Assembly: GCA_020796225.1 (NCBI GenBank)
Contig: CM036775.1
Coordinates: 3,628,393-3,692,392, forward strand
Length of the DNA stretch: 64,000 nucleotides
Reading direction: 5' to 3'
DNA from: Arion vulgaris
Lineage: Eukaryota; Mollusca; Gastropoda; Stylommatophora; Arionidae
Shown: in pieces, positions 1 to 64,000 of the stretch
Numbering within the stretch: position 1 is the stretch's first letter
Layout of the letters: the number at the start of each line of letters is the position of its first letter
The notes under the pieces: model-generated
The model's input: the letters and a program-made list of their open reading frames with translations, nothing else
Told to the model about the DNA's origin: nothing
Database searches by the model: none
Translations under genes and position numbers: made by a program

Positions 1-307
1 CAACTTTTTGGTGTTCCACTTAATTGTTCTCCATGTCTCCGCTCCATTACATATTAACTGGAGTCAGTTAATGTGTTGCTGTAGCTGTTCCTCTATTGTC
101 GATGTGATTGCCTGATACTCAGCAAAAATAAATTTGTTCAAGAGTTCCCTAAGGTCCGGGGTGGAGGGAGGGAGGGAGTGAGAGGGAGAGATCTGAATGT
201 CATCTCAGTTTCCTCTACCCATATTGGGGAGTTGCTATTCTGAATTGCAATTTATGTGATGGTGTCTGGAACACTTCTAAGCATGCTTTTTATCCAACTC
301 CTGAATT

Positions 308-548
308 AAAAGTTAATTGCATATTCTTTACAGGACTTTGAGAATCAACCCCAGCTTTGTAACGTTGTTTGTGATTTTTCTAGGCATTATTACGCTCAGT
401 AGTTTGCCATTGCTTTCTGAACGGGTGGTGCCATCGCCCTTTGTCAAACTCCACGCGAAACAATTTGCAGCCAAATTGTTCGCAGAGTGATTCTAACTCA
501 GAACGTCGAGGTTAATAGACCGAGTCACTAACCCCTAGCCACAGACGC
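308..548 (-). mobile_element. Repeat J, tRNA-like head
   Basis: Shares about 240 bp with 22642-22892 (CAGGACTTTG to AGCCACAGACGCCACCTA). On the minus strand it begins GGTGGCGTCTGTGGCTAGG, like a tRNA head. Confidence 0.65.
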
Positions 549-607
549 CACCTAACTCCAGAATACACCTTTTATAATTATGTGCTACACATTATTAGTT
601 CTTTGTC

Positions 608-860
608 CGCCCGAGTGGTTACCGTGGCCCAAATTTGGGGTGTAAAGAATAGAACCACTGTTACCTGCCACGCATGTCGTAAGAGGCGACTAAGGAGGTT
701 TGGCTGAAATCGGATGCATGTGTCCTAAACGTGTAGAAGTCTATGCGTTTAGGGGCCCACAAACCAATGTGCAACGTATACACGTTCTTGGCAAAGATCA
801 AACATATCACAAAGATGATTAAAATTGGTCGTAAAGAACGAACGCAAAGAAGAAGAAGAA
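608..860 (+). mobile_element. SINE-A copy
   Basis: Starts CGCCCGAGTGGTTACCG, contains the common core GTCGTAAGAGGCGACTAAGG and ends in GAAGAAGAAGAA. Flanked by the 10-bp target duplication GTTCTTTGTC (598-607 and 861-870), which fixes both ends and the family length of about 253 bp. No convincing tRNA B box is seen in the head. Confidence 0.9.
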
Positions 861-869
861 GTTCTTTGT

Positions 870-1140
870 CAACGGATGTCTTCATCATATTCTCAGACTT
901 CTTCTTCGCGACCACCGCTTAGACTGGAGTACCAGATTTCCCCATAAATCTCATTTATGTGGTAATCTGATTCATGCAGGCTTAGCATTGGTGTGGTTTG
1001 TATGTCACATCTTCAGCGCCATTTGGAGCTCTGGTGCTTATCCTCTGACAATGTGTCCGGTTTCAGCCAGTGTTTACTGGGTTCACTCTCCGTCAGCCTT
1101 TGGCTGCCCCAGCCGACCTGCAAGGCAGCAGGTTTTATAT
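870..1140 (-). mobile_element. SINE-E 3' part (variant tail)
   Basis: Body ACCTGCTGCCTTGCAGG plus a variant tail with ATTCATGCAGGCTTAGCATT complement on this strand. Confidence 0.65.
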
Positions 1141-1261
1141 TCTCAGATTGAGTTGGTATGACAGAGTTGCAAACACAAACCTTTGGATAAGAACAGTACA
1201 GTAACCCATGATGACTCAGGTTCATCATCATCATCAAGTAGCTTGTTCGGAGCAGAACTTT

Positions 1262-1690
1262 GCCACCTTAACAGTCCTTCAGAATTTCTAAGGTAGCTAC
1301 CTACAAGAAAATAGCAACCTGCTGCCTTGCAGGTTGGCTGGGGACAGCCAAAGGCTGACGGAGAGCCTAGTAAACGTTGGCTGAAACCGGACATGTCGCC
1401 GAAGGATAAGAACCAGAGCTCCAAATGACGCCGAATGATGTGATGTAAGAAAACGTTCTTGGCAACGGCTGTTTATATATCACAATAAGAATGATCAAAA
1501 TGGTCAAAAAGAATGATTGCAAAAGAGAGAGAAACAGTCTTTGCCAAGAACAGTTAGAATGTTGTGCCCCCATTAGGCCCCTACTAATATAGGACGAGCG
1601 CAAGGACGAACCGTAGTTTTTGGCCTTGTCAGAAAATAAGGTATAATAGACTTGAGTCTATGAATAATTGCTAGTTGTTGACAAAAAGAC
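1262..1690 (+). mobile_element. SINE-E 3' part plus flank, duplicated at 5520-5930
   Basis: SINE-E body and tail, followed by about 120 bp (CCCCCATTAGGCCCCTACTA to GAATAATTGCTAGTTGTT) that follow the other copy too. Confidence 0.75.
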
Positions 1691-1959
1691 CTTTGGATAA
1701 GAACCCAGTACAGTAACCCATGATGACTCAGGTTCATCATCATCATCAAGTAGCTTGTTCGCAGCAGAACTTTGCCACCTTAACAGTCCTTCGGAATTTC
1801 TCTCTCTCTCAAATTCCAGAAGCCCCGCCTCTGCAGCCACCATGTTCAGACCATCAGTTACATCCTGAATCCATCTTCTCCGTGGTCTTCCTCTTCTCCT
1901 CTTTGCAAGGATGCCTCCTTTCATGATGGTCTTCTCAGCCCTCCCCAGCTATAAACATA

Positions 1960-2300
1960 TATATATTTTCTTTTTTTTTTCTTTCGTCCGCTTTCAACTC
2001 AGACGAAGTTTCATCTCTGAAACTGATTTTTGTGTGAAAATCCGTTTTTCCAATTTCTTACAATGGCAGCAACGCTGCACATTGTAAATTACTTTACACT
2101 GGCAGCCGTGTGCTCAATGTACTCGTAATTAGTATTCCTCGCCATACAGGCAGATTTTCTCAGACTTCAGAGGTACTCACGTTATTGTCCTGAGTAAGAC
2201 CAGGGAACTCGAACAAATGCCGGACAGTAGGTCCGAACCCGAGCTATGAGGCATCTCACAGCTAGCAGGCCGAGCTACTATCAACTACTCTAGGCAGTCC

Positions 2301-2302
<2 letters not shown>
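1960..2302 (-). mobile_element. SINE-I (tRNA-derived)
   Basis: Minus-strand head TAGTAGCTCGGCCTGCTAGC (A box) and GGGTTCGGACC (B box), then the shared 'core' CTGATTTTTG...; a (TA)n tract lies beside it (2303-2331). Confidence 0.78.
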
Positions 2303-2331
<29 letters not shown>

Positions 2332-2387
2332 ACATATTTAGAAGATAAAAGGCTGGGGATAAACTAAAACCAAATGACAGGAACTAC

Positions 2388-2539
2388 CTTGCGGAATAGT
2401 CTAGTGCTGCCTCCTCCAGCCTGCACAGGAAAGTAAATATAGATGTTGTGGTCCTCGGCATCGACAGGCTTCTCAACAAATGGTTTCATAAACAGGTGTC
2501 CATTTACTTCTATTGAGTCTTCAGTTTCCACAACTTTAC
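2388..2539 (-). CDS. PPIP5K: PPIP5K coding exon 6
   Basis: 152 nt: [48 protein letters not shown]. This is the nucleotide-binding part of the ATP-grasp kinase domain. Acceptor CTCTCTCGCAG, donor CGCAAG|GTAGT, phase 0 out. No following exon is seen between 1 and 2387. Confidence 0.93.
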
Positions 2540-5500
2540 CTGCGAGAGAGAAAGACAAGTAATTAATGTAGTTTTATAAACAAGATAATCTCTTCTTTTT
2601 CTTTCCGTTCGTTCTTTACGACCAATTTGAAACACTCTTTGAGATATGTTTGATCTTTGTCAAGAACGTGTATATGTTGCACATTGGTTTGGAAGGCCCC
2701 TAAACGCATAGACTTCTACACATTTAGGACATGCGCATCCGATTTCAGCCAAACCTCCTTAGTCGCCTCTTACGACATGCGTGGTAGGTAACAGTGGTTC
2801 TATTCTTTACACCCAAATTTGGGTCCCGGTAACCACTCGGGCGATATGTGCATCCGATTTCAGCTAAACCTCCTTAGTCGCCTCTTACAACATGTGTGGC
2901 AGGTAACAGTGGTTTCATTCTTTACACCCCAAATTTGGGCCCCGGTAACCACTCGGGCGAACAAGACAATAACCGAGCTTCAACCACCTTGTTTCATTGA
3001 CTGACTGGACCATCATCATTGCACTTCGGTGAGTAACCATGTGTGCTCTGATCTCTTTCTTACACAGGAAGATCTCAACCGCAGTTCACGAACTGCATAG
3101 CACCAGCGAGGGTCCCTGATGTAATTTTGAAGATAGTGATGATATTTTGTAGGAATTTTATTTTTTTAAACATATTCTAATTAATTTTACTTGGGCAGCG
3201 AATTTCCAGCCAGCTCTTCTCAATTTTGAACTGCCAATGTTTCTTTTACATGTCAAATGAAACTTGGGACCTGTTTTATGGAGATCTATGGGCCTATGTA
3301 ATGATCAACGAATATCAAAGCAGGCATTGAAGTGGGATGCAAAGGGTTCAAGAAAGAGAGGATGACCTAAGGAGACCCTGAAACGAACTTTGCTGAGAGA
3401 GGCAAGAAATATCGGTTTCAGTTCCATGGACGAGATTGAGCGAGTTGCCCAGAATAGAGCGGTATGGAGAAATTACTTGCAGGCCCTATGTAACGTATAA
3501 TGGTATGAGAGGAATTATTATTATGGGCTTATGTATTATCGTCTGTCTCCGATAGAACTAGAAACTAGATCTTACCTACACTGAGATCAGGGATCTCTGG
3601 ACAAATATCCAGATGGCTCCACGATGGAGAGAACCGGTTACCTTTGTCACGAGAGGCGAGCACCTACCCTATACAGAGACCCAACTTCATTGATTGACTG
3701 AGTCTTCTTTGTTCGTTCTACATCATCCATTTGTTAAACCCCTACTTCTCTCTCTCGATCCCCGTTAAACCACTATTTGAGACCACATGCCTTACTTGGA
3801 CATGTTGGTCTACTGTTTTATTTTCTGGTAGCATTTTTCTCATGTTTGAGCTTGTAGGACCTAGTTTGCCTGTGCGTCGCGGGCTCGCAAGGAGCAAAGA
3901 ATAATAACTCAGGCTCAATAGCTCAGATCACATACAAATCATAAAGAGTCGTTAACAAGAGGTCAATATGGAGCGTTCAAGAAAGTAGGACCCAGTTCGT
4001 CACCCGGCTTATGTGAGACAGTACAGCATAGCGCCCGAGTGGTTAGCGGGGCCCAAATTTGGGGTGTAAAGAATAGAACCACTGTTACCTGTCCACATGT
4101 CGAAGAGGCGACTAAGGAGATTTGGTTGAAATCGGATGCATGTGTCCTAAGCGTGTAGAAGTCTATGCGTTTAGGGGCCCATCAAACCAATATGCAACGT
4201 ATACACGTTCTGGCAAAGATCAAACATATCACAAAGAGTGATTAAAATTGGTCATAAAGAACGAACGCAAAGAAGAAGAAGAAGTACAGCATATCTTGCT
4301 TGAATGTCCTGGACTACATAAAGTTATATAAGAACTCCTCCTACCACACCCATCTGTTCATAATACACTTTATACTAGTCTTTCACAATTACAGAACACA
4401 TACAGATTCTACAAACTGGCATTGACAGCCCAAGAGTGAAAACTCGCAGCCCTGGTTAGAAGAAGAAGAAGTCACCTGGCTTTCATAGGGCAGCACATCC
4501 GATTTCTGCAATGCTTTTTATTTACTAGGGTAACCCTATCTCAGTTGTCTTTTATGATGCGCATTGTAGGTTGCTCTAGAACAAAAACTCAGATATTTAA
4601 CTCTAATGTTAAAGCAGTTCTACTGTACGGGTCAGAAACATGAAGAACAACTAAAACAATAGCGCATAAATTGCACACATTCATCAACTGGTGTCTGCGC
4701 AGAATAGAAGGAATAAAATGGTATGATAGGGTCACAAATGAGGAACTTATGGAGAGAACAAGACAGATTCCAGTGAACGAACAGGTTAAAAAAGACGCTG
4801 GAGCTGGATAGGACACACTTTGTGAAAACCGGAGGGAATATAACAAGAAGGGTCCTTGCCTGGAACCCGCAGGGACAGCGAAAGAAAAGGAGGCCGAGAA
4901 ATACATGGAGACGAGATTTGGAGGCGGAGATCAACAATATAAAGAGCTGGAGGGAGCTGCAGGAGATAGGAAGACTTGGCATGAGTTGGTTGAAGGCATA
5001 TGCCCCAATCCGGGGTAAAAAGGCAAAGAGAGAGAGAGAGATTGTAGGTTGCAGTGTTACTATTCTTTGATCCCCTTGCTAACCCCAGCAACACGTGAGC
5101 GAGGCATAACTAATTAACTAACTAGCTAACTAACCAACAAAGTGATGACAACTTACATTCCAATTCATTGTCTCTATCCAGTACTGCAAATCTAGGATGT
5201 GGTATATTGTTCTCTTTCATCATAGCATAAACTTTTGGCCTGTCAAAAAATAATGTCCAGAAAAATATGATTGATTGATAGGACCGTCATGTCACAAATT
5301 TTTGGCCTGTCGGAAAATGTTTGCTTTCATTTGTTCTTCTTGACCATGTTAATCATTCTTATTGTGATATATAAACAGTCTTTGCCTACTACTGCCTTGT
5401 AGTTAGATTCGGGACAATCAAAGGCTAGTAGAGCAAACCGTATACAAAACTGGACGGTAGACAAACTAAGTAGCCAAAAAGACTGGTAACCTGGGCAGAT

Positions 5501-8500
5501 GACGCTCAACAACCCGAGAGGGAAGGTTGTCTAAGGTTAGCTACCCTACAAGAAAATAGCAGCCTGCTGCCTTGCAGGTTGGCTGGGGACAGCCAAAGGC
5601 TGACGGAGAGCCCAGTAAACATTGGCTGAAACCAGACACGTCGCCGAAGGGAAAGCACCAGAGCCCCAAATGACGCCGAATGATGTGACGTAAGAAAACG
5701 TTCTTGGCAAAGGCTGTTTATATATCACAATAAGAATGATCAAAATGGTCAAAAAGAATGATTGCAAAAGAGAGAGAAACAGTCTTTGCCAAGAACAGTT
5801 AGAATGTTGTGCCCCCATTAGGCCCCTACTAATGTAGGACGAGCGCAAGGCCGAATCGTAGTTTTTGGCCTTGTCAGAAAATAAGGTATAATAGACTTGA
5901 GTCCATGAATAATTGCTAGTTGTTAGCAGAAGGACTGTTATAATAGCACTAGTGAAGGTACAGGTGCCCTTGGGGAGTCTCTGTGGCTAAGTGTTGCAGC
6001 CCTTGCCTTGTGCTCCAAAGGTCATGGATTCGAATCAACTGCGCTGTTCTGCTCCCATGAATTTTTCAGAGACCCTAGGATTATTGACAGAGTTACGAAG
6101 TTTGTGCAATAATATCGGCAGGTGGCTGCCATTTCTGCGGAGAACAGATGAATACGGCTGGGCAGATGGCGCTCATAAGCCCGGGAGGGCAGGCCATCTA
6201 AGGGTTGCTGCCCTAATGGAAAATGGAAACCTGCTGCCTTGTGGGTTTTGGCTGGGGACAGCAAAAGGCTAGCAGAGAGCGAACCGTACACAAACGCTGG
6301 TTGAAATCAAACACACCACCCAAGGATAAGCACTTGAGCTCCAATTGGTACTGAAGGCTGTGCACGTACATCCTGTTCTGATGTTTGGCTGTTTATATAT
6401 CACAATAGAATGATAAAAACGGCTTAAGAACGATCGCGAGAAGAGAAGAAGATGAATACGGGGTAAACCCAGTGTAATGAGGTCAATCTTTTGGTTTTAG
6501 ACATATGTGCTCAGTCGCCACCAAGATGTAGCGATGTATCGTTTTTCGAACAAAAAGGCCAAATCAGGTAACTTAATGGTAAATACATTTTTTGTAAGAG
6601 TAAATAAAATAAAACGTACTGATAAATAAACCTTATACTTATATATATTCCTCCTGTACCATTATATGCCTGCAAATAATTTCTCCTTGCCGCTCTGTTC
6701 TGGGCAAATCACTCAATCTCTTCCATAAAATTGAATTCGATATTTCTTGCCTCTCTCAGCAAAGTTAGTTTCAGGTTTCCTTAGGCGTCCTCTGTTTTTG
6801 AACCATTTACCTCCCACTTCAATGCCTGCTTTGTGATTCTTTGATAAATTCTTCTCAAGGTGTATCCAACATATCTCCATCTTCTCCTTCTTATAACAAT
6901 TGTTACTAGTGGTTGACCAAACATTTCTCTGATTTCACCACCTCTCCTGAATTCGTTCCATTTTATGTTCATTAGTTTTTGCAGGCATCTCTTTTCAAAT
7001 GCGTTCCACTCCCATTCTAAATCTTTAGCCATTTTCCAACCCTCGCTGGCATATGTTAGAATTGATACAACATTTCACCCGAGTGGTTACCGAGCCCAAA
7101 TTTGGGGTGTAAAGAATAGAACCACTGTTACCTGCCATGCATGTCGTAAGAGGCGACTAAGGAGGTTTGGCTGAAATCGGATGCACGTGTCCTAAATGTT
7201 TAGAAGTCTATGCGTTTAGGGGCCTACCAAACCAATGTGCAACGTATACACGTTCTTGGTAAAGATCAAACATATCACAAAGAGTGATTAAAATTGGTCG
7301 TAAAGAATGAATGCAAAGAAGAAGAAGATACAATATTTGAATTGAAAATGTGAACAGACACCCCAGACTGCAGAGCATATACTTCAAGACTGCCTTGAAT
7401 ATGATATATTGAAGCAAACTCATTGGTTTTGTGAAATAAAAATGGAAAGAAAACTACACGGACCTCTGTGTGAGCTATGAAAGACAGTGAAGTTTATACA
7501 TACTAGGGACAACACTGAATATATAGACAGTCCTGAAAAATGATGTGGAGACAAAACAAATGAAGGATTCAACCCCGGATACGACAACATAAATACAATA
7601 AACAGAAAAGCGCAAATACTTCAGACTTAAAATGGGACACTGCGGCCTCAGAGCATACCTCCATAGATAGGTCTCAGGGACGTAGCTGCCTGCACCTATT
7701 GAGCACCATAGCAGTCCCCAGAATACATTCTGCAAGATTGATCTAGTCTGAGAATGGAAATCTGGCCAACAGAAACAACCCTACAAAACAAACTATGAGG
7801 AACCGGTGAAGGCCTCAAGAGCACTCTCCCGTTTATGACACATACCGTAGCAGTCGCTCCGTAGCAGTATTGTAGCAGTCGCAAAACAGAAATTGTTGCA
7901 GAAGAAAAAAGAATATATAGACAACATTTCAAGCAAATGAAAGGAAGAAAGAATGATTTCCTACATGTGACGTTCAACAAGTGAGGACAGGAATTAGTTC
8001 TCCTACCTCCTGCATAAAGAACAGAAGTATGAAGTGACAAGACACTTCGCACAGTAAGGTTTGCAGTTTAAGTCTGCAATTTGTTACGTCTGCAATTTGT
8101 TACGGTTAGTAATTTGTTATGGCCTGCAATTTGTTACGGTCAGCAATTTGTTATGGCCTGCAATTTGTTACGGTCTGCAATTTGTTATGCCTGCAATTTT
8201 ACGGCAGCAATTTGTTATGGCCTGCAATTTTTACGCCTGCAATTTTAATTTTCCAAACTGGCATGCACTTACCTGCTCTGCAACGTATACTGCATCTCAA
8301 GGTCATTGACGACAAATGGGTTCCGCAGATTTTTGTAGGCTATAGCTTTCTCAAGTGGGAAACCATGAGAGAAAAAAGAAACAAATCCGTTGACAATCGG
8401 CCAATCCTCCACAGGTTTGTTTAAAATTGTATCGTCATCAAAAACAAGAACCTGTTAAAAAAGAAATGAAACAATTAATATTTGTTTTTTGACCATCTAA

Positions 8501-11500
8501 AAGAATTTCAATGTTATATGTTCTCTATGATAAACTAAAGTGGAGCGTCTGGTCAAATGGACTATAGCGCTAGCTCCCATGTGGGAGACTAGGGTTCAAC
8601 CCCCGGTACAGCCAATGAGTTTTTTCTGTTGGGGGCATAAAGAAAAATCCTAACCTGAACAGTTTTGCTACAACTGCACTAGCCATGCGGCCATTAAATT
8701 CCATAGGCACATGTCCCCCCTGTCCTACACTGACTTAAAAAGCGGTATTACAGGTAGTGACTACCATTTTGGGTTTTTTTTTATAAACTGATAAACTAAA
8801 GTCATGATTTTACCTGTAGTCTTTCAATGGTCATATACTTTTTATGATAGATTAGAATCCTGACCTTACTTGTAGTAATAGAAGAGAACTAGTCACGACA
8901 GAGATGAAGTGTCTACGCAGATGTCTAGGAGTATCAAGAAGAGACCGGTTGAGAAATGAACATATCAGGAAAATAGTGGGTACAACACCAGTACTTAACA
9001 TTAAAAAAACCAAATTAAATGGTTCGGTCACATAAGCAGATTACCAACAGACAGTGCATCTCAAAGAGCAATGCTACTCCAATAAAGTGGATACAAAGCA
9101 AAAGGCAGTCCACGCAAATGGTGGACCTCAGAAATCACTGAGGTGGTGAATAAGCACTGTTTATGAAGAACACAAGAGCCTGTTCTAGAAATCTCTTCTT
9201 ATCCTGACGGTGTGAGGCAAGACAGGATTAGAGAAAAGTAGAAGATCTGCAGTTCTCCATGATAAATTAAAATCCTGATTTTACCTGTATAGTCTATCTT
9301 CCTCTACATCCTTCACCCATTAGGGAGGCATAGGTCCATAACCAAGGTCTTTCAAGTCCGCCCATCCAAGGCCATCTTTTCCAGATCTCTCTACTCTCTC
9401 CCATTTTCTTGCATTCCGTTTCCAACTCCCACCTCCAGGTGTTCCTGGGTCCTCCCTTACCTCTATTAATCCTGGAGATCTTTGGGTTGAAAGAAGGTGA
9501 GTCAGAAGCCTGATTTCCTTTCGGATTTCACTGTGTTGCTTCAGAAGTCCTTCCTGCGGGGTCCTTCTTCTTCCTCGGGTGGCGAGCTATAACTTTCTCA
9601 GGTTGTGGTTTCTGTAGCTATCTAGTGGTTTCTTTTATGGGGTGGGGTAGCTAGCCCCATGCCCAACCTCCTTTGTTGTCTCTTATAATATGCGTGGCAG
9701 GCAAGTGGTTCTATTCTTTACACCGCTAATGTGGGCCTCAGTAACCACTCTGGCGCTGTAGTTTTTCAATGTTATATACTCTCTTGCCATTTTAGCCTGG
9801 ATTGCTTCAACCAACTCATGCCAAGTGTTTCTATCTCTAGCTATCTTATGCAGCTCCCTCCAGCCCTTCTTTATATTGTTGATCTCTGCCTCCAAATCTA
9901 TATTATAGGAAATCAAAAACACTTACCTGGAGCCTTTCAAAATTATCCACAAGCCTTCGGATGATTTCATTCATTGGTTTTGAGTTTGACTTTTTGGACA
10001 TTGCACAGATGCCAAGCACAACTTTCCTATCCTATACAATAAAAAACATGCAAACATTATCATTAAGAATCAATTAATAAACTCAAGAGTGCCTGAGTGG
10101 TTACCGGGGCCCAAATTTGGTGTGTCAAGAATAGAACCACTGTTACCTGCCATGCATGTGTCCGCTAGGGAATGCTAACCCGAAACAGATGCTTGTAGTA
10201 AACAGATGCACCAGGCCGTAAGGCGCATAACATGGTGCAACGACCCTCACAATGAGGAATGGGATAACGGATTCTACGGTCGTCAATCTGCCTCTGAGAT
10301 TTAGCCACGCAGTAAGAATGTCAGACCTACCATCACAAGGGTAGCCATAACTTACTGCAGGAAGAGGTCAGCACAAATGGGAAAGCAGAAATCATAGGAA
10401 TTATATCCTACAGAACTGTCCCCAGTATGCAGACTTGAGAAGAAAGAGGTGACCCACTTACACCAGCGTCCAAGACAAACTGTATGGCATAGCTGATAAT
10501 CTGAGACAGATTGCTGCCTTTATTAGAGAATCCGAAATCCCAATCTAGTGAGAACTCAGAAGACAAACTCTATGGTGTGGCTGATAATCTGAGACAGACA
10601 GCTGCCTTTATTAGAGAATCCGAAATCCTTCTTTCTTGCGCTGTCTTATACCAATCTTAATCACTTTTGTGATATGTTTGATCTTTGCCAAGAACGTATC
10701 GTTGCATATTGGTTTGATAGGCCCTAAACGATAGACTCTCTAACGCTAGGACACATGCATCCGATTTCAGCCAAACCTCCTTAGTAGCCTCTTACGACAT
10801 GCGTGGCAGGTAACAGTGGTTCTATTCTTTACACCAATTTGGGACCCGGTGACCACTGCGGAATCCAAATCCTAATCTAGTGAGAACTCAGAAGACAAAC
10901 TATATGGTGTGGCTGATAATCTGAGGAAGACGGCTGCCTTTATTAGAGAATCCGAAATCCCAATCTAGTGAGAATGCAGAAGACAAACTGTATGGTATGG
11001 CTGATAATCTGAGACAGACGGCTGCCTTTATTAGAAAATCCAAAATCCCAATCTAGTGAGAACTCAGAAGACAAACTGTATGGTGTGGCTGATAATCTGA
11101 GGAAGACGGCTGCCTTTATTAGAGAATCCGAAATCCCAATCTAGTGAGAACGCAGAAGACAAACTGTATGGCATGGCTGATAATCTGAGGCAGACGGCTC
11201 CCTTTATTAGAGAATCCGAAATCCCAATCTAGTGAGAGCTCAGAAGAAGAAAGATAAACTCAGAGAACCGAAGTAGCGCAGATGTTAGTGAACTCGCTTC
11301 TTAGGCTAATGGTCCGGGTTCAATTCCACAGTGGGCGTGGAACATTATTCCAACCGTAACTGCTCTCAAGTCAACCCAGCCTCAATTGGGTACAAGAAGA
11401 AGCATTGGTAGGTAAGGCGGCTGGTGTGATGTTGACAATATCACCAGTCGTGGCCTGACGCAATGAAAATATAAGCCTAACACCGTATTACCCAATATGC

Positions 11501-14500
11501 CTTGAGGTATTCTTCTTCTTCTTCTTTGCATTCGTTCTTACGACCAATTTTAATCACTCTTTGTGATATGTTTGATCTTTGCCAAGAACGTGTATACGTT
11601 GCACATTGGTTTGGTAGGCCCCTAAACGCATAGACTTCTACACGTTTAGGACACATGCATCCGATTTCAGCCAAACCTCCTTAGTCGCCTCTTACGACAT
11701 GCATGGCAGGTAACAGTGGTTCTACTCTGTACACCCCAAATTTGAACCCGGTAACCACGGGCGTCAGCCTTGAGGTATAAAAAGGGTTCCTTTACTTTTT
11801 TTTTTACTTTAATAAACTCTGAATTTTTTTCATTAACATTGCATCTGTGAGAAATTATTCAACTACAAATTATATGATCATATGGGATCATACATTGACC
11901 GACATCATACACAAGTGGAGACATTCCAGAATTGATTGAGTGAGAGGACCATCATCATTGCACTTCTGTGAGTAACTATGTGTGCTCCTATCGCTTTCTT
12001 ACACAAGAAGATCTCAGCTGCAGTGCCCGAGCTCTGTAGCTCCAGCAAGTATCCTTGATGTAATTTAGAAGATCTTTAGAAGAATTTTATTTGTTAATCC
12101 TACTAGTTTAATTTTTACTCGGGCAGCGACTTTCCAGCCTGCTCTTCTCGATTTTGAACTGCCAAAGTTTCTTTTATGTGCTCAACTTGAACACTGGACC
12201 TAAATTTTACTGTCCGTCTCCGATAGGGCTAGGAACTCGATTTCACCTACATTGATATCAGGGATCTCTGGAGAAATATTACGATGGTTCCCCGAGGGAG
12301 CGAACCGAGTATCTTTGGAACGAGAGATGAGCATCTAACCTTTACGCCACAGACACTCCACAATTTATAGTTTCCAGAATAAAAGTACAAGAACAATTCT
12401 GTGAATATTCTGGCCAAATACAATAGCAAATGAAGAGATTTTGAAGGGAACAAACTGTGCATCCTTGGAGACCATCATTAAAAAATGAAGATAGAGGTGG
12501 AGTGGTCATCTATGTCACGTACCAGTAGAGGCATAGGCTAGGACAGTGGATGGGAAAAGAAGGAATGGATGTTCAAAGGAAACATGGAGAAGAACTGTTG
12601 AAAGAAAACTTCTTCTTCTTTGAACGCTCCATATCGACCACTTGTAAACCACTCTTTGTGATTTGTATGTGATATGAGCCTAAGAGCGATTGTACGTTGT
12701 GCCAGATATGCACCTACAAGTAGGCCAGCACATCGATTTCTGCGATGCTTTTTATTTACTAGGTTAGCTTACCTAGCCCGCTACCTCGGTTGCCTCTTAC
12801 AACACACTTTGTATGTCGCAGTTTTACTATTCTTTGCTCCCCTTGCTGACCCCAGCAACACACGGGTGAGCAGTTTATCAAAGCTGGAGGAAAACAAAGC
12901 ATAAAAATATCATTAATTTGTGATAATGTCAACTTACGCTGTCTTCATCTTCAATGTTCATAGCTGCCATCAGCTTCTGCTGCAGTTGGACACTGATATG
13001 CTTTGGTGGAGATTGAATTCTTTTATCAATTGGTGAAACATGAAACCGTCCACGATCCTGTTGGAAGAAATAAACATTAATCATTTGCATCAGTATGCTA
13101 AGACACGCACAGCTAGTTTTTTTTATGTTTAACTGTTGTTACTACCAGTACTACCGCTTTCTGTTTGGGTGGTGTAGGGTCGGGGGGACGTGAGCCTGTG
13201 GAATTTAGTGGCAGAAGGCTAGTGCAATCACTGCAAGACTGTTCAGGTTATGATTTTTTCTTTAAGGGTTATACTATGACAGTTGGGTCATTATAGCTTA
13301 TAGATATCGATTTTTTCAAATTCATCATATTATGTTAGTATTGCATCTCTACAATCAAATTATCCAAAGAGTTTTTATTTATGATCCCGAAAAATGCTTC
13401 AAATTATTTTTCAACAGCCCTACCCTCAAAATTCGCTATAGAAAATGTCTTCAATTATCTTTCTTTTGTCCCTAGATACAGTGTATGGCATTCAATAACA
13501 ATCGAGTCATGTATCATTGTAAAGCTTGATCTGAGTACTAACACATATATTAGATTTAAGTAGCTAGGCAATGACTGTATGCTGTAACGGACGATTTTCC
13601 TGACACTTTAGACTAAATTCACATTATATTTTTAAACAGTTTTCTCCATTTGTAATTCGTTGCTAACGGGTAAGTACATTTCCACCATGAAAGAAATCCT
13701 CAAGATAGCATATGAGATTTGACCTGACATATATATATTAATATTGAAGCCCTTAGACAACAGAAAATGCACCTTTCTCTAACAAATAAATTTATATGAA
13801 TTTTTTTATGAACAAGGGTCCTATTTTGGGCAGTAATTGGGTATGTCTTATTCAGTTGCACCCAGAGATCAATTACATGTTACAGAACAATTTAAAGTTG
13901 TCAGCTGCCCAGAATATTGGTATATTTAGGTTGTGCAGTCAAAAAAATTGCAATTGTTATTTATTTCACTCTGTTTGGAGACTGTACGACGTTGTTTATA
14001 ATCCAACATGGCTGCCGGTTCCATGGCAACCCGATAATTTATTAATGCGAAAGATATCTAAATTTTCATTTTAGACCACTCTAGTAGTAACTGCTATGTA
14101 TCACATAATTTTATTGAGAGATAAGAAAGTTGAGAAATCCTCTACCATAACCCCTTAACCTTTGAACCCGCCTCCGATATTACAGTATTATCATTAGTAC
14201 ACGTATACCCGGGTGCCTACATATCGGGATGAGAACCCTCCTCATTATTTGTCGGTGTTCCGATAATTGTGTACTAGTGTGACGTCAAACACAGGAAATG
14301 CTTTCCTTAAAGGTTTATCTAAATGGCGGTTTGCATCGTGTTTTGAAACATAGTGATTTGATATTTGTTTATTAATTTTAAAAATATGAAACGACAAGCA
14401 GAAAATTTCTGAAATGGACACTCGAAAAAGATAACCACAGAGCAAGCTGTTGAACTTCTTTTAAATGATTCTGAAGATGAATTAGAATATGATTATTCTG

Positions 14501-15803
14501 ATAACGAAATCGAAAGTGAGTCGGATGATCCTTTAGAAGAAGAATTATTTGAACCGACTGATGTTCAAATATAACAAACATGGATTACAAAGACAGACCA
14601 GTCAAGAAAGTGAAGACACAATTTTGGTGCAAATTTTGTCTAAAGGAAGGATCTACATGTTGGGAAGACTGGCATAGTAAGCAGGAATACTGGAGATGAT
14701 GGGGTAAGTCGATAAAAATTATAGGACACTTAATTCTGCCAATCTATCTTGTTTTTCAAACAATTCTGATATGTGCTGTTTTTGCTCAGGAGCCCAGGGA
14801 GAGGGTTTTAAGGTATAGTTGGCCATGGTTCAAAGGGTTAAGCCCCATAAAAAAACTCCTTGGCCTTACTAGGGATTGAACCTGGGTCTCGCTTGAGTGG
14901 TTACCGGTGCCCAAATTTGGGATGTAAAGAATAGAACCGCTGTAACCTGCCACGCATGTCGTAAGAGACGACTAAGGAGGTTTGGATGAAATTGGATGCA
15001 AATGTCCTAAACGTATAGAAGTCTATGTGTTTAGGGGCCTACCAAACCAATGTGCATGTATACACGTTTTTGGCAAAGATCAAACATATCACAGTGATTA
15101 AAAGAACGAACGCAAAGAAGAAGAAGAGCCTGGGTCTTCCGAATGGTTACTTGCATTCGAATCCATTTTGCCAGACGCTCCACTGCATGACTAGAACAGG
15201 TGGGGGCGGGGAGGTTTCTGCTTAAGAGAACAAAATTGGTAATTGGGACGAAGGGAAGGGGTTCCATCAACAATCCTATTTGTATCCAAGGGTCCATAAG
15301 GCAAAGACAAAACATCTTCACTCAATTCTTCTTCTTCTTCAAATGCTCCATATTTACCACTTGTTAACCACTCTTCATGATTTGTATGTGATCTGAGCCT
15401 AAGAGCGAGTGTACATTGTGCCGGTTATGCACCTACAAGTAGGCCAGCACATCCGATTTCTGCGATGTTTTTATTTACTAAGGTAGCTTCCCTAGGTCCC
15501 TACCTCGGTCGCCTCTTATGACATGTATTGTAGGTCGCAGTGCTCCTATCCTTTGCTCCCCTTGAAAGACCGGCAACACATGGCGATGCTGTGAGGCAAA
15601 ACAGGATTAGAGAACAGAAACAGAAATAAACTAAAATCATATCTTACCTGCATTTTAGGTAGAAAACCAGGAAATGAAAACCAAGGTTTTCTTTCAGCAT
15701 TCTCCTTTGTTCGAAATGAAAATCCTGGCACACCTTTTATCTTCTTTGACTTTTTGTCTTCATCACCGTCTTTTGGAGACTTGCCCTTACCTTTGCTTGC
15801 CAT
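2388..15803 (-). CDS. PPIP5K: PPIP5K (VIP1-type inositol pyrophosphate kinase), 5' half, six coding exons, continues off the left edge
   Basis: Inositol hexakisphosphate and diphosphoinositol-pentakisphosphate kinase, a cytosolic enzyme that makes 1-PP-InsP5 and InsP8. I join six minus-strand exons: 15803-15648, 13057-12938, 10031-9927, 8451-8273, 5239-5157 and 2539-2388. All have GT-AG borders and phases fit (0,0,0,2,1,0), giving about 265 residues. From exon 3 the protein follows the N-terminal pre-ATP-grasp and kinase region of the family: [11 protein letters not shown], then [41 protein letters not shown] and [20 protein letters not shown], followed by [11 protein letters not shown]. The rest of the kinase domain and the C-terminal histidine-phosphatase-like domain lie outside the window. 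Exons 1 and 2 encode about 90 residues (basic, [18 protein letters not shown]) that I do not recognise in vertebrate PPIP5Ks. The start at 15803 is the first Met that opens the conserved-looking reading frame; an upstream in-frame Met at 15845 is possible. Introns are packed with SINEs. Confidence 0.9.
2590..2959 (-). mobile_element. SINE-A, full copy with a second partial head in tandem
   Basis: One complete copy (2590-2843) followed by a repeat of its 5' 115 bp (2844-2959). ACAAGATAAT/ACAAGACAAT flank it as an imperfect target duplication. In the PPIP5K intron just upstream of exon 6. Confidence 0.8.
3001..3692 (-). mobile_element. SINE-C copy split by a truncated non-LTR element
   Basis: SINE-C (about 430 bp; head with a tRNA-like start, GTCTCTGTTGCATACAGG in the best copy) is interrupted by 232 bp (3301-3532), flanked by ATGGGCCTATGTA / ATGGGCTTATGTA (3288-3300 and 3533-3545). 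Confidence 0.8.
3301..3532 (+). mobile_element. 5'-truncated non-LTR tail
   Basis: Translates [18 protein letters not shown], then a region ending [20 protein letters not shown], the end of a non-LTR polyprotein, followed by an ATTATT tail. Confidence 0.82.
4031..4283 (+). mobile_element. SINE-A copy
   Basis: Full length, with target duplication GTACAGCATA at 4021-4030 and 4284-4293. Confidence 0.9.
4495..5110 (-). mobile_element. SINE-B copy split by a 5'-truncated non-LTR insertion
   Basis: SINE-B pieces at 4495-4574 and 5041-5110 are separated by 466 bp flanked by a perfect duplication ATTGTAGGTTGC (4563-4574 and 5041-5052). The tail half of this SINE-B, left of 4495, is missing. Confidence 0.82.
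4575..5040 (+). mobile_element. 5'-truncated non-LTR retrotransposon (reverse transcriptase C-terminal tail)
   Basis: Carries degraded matches to the end of a non-LTR polyprotein: [20 protein letters not shown], then [20 protein letters not shown] and an (AG)n 3' end. Several frameshifts; not functional. Confidence 0.8.
5157..5239 (-). CDS. PPIP5K: PPIP5K coding exon 5
   Basis: 83 nt, phase 2 in and phase 1 out: [20 protein letters not shown] then DRDNELE. This matches the [24 protein letters not shown] stretch of the family by position. Acceptor TTTTTTGACAG, donor GGAAT|GTAAG. Confidence 0.92.
5380..5930 (+). mobile_element. SINE-E variant (E2) with flank shared with 1262-1690
   Basis: Head variant GTAGTTAGATTCGGGACAATC, body CCTGCTGCCTTGCAGGTTGG, SINE-A-like tail, then the same 120-bp flank as at 1560-1690. 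Confidence 0.75.
5965..6455 (+). mobile_element. SINE-E (tRNA-derived), best full copy
   Basis: A box TGGCTAAGTGTT (5984-5995) and B box GGATTCGAATC (6026-6036), 42 bp apart, as in a tRNA gene. Then a ~270-bp body (CTGCTGCCTTGTGGG, GGCTGGGGACAGC) and a tail TATATATCACAATAGAATGA related to that of SINE-A. Confidence 0.87.
6650..7060 (-). mobile_element. Non-LTR retrotransposon tail
   Basis: Minus frame: [56 protein letters not shown]. Same family as 3301-3532. Confidence 0.78.
7076..7327 (+). mobile_element. SINE-A copy
   Basis: Full length; target duplication ATACAACATTT (7065-7075) versus ATACAATATTT (7328-7338). Confidence 0.88.
7330..7970 (+). mobile_element. Non-LTR C-terminal fragment
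   Basis: [11 protein letters not shown] and [14 protein letters not shown] pieces in shifting frames, homologous to 37388-37797. Confidence 0.7.
8063..8250 (+). repeat. ~22-bp tandem array (GCAATTTGTTACG / ATGG)
   Basis: About nine units built on CTGCAATTTGTTA with alternating CGGT and TGGC ends. Starts about 20 bp past the PPIP5K exon 4 donor, within the intron. A plus-strand reading frame through it is an artefact. Confidence 0.85.
8273..8451 (-). CDS. PPIP5K: PPIP5K coding exon 4
   Basis: 179 nt encoding [18 protein letters not shown], then [19 protein letters not shown] and [13 protein letters not shown], the typical family order. It ends in phase 2 at AGCAG|GTAAG. The intron behind the donor begins almost at once with the 22-bp tandem array at 8063-8250. 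Confidence 0.92.
8545..8790 (+). mobile_element. SINE-F (tRNA-derived)
   Basis: ACTATAGCGCTAGCTCCC as A-box region and AGGGTTCAACCCCC as B box, then a body with CCATTAAATTCCATAGGCAC. Confidence 0.75.
8878..9245 (+). mobile_element. Non-LTR retrotransposon tail, degraded
   Basis: [20 protein letters not shown] then VGTTPVL: end of a reverse transcriptase polyprotein. Frameshifted. Confidence 0.7.
9300..9480 (-). mobile_element. Non-LTR 3' tail, also found behind GSTT
   Basis: GGAACACCTGGAGGTGGG complement; the same segment recurs at 27473-27566 and 28028-28190. Confidence 0.65.
9664..9754 (-). mobile_element. SINE-A, 3'-truncated head fragment
   Basis: Only the head and part of the core (GGTTCTATTCTTTACACC and TAACCACTC motifs). 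Confidence 0.7.
9927..10031 (-). CDS. PPIP5K: PPIP5K coding exon 3
   Basis: 35 codons. [20 protein letters not shown] is the first strongly conserved PPIP5K block (family form VVGICAMTKKSKSKPM). Acceptor TTGTATAG, donor CAG|GTAAG. Confidence 0.92.
10087..10155 (+). mobile_element. SINE-A head fragment
   Basis: First 69 bp of the family, ending at the start of element G (about 10156). Confidence 0.7.
10474..11245 (+). repeat. 88-bp tandem array, six units
   Basis: Units start near 10474, 10562, 10894, 10982, 11070 and 11158, each 88 bp (unit two is lengthened by a SINE-A). The period is not a multiple of three, so it does not extend a reading frame. Confidence 0.85.
10629..10858 (-). mobile_element. 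SINE-A copy inside the 88-bp tandem array
   Basis: Nearly full length; sits in the second unit of the array with imperfect duplication of GAATCCGAAATCC, so it inserted after the array formed. Confidence 0.8.
11268..11800 (+). mobile_element. SINE-D (tRNA-derived) with nested SINE-A
   Basis: The head has a perfect B box GGTTCAATTCC and AGTAGCGCAGATGTTAGTG as A-box region, and the tail is TTCCTTTACTTTTTTTT. SINE-A occupies 11511-11766. Confidence 0.85.
11511..11766 (-). mobile_element. SINE-A copy inserted in a SINE-D
   Basis: Full length with a perfect 12-bp target duplication GCCTTGAGGTAT (11499-11510 and 11767-11778). The flanks join into one SINE-D. Confidence 0.9.
11924..12362 (-). mobile_element. 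SINE-C copy
   Basis: About 440 bp, nearly complete; ends at its tRNA-like head near CGCCACAGACACTCC. Confidence 0.8.
12474..12608 (+). mobile_element. Short non-LTR tail
   Basis: [13 protein letters not shown], then [11 protein letters not shown]. Abuts a SINE-B. Confidence 0.65.
12609..12869 (-). mobile_element. SINE-B copy
   Basis: About 255 bp on this strand from GTGTGTTGCTGGGGT to a CGTTCAAAGAAGAAGAAG tail. Shares with SINE-A the core GTCGTAAGAGGCGACT and AAAGAATAG, but has its own middle (CCTACTTGTAGGCGCATAAC). Confidence 0.85.
12938..13057 (-). CDS. PPIP5K: PPIP5K coding exon 2
   Basis: 40 codons, [15 protein letters not shown] to AMNIEDEDS. Acceptor is TCCAACAG|GATCG and donor AGC|GTAAG. 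The acidic end EDEDS followed by [11 protein letters not shown] in the next exon resembles the vertebrate junction just before the conserved VVGIC strand. Confidence 0.8.
13128..13300 (-). mobile_element. SINE-F 3' fragment
   Basis: Matches the SINE-F body (CCTGTGGAATTTAGTGG complement). Head absent. Confidence 0.65.
13301..14154. other. PPIP5K intron 1, low-copy sequence
   Basis: AT-rich, no recognised repeat or conserved frame; short open frames here have no domain signature. Confidence 0.5.
14159..14837 (+). mobile_element. Internally deleted piggyBac-type transposon
   Basis: 679 bp flanked by TTAA on both sides (14155-14158 and 14838-14841) with terminal inverted repeats CCTTTGAACCC / CCCTTTGAACC. 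Inside is an N-terminal acidic leader typical of piggyBac transposases and a short Cys-rich piece ([20 protein letters not shown], 14629-14690) resembling their C-terminal Cys domain. The catalytic core is gone. Confidence 0.8.
14386..14574 (+). pseudogene. piggyBac transposase N-terminal remnant
   Basis: Frame MKRQAENF, in-frame stop, then [20 protein letters not shown] and the acidic [19 protein letters not shown]. Ends in TAA at 14574. The minus-strand frame over it is a shadow. Confidence 0.7.
14842..15290 (-). mobile_element. SINE-F split by SINE-A
   Basis: Pieces 14842-14889 and 15129-15290 join across the SINE-A. Confidence 0.65.
14890..15128 (+). mobile_element. SINE-A copy inserted in a SINE-F
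   Basis: Full length with target duplication CCTGGGTCT (14881-14889 and 15129-15137); the flanks join into one SINE-F. Confidence 0.85.
15326..15585 (-). mobile_element. SINE-B copy next to PPIP5K exon 1
   Basis: Full-length copy ending about 60 bp from the exon 1 donor. Confidence 0.83.
15648..15803 (-). CDS. PPIP5K: PPIP5K coding exon 1
   Basis: 52 codons from MASKGKGK to LPKMQ, phase 0 out, donor CAG|GTAAG. Lysine-rich N-terminus. No match to the vertebrate N-terminus that I recognise, so the link to exon 2 rests on phase and splice signals. Confidence 0.75.
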
Positions 15804-15950
15804 TTTATGCCTTAAATTTTTTATCACCACATAGCGATACACCACAAGTGTCAGTTAAGTCATAATGTTCGTCACGACCTGGAGCTCCAAATTTCACATC
15901 TGGAAGAAAGAATATATTTGGCACAGTCAGGTAGTTGAGAGCTGCAGCCG

Positions 15951-16046
15951 CCCGAGTGGTTACCGGGGCCGAAATTTGGGATGTAAAGAATAGAACCACT
16001 GTTACCTGCCACGCATGTCGTAAGAGGCAACTAAGGAGGTTTGGCT
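15951..16046 (+). mobile_element. SINE-A head fragment
   Basis: First ~95 bp, then abrupt change to SINE-C-like sequence. In the region upstream of PPIP5K exon 1. Confidence 0.7.
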
Positions 16047-16047
16047 G

Positions 16048-16143
16048 ATCTATGGAAAAATATCCTGATGACTCCACGAGGGAGTGAACCGAGTACCTTT
16101 AGAAAGAGAGGTTGCGCCTAACCTCTACGCCCAACAGACCCCC
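16048..16143 (-). mobile_element. SINE-C head fragment
   Basis: 96 bp of the head only. Confidence 0.65.
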
Positions 16144-16800
16144 AAAATTGTGCCAAATGCTCCTCCTCCCCATACTTATAATACTAGACTGGGGGTGCAT
16201 TTAAACTTTAAACGCTTCAGTCGTTGAGGTGGGGCATGGTCTAATAAATGTTGATAAACACTGCTATAGACAGGCCATTGGGCATAGTAAGTTAAGTAAG
16301 ACAGGCACTCGGCTGATATAATGATATATACACCACACACAATTAACACACAAAGTCACTATCACTATGTCTGTGTAAAATATAAATAATTAATATTTAT
16401 AATAATATATCAATATAATTCAATTATATTTTTGTTATTATTTTCGCCTTCATCTAACTGAACTGATCTACAAATTTACTCTATTTTTGTACCCGTCATA
16501 AAATATTTTAATCAATTACCGGAATTTGCTACATATATCTTATATCTATATGTTAAATAAACTCACAGTCTATGAATACAATATATATAATATCTAGTTA
16601 TCGTGTAGTGGATAATATGAGCCCTTCAAATCAAGGTTACCTATTGGTCGCCATTTTCTATTGTTTATAGTCTGCAGTTGTCAGATTTTTCAAGATTTGA
16701 AATGTACTAATTATTATTATTAATAGTGTAACACGTAAAAGCTTATCAATATAGATGGAGACTGCAGTAAAAATATGTAGAATGACGAAACACGTAATAA
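16144..16800. other. Low-copy AT-rich region upstream of PPIP5K
   Basis: No gene or known repeat seen. It holds the likely PPIP5K promoter, but I cannot point to a start site. Confidence 0.45.
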
Positions 16801-17065
16801 CAAAGTACTGTCATCATCAAGGTGTGTATCCTTTATAGGACGTTGCTCTCTTTGCAGCACATCCGAAATTCACTGTCTCTAGCTAGTTCACCCACTTCGT
16901 CGATGGTCATATTCATGGTTTCTTTAATATCTTGTAGCCATCTTCTTCTTGGTCTGCCTCTGCGTCCTGAGACCCTGTACTGTAGTTTAACGAAATACAG
17001 AAACAATGACAATACACAGCAACGTTTCGACCAAAAGGTCTTTATCAAGCAAACGATACAACAGG
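16760..17065 (-). mobile_element. Penelope-type terminal sequence (interrupted)
   Basis: Outer parts match 42460-42580: ACACGTAATAACAAAGTACT on one side and GCAACGTTTCGACC...GGTCTTTATCAAGC on the other. Confidence 0.65.
16812..16976 (-). mobile_element. 5'-truncated non-LTR tail inserted in a Penelope-type end
   Basis: Minus frame GRRGRPRRRWLQDIKETMNM, then IDEVGELARDSEFRMCC, with a GATGATG 3' end. GTACTGT (16806-16812 and 16977-16983) flanks it. Confidence 0.8.
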
Positions 17066-17069
17066 AGCT

Positions 17070-17620
17070 TATCAACAATATAAGAAAGCGTCAGTCATCA
17101 TTTTTCGGACATGTGATGAGAAGGGGTGGTTTAGAACATATTGTGACAACCGGTAAAATCGAGGGTAGACAAGATATAGGAAGACACATAGAGAGAATTT
17201 TGATAGCCTGACTTCATGGCATGGTAGAGCGTCAACATCTGAGTTGATAGCAAACACCAAAGACAGAGATTTGTAAAGATCCGTGATCGCCTACGCCAGC
17301 CGGCACCTGATGATGATTATCAATACATAAATGGCATCGAAACGAGGACATCAGAAGCAGAGTGGGCATAACTTCATGCACCGAATACATTGAAAGATAA
17401 CAAATGCAGCGGTTCGGACATTTAATGAGATTGGAACACAACCACCCACCGCAAACAAAAAAAATATCAGGTACTAGAGTCAATGGAAGACCAAGAAAAA
17501 AGTTGGATAGCATTATCAAAACCACACTAAATAAACACGGATATAACACTACAAGGGTGACTCATCTGGCACTGGAACGCAAATGAAAGCTTCCACCCCT
17601 ACGCTTAACGACAAGAGCGC
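17070..17620 (+). mobile_element. Two overlapping non-LTR tails
   Basis: NIRKRQSSFFGHVMRRGGLE then ELIANTKDRDL (17085-17310), followed by MQRFGHLMRLEHN and NGRPRKKLDSIIK (17405-17590). Confidence 0.72.
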
Positions 17621-17870
17621 ACAACCAACTCCATCATCCACCTGGAAAAAGACAATATACCTAAATGGCTTTGGCTCTGCACATAATGAGTAAAATGTCA
17701 CTAGAAAATTACTCTGTCGATATGTTTTTATTTTTTAAAGCTACTCATTTATAACTATTTGTTGTTGTTACATTGAACATACGTCAAGAATTCCCTGTGA
17801 TACGCATTGGAGTCAGTGATCATGCTTCCTCTTAGTAAACTGCGAAATATATGCATGCTAAAGGTTCCTG

Positions 17871-18058
17871 GAAAGAACAATATTAGTGGGCAGGGTCCCA
17901 GGAAGCAGAGGCAGACCAAGAAGATGGTTAAAAGATATTTTTAAAACCACGAATATGACCATCGACGAAGTGGGTGAACTGCCTAGAGACAGTGTGAATT
18001 TCAGATGCGCTGCAAAGAGAGCAACATCATATAAAGGATACGCACCTTGATGATGATG
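17871..18058 (+). mobile_element. 5'-truncated non-LTR tail
   Basis: Same family as 16812-16976, plus orientation, ending GATGATGATG; perfect 11-bp duplication AAAGGTTCCTG (17860-17870 and 18059-18069). Confidence 0.85.
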
Positions 18059-18379
18059 AAAGGTTCCTGAGGCTCGCCGAGTAAACACCCCTCATTATGT
18101 CCCTTCCACCGATCTTCCTCGCTCTCGACATCTAATCTCGGAAACGTGTCTTTTTTAGCTTGTTATAACGCTGTGCACATCCTTTACATGGCGTCGCGAT
18201 CAACCACAGTAAACGAGTCGTTGATTTTCTAGGCACAACTGAACCGTGATGACTATTTCCACCGTTCTGAAAAATCCCTATGAACAAATTTGTTTCCAAA
18301 CTTGCGTGCGCCGCGTATTTTGAACAAGGTATTCTTGGGTTGTGATCGAGCGCACTACCGCTAAGCCACAGTGACAGAC

Positions 18380-18600
18380 GCCCACTACAGACGGGCGCAT
18401 AGAAAAGATAATTTTGGAGGAATGGTGCATGGAAGAAAAATGAGAGGAAGACCTAGAAGACGATGGATGTAAGATGTCATTGACGATCTGAGAATGACTG
18501 CTGCTCTCGCCGGTCAACTTGCACAGAATATAGTTTTTCAGAACTGTCATGGGAGCCAAGTTCCAGAAGGGACAAGCTACTAGATGATGATGAGGAATGT
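18380..18600 (+). mobile_element. Non-LTR tail just upstream of GSTT
   Basis: RGRPRRRWM-like frame with a GATGATGATGAG end; ends about 100 bp from the GSTT start codon, so the GSTT promoter may include it. Confidence 0.6.
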
Positions 18601-18703
18601 ACAATTGCATTTTTAGTTCTTGAAGAACTTCAATATTTCTGCTACGACCTTTGAACTTGATTCAACTAATTCAGGATTCAGTTTTTTTAATTGAAATTGA
18701 AAG

Positions 18704-18815
18704 ATGCCTCTTCGATATTATTTCGACCTTCTTTCACAACCTTCTAGGTCTATTTATATATTCCTTCGAACGAATAATGTTCAATTTGAACCCAGACCTA
18801 TCGCGTTGAGGAAAG
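18704..18815 (+). CDS. GSTT: GSTT exon 1 (catalytic Ser11)
   Basis: 37 codons plus 1 nt: MPLRYYFDLLSQPSRSIYIF, then LRTNNVQFEPRPIALRK. It aligns along its whole length with the theta-class N-terminus (LDLLSQPxRAVYIF). Donor is AAAG|GTATTC, phase 1. Confidence 0.87.
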
Positions 18816-21800
18816 GTATTCACAATAGTCTCATCAATCAGCATCATAGATGATGATCTGATGATCATGATATCATGTTTTGATTATTAAATTATTTATA
18901 TTGAAATATTACTAAACATCATTAAATATGTGTTTATTCTATCATAATAATCGTACAGGTGATGACAATGTACTTGAATTAGTTTAAATTTCTTGGTTAT
19001 TTCATTACTTGATACTTCTTTGTGATAATACACAATCATCACAACCTGGCCAATGTGCACCGAAGCTTAGGCTTCGGATCATACCATGATTCTGAAACTC
19101 AATTAATCATAATTTAATTAATGCAGGCATGAGTCCATGAGTAGTTTTGTGATTCCAGCTAATGGAAATAAGGGAAGTCTTCAGTAAAACTGTGTAGCAA
19201 TGGCGAACCAAGTAAACACAAAGTGCTGTAGTTTTAAAAAGTACAAAAACCATATACAACAACATTTCTATTTCGACCAACAAAAGACCTTACATTTTAT
19301 GTCTGCCGTATTACCTTAGACTCTACAGTTAGAGTTATAGGCATAGGAATTTTTTCACTTCAGTTGCATCCTTTGCTTGATAAATTCATTTTGGTCAAAA
19401 CATCGCTGTATATCTTTTTTGTACTTTGTAAAACTATTAGTACTTTGTTTTTACATGTTGCGCCTTGACTCCAGCCAGAGTATTTTATAGTAAAGTTTAT
19501 AAAAAGAAAGTATTGAATATATGAATATTTTAATATATGAAATGAAGAATCGAAATCGGGGTCTCTGTTGCATACAGGTTAGGTGCTTGCCTTCTCGTTC
19601 CAAAGGCACTCAGTTGCTTCTCTAGGTGGGACCATCTAGATATTTTTTCAGAGATCCCTGATCTCAGTGTAGGTGAGATCTAGTTCCTAGTCCTATCAAA
19701 AGCAGACGATAAAACATAGTTCCTGTGTTCAAGTTGATCACGTAAAAGAACCATTGGAAGTTCAAAACCGAGAAGAGCAGGCTAGAAAGCCGCTGCCCTG
19801 GCAAAATTCATTAGAATTCAATTTTAAAATTAAAATCTTGCAAAATATCTTCTAAATTACATTGGGTTACTTCGGGGATACTCGCCGGTGCTACAGAGTT
19901 CGGGTACTGCCACTGAGATCTTCCTGTGTAAGAAAGAGATCACACATGGCTACTCAGTCTACGCTTCACAAGATCCAAAAGGGCTAGTTTCTATATAAGT
20001 GGATGTTTGTCTATAGAAGGGTCTAACCTCCAGAGGTTTACGTGGATCTACTGTCCTGGGCATGCAGGTGTTTGCGGCAATGAGAGAGCGGACAGGCATG
20101 CATCGATTGTTGGGAAGTTGAAGATGGATAAGGGGGATGTTCTCCGGTTTCTTCGTGGCTGCCTGTTGGATGAAGACACTAGAAAAGATGCTGAATCGAT
20201 CCAGTGATTTAAGCAATTTGGAGTTACCCATGTACAGGTAGAACTGGATTCTTGAGGGGCAGAGTGAGTAGTGTGTTTAACCAGCGAGCCATGGGAACCA
20301 TCAGTATGCATACTCTTCACTACCCTATTGTGGGAGGCTGAGCACCTATGGGTCTACCCGGAGTGCAATGACATCAGTTTAGTAACCAATACTCAATGAA
20401 CTGCAATGTTCACATTTTAATTAATCTAGAATCTAATTCTTTGTTAATTACATATTTATTTTGTTCACAGCCGAACATAAGAGCAAGATTACAAAAGATT
20501 AATCCTTTTGGTCTTGTCCCTGTCATTGAAGATGATAATTTTCAACTAACTGAAAGGTAATATCTGCTTCAAATGCTCCATATTGACCACTTGTTAAACC
20601 ACTCTTTGTGATTTGCACGTTGTGCCAGTTATACTCCTACAAGTAGGCCAGCACATCCTTCTTCTCAGATGCTCCATATCGACCACCTGTTAAATCACAC
20701 TTTGTGATTTTATGTGATCTGAGCCTAAAGCGATTGTACATTGTGCCAGTTATGCGCCTACAAGTAGGCCAGCACATCCTATTTCTGCGACGCATTTTAT
20801 TTACTAGGATAGCTTCCCTAGGCCCCTTTATCAGTCGCCTCTTACAACTTGCCTTGTAGGTAGCAGTGTTACTATTCTTTGCTTCCCGTGTGGGCCTCTG
20901 CAACACACGGCACAGCACATCCGATTTCTGTGACACATTTTATTTACTAGGATAGGGAAACATATGCTTATATTTTTCTGCCTGAATAAGGGAACTTTGT
21001 GTCTCGTCTGTATGATAGAGGTGGAGTGCATGTGATTATTTTCATCTTGTCTTCTTCTTTGCGTTGTTCTTTCGACCAATTTTAATCACTCTTTGCGATA
21101 TGTTTGATCTTTGCCAAGAACGTGTATACGTTGCACATTGGTTTGTAGGCCCTTCTTCTTCTCTTCTTTGCGTTCGTTCTTTACGACCAATTTTAATCAC
21201 TCTTTGTGATATATTTGATACGTTTGCACATTGGTTTGGTAGGCCCTAAACATATAGACTTCTACATGTTTAGGACATGTGCATCCGATTTCAGCCAAAC
21301 ATCCTTAGCCGCCTCTTATGACATGCGTGGTAGATAACAGTGGTTCTATTCTTTACATCCCAAATTTGGGCCCGGTAACCACTCGGGCGTTTCATCTTGT
21401 CAATTGGTGTGGTCTTCACAGCACCTGTAATCAACCGAAGGGCTTGGTTCTACATTTTATCCAGAACTTGTAGATTTGATTTGGTTGCTGTTGACCATGA
21501 TGCTGATCCATTCTCTAGTATTGGTGTCGTCTGTGTGTTGCTGGGGCTTGCAAGGGAAGCAAAAAATATCATCACTGCGACCTAAAGACATGTCATAATA
21601 GGCGACTGATGTAGGGGCCTAGGGAAGCTACCTAGTAAATAAAAATCATCGCAGAAATCGGATGTACTGGCCTACTTGTAGGCGCATAACTGGCACAACA
21701 TACAATTGCTCTTAGGCTAGGATCACATACAAATCACAAAGAGTGGTTAACAAGTGGTCGATATGGAGTGTTCCAAGAAAGTGTTGTTAGTCAAGTGCAT

Positions 21801-24800
21801 GCTTTATTTTTACTATATGACTCAGAAACATGGACAGCCTACTCAAGGCACGAGAGGAGACTTAACATCTTTCGCCTTTGATGTCTTTGCAAGATTATGA
21901 ACATCCGGTGGTAACGACCAAATAACCAACTCTGCATTACTGCAACGTGCAAACTAGCCTTCCATCATGGGCATGCTCAGCAGTAGAAGACTAAGATGGC
22001 TAGGGCATAGGAGAAGAATGTACAATTTTGTTCTGTGACCTTTTGGAGCGGAAAAAGCACAAAGGCAGACCACTGCTGAGATATAAGGATGTCTGCAAGT
22101 CCTCAATGAATAATTTTTATATCAATCCCAGCAAATGGGAAAAACTAGCTGATGACAGAAAGCGATATTGCGCAAGGGTGCAGAGTCTTTTGAGAAGAGA
22201 CTTATGTATGAGCTGAAAGACAAGAGAGAAAAGCGAAAACGCAGAGGTTGTCACGGTAAAACAATTGCCAATTGACCGTCTTTAAAGATGAAAAAGTCCA
22301 TATATGCTTTATAATGGTGATGATGAGAGCGATGTACTGCAAAGTTCAAACTACATGATGATGATTTATATAATTTGACTGCAAGCTACATAGTTATTGA
22401 AAGTAATATTCAGTGATTTTTCTTTTCTACTTTCAGCATTGCCATTCTGAAGTACATCATTCGCAAATATGATTTGCCTGATCACTGGTTTCCTCAGAAT
22501 AATCTGAAAAAGCAGGCTCGTATCGAAGAGTACCTTAACTGGCATCATGCTAATACAAGAGGGCTTTGTACGCAGTTGTTCAGACATTTAGTAAGAGACT
22601 TACCAATACCACTACTACCACTTATATTACTACTGTTACTAAGTTAATTGCATATCCTTTACAGGACTTTGCGAATTAACCCCAGCTTTGTAACGCTGTT
22701 TGTGATTTTTTCTAGCCATTATTACGTTCAGTAGTTTGCCATTGCTTTCTGAACGGATGGCGCTATTGTCCTTTTGTAAAAATCCAAGCGAATCAATTTG
22801 AAACCAAATTTTCAGCAGCATGATTCGAACTCAGAACGTCGGGTTAATAGACCGAGTCACTATCCCCTAAGCCACAGACGCCACCTACTACTATTACTAT
22901 ATCTATACATATATAAGAAGACAGAGATCAATGACATTGTATGTCTGTCCCAATTGTTTGAAGATATCTGGACATCCTACGAACTTGAAATTTGACAAGA
23001 GGGTAGCTTTCATACATGGGAAGATGTAAAAATTATAAAACTGGACTATTTCTTTGTTTCTATAACCATATTCCAACTTAACACAAATGGTCATCATGTA
23101 TAGAAATCGCTGAATACGTCTATCAATGTTTTCACGATGCCCTGGTGACGTGACTTTCCGTTCACGTGATCACAGCAGTTGAACATATTTGATTTTATAA
23201 AGTTAATACTATTATAACGTATTTTAAATACATACTCGTATAGGATCCTGTAGCGCAGTTGTAATATACGCCCGTGAACCATGCAGTAGACCGTGATCTT
23301 GATTCACGCACGGGCAAAATTTGTTTTTAAATTACATCTCAGGCTCTGGAATTTTTTTGTTTCTTTGTTGTTTTTAAGAGTACACAATATTGGACGGTAG
23401 GCAAACCAAGTAGTCCTTCTTCTTCAGCGATCTCTGGTCATGCGCTTAATTTACTGTGGACCACAAACTGGGCGGTCAGCTTCAGGTCTGTCAGGTTTCC
23501 CCAAAGCTTAGTTTTCAGGTCAATTGGGTGTGGTCACATGTTGCTTCTCAGCTCACCCAGGAGAGGACAGTCTTACAGGATATGCTCCAGTGTTTGTTCC
23601 GCCAGCTAGCACTGGCAGAGCGCTGTTTGAAACCAAGTAGTCCAAAAAAAGGTAACCTGGACAGATGACGCTCAACAACCCAGAAGGAAAGTTGTCTAAA
23701 GGTTGCTACCTAACGAAAATAGCAACCTGCTGCCTTATAGGTAGGCTGAAACAGCCAAAGGCTGACGGAGAGCGAACCCATTAAACGCTGGCTGAAACCG
23801 GACACGTCGCCAAAGGATAAGCACCAGAGCTCCAAATGACACTGAATGATATGGCGTAAAAAAAACGTTCTTGGCAAAGGCTGTTTATATATCACATGAA
23901 TGATCAAAATGGCTAAAAGAACAATCGAGAGAGATTGTTACAATTTAAAGTGATATTTGTTGTGTTACTTCCCTGACATAAAACAATCGTTTTGGTGACA
24001 CTTATAGTCAGAGAAAATAGGTCGCATGCCTTGGCCAAATTATTGATTAGGCATTGCAGTGTAGCCTTACTGTGGGCGACTAAGGCAGCATCATCAGCAA
24101 AAAGGAGTTCCTTGAGAAGAATTTCCATGGTTTTTGTCTTGGCTCTTAAGCGAGACAAGTTAGAGTGAACCATCAGATCTAGTGCGGATGAAAGCATCGC
24201 CATACTATTACTGACATACTCAAAAGAGAAGATGGAAATGGCTCGGACATGTTATGAGAATGAGACAAGAAATGCCTGCAAGGATAGCCTCACTTGGACA
24301 CCAGAGGAAAGAGAAGAAAGGCAGACCACGGACAACATGGAGCGCATGATGGAAGAGGAACTGGACACCGCATCTCTGACGTGGGCTCTGCGCTGAAGGT
24401 TGCCCGGGACAGGAGAGCATGGAAAGTCCTTTCTGAAGCCCCATGTGTCACTAGGCATGACGGGATTAAGTAAGTAAGTAATACTATTACTACTTCCACT
24501 ACAACAACATACATCCAGAGATGCTCAGGAAGATTGAAACAGGATGGGCTAGGAGACATTGGATGGAGTCGCTGGGAGGTCTAAGCTGACAAAGATCAAT
24601 TTTATTTTTGTTTCCGGGGCATGCAGGTGTACAGGGGAATGAACATGCGGATAGACTTGCAGGTATGGCTGCTGTACAAAGCGAGCGAGCATTGGACCAG
24701 GCTGATATTATAAATTCCTTAAGGGAGAGAGAGGATGTGTACATGATTCAAGTAATAGCGGTGAATCTACAACTCTAATCAGACTGCAAGAACTCAAAGT

Positions 24801-27447
24801 TAAGTGTGGTGTAGCTTGACAAGAACGCTATACTGGCAGACAAAGAAGAATTGTAAACCAACAAAGAACTAGTGTCGTTAGTCACCACACACTGATGGAC
24901 ATACTGAGGGAGAGATCGGAGCACTTATGGACTAATTTGTTCGATGTGCAGTAATGGTGATCCGACGACTAAACTAAACTAAACATCCAGAGAACCGGAC
25001 TCATTGTGTAGACATTGAACAAGAGTGAATTAGAAGAAGACTACCTCTACTGTTACTACTGACTATTGCTTTTACTACTTCAGCTACTGCATACTATTAC
25101 TACTTTACTACTACTTATTACTTACTGGGTCTATGTGGTTAAGCCTCCCCTTGCATTCTGAAGATCATGGGTTTGAAGCTGTGATGTTTTGTTCACAAGT
25201 GAAATTTTCTATAGACCCGTTGTTACCAGAACTAAGGAGTTCATGTTTTGTGCAATACTCGCAGCAGGTGATGTGCCATTGTCCATTGCTCTCATGCTTT
25301 TACAGCAGCCATTTATGCAAAGCGATCAGGTTCATTTCCTGTACCGCCCGTGTGGTGCAGAGGCCCATGGGAAGCAAATAATAGTACCACTGCAACCTGC
25401 ATGCATGTCGTAAGAGGCGACTGATGTAGGCCCTAGGGGTGCTACCCTAGTAAATAAAAAACAGCACAGAAATCAGATGTGCTGGCCTACTTGTAGCCGC
25501 ATAACTGGCACAACGTACAATCGCTCTTAGACTCAGATCACATACAAATCACACAGAGTGGTTGACAAGTGGTCGGATGTGGAGCGTTCGAAGATTTTCC
25601 CTTACACCTGCATGCCCTGACACAAAAATAAAACAAATTTTTGTCAGCCTAGACATCTTCAGCGACTCCAACCATTGTCTCCTAGCCCAGCATGTTTCAA
25701 TCTTCCTGAGCATACTCATTGTTACTGAAAAAACATGCAAGGATAAAAGTCTGTGACTCCATCCAGAACATCGCTTTAGTTGCTGCTATGATTTCCATTC
25801 TTTACTGGGTTCAATGTCTTTTCATAGTTTACAGTCCAATTTTTGATGCTATAGATGACAAGTTAGATTTTTATTTTTTTTTACTTTGCATATTGATTGT
25901 TATTGAGATACTGCTAAAAACTAAAGCAAATCTTATCAAAATGATTTTCTGGCCAACATTATGTTACCAGTGTCAAACATGGCAAATAACAGCAGCTAAT
26001 GGGCGGAAAATCATAACAACAGAGATATGTCTTAGAAGAGCTGCTGCCGAGTGGTTACTGGGGCCCAAATTTGGGGTGTAAAGAATAGAACCACTGTTAC
26101 CTGCCTGCATGTCGTAGGAGGTGACTAAGGAGGTTTGGCTGAAATCAGATGCATGTGTCCTAAGCGTGTAGAAGTCTATGCGTTTAGGGGCCTACAAACC
26201 AATGTGCAACGTATACACGTTCTTGGCACAGATCAAACATATCTAAAATAGTGATTGGTCGTAAAGAACGACGTGAAAAGAAGATCTGCAGGTGTGACAA
26301 TAAGAGACAAAATTAGAAATAAAGAAATCAGAAGGAGACTGGATGTGAAACCAGTTATGCACTTCATAAAAGAACAGATTGAATGGTTTGGACACCTGAC
26401 AAGAATGCCCTGGTATTGCCTACCACAGAGAGCCACACAGAAAAAATATAACGAGTACAGATCAAGAGGAAGCCCACACAAAATATGGGCGACAGCATCA
26501 GGAAAAAGCCTTACGAAAATGAATATCAGCTTACAAAGTACCTTAAAACAAGCACACACAAGATCACAAGATTGCGCCCTCCCCCAACACTACTATAAAG
26601 AAGTAAATGGTGGGAGAGAAGAAGATATTGAGTGTTTGTGCTTGTTTTTACTTAACAAGACAATTCATTCATCAAATAGCTTGTCCTGAGCAGAACTTTG
26701 CCACCCCAACAGTCCTCCAGAACTTCTCTCTCCCATAGCCCAGATTTCCTGCTTCTGCAACCATCATGTTCAGACCATCAGTTACATCCTGAATCCATCT
26801 TCTCCGTGGTCTTCCTCTTCTTTTCTTTGCCGGTATGCCTCCTTCCATGATGGTCTTCCCAGCCCTTCTTGTCTTTTTATATGTCCTTAATATCTCGATT
26901 TTCTCTTTTGTATTTGTTGCATCAGCCAGTTTTCTTTGATTTTGAGTGCTTTCTGGATAGATCTATTTGTTCTCTTCTCTGTCCAAGATATATGGAGGAC
27001 TCTTCTATAAAACTTATATTCGAAAGCACATATATGTAACAAGACAATATCATCTGTCAAATATATATATATATTGATTCTTTGTGTAATCCATATACTG
27101 TTTATATATTGCAGCTTATTATTCCTAGAGCAACTGGAAGACCAATAAACGAGGAGAATGTGACCAGTCCCGGGGAAGTGGCTCAAGTAGTGAAAAATCT
27201 TGAATCCTACTTCCTGAAGAATGGCCTTTATATTGGAGGTGATGAGTTGACCATTGCAGATCTTCTTGGAACCTGTGAACTGACGCAGTTATTTGCTTGC
27301 CATGAGCATGACCTGTATGAAAAGTCACCAGTAGTTAAGGCGTGGATAGAGAGAGTCAGACAGGAAACTAACCCATACTTTGACGAGGCACATAAAATGG
27401 TAGTCAGAACACATGATGTTTATAAACAAATTTCAGCCAAATTATAG
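18704..27447 (+). CDS. GSTT: Theta-class glutathione S-transferase, four exons, with a phase conflict between exons 1 and 2
   Basis: Conjugates glutathione to electrophiles, probably in the cytosol. Exons are 18704-18815, 20471-20556, 22437-22590 and 27115-27447. Exon 1 opens the thioredoxin-like domain with YYFDLLSQPSRSIYIFLR; Ser11 sits where the theta-class catalytic serine is. Exon 2 gives INPFGLVPVIEDDNFQLTE and exon 3 SIAILKYIIRKYDLPDHWFP, both parts of the glutathione site. Exon 4 carries most of the helical C-terminal domain (GGDELTIADLLGTCELTQL) and ends QISAKL. Exon order and lengths parallel vertebrate GSTT (exon 2 is normally 88 nt, with phase 1 in and 2 out). Here exon 2 measured from its canonical AG is 86 nt, so exons 1 and 2 do not join in frame. 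Either 2 nt are missing (pseudogene or assembly error) or an unusual acceptor is used. The gene lies head-to-head with PPIP5K. Confidence 0.88.
18820..19552. other. GSTT intron 1, mostly AT-rich, with a Penelope-type relic
   Basis: 19195-19460 holds two pieces (AAGTGCTGTAGTTTTAAAAA and GCTTGATAAATTCATTTTGG) like the ends at 42480-42580. Otherwise nothing recognised. Confidence 0.5.
19553..19960 (+). mobile_element. SINE-C copy in GSTT intron 1
   Basis: Best copy: head GGGTCTCTGTTGCATACAGG to CTCGTTCCAAAGG, then GATCCCTGATCTCAGTGTAG, and a 3' end reading CACACATGGCTACTCAG. Confidence 0.8.
19969..20390 (+). mobile_element. Non-LTR RNase H C-terminal fragment
   Basis: FTWIYCPGHAGVCGNERADR, then GDVLRFLRGCLLDEDT: the last RNase H motif and following region of an I/Jockey-like polyprotein. 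Ends 80 bp before GSTT exon 2. Confidence 0.82.
20471..20556 (+). CDS. GSTT: GSTT exon 2
   Basis: The homologous frame reads RLQKINPFGLVPVIEDD then NFQLTE, ending in phase 2 at GAAAG|GTAATA. The canonical acceptor TTTGTTCACAG ends at 20470, but from there the frame that joins exon 1 hits a stop after ten codons. The next AG (20482-20483) would restore frame but drop five residues. Confidence 0.85.
20565..20958 (-). mobile_element. SINE-B inserted in another SINE-B
   Basis: Inner copy 20659-20912 (254 bp) with perfect target duplication CAGCACATCC (20649-20658 and 20913-20922). It lies inside an outer 3' SINE-B fragment just behind GSTT exon 2. Confidence 0.88.
21052..21389 (-). mobile_element. 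SINE-A composite copy
   Basis: A second SINE-A tail begins inside (about 21150), giving 338 bp. The whole is flanked by a perfect 12-bp duplication TTTCATCTTGTC (21040-21051 and 21390-21401). Confidence 0.85.
21526..21777 (+). mobile_element. SINE-B copy
   Basis: Complete head, core and GGTCGATATGGAGTGTTCC tail. Confidence 0.82.
21790..22260 (+). mobile_element. Non-LTR tail (second family)
   Basis: LERKKHKGRPLLRYKDVCKS, then NPSKWEKLADDRKRYCARVQ. Matches 57640-57960 (minus). Confidence 0.78.
22437..22590 (+). CDS. GSTT: GSTT exon 3
   Basis: 154 nt: (S)IAILKYIIRKYDLPDHWFP, then ARIEEYLNWHHANTRGLC and TQLFRHL. TES|IAIL is the usual theta junction. Acceptor TCTACTTTCAG, donor TTA|GTAAG, phase 0 out. 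Confidence 0.93.
22642..22892 (-). mobile_element. Repeat J, second copy, behind GSTT exon 3
   Basis: Same sequence as 308-548 with scattered changes. Confidence 0.65.
23385..23930 (+). mobile_element. SINE-E2 split by a non-LTR fragment
   Basis: SINE-E2 parts surround 23417-23632; perfect duplication CCAAGTAGTCC (23406-23416 and 23633-23643). Confidence 0.82.
23417..23632 (-). mobile_element. 5'-truncated non-LTR fragment with a GAAGAAG end
   Basis: On the minus strand it reads AEQTLEHILSCKTVLSWVS (post-RNase H region) and ends CGCTGAAGAAGAAG, the same 3' end as SINE-A, B and G. Confidence 0.75.
23935..24203 (-). pseudogene. Reverse transcriptase palm fragment (FADD box)
   Basis: Minus frame KELLFADDAALVAHSKATLQ, then INNLAKACDLFSLTISVTKT: the catalytic FADD motif and following helix of a non-LTR reverse transcriptase. 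Only about 90 codons remain. Confidence 0.85.
24204..24475 (+). mobile_element. Non-LTR tail with (AAGT)n end
   Basis: Frames RRWKWLGHVMRMRQEMPARI and KGRPRTTW; ends TAAGTAAGTAAGTA. Confidence 0.7.
24505..25045 (+). mobile_element. Non-LTR RNase H and C-terminal fragment
   Basis: SFLFPGHAGVQGNEHADRLA-like stretch in shifting frames; the 3' end is GAATTAGAAGAAGA. Confidence 0.72.
25125..25344 (+). mobile_element. SINE-E head fragment
   Basis: Worn A box (TGTGGTTAAGCCTCC) and GGGTTTGAAGC B-box region, followed by TGTGCAATACTCGCAGCAGG. Confidence 0.65.
25345..25594 (+). mobile_element. SINE-B copy
   Basis: Complete copy between a SINE-E head fragment and a non-LTR RNase H fragment. Confidence 0.83.
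25595..25735 (-). mobile_element. Non-LTR RNase H fragment
   Basis: Minus frame ICFIFVSGHAGVRENLRT, related to 24505-24720. Confidence 0.65.
26047..26285 (+). mobile_element. SINE-A copy
   Basis: Nearly complete copy with a worn tail; no clear target duplication. In GSTT intron 3. Confidence 0.75.
26255..26600 (+). mobile_element. Non-LTR tail in GSTT intron 3
   Basis: RDKIRNKEIRRRLDVKPVMH, then KEQIEWFGHLTRMPWYCLPQ. Confidence 0.75.
27115..27447 (+). CDS. GSTT: GSTT exon 4 (C-terminal domain and stop)
   Basis: 110 codons plus TAG. LIIPRATGRPINEENV, VVKNLESYFLKNGLYIGGDE, LTIADLLGTCELTQL, then NPYFDEAHKMVVRTHDVY. The acceptor ATATATTGCAG is preceded by a TA-rich tract rather than a clean pyrimidine tract. 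The end of this exon is duplicated downstream (see 27567-28095). Confidence 0.93.
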   Translation, partial: LIIPRATGRPINEENVTSPGEVAQVVKNLESYFLKNGLYIGGDELTIADLLGTCELTQLFACHEHDLYEKSPVVKAWIERVRQETNPYFDEAHKMVVRTHDVYKQISAKL

Positions 27448-27566
27448 ATCTTCTTTACCTCTAGGGAGCCCTTCACCCCTAGGATGGCATTTGTCTGTGA
27501 ACAAGCTTTCTGGAAAAGGCTTTCCAATGTGTCTTTTCCAGGCCATCTTTTCCGAATCTCTCCACT

Positions 27567-28095
27567 CTAACCCATACTTTGATGAGGCACACAAAATGGT
27601 GATCAGAACACACTTCTTTTCCTTTTGTCATCACACCACTACCGGGTTGTTGCCCAGTGTCGTGGTTTTCTGTTCTTGTCTTGCACTGTTCTGGTGGCTT
27701 GTGTGATTGTTATTTTTGCTCTTTCACAGGATTCTGCTACGCCATCTAACCATCTTTTCCGTGGTCTTCCTCTCGCCTTCTTTCCCGATGTTCTGTTGTA
27801 GAAGACTCTGTATACTGTGGAGTTTGGATGCATTCTTATTAAGTGGCCAAACCACTTCATTCTTTGTTTCTCAATGTAATATGTAATACAAGCAAAGTTC
27901 TGTGCCAACTTTCTTTCTTATGCTGATGTTGGTGACTGTCTTTTCTATTGTTGTTGGTAACTTTACGCAGGCTTTGATCAGAACACACAATGTTTATAAA
28001 TAAATTTCAGCCAAATTATAGATCTTCACCCCTAGGAAGGCACATGTCTGCAAGCAAGGCTTTCCAATGTATCTTTTCCAGATTTTACCACTCAA
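27567..28095 (+). pseudogene. Partial tandem duplicate of the GSTT exon 4 end and 3' flank, split by a retrotransposon
   Basis: 27567-27613 plus 27989-28095 repeats 27369-27566. It again encodes NPYFDEAHKMVIRTH and continues through the stop region and 3' flank, with scattered substitutions and a premature stop (AAATAA) in the copy. A 362-bp retrotransposon tail (27614-27975) has inserted into it, flanked by the 13-bp duplication GATCAGAACACAC (27601-27613 and 27976-27988). The copy cannot encode a protein. Confidence 0.85.
27614..27975 (-). mobile_element. Non-LTR tail inserted in the duplicated GSTT end
   Basis: Minus frame IEKQRMKWFGHLIRMHPNS, then KKARGRPRKRWLDGVAESCE; perfect 13-bp target duplication. 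Confidence 0.85.
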
Positions 28096-28240
28096 TTTTC
28101 TTGCATTCTGTTTTCAACTCCCGCCTCCAGGTGTTCCTGGGTCTTCCCTTACCTATATTACCCTGGTGGTTTCATCGGAGGGCCCATATCATGATGCTGT
28201 CAGGAGGTCTTCTTTTGTTCACCCAATATGAATTGAGGTG

Positions 28241-28345
28241 AAGTCAGGGTGGCCAGTATGGCACTTCTGACTGATTTTAGCGTGAAGGTTTGCTTTTCTT
28301 ATAATCACTGTCCCTCGCCATTCAGGTAAGCCATCTCCGACTAAG
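28241..28345 (+). repeat. Core module copy
   Basis: CTGATTTTAGCGTGAAGG, TCCCTCGCCATTCAGG. One of several copies of a ~100-bp block shared by different repeats. Confidence 0.7.
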
Positions 28346-28358
28346 AGGTTTGAGATCT

Positions 28359-28599
28359 TCTTCTTACGTTAGTTCTTACTGACCAATTTTAATCACTCTT
28401 TGTGATGTGTTTGATCTTTGCCAAGAATGTGTTGCACATTAGTTTGTTAGGTCCCCAAACGCATAGACTTCTACACATTTAGGACATGTGCATCCGATTT
28501 CAGCCAAACCTCCTTAGTCGCCTCTTACTACATGTGCGGTAGGTAACAGTGGTTCTATTCTTTACACCCCAAATTTGGGCCCTGGTAACTACTTAGGCG
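28359..28599 (-). mobile_element. SINE-A copy
   Basis: Complete, with a perfect 15-bp target duplication AGAGGTTTGAGATCT (28344-28358 and 28600-28614). Confidence 0.9.
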
Positions 28600-28688
28600 A
28601 GAGGTTTGAGATCTACTCGGCGTGTGTCCTATTCAACGCCACTTTCTGCCACTTTTTTCTTGTCCACCTGCCGTTGTCCCACTCTATC

Positions 28689-28943
28689 TCACAGTTTCTT
28701 GTTTGTGGTCCTGTCATACCATCGCAGATGGAGTATCCTGTGAAGGCATCTATTGATGAATGCCTGCAACTTTTTGGTGTTCCCCTTAGTTGTTCTCTGG
28801 TCTCCATACAGAAGAACAGCCTTGACATTTGAGTTGAATATCATTATTCTTGAACTCCATATGTTCTTCAGAATGGTAGATGTTAATCTTGTATTTTGTA
28901 TTCTTCTTCTTTGAATGTTCCATATCGACCACCTTTTAATCAC
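28689..28943 (-). pseudogene. Reverse transcriptase C-terminal fragment
   Basis: [20 protein letters not shown] then KLQAFINRCLHRILHLRWYD, the conserved end of a non-LTR reverse transcriptase. Confidence 0.78.
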
Positions 28944-29160
28944 TCTTTGTGATTTGTATGTGATCTGAGCCTAAGAGAAATTGTACATTGTGCCAATTAT
29001 GCACCTACAAGTAAGCCAGCACATCCGATTTCCGCAATGCTTTTTATTTACTAGGGTATTTTCCCTAGACCCCTACCTCAGTCACCTCTTACGATATGCC
29101 TTGTGGGCCACAGTGTTACTATTCTTTGCTCCACTTGCACGCCCAGACAATATGGGCGGA
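28902..29160 (-). mobile_element. SINE-B copy
   Basis: Complete copy, inserted in a non-LTR tail; sequence related to TTGAATTAAATATCATTAT lies on both sides. Confidence 0.82.
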
Positions 29161-29424
29161 TATTTGAATTAAATATCATTATCTAAGTTTTATTCCTGAT
29201 CATTATTGAGCTCCATATGTTCTTCTGAATATCGAATTTCTTCATTTGTGCCACCTTGAATGTTGATAACACGTCCGAGAAATGTAAATGTGACCAAATT
29301 ATAGATCTGCCAGAGACGAGATATCAGACCAAGAATATCAACCCCATGTTACACACATTTGCCAACAGATGTCCCCTGCCACATATTCTGTATCACACTG
29401 TAGATCTACTAGAGGCAAGATATC

Positions 29425-29664
29425 CTCTTCTTCCGCTCCATATCGACCATTTGTTAACCACTTTATGTGATTCCAGTCTAAGAACTATTGTATGTTGTGC
29501 CAGTTATGTGCCTACAAGTAGACCAGCACATCTGTTTTCTGGACGCTTTTATTTACTAGGGTAGTTTCCTAGGTCCTACATCAGTTGCCTCTTACGACAT
29601 GCCTTGTAGGTTGCAGTGGTACTATTCTTTGCTACCCTTGCAGGTCCCCGGCACCACACTGGCA
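29425..29664 (-). mobile_element. SINE-B copy
   Basis: Complete but worn. Confidence 0.8.
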
Positions 29665-29675
29665 ATTCATCCACT

Positions 29676-29800
29676 ATGAATTCAGGGGTAGTCAGGGCGT
29701 CTAGTATGGTGTTTCTGGCTGATTTTTGTTTGAAGGCTTGCTTTCCCTATCATCAGTGTCCCTCGCCATTCAGGCGAGTCTTCTCCGACTTCAGAAATAA
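29676..29800 (+). repeat. Core module copy
   Basis: CTGATTTTTGTTTGAAGG to CAGGCGAGTCTTCTCCGACT, followed by a Penelope-type end relic (29815-29890). Confidence 0.72.
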
Positions 29801-29964
29801 CATACTGTGCTTGAGAAAGACCTTTTGGTAGAAAAGTCGCTGTATATTGCTTTTATACTTTGTAACACTATATTACTTTGTTGTTTTTATGTGTTTCGCC
29901 TCAGTATTTGAAAACACATTTGGACATTGATGCTGGGGTTTTTTTTAAATGGTATATTATAAAG

Positions 29965-30325
29965 CTATTTAGTGCTTCATAGAACCAATACTGACATACG
30001 GATGCGAGTCATGGACAATAAACAAACAGATCGGAAAATCTCTGGAGGCCACAGAGATGTGGTTTTACAGAAGAATGATGAGAATCCCATGGACTGCTAA
30101 AATGACTAGTGTTGAATGAGGTCAAAACACAGAGAAAGCTTATCATCAATATAAGAAAGAGGTAGTCATCATTTTTTGGACATGTGATGAGGGAAGGAGG
30201 TTTAGAACACATTGTAACAACTGGTAAAATTGAGGGTAGGTGAGAGAGAAAATATTTGATAGCCTGACTTCATGGCACAGTAGAGCGTCAACATCCGAGT
30301 TGATAGCAAACACCAAAGAAAGTTT
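29965..30325 (+). mobile_element. Non-LTR tail
   Basis: EATEMWFYRRMMRIPWTAKM-like and SFFGHVMREGGLEHIVTTGK frames; counterpart of 61380-61735. Confidence 0.72.
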
Positions 30326-30700
30326 CTAACCTCCAGCGGCTTACGTGGATATACTGTCCTGGGCATGCGGGTGTTTACGGGAATGAGAGAGCGGGCAGGC
30401 TTGCATCAACAGCATCGATTGTTGGAGAGTTGATGATGGATAAGGAGGATATTCTTCAGTCTCTTCATGACTGTCTGTTGGATGAGGACACTAACATCAA
30501 TGCTGAATCGATAAAGCGATTTAGGCAGTTTGGAGTTACCCGTTATACAAGTCAAACTGGATGCCTGAGAGGCAGAGTGAGAGGTGTGTTTAATCAGCGA
30601 GCCACAAGAACCATCAGTATGCATACTCTTCGATATCTGTTGGGGAGACTGAGCACCTATGGGTCTCCCCGGAATGCAATGACGTCAGTTTAGTAACCAA
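30326..30700 (+). mobile_element. Non-LTR RNase H C-terminal fragment, uninterrupted
   Basis: GHAGVYGNERAGRLAS, LLDEDTNINAESIKRFRQFG, then RYLLGRLSTYGSPRNAMTSV. Serves as the empty-site reference for the hAT insertion at 62183. Confidence 0.82.
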
Positions 30701-30794
30701 TAACCAAAGATAAGAGATTTTTGGAGATCCGTGATCGCACTACGCCAGCCGACACGGCACCTGATGATGATGATATTATAAAGCAAATATATAA

Positions 30795-30993
30795 GTAAAA
30801 AAGTAAAGGAACTCTTTCATACCTTGTGGTATATAGGGCAATACAGTGTTAGCCCTGTATTTTTCATTGACCGTCGGCACAAGATTGGTGATGTGGTCAG
30901 CATCACGCGCCGCTTTACTTTCCCACAGCATGTCTGGTACCCAGTTGAGGCTGGGTCGACCTGAGAGCCGTCGTGGTCGGGAAAAATTCCACT
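30795..30993 (-). mobile_element. SINE-D, 5'-truncated
   Basis: Lacks the tRNA head; perfect target duplication AAATATATAA (30785-30794 and 30994-31003). Confidence 0.85.
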
Positions 30994-31097
30994 AAATATA
31001 TAAACAGAACAAATGTTAATAACACTTGAAGAATTAATAAAGTGTTGTTAATAATTTAACATTTTGTTGTTGATTGTTTTAGAGTGGAGCATATATC

Positions 31098-31332
31098 GCC
31101 TGTGTGGTGTTGGGGTTTGCACGGGAAGCAAAGAATTGTACCACTGTGACCTACAAGGCATGTCGTAAAAGGTGACTGATGTAGGATCTAGGAAACTATC
31201 ATAGTAAATAAAAGTGTAGCAGAAATCGGATGTGCTGGCCTACTTGTAGGCACTCTTAGGCTCAGATCACATACAAATCACAAAGAGTGGTTTAACAAGT
31301 GGTCGATTTGAGTTTGTAAAATAAGAAGAAGA
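31098..31332 (+). mobile_element. SINE-B copy
   Basis: Head CGCCTGTGTGGTG to tail GTCGATTTGAG plus AAGAAGAAG; a short internal deletion. Confidence 0.8.
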
Positions 31333-31784
31333 TATTGTATTCATTGAATGTTAACTGGAGTCCAGTGGCGGCTCATCATTAAGGGCTAGAGGGGTCGGGG
31401 CCCCACCAAAAATAATGTGTAACGTGTATTTATTATTTAATAATAACCACATGTTCATGTGGACAGACGGCCGAACACATCCTGTAAGATTCTCAAATGA
31501 TGAATCAACTGCGGAAAGAACACTGGCCAACAGAGACAGACATCCACAAAAAGCTGTTTGAAAGCCTTGATGAACTAACAAACACAACAATAAACATCCA
31601 GAGAACTGGACTCATTGTGTAGACATTGAACAACATCGAACGAGAAGAAGAAGACTGGAGTCTGTTAATGTGTTGCTGTAGTTGTTCCTCTGTTGTTGAA
31701 CAAAATTTAAACAACATTTGAAAAGATTTCAAAATTATATATTTAATAAATCACAAATTGTATAAATATTTATTCAACAAACAA

Positions 31785-32100
31785 TTATAAAGCAATAATA
31801 TATAAATATGGCACTGGTTATCTCTAAAACAGATAACAATGTTGCATAAAAAAGATGAGCTCTGTGTCGTAGAGGTTGGGTGCACGCCTCTTGTTCAATT
31901 ATAAAGCAATAATATATAAATATGGCACTGGTTGTCTCTAAAACAGATAACAATGTTGCATAAAAAAGAGGAGCTCTGTGTCGTAGAGGTTGGGTGCACG
32001 CCTCTCGTTCCAAAGGTTTTCAGTTTGTGCCCTTGTGGAGCCATTTAGATATTTTTCTAGAGATCCCTGGTCACAGTGCAAGTGAGATGGAATTCCTAGT
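31785..32100 (+). mobile_element. SINE-C head with a ~117-bp direct duplication
   Basis: The stretch from ATTATAAAGCAATAATAT through GTGCACGCCTCTTG occurs twice in tandem (about 31785-31899 and 31900-32012), covering flank plus the first 45 bp of the SINE-C head. Confidence 0.75.
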
Positions 32101-32342
32101 CCATATCGATTACATGTTAACCACTCTGTGTGACCTGTATGTGATCTGAGCCTAAGAGTGTTGATAAGTTGTGCCAGTTCTGCACCTACAAGTAGGCAAG
32201 CACATCCGATTTCTGCGATGCCTTTTATTTACTAGGGTAGCTTCCCTAGACCCCTACCTCAGTCGCCTCTTAGACATGCCTTGTAGGTCACAGTGGTACT
32301 ATTCTTTGCTCCCCTTGTGGCCCTATCATCACACTGGCGATT
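32098..32342 (-). mobile_element. SINE-B copy
   Basis: Complete except for the GAA tail; fused to the end of a SINE-C head. Confidence 0.8.
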
Positions 32343-32399
32343 TTTTTATGCATGCTAATATGTACGAGAAGAGGAAAGCAAAACGCCCTACAAGACCTT

Positions 32400-32660
32400 C
32401 ATATCAAGGAGCATTGGCTCATAAATAACATCATGTCCCGGAAGATTAAATATTTTGGCCATATTAAACGTCACGGTGGTTTTTAGAGAACGGTAATGGA
32501 AGTCATGGCTCCTGGAGTACTAGGCAGGGGATGGTCAAGATGAAGGTGGCAGCAGGACATCAAAGAAACCTTGAACATGATGCTGGAGGAGGCAGGAGAA
32601 CTTGCTAGAGACAGAGAGTTTTTCAGGTGAGCTGTGATGAAAGGGACATGTTACTAATTG
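32400..32660 (+). mobile_element. Non-LTR tail
   Basis: SRKIKYFGHIKRHGGL, then QDIKETLNMMLEEAGELARD. Confidence 0.75.
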
Positions 32661-32759
32661 AATATGTTTCTTGCATAGTTAACACTGCATTATATTTGCT
32701 AATAAAGTAAATATTTTGTGAAACTACATCCATTTGTCTTCAACTTGATAGATAATAAG

Positions 32760-33630
32760 TCATATTGTAAAATATTCATCAACTGGTATCTGTGCAGAAT
32801 AGAGGGACTGAGATGGTATGATAGGGTCACACACGAGGAACTTATGGAGAGAACAAGACATATTCCAGTGAACCAAGAAATGAATAGAGGGACTGAGATG
32901 GTATGATAGGGTCACAAATGAGGAACTTATGGAGAGAACAAGACAGATTCCAGTGAACCAAGAGATGAATAGAGGGACTGAGATGATATGATAGGGTCAC
33001 AATGAGGAACTTATGGAGAGAACAAGACAGATTCCAGTGAACCAAGAGATGAATAGAGGGACTGAGATGATATGATAGGGTCACGAATGAGGAACTTATG
33101 GAGAGAACAAGACAGATTCCAGTGAACCAATAGGTTAAAATAAATTGCTGGCAATGGTCACACACTTAGAATGGATGAGAGAAGACTCCTTACCAATCCC
33201 TCATATGGACACCAGAGGAAAAGAAACGAGGAAGACCAAGAGACTCTCTGAGAACTATAACCAGAGAAGGCTCAACGATGGGCCTAGTAAACATAAAGAC
33301 TTAAAGCAAATAGCAACGAACCGCGAGACATGGAGAGCTATGACCTCTGCCTCATGCGCCGCCACAGGCCCAAGAGGAAAGACTAACTAATAGATAGGAC
33401 TCACTTTGATAAAACCAGAGGGGTATATAACAAGAAGGGTGCTTTCCTGGAACCCACAGGGACAGTAAAGAAAGGAGGCCTAGAAATACATGGAGATGAG
33501 ATTTGGAGGCGGAGATCAACAATATAAGCAGAGCTGGAGGAAGCTGCAGGAGATAGCTAGAGATAGGAAGACTTGGCATGAGTTGGCTGAGGGCCTATGC
33601 ACAAATCCAGGTTAAAAAGGCGTGAGGGAG
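32760..33630 (+). mobile_element. Non-LTR tail with internal tandem repeats and a nested second tail
   Basis: [20 protein letters not shown], four tandem units, a foreign tail (about 33160-33390) and then RPRNTW and DLEAEINN frames as at 4575-5040. Confidence 0.72.
32801..33133 (+). repeat. 84-86-bp tandem array, four units
   Basis: Units start at 32801, 32885, 32971 and 33055 (AGAGGGACTGAGATGRTATG...). It repeats the coding stretch for [20 protein letters not shown] of a non-LTR element. Confidence 0.87.
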
Positions 33631-33807
33631 AGATCATCATATTTAGAAATATTTAGTTTTGCTAAACTACAAGCACAATTTTGGGGAACTAAAAAAATAA
33701 TTCTGTCCAGAGGCTAAAAAAAACTCTGTAGCGAATCAGTTAGGCTTCTAATGCCACAGATGACATGAAGAGGTGGCCAATCTCTTTCTTCACTTGCCTG
33801 TGTGGCT

Positions 33808-33838
33808 CTATCTTAGAGTAGTGTAGTCATTCCATAAG
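33808..33838 (-). CDS. POLD4: POLD4 exon 4 (last 10 residues)
   Basis: 31 nt: completes the split Cys codon, then LWNDYTTLR and TAG. Acceptor TTTTGAAACAG is only moderately pyrimidine-rich. The match to the CxLWHxYPL end of the family and the exact phase support it. Confidence 0.8.
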
Positions 33839-36800
33839 CTGTTTCAAAACAGAATACATAAAATTATGTGCCAACTGGCAATAAAACAGATACAATAATG
33901 CAATGACATATTACAAATTGATATAACTGAGAAATCTGTCAATTAATTCGATGATCATTCTTCTTTTTATGCTCCATATCAACCACTTGTCAACCACTAT
34001 GTGTGATTTGTATGTGATCTGAGTCTAAGAGATTATACGTTGTGCCAGTTATGCACCTACAAGTAGGTCAACACATCCTATTTCTGCGCTGCTTTTTATT
34101 TACTAGGGTAGCATCCCTAGGGCCTACATCAGTCACCTCTTACGATATGCATTGTAGGTTGCAGTGGTACTATTCTTTGCTTCCCTTGTGGGCCCCGGCA
34201 CTACACTGGTGAACTATGACCATTAATTTAGATAAGAGGATAAGATTAATTTCAGCGATGAGGGCCCCGGATGTTTTCTTCTCGTTTACTGATGTTCAAT
34301 GTCTACACAATGAGTCCAGTTCTCTGGATGTATGCTGTTGTGTTTGTTAGTATCAAGGCTTCCAAATAGCTTTGTGTTGATGTTTGTCTCTGTTGGCCAG
34401 TGTTCTTTTCGCAGTTGATTCATCAGGTGACAATCTTGCAGGATGTGTTCAACTGTCTGTCCACATGCACATATGAGTGATCGAACCAGTCTTATTTTAT
34501 GTAGGTGTCTGTTCAGTCTGTTGTGTCCAATTCTGAGTCGAAACACTATCAACTGCCTCGCTCTATCTAGATCATAGATTCCCAAACTTTTTCCGCCCAC
34601 TTTGCACAACATAAACTTTGTAACGCCCTCCACATTATAGCAGGTAACCAACACCCTCCCCACACATATACATGCTATATTTTCTCTTTGACATAGAACA
34701 TTGATATATTTCTGTAATACGTTGTCAATTTTCAAATGATTATATGCTTGAAATAGACAATTTATGAAAAAATAGATCGTGTAAGATGGGCATAAGATGA
34801 ATTAAATAGAGAATTCATATTTTAAATGATTATTCAATCGCAAAATCAGGAAAATAATTTATTTTAAAATATTTATTATTAATTTCTTCTTTAAGGAGCC
34901 ACTGACACCTAATCGCCTTAAATTCTTCTTAACCCACTATCGCCCCCTTAGAACGCTTCAGCGCCACGAAAGGGAGGGGATCACCATTTGGGAAACGCTG
35001 ATCTAGATAGTGGTAATTATCTCTTTACTGGCCTTCTTTTCTAATGGCCTTGATGAGTGTTTTCTTTTCCTGGAATATGATGATATGATTCTTTTGTTCC
35101 TGTGTTGCTCCCTTAGTTCCTCCTTCCTTTCGTTTGCTTGAAATATTGTCTATATATTCAATGTTGTCTCTGTATCCTTCCTTCCTTTCGTTAGCTTGAA
35201 ATATTGTCTATATATTCAATGTTGTCTCTTGTATGAACTTCACTGTCTTTTGTCGCTCACATAGAAGTTGTGTAGTTTTCTGTTGAGTGTTGTTTCATTA
35301 GGCCAGTGAGTTTGCCTCAGTTTGTCATATTTGGGGCAGTCTTGAAGTATGTGCTCTGCAGTCTGATGTGCCTGTCCACATGGCTGAATTGCCAATCTTG
35401 AATTTTGTATAATGTGGCTGAGGAGTTTTTTTTTTCTGTTTTTTTTTCTTTGCCCGCTTTCAACTCAGACGAAGTTTCATCTCTGAAACTGATTTTTGCG
35501 TGAAATCTGTTTTTCCAATTTCTTACAATGGCAGCAGCGTGTACATTGTAAATTACTTTACACTGGCAGCTGTGTGCTCAATGTACTCGTAATTAGTATT
35601 CCTCGCCATACAGGCAGATTTTCTCCGACTTCAGAGGTACTCACGTTATCGTCCTGAGTAAGACCAGGGACTCGAACAAATGCCGGACAGTAGGTTCGAA
35701 CTTGAGCTATGAGGCGTCTCACAGCTAGCAGGCCGAGCTACTATCAACTACTCTAGGCAGTCCCCTGGCTGAGGAGTCGATTGTGTCCTGTGCTAAGGCG
35801 CAGAATGACAACATGTTCCAATCTGCTCATATTATAGTAATCGTCTTGTGTTGGTATTTGTGGCTTTGCTCCCTCCTTAGTTAATTTGTCTGCTCTGGTC
35901 CCTGATGTCTTCTTCTTCTTCACGTTCGTTCTTTATGACCAATTTTAATCACTCCTTGTGATAGGTTTGATCTTTGCCAAGAACGTGTATACGTTGCACA
36001 TTGGTTTGGTAGGCCCCTCTCTTCTTCTTTGCGTTCGTTCTTTATGACCAATTTTAATCACTCTTTGTGATATGTTTGATCTTTGCCAAGAACGTGTATA
36101 CGTTGCACATTGGTTTGGTAGGCCCCTAAACACATAGACTTCTACATGTTTAGGACACATGCATCCAATTTCAGCCAACCCTCCTTAGTGCCTTTACGAC
36201 ATGCGTGGCTAGTAACAGTGGTTCTTTTCTTTACACCCCAAATTTGGACCCCGGTAACCACTTGGGTGTGGTCCCTGATGTAATTTTGGATATGGTAAAA
36301 ATTTGTGCAGGAATTTAAAAATATTTTTAATGAATTGTGCATGGGCAGCAGATTTGCAGTCTACTCTACATGAAACCTACATTTTATCATCAATCACCAA
36401 TAGGACGAGGAACTTGATCTCACCCATATTGAGATCAGGAATCTCGGGGAAAAAAAATATCCAGAGCGTTTCATGTGAGCCTCTTACTTCAACGCCACAA
36501 AGTGTCACATAAAAAAAAAAACTGTACTTACTGACTGTTATTCCGCTTTATAGGTGAGTAAAAGGGGGGAAGTGTGCCTGTGGAATTTAATGGTTGCATG
36601 GCTAGTGCACATTCGTTGCGAAACTGATCAGGTTCTGATTTTTCTTTATGCCCTCAACCAAAAAAACTCCTTGGCCGTACCGTGGTTGATCTCCCACATG
36701 GGAGCTGTGCTCTAATCCATTTAGCCAGATACAAAGGGTCCCATATATTTCCCTAACTCCTTGCGGACCAAAAGTCACACTACGTGGCTTTGGGTTGGAT

Positions 36801-39800
36801 GCCTTTTTACCAGGAGCCACACTAAAGGGTGCTTTTTATTTTAAAAACAAATGGCTTGTAAAAACATAGCTTTTGCCCTGGTCCACTAAGAGTTAATATC
36901 ACTCACCACTCCGTGTAGACCTCATCATCTTTATGTCCACTAATTATGTTCTTTACCTCCACAGGTGGATTCAATCCATGTTTGTTTGCTCTTTCCCATC
37001 GCTCCATGCGGGTGATACCTGTGAATAAAAGTAAAGTAAGTAAAGGAACCCTTTCATACCTCGTGGTATATAGGGCAATACAGTGTTAGGCCTGTATTTT
37101 TCTTTGGCCATCGGCACACGATGGCTGATGTGGTCAGCATCACGCCGGCCGCCATTACTTTCCCAGAGCATGTCTGGTACCCAGTTGAGGCTGGGTTGAC
37201 CTGAGAGCCGTTCGGTCAGGAAAATTCCACGCACACTGCGGGAGTTGAACCCAGACCACCAGCCTTGAGAAGCAAGTTGATACCTGTGAATGGCAGCATC
37301 AAAATATTTCTAAAACAACATAGATAGAGTAAACATAGTGAAAAAACAATAGTAAAGAAACCCATTTTATACCTCGAGGTAAGGGCTGGAGGGAGCCTAA
37401 CACAAGACCACCAACACAAACTTTACAGAAACAAAGACTACTGAAACATTCCAGAAAAATGATGTGGAGAAAAACAAACAGAGGATACAACTCAGAGCAT
37501 GACAATATAAATACACTAAACAGAAAAGCAAAGACCACAGTCTTCCAACTTAGAAAGGGACACTGCAGTCTCAGAGCACACCTCCATAGAATGGGTCTCA
37601 GGGACTAGGCTGCCTGCACAGTGGGGCACCAAAGCAAATTCCTGCAAGACCGCCACAGCCTGAACAGTGTAAGAATGGAAATCTGGCCAACAGAAACAAC
37701 CCTACAAAACAAACTATGGGGACAGGTGAAGACCTCAAGCACACCTCCCTGTTTATGACACATACCGGAGTAGTCGCATAGCAGACGTTGATCGCAGAAG
37801 AATACTTCGAGGTATATTGGGTAATATGGTATTAGGCCGGTATTTTTCAGTGACCATTGACACACAATGGATGATGTGGTCAATATCATGCCGGCTGCCT
37901 TTACTTCCCAGTGTTTTTCCTAGCACGTTATTGGGGCTGGGTCGACCTGAGAGCCATTACAGTCTTAAAAAAAATTCCACAGCCACTATGGAATTGAACC
38001 CAGACCCTAGCCTAAGAAAAAGTTCATTAACAACTGCGCTACTGCTGCTTCTCAGTAACCATAGTAATTACTGATATTACATACCTTGTAATGAGTGAGA
38101 AAACAGTAGATTCAGTTTGGTGATTCTTGGTCTTGCGTTATTTTGCTATAAATTCAGGTGTAGTCTGGTATGGCCCTTCTGACTGATTTTTGCGTGAAGA
38201 CATGCTTTCCTTATTATCAGTGTCTCCCACCATACAGGCGTACCTTCTTTGACTTCAGAGGTCAGTTGTGTGATATTCACCAGTGTGTTGCTGAGATCTT
38301 CTTCTTCTTTGCTTCTGCTTCTTTACTACCAATTTTAATCACTCGTGGATAGTTTGATCTTTGCCAAGAACGTGTATACGTTGCACATTGGTTGGTAGGT
38401 CCCTAAACGCATAGACTTCTACATGTTTAGGGCACATGCATCCGATTTTAGCCAAACCTCCTTAGTCGCCTCTTACGAATGTGTGGCAGGTAACAGTGGT
38501 TCTATTCTTTACACCCCAAATTTGGGCCCGTAACCACTCGGCAGTTGCCGAGACCTAATAGGGAAGCAAAGTAAGTATACTGTGACCTACATGCATATCA
38601 TAAGAAGCGAACTCGTTCCTCGTATGGTGCCTGACCTGCAAGGGAAACAAAGAATAGTACCACTGCACCTACAAGGCATTTCCGAAGAGGTACCATGTGA
38701 TCGCCTGGTAAGACCAGTGACTCAACAAAGCCGGAATCGGATGTGCTGGCCTGATTTGTAGCGCAAAACTGGAGCTAACTAATCAGCTATTAGGCTCGGA
38801 TACTACAAATCACAAAGAGGTAACCGTGTTTGATATTGAGCGATTGAAGGAGAAGATGATGAATATTTGAAGGAATTTTATTTTTAACATTTCTAATGAA
38901 TTTTGCAACAGCGTTTCAAGCGGATGTTTCTGATTTTGAAATGCCAAGATTTCTTTTATGTGTTCAACTTGAACCTGAGACCTAGGGAATGCTAACTCGA
39001 AACAAATGCTTGCAGAAAACGGATGCACCAGGCCAGAAGGCGCATAACATGGTGCAACGACCCCTCACAATGAGGAATGGGATAACGGATTCTATGGTCG
39101 CCAATCTGCCTTGGAGACTTAGCCTCACAGTAAGAATGTCTGACCTACCATCACAAGGGTGGCCAAAACTTACTGGGAAGAGGTCGACAAACGGGAAGGA
39201 GAAATCATAGGAATTATATCCTACAGAACTGCCCTCAGTATGCAGACGAGAAGAAAGAGGTGGCCCACTTACACTAGCGTCATAGACAAACTGTGTGGTG
39301 TGGCTGATAATCTGAGGCAGATGGCTGCCTTTATTAGAGAATCCGAAATCCCAATCTAGTGAGAACGCAGAAGAAGAACCTGAGACAGACATTTTATCGC
39401 TGTCTCCAATAGGACTGGTACATAGGTGCTCCAATCCATGCCTCAACAAATCCAGCAGCCCAACATGCAAGTTCGATGTTGATTAATCAATCTCTTTGCA
39501 TATTTTGTATGTTATTCTTTTCGGGCTGCAGCATCTTTATATTTGCTGCATGACCAATGACTTGAAAATGAAGACAAGAGAACTATCAATAAACAAGTAA
39601 ATTAAGTATGTCAATACCAATGCATGGTCCATATTCAAGAATAAGATCAAATTTCTTCAGAACAATTAGTTCCCTCTCCTTCTGAACATCTAGTTGCCTC
39701 TGAGCAGGAGAAACAGGACTTGTTTTGGTGACTTGTGTTTCTGATTTGATTTTATCTGTTGAGGAATACAAACAGGACAAAATTATGTTATGTTATGCGA

Positions 39801-41365
39801 TCGACGTCATGGCACATTGGGCATTCCCATTCGTGTTCTGTCCTCCGTTGCAGCAGCCATCCCAAAGTCCATTTGCTCACAGTACCCAGGAGAAGTTGAT
39901 TACTATATCTTCTCTCTACCACGAAGACGACACTGTCTGGCATGTCCAAACTTAACGCCTAATTCTCGAACTGTTCCAGTGTCTGAGACCCGCCCATGTC
40001 ACACAATTGAGAGCGTACTGCATTGATGATATCTGCTCTGTCCATACTTCTGCCCACTTGAGTCGGGCATTGTTTGCAAGAGTCAGCACGCTCGTTACCC
40101 CGCACTCCAGCATGTCCAGGCGTGTACAGCCAAGTCATTTTCTTGAGATGTGATCTCCGAATGATGTCCACCTATTCCACACGCATACTTCCAGATTCAA
40201 TCATTTGAAGCATATTCATCAAATTAGACAAAATTAGATCCCATGGTATCATATTGACATAGAAACTCTTTGTAAACATACTCTTGTGTTCGGTTTTGTA
40301 TGCTCGTCTAAACCATGAGATGGGTTACCTCTATGAAGCTGCATGTCAGTTGGAGTTCCTCAATATTTCTTGTCTTTTCTTCTTTCTTTCTTTCTTTTGT
40401 CCTTCTCTGCTTTTTGCCGCTAGGCGTAGCAGGTTTAACTGATGATCGGTTCCGAGATAATGCACGCCGGTCGCTTGATATGGTGTGGTATTGTGGAGTT
40501 TTAAGATGTCTGTAACTCCATCAACCCATCTTTTCTTGGTCTGCCCCTTCCTCTTGATGATTCCATTTTCAGGTTGTACGCTCTTGCAACTGGTGTATTC
40601 GGGTTCATTCTAACCAAGTGGCCAAACCATTTGAGTCTCTGTTTTTCAATAAATCTAATAGCAGGTGTTGTTCCGACTGTTCTTCTAATTTCCTCATTTC
40701 TTATATGGTCTCTTCTTGTTTTATTTACTGCTTTCCTCAGGCATCTCATTTTGCATGTGGTAATTTTCCTTTCTTATCCTTTAAGATAATGGCATAGATA
40801 AGAATATTTCTTGTGAACATACAAATAGACAACACCAGAGTAAAGCAAGTTTTTTAATTCAAATATTTAGGCAACATTTTCACAAATTATACAAAACTCA
40901 ATAAATAAATAGAGACGAGATGCCAAAAAGCAAATGCAGTGACCTACCAGCTGGCACCATCACTACAACACCCAAAGATCGAGATTTCAATAAAATCATA
41001 TGTAATCAAGATCTTACGACATGCCTTGTAGGTCGCAGTGTTACTATTCTTTTCTTCCCTTGCGGGCCCTGGCAACAGACGGACGAAATTTAAAATATAA
41101 TCCACAAATGAAACATCAGCACAGAGAAATGTACCTGATGTTGTAAAAAGTGGAGAGAGAAATCAAGATAAATACAAACTGTGTGTGTTTGCTTTGAAAC
41201 AATTTATGTTTTAATAACTAGACAACTACACTTAAGAAGAAATGAATATGGCTAGAACTCACCTTTCTTACTACCTTTAACTTTTGGTTGATGAGTTCCT
41301 CGTTTCCTTTGTGGAAATGCTTTATTAACATGTTTTGGTGCTGTGGAACTTTTTTTTGGAGCCAT
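33808..41365 (-). CDS. POLD4: POLD4, DNA polymerase delta small subunit (p12), four exons
   Basis: Stabilises the polymerase delta holoenzyme in the nucleus during DNA replication and repair. I join 41365-41263, 39755-39618, 37018-36907 and 33838-33808: 384 nt, 127 residues (human 107), with all phases compatible (1, 1, 2). The C-terminal half is diagnostic: ELIVLKKFDLILEYGPCIG (human LELLRQFDLAWQYGPCTG), then ITRMERWERANKHGLNPP (human ITRLQRWCRAKQMGLEPP), ending (C)LWNDYTTLR and TAG (human CSLWHLYPL). The N-terminus is basic (MAPKKSSTAPKH) and shows no obvious PCNA-binding box. The start is the first Met of the exon, in context TCCATGG. A SINE-D sits directly on the exon 3 acceptor. The gene is tail-to-tail with the GST and head-to-head with RPL23A. 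Confidence 0.92.
33959..34212 (-). mobile_element. SINE-B copy in POLD4 intron 3
   Basis: Complete copy about 120 bp from POLD4 exon 4 on its upstream side. Confidence 0.83.
34573..35000. mobile_element. hAT-type MITE
   Basis: 428 bp with ends CATAGATTCCCAAAC and (reverse) CAGCGTTTCCCAAAT and a perfect 8-bp target duplication ATCTAGAT (34565-34572 and 35001-35008). No coding capacity. Confidence 0.85.
35122..35230. repeat. 58-bp direct duplication
   Basis: CCTTCCTTTCGT to ATTCAATGTTGTCTCT occurs twice, period 58. Confidence 0.85.
35427..35765 (-). mobile_element. SINE-I (tRNA-derived)
   Basis: 339 bp with perfect target duplication TGGCTGAGGAGT (35415-35426 and 35766-35777); about 90% like 1960-2302 by eye. 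Confidence 0.87.
35909..36269 (-). mobile_element. SINE-A composite copy
   Basis: Two SINE-A tails in tandem before one head; target duplication GGTCCCTGATGT (35897-35908 and 36270-36281). Confidence 0.85.
36270..36508 (-). mobile_element. SINE-C fragment in POLD4 intron 3
   Basis: Central and head parts with indels; starts at the SINE-A target duplication. Confidence 0.7.
36540..36745 (-). mobile_element. SINE-F copy in POLD4 intron 3
   Basis: GATCTCCCACATGGGAGC and TGGAATTTAATGGTTGCATG identify the family. Confidence 0.7.
36907..37018 (-). CDS. POLD4: POLD4 exon 3
   Basis: 112 nt: GITRMERWERANKHGLNPP, then VEVKNIISGHKDDEVYTE. Phase 1 in and 2 out, donor GAGTG|GTGAG. The acceptor ATTCACAG|GTATC lies inside a target-site duplication of a SINE-D, whose pyrimidine-rich tail is immediately upstream. 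Confidence 0.93.
37027..37278 (-). mobile_element. SINE-D at the POLD4 exon 3 acceptor
   Basis: 252 bp, same orientation as POLD4, with B box GGGTTCAACTCC. Perfect 13-bp target duplication GATACCTGTGAAT (37014-37026 and 37279-37291), which contains the exon 3 splice acceptor. Confidence 0.92.
37352..38055 (-). mobile_element. SINE-D split by a non-LTR C-terminal fragment
   Basis: SINE-D tail 37352-37387 and the rest 37798-38055 enclose a non-LTR piece; TACCTCGAGGTA / TACTTCGAGGTA mark the junctions. Target for the insertion lies in the same GAGGTAT tail region as at 11499. Confidence 0.75.
37388..37797 (+). mobile_element. Non-LTR retrotransposon C-terminal fragment
   Basis: Degraded frames read FQLRKGHCSLRAHLHRMGLR and [17 protein letters not shown], the Cys/His-containing end that follows the RNase H domain in I/Jockey-like elements. 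Confidence 0.78.
38143..38262 (+). repeat. Core module copy in POLD4 intron 2
   Basis: CTGATTTTTGCGTGAAGAC to CATACAGGCGTACCTTCTTT. Confidence 0.72.
38298..38545 (-). mobile_element. SINE-A copy in POLD4 intron 2
   Basis: Worn copy with imperfect flanks GTTGCTGAGA and GTTGCCGAGA. Confidence 0.75.
38610..38855 (+). mobile_element. SINE-B copy, degenerate
   Basis: Recognisable head, core and CACAAAGAGG tail with many indels. Confidence 0.65.
38860..39445 (-). mobile_element. SINE-C copy split by element G
   Basis: SINE-C pieces 38860-38981 and 39377-39445 flank a 395-bp insert with a perfect duplication AACCTGAGAC (38972-38981 and 39377-39386). Confidence 0.8.
38982..39376 (+). mobile_element. 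Element G, SINE-like, full copy
   Basis: 395 bp ending in GAAGAAG with a 10-bp target duplication. One copy of the 88-bp segment that is multiplied at 10474-11245. A 162-codon minus-strand reading frame crosses it but the second copy does not preserve it. Confidence 0.8.
39618..39755 (-). CDS. POLD4: POLD4 exon 2
   Basis: 138 nt: DKIKSETQVTKTSPVSPAQ, then ELIVLKKFDLILEYGPCIG. Acceptor TTCCTCAACAG, donor CATTG|GTATTG. The YGPCxG motif and its splice position match vertebrate POLD4. Confidence 0.93.
39770..40175 (-). mobile_element. Non-LTR RNase H C-terminal fragment in POLD4 intron 1
   Basis: Minus frame MTWLYTPGHAGVRGNERADS, then DIINAVRSQL. Confidence 0.8.
40501..40749 (-). mobile_element. 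Non-LTR tail in POLD4 intron 1
   Basis: RCLRKAVNKTRRDHIRNEEI, then EKQRLKWFGHLVRMNPNTPV and RGRGRPRKDGL. Confidence 0.82.
41011..41086 (-). mobile_element. SINE-B head fragment in POLD4 intron 1
   Basis: 76 bp: only the head and core. Confidence 0.7.
41263..41365 (-). CDS. POLD4: POLD4 exon 1
   Basis: 34 codons plus 1 nt: MAPKKSSTAPKHVNKAFPQR, then KRGTHQPKVKGSKK. Donor AAAG|GTGAG. A basic leader of the kind usual for this subunit; little sequence conservation to lean on. Confidence 0.85.
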
Positions 41366-41773
41366 GGAACTTTTTACTATTTCACTTTATTTAAAATGCA
41401 GACTCTTTTATCCCACAGATTACTTAAACTTAAAACACACCTACTCAACAGGTATACGATATTTGATGTGAAATTAATATACGTAAAATATGCTGACAGT
41501 TGTGATAAGTTTGTAAAATAAACTGTTTCAATGTCTAGAAAGAGAAGCAGATTAAATCGATGATTTTATCACGGACAACCTATGAATTAACATTCCTATA
41601 ATTAAGAGTGGTGAGGTTGAAACTGAAAATTTCCAGACATGAACACTGTACTATGGCACACGGCGATGTCGATTGATTAATCAATACAGAACTGGAGTGA
41701 TCAGTCACCATGAACATAAGCATAGGAAATGTTACGAATGAGATCTTAGCCCCTTTGCAACCTGTCTGGGATA

Positions 41774-42027
41774 TCTTCTTTTTGCGTTCGTTCTTTACGA
41801 CCAATTTTAATCACTCTTTGTGATATGTTTGATCTTTGCCAAGAACGTGCATACGTTGCTTGCACATTGGTTTGGTAGGCCCCTAAACTCATAGACTTCT
41901 ACACGTTTAAGACACATGCATCCGATTTTAGCCAAACCCCCTTGAACGCCTCTTACGACATGCGTGGTAGGTAACAGTGGTTCTATTCTTTACATCCCAA
42001 ATTTGGGCCTCGGTAACCACTCGGGCG
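41774..42027 (-). mobile_element. SINE-A copy upstream of POLD4
   Basis: Full-length copy about 400 bp upstream of the POLD4 start codon, in the same orientation as the gene. Confidence 0.8.
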
Positions 42028-42254
42028 GCTGTCCGGAGTGCAAAATGATGATCATCCTCACTGATCACTTGTCTAGTGTTTTGTACACGTCTGCTAAAGT
42101 TGATCCGATAGCGAGCAGCTTTCGCCACTTTCGAGTCCGATAGCCTTTTTCTATGACACGAACTAAAACTCAAACAAATATCTTTAACTAAAACTAATTC
42201 ATCGGAATAAAAATCAACTATGTCGGTTGTAAATGATGTGTAGTATCGCAACAA
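41928..42254 (-). other. Open reading frame upstream of POLD4, unrecognised
   Basis: 108 codons; the last ~30 come from a SINE-A. The first ~76 (MLRYYTSFTTDIVDFYSDEL to DDHHFALRTA) look protein-like (acidic and basic residues well mixed, codons varied) but match no family I know. It could be an old exon or transposon piece. Confidence 0.3.
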
Positions 42255-42753
42255 CTACGGGTTAATTAATAATAACACCAACACAACAGACGCAGAATTG
42301 TGATTTCTGAAGCTATTTGTTGATTATTTTTGTTGACTTGACATTTCTGTTTTCAAATTCAAAAGATTTAAAAAATGTAAGAATTCGCACCATGTTAAAA
42401 CATAATCACACATTTCCTAAATTTATACAGTATATATATATATATATATATGGAACTGCAGTAAAACTATTTGATTGGCAAAACACGTAATTACAAAGTA
42501 CTGTAGTTTTACAAATTACAAAAACAATGATAAAATACAGCAACGTTTCGACCAACAAGGCCTTTATCAAGCAAACGAACAAACAGGAGTGACAAATTAA
42601 AATGAAACACAAATGGACGACCAAATACAAACGTATCTAAGGAAAATCTGGAATAAAAACGAATAACGAAATAAATGTAACACAAAAAAACACACATAAA
42701 AACTAGAAATAGAACGGAAAAGAAACAATGAAACATCTAGTAAATATATAACT

Positions 42754-42911
42754 TGAATACATGCAACATATACCCATATAGATTACAAAGCATGGGAAGA
42801 GAAAGTACTAAGAAGCATAAGAATGTAATATAACATGAATACATGCAACATATACCCATATAGATTACAAAGCATGGGAAGAGAAAGTACTAAGAAGCAT
42901 AAGAATGTAAT
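42754..42911. repeat. 82-bp direct duplication
   Basis: TGAATACATGCAACATATAC to AAGCATAAGAATGTAAT occurs twice almost unchanged. Confidence 0.88.
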
Positions 42912-43297
42912 ACGTTGAGCCCGCGTGGTCGCAAGGTACCATACAAAGAAATCAACCGATTCTCCAGAGCAAATCGACTTCGATCATCCGAGGAACATGA
43001 TCGGATGGCTGTTACCTGGACATCGTGAGCTCCTAAATGGCCAGTATCATTGAAATGGGTGGCTACAGGGGTCACAGAGCATTGGCGTATGTCGCGTAAG
43101 TGTTGGGCGAATCGGTCACTGAGCCTCTTGCCTGTCTCGCCGATATAAGCCTTGTTACACCGCTTACAGATAATGGCATAGATAAGATTACGGGACTCGC
43201 ATGTGAACCCATCGTCAATAAGAAACGTGCCTAAAGGAAAGATACAGTACGCGTCTGTATGACATAAGCACAAGTGTTGCAACGCCGACGGCCACAC
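42890..43297 (-). pseudogene. Penelope GIY-YIG endonuclease domain
   Basis: LIYAIICKRCNKAYIGETGK is the GIY-YIG core (…IYAIIC…AYIGET), followed by RLSDRFAQHLRDI and later FALENRLISLYGTL (the metal-binding Glu region). The Cys pair CGRRRCNTC upstream is in another frame, so at least two frameshifts separate it from 43463-43681. Stop at 42890. Confidence 0.88.
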
Positions 43298-43462
43298 TGG
43301 ACAGTGCCAAAATGAGTCTGGATATTGGACTTAAGGCGACTGTGTACCAACATATCCTTAAGACTTCTGTCCCGTCTGTAAGACACCAAAGGATAGTTGG
43401 GGAAGACAGAACGGTCTCAGGATCTGATCTAAGGATAGACAGATGACGGAATAAAACATTTT

Positions 43463-43681
43463 TCACCAGGGAACTATGGGGTGGTAAGTTAAGATAAGTT
43501 TTACTCTGTCAGAGTTAGTAGTCCTATGCTGGCTGGTAAGGGCCTGCTGCCGAGTGATTTTCTTAACTCGATGCATAGCCGAGACAAGCATCGAGTTAAG
43601 AAAATCTTTGTCATTCTCGCAGCTCTTACGCCTTCGTCGCCTTTGTAGTGAGGACGATGATTTTCTTAAGAGAGCTCGCAA
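43463..43681 (-). pseudogene. Penelope polyprotein fragment upstream of GIY-YIG
   Basis: RRRRRKSCENDKDFLNSMLV, then DRVKLILTYHPIVPW; the next stretch (KNVLFRHLSILRSDPETV) is in a different frame. Confidence 0.75.
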
Positions 43682-43745
43682 GATGCTTGATTTCTTTCGT
43701 AGGCGCCTATACCCGGAGAGGGTGCTTGTACCAGTTCACTGTTGA

Positions 43746-44150
43746 TTAATTAACCTACTCATATACCTGTTGTACTGTTCTTTTCTGACCCCTTCAATCT
43801 TGCAGTTGGTGTTTAAGTTTAGTCGTCGGATAATCATCACTGACGTCAGAACCAATTAGTCTATAAGTGCTCGATCTTCCCTCAGTATTTTCCTCAGCGT
43901 GTGGCGACTATCGACACCGGTTCTTTATTGGTTTACTATTCTTCTGTGACTACCACATAGCGTTCTTGTCTAGCTATACCACACTTGACTTGGAGTTCTT
44001 GCAGTCTGGTTAGAGTTGTAGATTCACCACTATTACGTGAATCATGTACAGTCCTCTCTCCTTAAGGAATTTATAATATCAGCATGGTCCATTTGACCAT
44101 GCAGTTGGTGTGGATTGGTTTAAATCTTCTGCGTTCTCCCGTTATAAATA
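43746..44150 (-). mobile_element. Non-LTR RNase H C-terminal fragment
   Basis: Complement of the region at 24720-24960 (CAAGAACTC, TACAACTCTAA motifs). Joins the core module at 44135-44270. Confidence 0.6.
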
Positions 44151-44270
44151 CCGGCGTAGCCATGGCGCCTAGTATGGCGCTTCTCACTGATTTTTGCGTG
44201 AAAGCTTGCTTACCATTTTATTAGTTTCCTCGCCATACAGGCGGGCTTTCTCCGACTTGAGAGATTGTTT
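44135..44270 (+). repeat. Core module copy
   Basis: CTGATTTTTGCGTGAAAGC to CCATACAGGCGGGCTTTCTC. Confidence 0.72.
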
Positions 44271-44282
44271 GGTTTAAATGAA

Positions 44283-44700
44283 AATCTTCTTTGCGGCCAC
44301 ACTCTATAGGGTCGTTCAGAATGTCAGCTCTATGAGGGCGTTCAGAATGTCAGTTCTATGAGGGCGTTCAGAATGTCAGCTCTATGAGGGCGTTCAGAAT
44401 GTCAGCTCTATGAGGGCGTTCAGAATGTCAGCTCTATGAGGGCGTTCAGAATGTCAGTTCTATGAGGGCGTTCAGAATGTCAGCTCTATCCACTGGCTGA
44501 CCCCATGATATTGTGGCAGAGCAAGACACTGTACCAATGTGCCCCGGAACGAAGATGAATGTATTTCTGCGAATTGTAGACGCCTTCAGTTTGTTTCAGT
44601 TTGGAATATCTTCATTGCACTCCGGACATGGCCATAGGTGCTCCGATCTCCTTCGCAATATCTCCAACAGCGTCCAGCAACTGACCGTACCTATTATATT
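44283..44700 (-). mobile_element. Non-LTR RNase H fragment with 26-bp array
   Basis: Homologous to 44810-44960; within it AELTF/ADILNALIE-coding sequence is repeated (44315-44490). Confidence 0.7.
44315..44490. repeat. 26-bp tandem array, seven units
   Basis: TTCAGAATGTCAGYTCTATG plus AGGGCG, starting at 44315, 44341, 44367, 44393, 44419, 44445 and 44471. Confidence 0.92.
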
Positions 44701-44842
44701 TTAATTGATGAGCCGACTCGTACACCTGTTGTACCGTTCTTTTTTTGCCACACCAATCTTCAAACCCAATTCTCGCAATCTAGTAGTTGACGTGGATTGG
44801 TTTAGATAAGGTCTTCTCTGCGGCCACGCTCTATGAGGGCGT

Positions 44843-45340
44843 TCACGATGTCAGCTCTGTCCATTGGCTGGTCCTCTGATATAGCGGCAGAGCCAGCCAG
44901 TCTGTCTGCTTTCTCATTGCCAACGACACCCATGTGCCCCGGAACAAAGACAAGTGTAATTCTGCAAATTGTTGAGCCTGCAGTGTTTCAGTCCATTGCC
45001 TTCGCACCGAACCGGCCTCCACCTTTCGGATCATACTCAATGAGTCACTCAGAATGCACGCATGAGTGTAGTTTTGTGATTCTAGCCAGAGTAGTGCATT
45101 GGTCACCGCCAGTACCTCCATTGTTATACTGCTTGTTGTCATACTAAATGCACCACTGACTTCCTTGACCATTCTGCCACATGAGCTTGCAGAGAAGGCC
45201 CATGCAGATTTTTCGTGACGAACTACCGATCCATCCGTGTAAATCACAACGTTGTCTGCATTGCAGTTTTCATCGATAATGGCTTTGACGTCTGCTGTAG
45301 ACGCCTGTAGTGATTTAGTTCATTTCCTGCGCACCGAATC
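44843..45340 (-). pseudogene. RNase H domain of a non-LTR retrotransposon
   Basis: Minus frame: VIYTDGSVVRHEKSAWAFSA (first Asp), SITMEVLAVTNALLWLE (Glu), CILSDSLSMIRKVEAG (second Asp). The last His/Asp motif (GHxGVxGNExAD) is frameshifted. I/Jockey-like. Confidence 0.87.
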
Positions 45341-45370
45341 AGACTCCAGCTTTCGGATCATGAGTCACTC

Positions 45371-45627
45371 TTCTTCTTCTTCTTCTTTGTGTTCGTTCTT
45401 TACGACCAATTGTAATCACTCTTTGTGATATGTTTGATCTTTGCCAAGAACGTGTATACGTTGCACATTGGTTTGGTAGACCCTAAACGCATAGACTTCT
45501 ATACGTTTAGGACACATGCATCCGATTTCAGCCAAACCTCCTTAGATGCCTCTTACGACATGCATGGCAGGTAACAGTGGTTCTATTCTTTACACCCCAA
45601 ATTTGGACCCCGGTAACCACTCGGGCG
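45371..45627 (-). mobile_element. SINE-A copy inserted in a non-LTR RNase H fragment
   Basis: 257 bp with a perfect 11-bp target duplication ATGAGTCACTC (45360-45370 and 45628-45638). Confidence 0.92.
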
Positions 45628-45680
45628 ATGAGTCACTCAAAATGCACGCATGAGTGTCGTTTTGTGACTCCGGTCAAAGT

Positions 45681-46461
45681 CGAAGCAGGACTTTTTGGCG
45701 CCGCCGTTTTGGCGCGACCGTTTTGGCGCTGGATTTTTTGGCGCAGAGCCGTTTTGGCGCAGAGCCGTTTTGGCGCGACCGTTTTGGCGCCATTTAAAAA
45801 TAACTTCATATTTAACTTAATAACGTTTATAAATAACTGTTTTCAATAAATTATAAATTTTTAATAAATCCAATGCAATGCAAAATATATCAATTAAAAA
45901 CGTTTAACGAATACTGTTAAATATTTTACTTTTAGCCAATGCAAATAATCAACTTATAAAACTTGAATAAAGTTTAACGAATCTTGTCCAATATTTTACC
46001 TTTAATAAGTTTTCCGAAAGTCCGTGTTTTTAATGCATCAAAAAATTATGCGCAAGTGACAGGATTTCTGACATTTGCGATGGACAAGATGTGACATGCA
46101 CATAACACCAAATACTATTACGTAAGTAAACAGGTCAAGCTATTAACATTTGGAAGGGGCAGGATTTCTGACATTTGCGATGGACAAGATGTGACACTCA
46201 GTCGGTCAGCGTGTCAATTCTCGATCATCTCAAATGAAACGGCTGATGATATAATTCAGACACCTGGCATTTGTTCCAATAAACGCTGATGTATAAGTAT
46301 ATTGTTTCATTAGAGTTAATATACATGTACACTAAAAATTAAAATAATATTAAGGTTATTGAAATTTATTGAGGAATTTGTGCGCCAAAACGTCCTGCGC
46401 CAAAACGTCCTGCGCCAAAACGTCCTGCGCCAAAACGGCGGCGCCAAAACGTCACGTACCG
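45681..46461. mobile_element. Foldback-type (Mutator-like) non-autonomous transposon
   Basis: 781 bp flanked by a perfect 9-bp duplication GGTCAAAGT (45672-45680 and 46462-46470). The ends are inverted and share TTTTGGCGCCGCCGTTTTGG; behind each end TTTTGGCGC repeats in a 15-17-bp tandem array (about seven copies left, five right). AT-rich centre with a 37-bp direct repeat (46060-46096 and 46160-46196). No transposase frame. Confidence 0.87.
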
Positions 46462-46470
46462 GGTCAAAGT

Positions 46471-46620
46471 AATGCCCTAGATACCGCCAATACTTTCATC
46501 GTCATGTTACTTGTTGTCGTTGTCCCCGGCAACATAAGACCGACTAGCGTAGACGATAAAACCGCGGCCTTCGTAAATAATACAGTCGGTCGTGGTAAAA
46601 CCAAAATTCCGACTTAATAG
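46471..46620 (-). mobile_element. Non-LTR RNase H fragment, right flank of the foldback element
   Basis: With 45628-45680 it matches 45050-45140 once the insert is removed. Confidence 0.75.
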
Positions 46621-46744
46621 GGGGGAGGTACTGATTTTTATAAGTGTTTGTTAAAACACTGCAAGATTTTCTGCAATTTTACTCAATTCTACGAGTCCAT
46701 GGTTATTTATTTATGAAAAATTATAATAATATTGATATTCCTTA

Positions 46745-46955
46745 TTGTTCAACTTAATTTGCAACATAATATAACCTTTATTTAGCATGTAATGTTTTGT
46801 TCAACTTAATTTGCAACATAATATAACCTTTATTTAGCATGTTATGTTTTGTTCAACTTAATTTGCAACATAATATAACCTTTATTTAGCATGTTATGTT
46901 TTGTTCAACTTAATTTGCAACATAATATAACCTTTATTTAGCATGTTATGTTGTT
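46745..46955 (+). repeat. 52-bp tandem array, four units
   Basis: TTGTTCAACTTAATTTGCAA to TTTAGCATGTTATG, starting at 46745, 46797, 46849 and 46901, nearly identical. Confidence 0.92.
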
Positions 46956-46983
46956 TTTAAAAAGAATATAAGCATGTTATGAA

Positions 46984-47350
46984 AACTAAAAACACACCAT
47001 ATGTGAATTCACTACCAATGACACTGCGAAAACGAATACTCCAGCGCTATATTGATCCAATACTTCTGTATGTCAGAAAATCATGGATAATGAATCAACA
47101 ATCAATACGATCATTGGAAGCCACATAGATGTGGTTTTACAGAAGAATGCTGAAAATTCCATGGACAGCGGATAAAACAAATGAATAGGTTTTTAATCAG
47201 GTCTGCACGCAAAGAAACCTTATCAAAAGAATAAGAATCCGATAATCAAGGTTCTTCTGGCATATAGTGCGAAGAGAAGGTTTAGAACATTTGGTGACAA
47301 TAGGTAAAACTCAGGGAAGGTGAGATCGTGGAAGACAGAGGGAGAAGATG
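46984..47350 (+). mobile_element. Non-LTR tail
   Basis: LEATMWFYRRMLKIPWTADK-like frame and FWHIVRREGLEHLVTIGK, as at 29965-30325. Confidence 0.68.
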
Positions 47351-47359
47351 TTAGGTAAA

Positions 47360-47690
47360 ACTTATCTTAACTTTCCACTTTCATAGTACACTGGTAAAAA
47401 ATTTTGTGTTGTGATCGGCTAGTCTCTCTTAGGAGGGGTGGAAAGTGAAAATTAGTAGCCTGCTGATGACCCTCAGAACATGCAAGTCAACCCCACCTCC
47501 CAGCGGTGTAGACCGGGAAACTTTGACCGTGATGTCAAAGGCTAACGGGCAATGGCTCGCCTAGGAGATGGACTCCCTAGGTCAGGATTTTGAAGGATAA
47601 TTTTTTTTTAAATGTTAAGATTCAGACCCCCAGCTATGGGTAAATAACCCCACTGTCTTGTGGGAGTCTCGGGAGAGACAAAGGCGATAG
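47360..47690. other. Unassigned repeat-like stretch
   Basis: Contains GTAGACCGGGAAACTTTGAC and a T-run, and leads into SINE-E sequence. No gene; probably part of a longer repeat not otherwise present here. Confidence 0.35.
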
Positions 47691-47955
47691 GAGTAAACCC
47701 AAACAGAAAATCAACCTACTGCCTTGCAGGTCGGCTGGGAACAGCTAAAGGCTGACGGAGAGCAAACCCAGTAAACGCTGGCTAAAGCCGGACACATCGC
47801 CGATGGATAAGCACCAGAGCTCAAAATGGCGCTAAAGATGTGATGTAAACACATCAATGCTAATGCTGCATGAATCAGATTTCTACATGAATAGAATTTA
47901 TGGGGAAATGTGGTACATCGGTCTGGCCGGTGATCGCGAGTGAGAGAAGGAGATT
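47690..47955 (+). mobile_element. SINE-E 3' part (variant tail)
   Basis: Body GCCTTGCAGGTCGGCTGGG, then the tail with TTCTACATGAATAGAATTTA also seen at 54490. Confidence 0.7.
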
Positions 47956-48239
47956 TCAATGAAACTGACCATTTGGATGCTCACGGACCACGTCCATAAC
48001 AAGCGAGTTAACTATCTACACTACTGCGGCTCTCTAAAGTTCAAATAGGTGCACTGAGTTACACATTATGTGCGTATCATGTCAGCGTTTATATATTTAG
48101 TAATGTGACTGACATGCAATCGATGGAAATTAGTAATGTTAAAATGTTGAAAGTGTTTACTGAACAGACGTCATAGCACCGTAGGCAGCTGACCAATAGG
48201 CGAGTTGTCTCCATTATCAGATGTTAAAGAACGTGCATG

Positions 48240-48720
48240 CAAATGGTTCCTATGGCTTGCTGGTTAAACACACTCCTCACCCCCAACCCTACCTTCCACG
48301 GGCATCCAGTTCTACTTGTACAACGGGTAACTCCAAACTCCTTAAATCGCTGGCTAGATTCAACATAAATATTAGTGTTCTCATTCAATAACCCGAAGAG
48401 CATCCTTCGTATCTATTCTCAACTTCCTGACAATCGATACTATTGATGTACGTCTGTCCGATCTCTTATTGCCGTATGCCCAGACCAGTAGATCTACGTT
48501 AGCCTCTGGATGTTGGACACCTCAATAGACAACATCTATTCATACCACAAACTGTCATTTTTGATCTTCCGAAGCATCGACTGAAAGTCAGACACAACAA
48601 CAGACCTAGTAAACGTAGTTTCAAAGAACCACTTGAGAGCAAAAGCAACGGTCTCAACCTCCATCCTCATACTGTAAGTAGTAGTCCTGTATGATTCGAT
48701 TTGCAATAACTACAACATGC
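48240..48720 (-). mobile_element. Non-LTR RNase H fragment
   Basis: Minus-strand relatives of 19969-20390 (GGTCTGGGCATACGGCAAT, CCAGCGATTTAAGGAGTTTG). Degraded. Confidence 0.65.
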
Positions 48721-48784
48721 GTTCCAGTCAAATAAATAAAATAAAAAATAATCAAAATAACCATCCGGTGTATCTTCTTCTTCG

Positions 48785-49033
48785 AACGCTCCATATCGAT
48801 CACCTGTCAATCACTCTGTGTGATTTGTATGTGATCTGAGCCTAAGAGCGATTGTACGTTGTGTCAGTTATGCGCCTACAAGTAGGTCAGCACATCCAAT
48901 TTCTGCGCTGCTTTTTATTTACTATGGTAGCATCCCTAGTGCCTACATTATCCCGCCTCTTACGACGCGCATTGTAGGTCGCAGTGGTACTATTATTTGC
49001 TTCCTTTGCGGGCCCCGACACCACACGGGCGGC
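48785..49033 (-). mobile_element. SINE-B copy
   Basis: Complete with perfect target duplication CCGGTGTATC (48775-48784 and 49034-49043). Confidence 0.9.
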
Positions 49034-49034
49034 C

Positions 49035-49270
49035 CGGTGTATCTAAGAGACAAAAGGCCCTCTTGTCCAACGTGCTCGTAGCACGTTGGACGACGGGTGA
49101 CAAGCCCTCTGTGAGTACGGTTCAATTCCGCGGCTGGCAGAAAAGCCACAGGTTTTCCAGATTTACGGTGTTCGTGGCACCCAGCCGAAGGGTTACGATG
49201 TCCATGACACTGAGCCGAAGAGCTGAAAGCTCAAGTGCTTCTGGATCGAAAAAAAAGACCAAACACTAGA
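49035..49270 (+). mobile_element. Element H, tRNA-derived head with a strong hairpin
   Basis: Perfect B box GGTTCAATTCC at 49119-49129 and an A-box-like TAGCACGTTGG at 49079-49089, 40 bp apart. An 11-bp perfect hairpin (49066-49090) overlaps the A box. Only copy in the window. Confidence 0.55.
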
Positions 49271-49577
49271 ACAAGAAATAACTTATACTAGAAAAGCTAA
49301 CTTGAATATTTGAAATTAAAAAAAAAACGGTATTTATACACAAAATATGTATATTGATATCGTCAGTTTCTTTTTATAAGCTTTCTGCATTTGCGTTTTC
49401 ACATTTTGGTATAATTTAACTACAGTCTGCCCCGTTAAAAATTAATATATAATATCCAGTTTTTTCTTTTTAAAATGGAAAATTCAAGATAAATAAAATA
49501 TACCGGAAATTCTCAAACCCTAGCTCCCTACGCTCAGCAGCTCCCGAGCATTTAGTCCAGGAACACCATTACTGTCC

Positions 49578-49625
49578 CACGTGCTCTGTGTGTTCGGTCA
49601 TTTCCGTTTCTCTTTTTACGCTAGC
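49578..49625 (+). promoter_or_regulatory. RPL23A: RPL23A core promoter with E-box and TOP-like pyrimidine tract
   Basis: A palindromic CACGTG lies at 49578-49583, and a pyrimidine run broken by one G (TTTCCGTTTCTCTTTTTAC, about 49601-49619) precedes the ATG by a few bases. Oligopyrimidine start sites are usual for animal ribosomal protein mRNAs. The exact start site is inferred. Confidence 0.6.
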
Positions 49626-49656
49626 ATGGCACCCAAGGCAAAGAAACCCGCAGCGA
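49626..49656 (+). CDS. RPL23A: RPL23A exon 1
   Basis: [10 protein letters not shown] plus one base; the donor A|GTCAGT at 49657 is the only one nearby that keeps frame with exon 2 (A+AG = Lys). The MAPKxKK start is typical of this protein. Confidence 0.88.
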
Positions 49657-52600
49657 GTCAGTAGTATTTTAATATATTTCATATACTTAACACATTTCTA
49701 ATGATAATTGTTATTGTTGTATTATTGATATAAGTTTTAGCTATAGATTAGAGGTATTTGATGAAGAAAGTATTTGTTGAGATGGTAATAATGCATTTTT
49801 TTCACTCGCTTTCATAAAGTTACCAATTGTCGAGTATTCAACACTACAGTATTTTGTGTCACGTTTGACAACAGTACATTACAAGGAGAGCCTTTCAAAG
49901 CATGAGGACATAAAACTTGAACGTTACTGTAATCCTTAATACTATCGTATTGTTAGCCGGTCTATAAAAGTGGCGTTGTTACAAAAGCTAATGAATGAAA
50001 TATTGACATTATCATCATGTGTTAGGACCAATGCAGGTTGTTTTTTCATTAATTAATTATGAACGTTGAATTGAAAAACTACTATGTGATCTTCTTCTTT
50101 GCGTTCGTTCTTTACGACCAATTTTAATCACTCTTTGTGATATGTTTGATCTTTGCCAAGAACGTGTATACGTTGCACATTGGTTTGGTAGGCCCCTAAA
50201 CGCATAGATTTCTACCAGTTTAGGACATGTGCATCCGATTTCAGCCAAACCTCCTTTGTCGCCTCTTACGACATGCATGGCAGGTAACAGTGGTTCTATT
50301 CTTTACACCCCAAATTTGGGCCCCGGTAACCACTCGTGCGCTAGTATGTGATAATTGGAGCCTTCCAGTGGGAGCGGAATGGAATAAGAGAAACATACAG
50401 CGGAAATAAAGTATTGAATCACCCATTAAACTTTTTACCAGTCTTATATATCTTTTCAGTTATAGTAACTTGTAGAGATCCTCTCTTGGTATTTAATTAT
50501 TCATCTATAAACAAGTCTTTGTGTGCATATCAACCAGAGCTTAAACCATTCTTTTGGGTCTGTATGTGAGTTGCGCCATAGAGTGAGAGTTAGTTGGGAC
50601 AATTGGGTGTCTAGGTTAGCACACCGGTTTCCATGCTTTTATTTGACAGGAGCCTATTTCATGCAGGGATCCTGACCTAGGAGCCTTTTCGTTCAGCTGT
50701 TGCTCAATGTCTACACAATGAGTTTTGCTCTCTGAATGGTTTCAAACAACTTTGCATGGATGCTCTGTTGGCCAGTGTTCTTTCTTGAGGTCTGTATGCA
50801 GGGGACACTGATAATAAGGAAAGCACATGCAAAAATCAGTCAGAAGCGTCATACCAGGCACCCTGAATTTATAGTCGAAGAACCAGACAGTTAATAAATA
50901 TATTCTGTTAGTTTTTGTCATGGTTCTAAGTCTGGAGAGTGTACAGCCACAGGTAACCAGTGTTCCTTCAAGACTTTGTAGCATCCAGAACTCTGAACTG
51001 CATATACTTGGTTGAAAGTTTTCATTAGCAGTTCTATTTTTGGGCGCTCTGTCTATCCCAGCTGACCATATCACAGTTTTAACCCCTGTTGAGGCATAGG
51101 CCCTAAAGATTAGTGGGATTTTGTGGTTAAGATTTTTACAGGATGTAAAACCCAACATCAACGGACTAAACCCTCCCTGACTGCTTCACCATGAAGCCTG
51201 GCGGAGAAAGCATGAACTAAAGCATTTTTAGGTCAGTTTCTCTCCACTTATTTGTAAATTTAGTCTTAATTATTGTCTCTCATCCACTGTTTGTATTATT
51301 TTATGGTTGTAGTATTTATATTCGTTTCTTGGGTAGCAAAGAATTGAGCAGCCATCTCCTCTTGTGTGTCATGAGATGTTGGGGTTAGCAAACCTACATT
51401 TTAAAAACCAAAGACCCTAACTGCCCATCAAAATTTGAAGTTTCTTGTCTCTTTTTGTTACACTCTAGGCACAATGGAATAATATATATATGCGTGGAAT
51501 GAATTGGTGCAGTGCATAGGATATTAACTTTTTTTAATAGAACAAGATGGTCGTTTGTTTAATTCACACATCGGACATTCTACAAAGTGATAAAAGAATT
51601 GGCCAGCATATTGGGAATTTGAAATGGGGATGGATAGCATTTCCCACTGTACATTTTGCAAAGTCTGCATATAATTTTATGATATTGTGAACTGTGTACA
51701 AGGGATATTTTTATGAGGTAGAATAATTGATTTGTTTGTTTTTAACAGAGGCTGCCCCAAAGGAAGAAAAGAAGGAAGCAGCCCCTGCTAAGGCTGCTGC
51801 TCCTGCAAAGGCCGCAGCTCCAGCTAAGGCTGCTGCACCAGCAAAGGCTGCAGCTCCAGCTAAATCGGCCCATGCCAAATCTGCTGCTCCACCCAAAGTG
51901 GACTCTGGCGTAGTCAAAGCCAAAGAAAAGGCATTGAGGGCAAAGAAGTCTGTATTCCGGGGAACTCACGACAAAAAGAACCGTAAAATCAGAACTTCAG
52001 TGCACTTCCGTCGACCAAAGACTTTGAAACTACCAAGAGCTCCCAAATATCCACGCAAGAGTGTTAACAAAACCAATAAGTAAGTTCTTTTATTTATATT
52101 TAAAGTATATTTAACCCTTTAGTCCCAGACAATTAAATTTCTAGGGCAAGGAAAATAACTCACCGAGAAGATAACTTGTAACTTTCATAAGTTACAAGGC
52201 TAAAGAAATAAACATTGGTAGAAAATCTCCACTACCTTGTGGGCCGGCACAGTTATTCAGAAGGGTAGAAGAGTCTTGACCACAAATTTGGAGTTGATGG
52301 TTAGGTATATCCCATTTCATCTTCCAACATTCCCTGGTTGATGTACAGGCTGTCTTTCCTTTGGATGAAGGCAGATCAGAGAGGGGGTATGAGCAAAATA
52401 TATTGTATGTGTAAGCTTCTCCGACTAGGTAAGAAACATGGATACACCATCCATGCTGCTCTGACAAAATACGGAAAGTCACTGTATCCTAAATGGTAGG
52501 AGGCTGCTTTCAGTGGTTGGAGTACATATTCCGCTGCGTTGGACATCTACCTGCATAAAGGGTGCGTAGGAATAAACTAAAACTTTAAAAATGCGGATGT

Positions 52601-55600
52601 AGAACCGTTACCGCATGGTTAAGAAAAACATGGTCATCATGTCACTTGTCTTTGCAAGATTATGAACATCAGGTGGTATGACAAGATTCTGAAGTACTGC
52701 AAAGTGCTAACTTGCCTTCCATCTTGTTAATACTCGGCGAATGGTAGAAAACCAAGATGACTAGGACATGTGTGAAGAATGGAAAATAGCAGCATACCAC
52801 AACAGGTGCTGTTCTGTGCATTTCAAAACTTTTCTCTTAGTCATCACATTTTACATGTTTATTTTTTTTTTGACAACAGAACTTTTCTCTTAGTCATCAC
52901 ATTTTACATGTTTATTTTTTTTTTGACAATGCTTTGCTCATTGTCCAGGTTTGGCATGGTAACACAAAGTTGGCATACAAATGCATCTTGTTTTTAATTC
53001 TTTTTTTTTGTTCATAAATGCTTATTCAATTTGTGGAACATTTTCTTCATTTGTTAAGGCTTGACCACTACTGTCTGATCAAGTACCCACTCACCACTGA
53101 GTCTGCCATGAAGAAGATTGAAGACAACAACACCCTGGTGTTCATTGTTGACAAACGGGCCAACAAACCCATGATCAAGATGGCTGTCAAGAAATTATAC
53201 GATATTGAAGTGGCCAAAGTTAACACACTTATTCGGTAAGCTTTCATCCTTGTATTTAAAAATATTATTTAATCTAAGGTCCATGATTAGTCAGAGTGAG
53301 ACAGAAACTAACATCCAGTGAATTCCATCATAATGTGATATTGAAATAAATTGGATGCCAATTTCTTGGCTAAAGAAGGCAGTAGCAAAGAACAAATATA
53401 CATGCCAACCACTCTCCCTACATGTGGTCAAAATCTAACATAAAAAATCCAATAGTCTGAAAGATACATCTGATTGATGACACAAGTTTGTTGTAGGGGT
53501 CAGTAAGGGAACTAAGAATAGTAACGCTGCGACTAAAGCACGTTGTCAGAGGTAACTATTTTGTGCTCCCCTTGTATTCCCCAGCAACACACAGACAGAA
53601 TCTATATCTTCTTTGCGTTTGTTCTTTACAACCAATTTTAACCACTCTTTGTGATATATTTGATCTTTGCCAAGAACGTGTATAAGTTGCACATTGGTTT
53701 GTAGGCTCCTAAACATGTAGACTTCTACATGTTTGGACACATGTGCATCCGATTTCAGCCAAACATTCTTAGTTGCCTCTTACGACATGCATGGCAGGTA
53801 ACAGTGGTTCTATTCTTACATCCCAAATTTGGGCCCGTAACCACTGGCGACAATCTATATATCTTGCGTTCGTTCTTCAACCAATTTTATCACTCTTTGT
53901 GATGTGTTTGATCTTTGCCAAGAACGTGTATACGTTGCACATTGGTTTGGTAGGCCCTAAACGTATAGACTTCTACACGTTTAGGACACATGCATCCAAT
54001 TTCAGCCAAACCTCCTTAGTCGCTCTTACGACATGCATGGCAGGTAACAGTGGTTCTATTTTTAACATCCCAAATTTGGGCCCGTAACCACTGGGAGAAT
54101 CTATATATAAATTGCACAGTTCAGTTATGCACTTTAATTAGAACTTCAATTATTATATGTGTATCTGTTAAAACAATAAACAGTAACATCCACCCGGATT
54201 GTGACGGACACTGGAAGAATTATAGTCTCGCCCGAGTGGTTATCGGGGCCCAAAGTGGGGTGTAAAGAATAAAACCACTGTTATCTGCCACGTATGTCGT
54301 AAGAGGCGGCTAAGGAGGATTGGATGTGGCTAGCTACCCCACACAGTAAAAACACCCAATGGTTACAGAGACGGAGAAGAACTGAGTAAACTCTGGCTGA
54401 AACCGGACACATCGCCGAAGGATAAGCACTAGAGCTCCAAATAGTGCCGAAGATGTGACGTAAAACACACCAATGCTTAGGCTGCATGAATCACATTTCC
54501 ACATGAATAGAATTTATGGGGAAATCTGGTACATGGTCTTGGCGGTGATCACTCGCGAGAATTAAAGTCTGCATGCACAATCTAAGCCGCAGGTGCAGTA
54601 TTAGAGGACATGAAAACATCTTAATTTATATTGACGAACCAAAAAATGGAAACCATCATATTTCACACAGAGCAAGGACTATTGTCAATTCTAGAAAATA
54701 TGAGTCACTATTGTTTGAATAAATTTAATTTCAATGAATGTTTTTTTTCTTTCTCCCAGTCCTGATTGTGAGAAGAAGGCATATGTGAGGATAGCTTCAG
54801 ATTACGATGCATTGGATATTGCAAACAAGGTATGTATTGAACTTGTTATAATATACATATTATTAATTTGGGCGCTAACATTAAGTGATAGAAGCAAACT
54901 GGTGACGGTAGAGATGACATGTTAACATAGAATGCTGGGAGTATCAAGAAGAGACTGGTTTAGAAATAAGGAAACCTATCTACAAACTTTCAAGATTGGC
55001 AATTCAGATACGTGGACAGGCACATCAGACTGTAGAGCACATACAAGACTGCCCTAAGTATGATATACTCAATGAGAAAGCTACAAAAGACAGTGAAGTT
55101 TATACAAGAGACAATATTTAAAGCAAATGAAAGGAAGGATCAAGAAACCTATCTGCCACTTAAGCTCATTACCAACAGAAAGTGAGCTGCAAAAAAGCAA
55201 TGCTACTCCGATGCAGTGGGTAGAAAGAAAAAGGTGTACCTTAGAAATAACAGGCAGTGAAAAAAACTCTGAAGCGCACATAGCCCGCTCTATAAATCTT
55301 TTCCAATCCTGATGCTGTGAGGCAAAATAGGATTAGAGGGAAAAGAAACGATCAATACTGTGCATTACTTTTCCCTTAGCACCTCAGAAGATACAGGTTG
55401 TCTGGCTAACAAAAAGATAGACCCCACTCTCTTTATTGAGCCTGTTGAAGACACCTGTCTGGGAGGTTGGAATCCAACATCTAGCATCTGTATGTCTTTG
55501 TAAGATTCTAAAACATGTTACATCTACTACTCAGTAGTAAAAACAATCCAATAAATTGTACCTGTAACCACATCAATTCAAGACACCAGGTTTGTGATTG

Positions 55601-56207
55601 AAAGAAAGAACTGCCATCAGTATGGTTCCCGGGTGCACACGGGAAGCAAAGAGAACCACTGCTACCTACAAAACATGCCATAACACATGGCTGATGTATG
55701 ACTAGAAGCCACCTAGTAAATTTAAAAAGCGTAGCAGAAATCGGAGGTGCTGGCTCGCCTGTGTGGTGCCGGGGCCCGCAAGGGAAGCAAAGAATAGTAT
55801 CGCTGCAACCTACAATGCATGTCGTAAGAGGCGTCTGATGTAGACCCTAGGGATGCTACACTAGTAAATTAAAAGCAGCGCAATCGGATGTGCTGGTCTA
55901 CTTGTAGTGCATAACTGCACAGCCTACAATCGCTAGGCTCAGATCGCACATCGGTTGAGAAGTGGTCGATATGGAGTGTTTGAAGGATGTACTTGAAGGC
56001 GCACTACGTACAATCAGTCTTAGGCTCAGATCAATACAAATCAGAGTGGTTAACATGTGGTTGATATGGAGAGTTCGAAGAAATCATGCCATATAAATTG
56101 AAGTCTGTGTTGTAGTAATTTGCTATATTATACATTGAATTCTTTTTACTTTAGGATATGCTAATCTTTGTTCTTTTTTTCTTTCATTTCAGATTGGCAT
56201 CATTTAA
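49626..56207 (+). CDS. RPL23A: RPL23A, 60S ribosomal protein uL23, five exons
   Basis: Large-subunit protein at the polypeptide exit tunnel, binding rRNA and docking signal recognition particle. Exons: 49626-49656, 51749-52079, 53059-53235, 54760-54829 and 56193-56207. They total 624 nt, 207 residues (human 156), and all phases agree. Core matches include [96 protein letters not shown] and the end [14 protein letters not shown]. The extra length is an N-terminal array of AAAPAK-type repeats in exon 2. The start context is GCTAGCATGG. A pyrimidine run just upstream fits a TOP-type ribosomal-protein promoter. An AATAAA lies at 56220-56225, 13 nt past the stop. The whole open frame looks functional. 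Confidence 0.96.
50092..50340 (-). mobile_element. SINE-A copy in RPL23A intron 1
   Basis: Full length; flanks CTACTATGTGAT and CTAGTATGTGAT (one mismatch). Confidence 0.87.
50690..50870 (-). mobile_element. Non-LTR tail plus core module
   Basis: Complement of ATTGTGTAGACATTGAGC (50690-50780) followed by the ~100-bp core module in minus orientation (50775-50870). Confidence 0.6.
51749..52079 (+). CDS. RPL23A: RPL23A exon 2 (Ala/Pro/Lys repeat and globular start)
   Basis: 331 nt. Residues follow the pattern [14 protein letters not shown], then four or more AAAPAK units, [11 protein letters not shown], and the conserved [20 protein letters not shown] block. Acceptor TTTTTAACAG, donor AATAA|GTAAGT. 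Confidence 0.95.
52640..52780 (+). mobile_element. Short non-LTR fragment in RPL23A intron 2
   Basis: Related to 21890-22020 (TTTGCAAGATTATGAACATC, GCTAACTTGCCTTCCATC). Confidence 0.65.
52827..52929 (+). repeat. 53-bp tandem duplication in RPL23A intron 2
   Basis: AACTTTTCTCTTAGTCATCA through the T-run and TGACAA occurs twice. Confidence 0.9.
53059..53235 (+). CDS. RPL23A: RPL23A exon 3
   Basis: 177 nt: [20 protein letters not shown] to AKVNTLI, phase 2 on both sides. Acceptor TTTGTTAAG, donor TTCG|GTAAGC. The most conserved part of the uL23 fold. Confidence 0.95.
53493..53597. mobile_element. Two SINE-B head fragments in opposite orientation
   Basis: A plus-strand head (53493-53555) meets a minus-strand head (53556-53597). 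RPL23A intron 3. Confidence 0.55.
53608..53850 (-). mobile_element. SINE-A copy in RPL23A intron 3, first of two
   Basis: Followed directly by a second copy; AATCTATAT occurs before, between and after the two. Confidence 0.85.
53863..54092 (-). mobile_element. SINE-A copy in RPL23A intron 3, second of two
   Basis: Same orientation and same target motif AATCTATAT as its neighbour. Confidence 0.85.
54229..54570 (+). mobile_element. Chimeric SINE: SINE-A head joined to a SINE-E tail
   Basis: Begins as SINE-A (CGCCCGAGTGGTTATCGG, GTCGTAAGAGGCGGCTAAGG) to about 54329, then passes into SINE-E 3' sequence (GGCTGAAACCGGACACATCG, CGCCGAAGGATAAGCACTAG) with the variant tail that ends near 54560. Confidence 0.75.
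54760..54829 (+). CDS. RPL23A: RPL23A exon 4
   Basis: 70 nt: [19 protein letters not shown] then DIANK. A long pyrimidine tract precedes the acceptor (TTTCTTTCTCCCAG); donor AAG|GTATGT. Confidence 0.95.
54930..55340 (+). mobile_element. Non-LTR C-terminal fragment in RPL23A intron 4
   Basis: [20 protein letters not shown], then degraded pieces as at 8878-9245. Confidence 0.68.
55621..56085 (+). mobile_element. SINE-B within SINE-B, in RPL23A intron 4
   Basis: An outer copy starting at 55621 is broken near 55754 by a complete inner copy (about 55756-55984); the outer 3' part follows (GGCGCACTACGTACAATC to TGGAGAGTTCGAAG). Confidence 0.75.
56193..56207 (+). CDS. RPL23A: RPL23A exon 5
   Basis: 15 nt: IGII and TAA, the invariant C-terminus of uL23. 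Acceptor TTTCATTTCAG. Confidence 0.95.
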   Translation: MGII

Positions 56208-56219
56208 ATGTCTTGTTGA

Positions 56220-56225
56220 AATAAA
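56220..56225 (+). terminator. RPL23A: RPL23A polyadenylation signal
   Basis: AATAAA 13 nt after the stop codon, followed by a T/G-rich stretch (TTTTGTTGTTTTTGTG) about 25 nt downstream, the expected arrangement. Confidence 0.8.
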
Positions 56226-56379
56226 TTATTTGCCTAGAACCTCTGATGTTTTGTTGTTTTTGTGTAACATGTGCGTCTGAAAGCAAATGACTGGAGCAGT
56301 GTATATAAACCACTTCGTTAGTTAGTTAAAATAACTGATCTTGATGTGATCCAGATTGACCCACGTTCTTCAATCCATT

Positions 56380-56830
56380 CTGGGCTCGCCAGGGTTCCCA
56401 AACTTTCCATGCTGCTGACCCTTTTAAATACATTTTGCTGCCACAAACCCCCAAAAGTTTCTATATATGAATATCTTCTAGCACTGGAGTTATTATTACA
56501 CCACACCAACAGTCAAGCTGGTTCCAATTTCTCAGACTGTAGGAAACTTAATTGATCTTTCAATTGGTCCTGGCTTCTGTCAAAAACTGGTTGGAAACCT
56601 GCAAAGACAGCCACCATCCTTAAAAATGCGAGACTGAATGTCCAACCGTGAGACGACAGTGATGACCTTTGGCCAATCTTGTGTTTGCCATCATGCCTGG
56701 AGTGCTTCAGGTTCTATTCTGCTTCAATCTGAGCAGAAAAATAACAAATGATCCCAGTTTAGTTAGTCTTGGGTTGCCTCTGGTAACATTCTAGGCCAGT
56801 TGTTTCCAAACTTTCTTGAGATCTTTTGGT
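56380..56830. other. Possible hAT-derived remnant
   Basis: CCAGGGTTCCCAAACTTTCC and CCAGTTGTTTCCAAACTTTC resemble hAT ends, but both run the same way and no target duplication is seen. Confidence 0.35.
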
Positions 56831-56984
56831 TTCGAACGTTCTCAACCACTGTGGGTATTGTCATCATGCAATTAGGGAGTTTCTATTTCAGACACACTAA
56901 AAGTTGGCCTTTCTCTAAAGTCTGGCAGAGGAAACCCCTCAGAGAGAGAAGACTGAACCACAAGTATTACTACTGCCGTGTAGT

Positions 56985-57245
56985 TAGATTGGGGACAATC
57001 AAAGTCTAGCGGAGTAAATCATATATACAAAACTGGACGGTATGCAAACCAAGTAGTCAAAAAAAAGACATGTTACCTGGGCAGATGATGCTCATCCAAC
57101 CCGGGAGGGCAGGTTGTCTGTGGGTCACTACCCTAAAAGAAATAGCAACCTGCTGCTTTGCAGATCGGCTGGGGACAGTCAAAGGCTAACAGAGCAAACC
57201 CAGTAAACGCTTGTTGAAATCGGACATGTCGCCGAAGGACAAGCA
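56985..57245 (+). mobile_element. SINE-E2 fragment
   Basis: Head variant through GAAATCGGACATGTCGCCG; the tail is missing and an RNase H fragment follows. Confidence 0.7.
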
Positions 57246-57249
57246 CCTG

Positions 57250-57590
57250 GACTCCAAATACAACGTAAGACCACCATTCAGTTTACTTGATGAATACCCA
57301 CAAGATCTGTTGGTCTGGGTATACACGGATGGGTCAGCAGAAAACGCAGTAAAGAATGGAGAAGCAAGAGTGTACATAGAAACACAAACAATATTAGATA
57401 TGATTAAAACACCAACATGGAAATTGTGTCATTATGAAGCAGGCATTCTGTCAATCAAATTGGCAGCTTAGAGTGTGTTGTCATTGAACACCAGGTGGGA
57501 TCCACATGTATTTTTGACATGCAAAATCAGTATTTCAGTCCAGAAAATTGCAAGACTACTTTCGTAACTGTGCAAGGTCGTCCTGCAGTA
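57250..57590 (+). pseudogene. RNase H domain fragment of a retrotransposon
   Basis: FSLLDEYPQDLLVWVYTDGS then AENAVKNGEARVYIE and KLCHYEAGILSIKLAA: first Asp and Glu motifs of RNase H1-like domains. Confidence 0.78.
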
Positions 57591-57639
57591 GATACCAACT
57601 CACTGTGTAAAACCAGGAAATGAAACAGACTGAATACAA

Positions 57640-57945
57640 ACGGAAGGTGCTGCAAGAGAAACCGGATGTACCAGTTATATATATGGCCTTTACGGTCAAT
57701 TGGCAAATGTTTTACTGTGACAACTTGTGAGTTTTCGCTTTTCTCTCGTCGTTCAGCTCATACATAAGTCTCTTTTCAAAAGACTGCGCCCTTTCGTAAT
57801 TTGGCTTTCCACACAACTCTGCCATCAGCTAGTCTTTCTCATGTGCTGGGGCCTATAGACAAGTTTTTCATTGAGGCTCTGTAGACACCTTTATGTCTGA
57901 GCAGTGGTCTGCCCTGGTGCCTCTTCCCCTTCGAAAGTTCACAGA
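57640..57945 (-). mobile_element. Non-LTR tail
   Basis: Minus frame KGKRHQGRPLLRHKGVYRAS; family of 21790-22260. Ends at the SINE-A target. Confidence 0.78.
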
Positions 57946-57951
57946 CCATTT

Positions 57952-58201
57952 CTTCTTTGCGTTCGTTTTTACGACCAATTTTAATCACTCTTTGTGATAT
58001 GTTTGATCTTCGCCAAGAACACGTATACGTTGCACATTGGTTTGGTAGACCACTAAATGCATAGACTTCTACACGCTTAGGACATGTGCATCCTATTTCA
58101 GCCAAACCTCCTTAGTCGCCTCTTACGACATGTGTGGCAGGTAACAGTGGTTCTATTCTTTACACCCCAAATTTGGGCCCCGGTAGGTAACCACTCGGGC
58201 G
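57952..58201 (-). mobile_element. SINE-A copy
   Basis: Complete; target duplication ACAGACCATTT versus ACAGAACATTT (57941-57951 and 58202-58212). Confidence 0.87.
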
Positions 58202-58347
58202 ACAGAACATTTGTTTTGGTATGCGACAAGTTTCCATTCTTCTTACATGTCCCAACCATCTTAGTCGTCTACTGCTGACTAAGATGTACTAGTTATCTAC
58301 CATCAAGAGACATGATTTGTAGCAAGAGAGCCAGCACAGGACAACTA

Positions 58348-59650
58348 CGAGGTGAAGTCAATAAGTAAGCCACAAAGTTATGTGAGATGGTAGGTAAATG
58401 TAGTTGGTGTTTTCTAAAAGTGTCATTAGGTGACAGCAACATCAAACTTTATATTTCCGTTCGCCAGGTGACGCTATGTGTCTCATGCGCAGCGCATAAA
58501 CAAAATGGCGACTGTACTTACGGAGAGTACAACCAAAGAGCAACGTGCTGTTGTGCGTTTTTGTGGGCAAAATGACTGCCTACAAAGGACATTCATAAGG
58601 AAATGCTTCCTGTTTATGCTGACAAATGTTTGTTCCGTAAAACGGTGCATAGTTGGGTAGAAAAATTTTCTCAATGACGCTCTAAAATTGTTGATGAAAT
58701 CCGATCTGGTTGTCCTGTTGAGATTGCAACAGAAGCAGCGGGTGGAGGAGATGATTAGAGGTGACAGACGAGTAACGATAGACTCTGTAGCATCTGCAAT
58801 AGGGTGCTCACATAGTACTGCATGATCGATTGCAATTTAAGAAAGTGTGCTCAAGGTGGGTACCCAGACAATTGAAAGAGGAACAAAAAATGAACCGATT
58901 TGACCTGTTCTTTACATCATCTCTGTCGATACGAAGATGAAGGAGAAGAGATGCTGAACAGGATTGTTGCTGGGGATGAATTATGGGTGCATCACTACCA
59001 GCCCGAATCAAAGCGTGCTTCAATGCAGTGGAAACATCCTTTTTCGCCTTGTGTCCAAAAATTCAAGGTTACGCCATCAGCAAGGAAGGTTATGTTGACG
59101 GTGTTCTGGGATTGTCAGGGAGTGCTTTTAACCAATTTCATGAAGAAAGGTGACAATGTGAATTCCGAATCGTACTGTGAAGTTCTATCGATGTTTCATG
59201 ATGCAATTCGAAAAAACGTCCAGGGTTGCTGACTAGAGGAGTGTTGCTTCTTCATGACAATGCCAGACCACATACGGCTCGATTAACTCAGGAGAAAATT
59301 AACCAACTAAGGTGGGAAGTTCTGGAACATCCACCTTACAGTCCCTACTTAGCCCCTAGCTATTTCCACCTCTTTGGTCCACTGAAAACCCACCTTGGCG
59401 GAGACATTTCGTGAATGACGCCGAAGTTGAATGTGAAGTGAAAACGTGGTTTAGAAAACAGAGCCCGCAGTTCTATGCAGCCGGTTTGGGAGGATTGATA
59501 AAACAATGGGATAAGTTCATCAATGTTGGTGGAAATTATGTTGAGAAATAAAGGAACAATGTATGTATAAAAATAAACTGGTTTCAAGTTGTTATCATGT
59601 TTAGTTATTTTTCTACAGCCATTTGTGGCTTACTTATTGACTTCCCCTCG
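58348..59650 (+). mobile_element. mariner transposon, inactivated
   Basis: 1303 bp between TA dinucleotides (58346-58347 and 59651-59652). Inverted ends CGAGGTGAAGTCAATAAGTA / CGAGGGGAAGTCAATAAGTA, about 28 bp. Contains one frameshifted transposase gene in plus orientation. Confidence 0.92.
58505..59560 (+). pseudogene. mariner transposase, frameshifted, third catalytic Asp lost
   Basis: Starts MATVLTESTTKEQRAVVRF, then shifts frame. Catalytic blocks: AGDELWVHHYQPESKRASMQ (first Asp), GVLLLHDNARPHTARL (second Asp), YSPYLAPSYFHLFGPLKTHL, where mariner normally has LAPSD; the third Asp is Tyr. Breaks near 58560, 58900 and 59230 split the frame. Confidence 0.88.
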
Positions 59651-59679
59651 TATTATGATATGAGCAGATTAGAACAAGT

Positions 59680-59930
59680 TGTCTTTCTGCGACTCAGAAC
59701 AGGACATAATTGAATTCCAAGGCACATGTATACACATTTCAAGATTGTCAATTCTGCTATGTAGACAGGCATCAGACTGCAGAGCACATACTTTAAGACT
59801 GCCCCGAATATGATATACTGAGGCAAACTCACTGGCCTAGTGAAATAGCACTGGACAGAAAACTACATGGATCTCTGTGTGAGCTACAAAAGACAGTGAA
59901 GTTTATACAAGAGACAACATTGAATATATA
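59680..59930 (+). mobile_element. Non-LTR C-terminal fragment
   Basis: ADCRAHTLRLPRI-like stretch; same family as 7330-7490. Confidence 0.62.
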
Positions 59931-59934
59931 GACG

Positions 59935-60115
59935 ATAAGTGGTTATGCCCTTTGCCTTGTAAGTCGAAGGTAGTGGGTTCACGCGTGCAGTTTTTTTCCC
60001 AGATCCCAGACCCCTAGGGTTGTTGGTGGAGTTCATAAGTACGGTTCCAACTTCACTGCAACGGGTCACCCCATAATTGCTCCGTTCCTGTGCCAATGAA
60101 TATCACACGAAAGGC
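59935..60115 (+). mobile_element. SINE-E head fragment
   Basis: AAGTGGTTATGCCCTTTGCC and GTAGTGGGTTCACGCGTGC as A- and B-box regions. Confidence 0.6.
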
Positions 60116-60539
60116 TATCACCTGTTAAAAGTTTCCTGTGTGAACTAATTCTAGAATGAAACAGCCGCGTACCGCCACAAAAAGGCAACCTGCACCGCAT
60201 AATATGCATATGGCCGTCGCGAATGTAGCAACACAAAACTGCTCATCACTTGAATAGCAATTCTTGTCGAAGGGGACATCAATCATGGCAAAATCCAGCT
60301 TTCTGCACTCGCAATATAACTGCATACGACAGATTGAGCTTGTTCGTCATAACCGCTGTCCGCCATTTTCTGAATACACACAACAAACGCACGGTTCACA
60401 CAGCAAAAAGCATTCCATGTAACAGTCACAGCGTTGCTCAAGCACTAACTCAGTAGCTTGGCAAACGAAACCGGAAAATACCCGACCAAACATGGCGGGA
60501 ATGCGCTAGCAAAGTCGTGTTCAGAATCATACCGTTCTG

Positions 60540-60725
60540 ACTCTGAATGGCCCTCCTGCATTTCGCCATTGTTGGCCAGATTTTTTTCGTTGTTGGAGAT
60601 ACGGAGTTTGTTGTTGGAGATACGATTTGTTGTTGGAGATACGGAGTTTGTGCAATACTCGACAGGTGGCGTGCCATTTCTGCGGAGAGGACCGAGCCAT
60701 ATGGGGTAAAACCTGGTGCACTGGA
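60540..60725 (+). mobile_element. SINE-E middle fragment with a ~28-bp triplication
   Basis: GTTGTTGGAGATACG occurs three times (about 60587, 60613 and 60631) before TTTGTGCAATACTCGACAGG. Confidence 0.6.
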
Positions 60726-60845
60726 GTCAACCCTTCATAGCAGAGAACGAGAAAAAAAAATCAACACAACACATATTTCTCATCAAGTGCCGGCTGGCGT
60801 AGGCGATCGTGGATTTCCACAAATCTCTGTCGTTGGTGTTTGCTA

Positions 60846-61350
60846 TCAACTCAGAAGTAAACTGGCAGGACAAAATTCCAGACAGCGAAGTCCTCACAAG
60901 AGCAAAGATCCCAAGCGTCAACACCCTGTTGCAGAAGGCCCAACTGAGATGGGTCGGTCACGTTGCTCGAATGCCTGATAAACGCATCCCAAAACAGTTG
61001 ATGTATGGCGAGCTTGAAGGGGCAGACGTTTAGCTGGTGGACAGAAAAACGCTTTAAAGACACTCTTAAAGTGTCTCTGAAATGCTTCGATATAGACAAT
61101 ACGTGCTGGGAATCCCTTGCGCAAGATCGCCAAATGTGGCGCTGTAACAACAAAAGAGGAACCCGAATAGCTGAGAATCATCGTATTGTTGAGTCACAGA
61201 GAAAACGAGCAGCGCGAAAAGACAGAGCACACAACACGCACATGTCTAACCTTGATCATGTATGCCCCACCTGTGGTCGGGGATTCTGTTCTAGGATTGG
61301 ACTCTACAGTCACCTCCGCACACACCAGAGAGGTGCAACAGTACACGTCT
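60846..61350 (+). pseudogene. Non-LTR C-terminus with terminal zinc finger
   Basis: QLRWVGHVARMPDKRIPKQL, KRFKDTLKVSLKCFDIDNTC, then DHVCPTCGRGFCSRIGLYSH with LRTHQ: a C2H2 finger closes the polyprotein. Two frameshifts. Confidence 0.83.
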
Positions 61351-61379
61351 GAGATTGTTGTCATCATCGCTTGCGATGG

Positions 61380-61735
61380 ACGGCTATTAGTAGATGTTGA
61401 CGCTCTACCGTGCCATGAAGTCATGCTATCCACAATTTTCTCTCTCTGTCTCGTCTACCCTCGATTTTACCGGTTGTCACAATGTGTTCTAAACCTCCTC
61501 ATCACATGCTCGAAAAATGATGACTGCTTCTTTCTTATATTGATAATAAGTTTTCTCTGTGTCTTGATCTCATTCAACACCTCAACATTAGTGATTTTAA
61601 CAGTCCATGTAATTCTCATCATTCTTCTGTAAAACCACATCTCTGTGGTCCTCAGATCTGTTTCGATCTGTGTGTTCATTGTCCATGACTCGCATCCGTA
61701 TTTCAGTATTGGTTCTATGTAGCACTGAATAACAT
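61380..61735 (-). mobile_element. Non-LTR tail
   Basis: Minus frame DLRTTEMWFYRRMMRITWTV, NIRKKQSSFFEHVMRR. Confidence 0.78.
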
Positions 61736-62182
61736 ATTTCTACAGAGGAGTAACTACGATTTTACAAACAGAAATACCCTCTTTGAGAGTACCACGTCTG
61801 ATCCTCGTTGATTACGGGGCTGATGATGACCACCATTAAATTCATCCGAAGGGCGGGTTTCGGTATGAGTGGATGTGGTCTATAGACTTCTAACCTCAGA
61901 GGCTTACGTGGTTATACTGTCCTGGGCATGCGGGTTTTCTGCGGTAATGAGAGAGCGGACATGCTTGCATCAACTGCATAGATTGTTGGGGAGTTGAAGA
62001 TGGATAAGGGGATATTCTTCGGTCTCTTCGCGACTGTGTTGGATGAGGACACTAAAATCGATGTTGAATCGATCAAGCGATTTAGGCAGTTTGGAGTTAC
62101 CCGTTGTACAAATCGAACTGGATGCGTGAGAGGTGTGTTTAATCAGCGAGCCACATGAACCATCAGTATGCATACTCTTCGA

Positions 62183-63484
62183 CAGAGCCGGATTAGCCTA
62201 GTAGCAGAAGTAGCAAATGCTACGGGCCCCGCGCTTCTAGGGGGCCCCGTGCCTATGTGACAAATGAAAATGGAAAAAATTACCAGATGTTATATCAAAA
62301 ACACGCAAGCTGTCTGAATTTTTAAATGTCGTGTGTGATGCAGCTGAATCCAACGAAATCGAATCAGAAAATACAGAAGACGTGTCTCACGGTATAGTAG
62401 ATGAAGGCAGTGCTATAGAAGAATCATCATTACCAATATTACCATTAAGATCAGCAACTCTTCACGATTTAGCCACATTTTCCACAAGACAAACTGAAAT
62501 CAAATGTACAGCAAGTCCTCCCAATTTAGCCATATCATCTTCAAGCCAAAGAGAGGCAGAAAGCACAGCACGTGCTTCTAATGTAAAACATCATCTATAA
62601 GCCAAAAACACAACGAAAGTAAAATTTACTCCCAAAGATATTGGTGAATGGTAAAACAACTTCAATCGAGATTATTGGATTGTGAAAGAAAGTAGGAAGT
62701 GCAACATATGAACAGTGATTTCATGTCTTAAACAAAAAAAAACAAAAACATACGATAAAGAAAACAATCCACGATTTTGTCGAAAATCGTTTTTCACATA
62801 CACGCATACACCAACAAACAAAACTCACGTGAGAGATTGGTTTTGTTATACAGAAACTAAAGGACAACTGTTCTGTTTTGTTTGCAAAGTTATTGATTTA
62901 GGCTGTACCATAGAGTGACTGGTGTATTTGGAATACTTCGGCAGTTAAAATCTATTACAGCAGAAGAGATCTTGAAAAGAACTCCAAATAATGTCAGCTC
63001 TTACCAAGAGGATTTGGAAGAAAGCCTAGGCGACGAACTTATGCAGTTCACTGAACTTATTAAAATTAATGTAGCTGCTGCTATTAGAAATGAAAAGCAT
63101 GAGGCTCTTGAACTGCAATTTTATAAACTTATAATGGAAAATTCATTAGAGTCGTGTTTCCCAAATGTAGAAATAGTCTTACGAATTTACTTGTCTTTAA
63201 TGATTACTAACTGCAGCGGAGAACGTTCTTTTTCAACATTAAAGTGTATAAAAAGTGAGTTAAGAAACATGATGGGACAAGATCGTCTAAATAACCTCAC
63301 CTTAATGAACATTGAATGTATTTTACTTAGAGAAATTGATTTGTCTAGTATTATCTCTAAATTTGCTCACATTAAATAGAGACAAGTTTGTTTGTAAAAG
63401 TTGTGTTTATTTTATTATCATACAAAACCTAGGGCCCCGCGCTAAAATTTGCTACGGGCCCCGCGCTAGCCTAATCCGGCACTG
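62183..63484 (+). mobile_element. hAT transposon, internally deleted
   Basis: 1302 bp, perfect 8-bp target duplication CTCTTCGA (62175-62182 and 63485-63492). Ends CAGAGCCGGATTAGCC / CAGTGCCGGATTAGGC; GGGCCCCGCGC subterminal repeats at both sides. Confidence 0.92.
62331..63379 (+). pseudogene. hAT (ZMYM1-like) transposase remnant
   Basis: Three pieces: an N-terminal acidic leader (62331-62600), a zinc-binding piece RDWFCYTETKGQLFCFVCKV (62830-62900) and the C-terminal dimerisation domain (62915-63379; MITNCSGERSFSTLKCIKSE and LNNLTLMNIECILL). The central catalytic domain is missing, so it cannot transpose itself. Confidence 0.85.
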
Positions 63485-63639
63485 CTCTTCGATATCTGTT
63501 GGGGAGACTGAGCACCTATGGGTCTGCTCGGAGTGCAATGACGTCAGTATAGTAATCAATAACAATAAATTTCATCCAAGGGAATGTAGTTGCATTATGT
63601 TTGACTGTGTGTTCGTAGATGACTAGTGAGCCCGATGAG

Positions 63640-63995
63640 GGCTTGAAATGTTTTTTTCCTATGTGGACATGGAATACTTGCACTTGAGGGGAGTTTTATT
63701 ACTTTCTAGTCTGACGTTTCTGTTCCATCCAGCAGTTCTACCTGCCTCGCAGGTCGAAGAAGTATGCTTCAGGCTGATCTGTCTTGAGCAACATTCTCCA
63801 GTTGTCGACATCTATGCCAAAGGATTTCATCGATTTCTGGAGTGTGTCTTTGAATGGCTTTTTTTTTTACTACACTGGGAGCGTTTACCACTAGGCAGCT
63901 CGCCATACAGGTCTTCTTGGTATTCTGCAATCCGGCATTCGAGCCACATGTTCTGCCCATCGTATCTGGGACTGTATCAAGATTGGTAGCATGGT
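63640..63995 (-). mobile_element. Non-LTR C-terminal fragment at the window edge
   Basis: FKDTLQKSMKSFGIDVDNW, counterpart of 61040-61090. Confidence 0.72.
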
Positions 63996-64000
63996 ATCAG

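Follow-up and report, generated by a model that had tools for sequence, protein, structure and literature searches.

What kind of sequence interrupts a LINE-like coding stretch in the gastropod Arion vulgaris, and what might the short words repeated at its two ends do? The window, the whole 64-kb stretch of DNA that was analysed, holds both the interrupted copy and an uninterrupted one, and the features that define the insertion are as follows.

45672-45680, no strand: left target site duplication GGTCAAAGT, identical at 9 of 9 positions to 46462-46470
45681-46461, no strand: whole element, 781 bp, non-coding, defined by the duplication, the empty-site alignment and frame lengths
46462-46470, no strand: right target site duplication GGTCAAAGT, identical at 9 of 9 positions to 45672-45680
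45040-45140, no strand: element-free paralogue of the insertion site, within a LINE-like RNase H coding stretch on the minus strand, defined by alignment and Pfam

The 781 bp at 45681-46461 lie between perfect 9-bp duplications. When the two flanks were joined with one copy of the duplication, the resulting sequence aligned to 45040-45140 without a gap, with 80 of 101 positions identical (E = 5e-20). This empty-site paralogue is contained in a minus-strand open frame at 44843-45316, which has a Pfam match to RNase_H (E = 2.6e-7) and matches three proteins; the two that are named are both from Arion vulgaris, one at 68% identity across 41% of the query and the other at 82% across 38%. Because the paralogue aligns ungapped across the junction, both the element boundaries and the 9-bp duplication can be trusted, and we conclude that a LINE-like copy was the insertion target and that 9 bp of it were duplicated. 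At random positions spaced 781 bp apart in the window, a 9-mer shared within a comparable range was found in 110 of 20,000 trials; the 9-bp duplication is unusual by itself and is decisive together with the empty site. The first-pass annotation had proposed both this duplication and a paralogous pre-insertion site at 45058-45140. The identity of the two 9-mers and the ungapped alignment bear out the duplication and the paralogy, while the aligned span proved longer, at 45040-45140.

Other segments of the window gave protein family matches of their own. Two plus-strand frames, one at 62897-63376 with a match to the hAT dimerisation region (E = 5.5e-10) and one at 58894-59229 with a match to mariner-type Transposase_1 (E = 1.6e-16), are remnants of other DNA transposons, and a minus-strand frame at 42893-43330 that matches the GIY-YIG nuclease (E = 4.1e-7) is, we presume, perhaps part of a Penelope-like element. 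Two further plus-strand matches are likely host exons, one to the N-terminal region of ribosomal protein L23, with AAPAK repeats (51727-52080, E = 8.3e-24), and one to the C-terminal region of glutathione S-transferase (27040-27444, E = 6.9e-6).

Within the element, we distinguished two terminal stretches, two arrays of an exact 9-bp word, TTTTGGCGC, and a centre that contains a direct repeat.

45681-45692, plus strand: left terminal stretch CGAAGCAGGACT, whose outer 8 bp match the opposite end at 3 of 8 positions
45693-45790, plus strand: left array, seven exact TTTTGGCGC words
45791-46380, no strand: AT-rich centre, GC 0.29
46054-46096, plus strand: first copy of a 43-nt direct repeat, 95% identical to the second copy, 100 bp apart
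46154-46196, plus strand: second copy of the 43-nt direct repeat, 95% identical to the first
46382-46449, minus strand: right array, five exact TTTTGGCGC words
46450-46461, minus strand: right terminal stretch CGGTACGTGACG (minus-strand sequence)

The seven plus-strand words start between 45693 and 45782 and the five minus-strand words between 46382 and 46441, so the arrays at the two ends point inward in opposite orientation, as the first-pass annotation had described. Outside the element, TTTTGGCGC has zero copies in the 64-kb window, for which base composition predicts 0.34 copies and 50 first-order Markov sequences gave a mean of 0.38 and a maximum of 2. The three-unit pattern matched the window 8 times, compared to 0 times in 100 shuffles. 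About 30 GC-rich 9-mers are commoner in the window than TTTTGGCGC, and we judged most of these to derive from a short interspersed repeat; TTTTGGCGC is special by its confinement and arrangement rather than by its abundance. We also observed that a stretch of about 48 bp at 45580-45628 (GTTCTATTCTTTACACCCC...), which recurs at 22 other places in the window on both strands with 84 to 98% identity, resembles the tail of a short interspersed repeat with many copies. A 109-bp tandem duplication at 35911-36127 has a unit that resembles 45370-45490, upstream of the element, and that probably represents the head of this interspersed repeat.

The linkers between successive words are variable and 5 to 7 bp long. 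In order, those of the left array are CGCCG, GACCG, TGGATT, AGAGCCG, AGAGCCG, and GACCG, and those of the right array, from the outside in, are CGCCG, AGGACG, AGGACG, and AGGACG. Units are therefore spaced 14, 14, 15, 16, 16, and 14 bp apart on the left and 15, 15, 15, and 14 bp apart on the right, a range of 14 to 16 bp that replaces the 15 to 17 bp given previously. Across the 12 units, all 9 core columns have zero entropy and all 8 flanking columns are variable, a contrast that is descriptive only, since the 9-bp core was delimited by its own invariance. No damaged TTTTGGCGC words were found inside either array. The two ends form a 35-bp inverted repeat that matches at 29 of 35 positions, with 3 of 8 in the outer 8 bp and 26 of 27 at positions 9 to 35. 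The first two units of the array fall inside this inverted repeat, which amends the earlier description of 35-bp inverted repeats followed by tandem copies. The right array contains three identical units. The inner units are unlike between the two ends, so the left and right arrays seem to have expanded independently.

The GC content is 0.61 in the left array and 0.62 in the right array, compared to 0.29 in the centre and 0.41 in the window, in agreement with the contrast between GC-rich arrays and an AT-rich centre that had been noted before. The calculated single-strand folding energy of the element was -146.3 kcal/mol, versus a mean of -88.1 (standard deviation, 4.4) for 20 shuffles, and in this model a single strand could fold back through both arrays. 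The ratio of observed to expected CpG was 1.66 in the element, 1.21 in the centre, and 0.62 in the window. The TTTTGGCGC words contribute CpG themselves, yet the ratio is also 1.21 in the centre, and the high CpG of the element may reflect a young or unmethylated insertion. The longest stop-to-stop frame within the element has 64 codons, with no transposase in the element, and a search of Rfam returned 0 matches.

Because of the 9-bp duplication, the composite inverted-repeat ends, the lack of coding capacity, and the empty-site paralogue, we read the element as what is probably a non-autonomous cut-and-paste DNA transposon of the Mutator-like (MULE) superfamily, with type-2 Foldback ends whose arrays are putative transposase docking sites. 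Membership in the MULEs is the best-supported assignment and rests on anatomy and duplication length. Published accounts of MULEs give a duplication of 8 to 11 bp, usually 9, and the element has a 9-bp duplication with 9 of 9 identity and an empty site; its inverted ends consist of a terminal motif and tandem subterminal repeats, the arrangement that defines type-2 Foldback ends. Among the papers listed by topic searches of the literature, none pointed to a named family with a TTTTGGCGC unit, and the element appears to represent an undescribed foldback family, known here from one copy. The word itself occurs in 367 papers, and the titles of the 40 that were listed suggest that most contain it as part of a primer. 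The Phantom group, whose transposases combine a FLYWCH-type finger with a MULE domain, has no mollusc on its host list in the table of a MULE survey. Foldback elements have been little studied in molluscs, to which this element would add a family with cleanly defined ends.

Two other accounts of the locus concern its class. Foldback-like ends have arisen in more than one superfamily, as the description of Galileo in the P superfamily illustrates, and an element of the P (Galileo-like), hAT, or Merlin type could have arrived at the same anatomy by convergence. We regard such an origin as improbable, since the element has a 9-bp duplication, whereas those of hAT and P elements are 8 bp and 7 to 8 bp long, respectively, and since one survey reported Merlin, within the molluscs that it covered, almost only from cephalopods, whereas the host is a gastropod. 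Far less credible is the proposal that there is no transposon unit at all and that two inverted minisatellites grew by hairpin-driven replication errors beside a chance 9-bp repeat. The strong hairpin potential (-146.3 versus -88.1 kcal/mol) and the three identical right-array units would suit such growth, but the element-free paralogue aligns through the junction without a gap and contains exactly one copy of the duplication, and a chance 9-mer in range is as rare as the random trials above indicate.

A further alternative keeps the transposon and changes the meaning of its words, which might mainly be host E2F/DP sites that link the element, or the transposase gene of its autonomous parent, with S phase or open chromatin. 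All 12 words hold TTTGGCGC, which fits the published E2F consensus TTTSSCGC perfectly, 12 of the 14 TTTSSCGC sites in the window lie inside the element, and plant MITEs with amplified E2F sites, MULE ones included, have been described. However, for a GC-rich word this short, a chance match to some transcription factor is to be expected, and the TTTTGGCGC words are located where transposase sites would lie. We gave this possibility low weight, as an unlikely one, because E2F was chosen after the word had been seen and because the element carries no gene that such sites could drive. An extended form, quite doubtful in our judgment, would posit a widespread animal MULE family with ends of perfect E2F sites, in which the transposase and a host cell-cycle factor would both read the word, transposition, or competition for E2F between sister copies, would be coupled to S phase, and the host genome would gain a dozen E2F sites with each insertion. 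If the words did act as E2F sites, the element would give an animal example of mobile DNA that spreads cell-cycle control sites.

For a MULE with docking arrays, the reading that we prefer, TTTTGGCGC would most likely be the recognition site for a zinc-finger-type domain of a transposase supplied in trans by an autonomous relative. Galileo ends contain multiple THAP sites, and on that model the repetition of the word at both ends would provide avidity, specificity, and end pairing. The outermost bases would be cut by the catalytic domain. Slippage or recombination could alter the number of units, which would explain the presence of seven on one side and five on the other. An invariant 9-bp word on variable linkers would predict the transposase site to base level. 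The element would also allow a direct trial of the idea that the tandem repeats of Foldback and Phantom elements are transposase binding sites (PMC3688188).

Array-like sequences were also sought outside the host. Seven stretches of viral contigs that matched the three-unit pattern were judged unrelated because none had arrays on both strands; in one of them (L006), the single opposite-strand word is 1.8 kb distant. Two stretches that matched in a collection of genome contigs were, by eye, coding repeats. A 24-bp piece of the centre had 0 matches in the viral contigs, and a comparison of the element with phages gave no match.

For public proteins, the queries were frame translations of the arrays, one with a single frame and then one string of several frames. 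The single-frame query returned 1 protein (E = 6.3) among 5 candidates. The multiframe query returned 15 proteins at E <= 10 among 1,571 candidates, with 2 of the 15 at E <= 1e-3; the best matches were P0004 (4.7e-9), P0005 (8.1e-6), and P0006 (1.1e-3), and the others were weaker. By eye, the 15 proteins alternate FWR, VLA, and FGA, which are three readings of TTTTGGCGC, with changing linkers. The word was present in all three reading frames in 12 of the 15 proteins, and its count exceeded that of all 500 shuffles in 14, the sole exception being P0014, with a count of 3 and a shuffle maximum of 3. Because these proteins were chosen by their similarity to the arrays, the frame counts support, but do not prove, that they derive from DNA arrays.

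Two proteins with weak matches to the array query, P0010 (E = 0.13) and P0014 (E = 0.49), have the tails AEFGMDHPTIWKFIDGI and AKFGMDHPNIWKFIDGI, respectively, which are alike at 15 of 17 residues, compared to at most 8 in 300 shuffle pairs. The common tail lies 38 residues after the array in P0010, where it is preceded by RTNNHVEAAHRKF, and 47 residues after it in P0014. We take the tail to resemble the region of MULE transposases around and after the catalytic glutamate, and a possible link to a transposase through these two proteins is a lead. Pfam scans of full proteins, which covered 10 of the 15, found 0 families in P0010 or P0014; when the two tails were scanned alone, one gave an unrelated subthreshold TPR match (E = 0.087) and the other none. 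The tails had only chance-level matches in the 64-kb window (E = 3.5). In the viral contigs, P0010 gave 19 pattern matches, of which 0 were confirmed, P0014 gave no match, and a degenerate HP(N/T)IWKFI pattern gave 0 matches. In P0015, the array adjoins a reverse transcriptase, so a gene that neighbours an array need not be the mover and may be an insertion target.

The element shares single traits with several known systems. The E2F-site-bearing MITEs of Brassicaceae, as described, are also mobile elements that multiply E2F motifs, but their hosts are plants, whereas the words considered here are candidate E2F sites that form terminal arrays, 12 per copy. Tetris of Drosophila virilis is likewise a non-autonomous foldback element with tandem repeats in its ends and reported duplications of 8 to 10 bp, but its repeat unit is about 220 bp. 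The ends of Galileo of Drosophila are, like those of the element, internally repetitive and are described as holding several binding sites for a transposase domain; in contrast to the element, Galileo has a P-type transposase, ends of more than 1 kb, and a 7-bp duplication. The tandem repeats of these ends bind the THAP domain of the Galileo transposase, and its authors present transposase binding to Foldback and Phantom repeats as an untested idea (PMC3688188).

The closest parallels are with Muta1 and Muta5 of Aedes aegypti and Tm1 of root-knot nematodes, whose published anatomy the element matches feature by feature, and the first-pass claim of a foldback element related to Mutator-like transposons is upheld by this comparison. 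Muta1 is an active mosquito MULE with target duplications of 8 or 9 bp; its terminal inverted repeats are 145 bp long, and each joins a 10-bp terminal motif to nine 12-bp repeats separated by spacers of 3 to 4 bp. Muta5 has an 8-bp terminal motif and 9 copies of 15 bp. Both are Phantom-group MULEs, which their authors term type-2 Foldback, and 10 of 12 long-ended MULE families in Aedes aegypti are reported to have subterminal tandem repeats of 9 to 15 bp. More than 300 putative non-autonomous derivatives of Muta1 are described, many with shortened arrays and foreign centres, and every natural derivative tested in yeast was mobilised by the Muta1 transposase, the duplications being 8 bp in 21 events and 9 bp in 39. 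The element resembles Muta1 and Muta5 in the 8- to 9-bp range of duplications, the short terminal motif, and the many short repeat copies; in this comparison, which is by anatomy and not by unit sequence, it differs in its unequal ends (7 versus 5 units), its 5- to 7-bp linkers, and the lack of a transposase among our findings.

Tm1 is described as having asymmetric 7-bp terminal motifs, a 3-bp motif, and 13- to 15-bp tandem repeats, with a Phantom-class transposase and duplications of 8 to 10 bp in 45 of 53 complete elements, mostly 9 bp. The element differs from Tm1 in its unit, which is TTTTGGCGC plus a linker, whereas Tm1 units follow the consensus CGATTCAGTATCCGC and Tm1 also has a purine-rich inner motif; that consensus, by which Tm1 membership is defined, is not found in the element. 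In common with Tm1, it has a 9-bp duplication, asymmetric terminal motifs, and short tandem units, and Tm1 also varies in unit number and has MITE-like members. With its short unlike tips, followed by GAC and then by spaced units, the element has the same plan as the ends of the Muta1, Tm1, and Galileo type.
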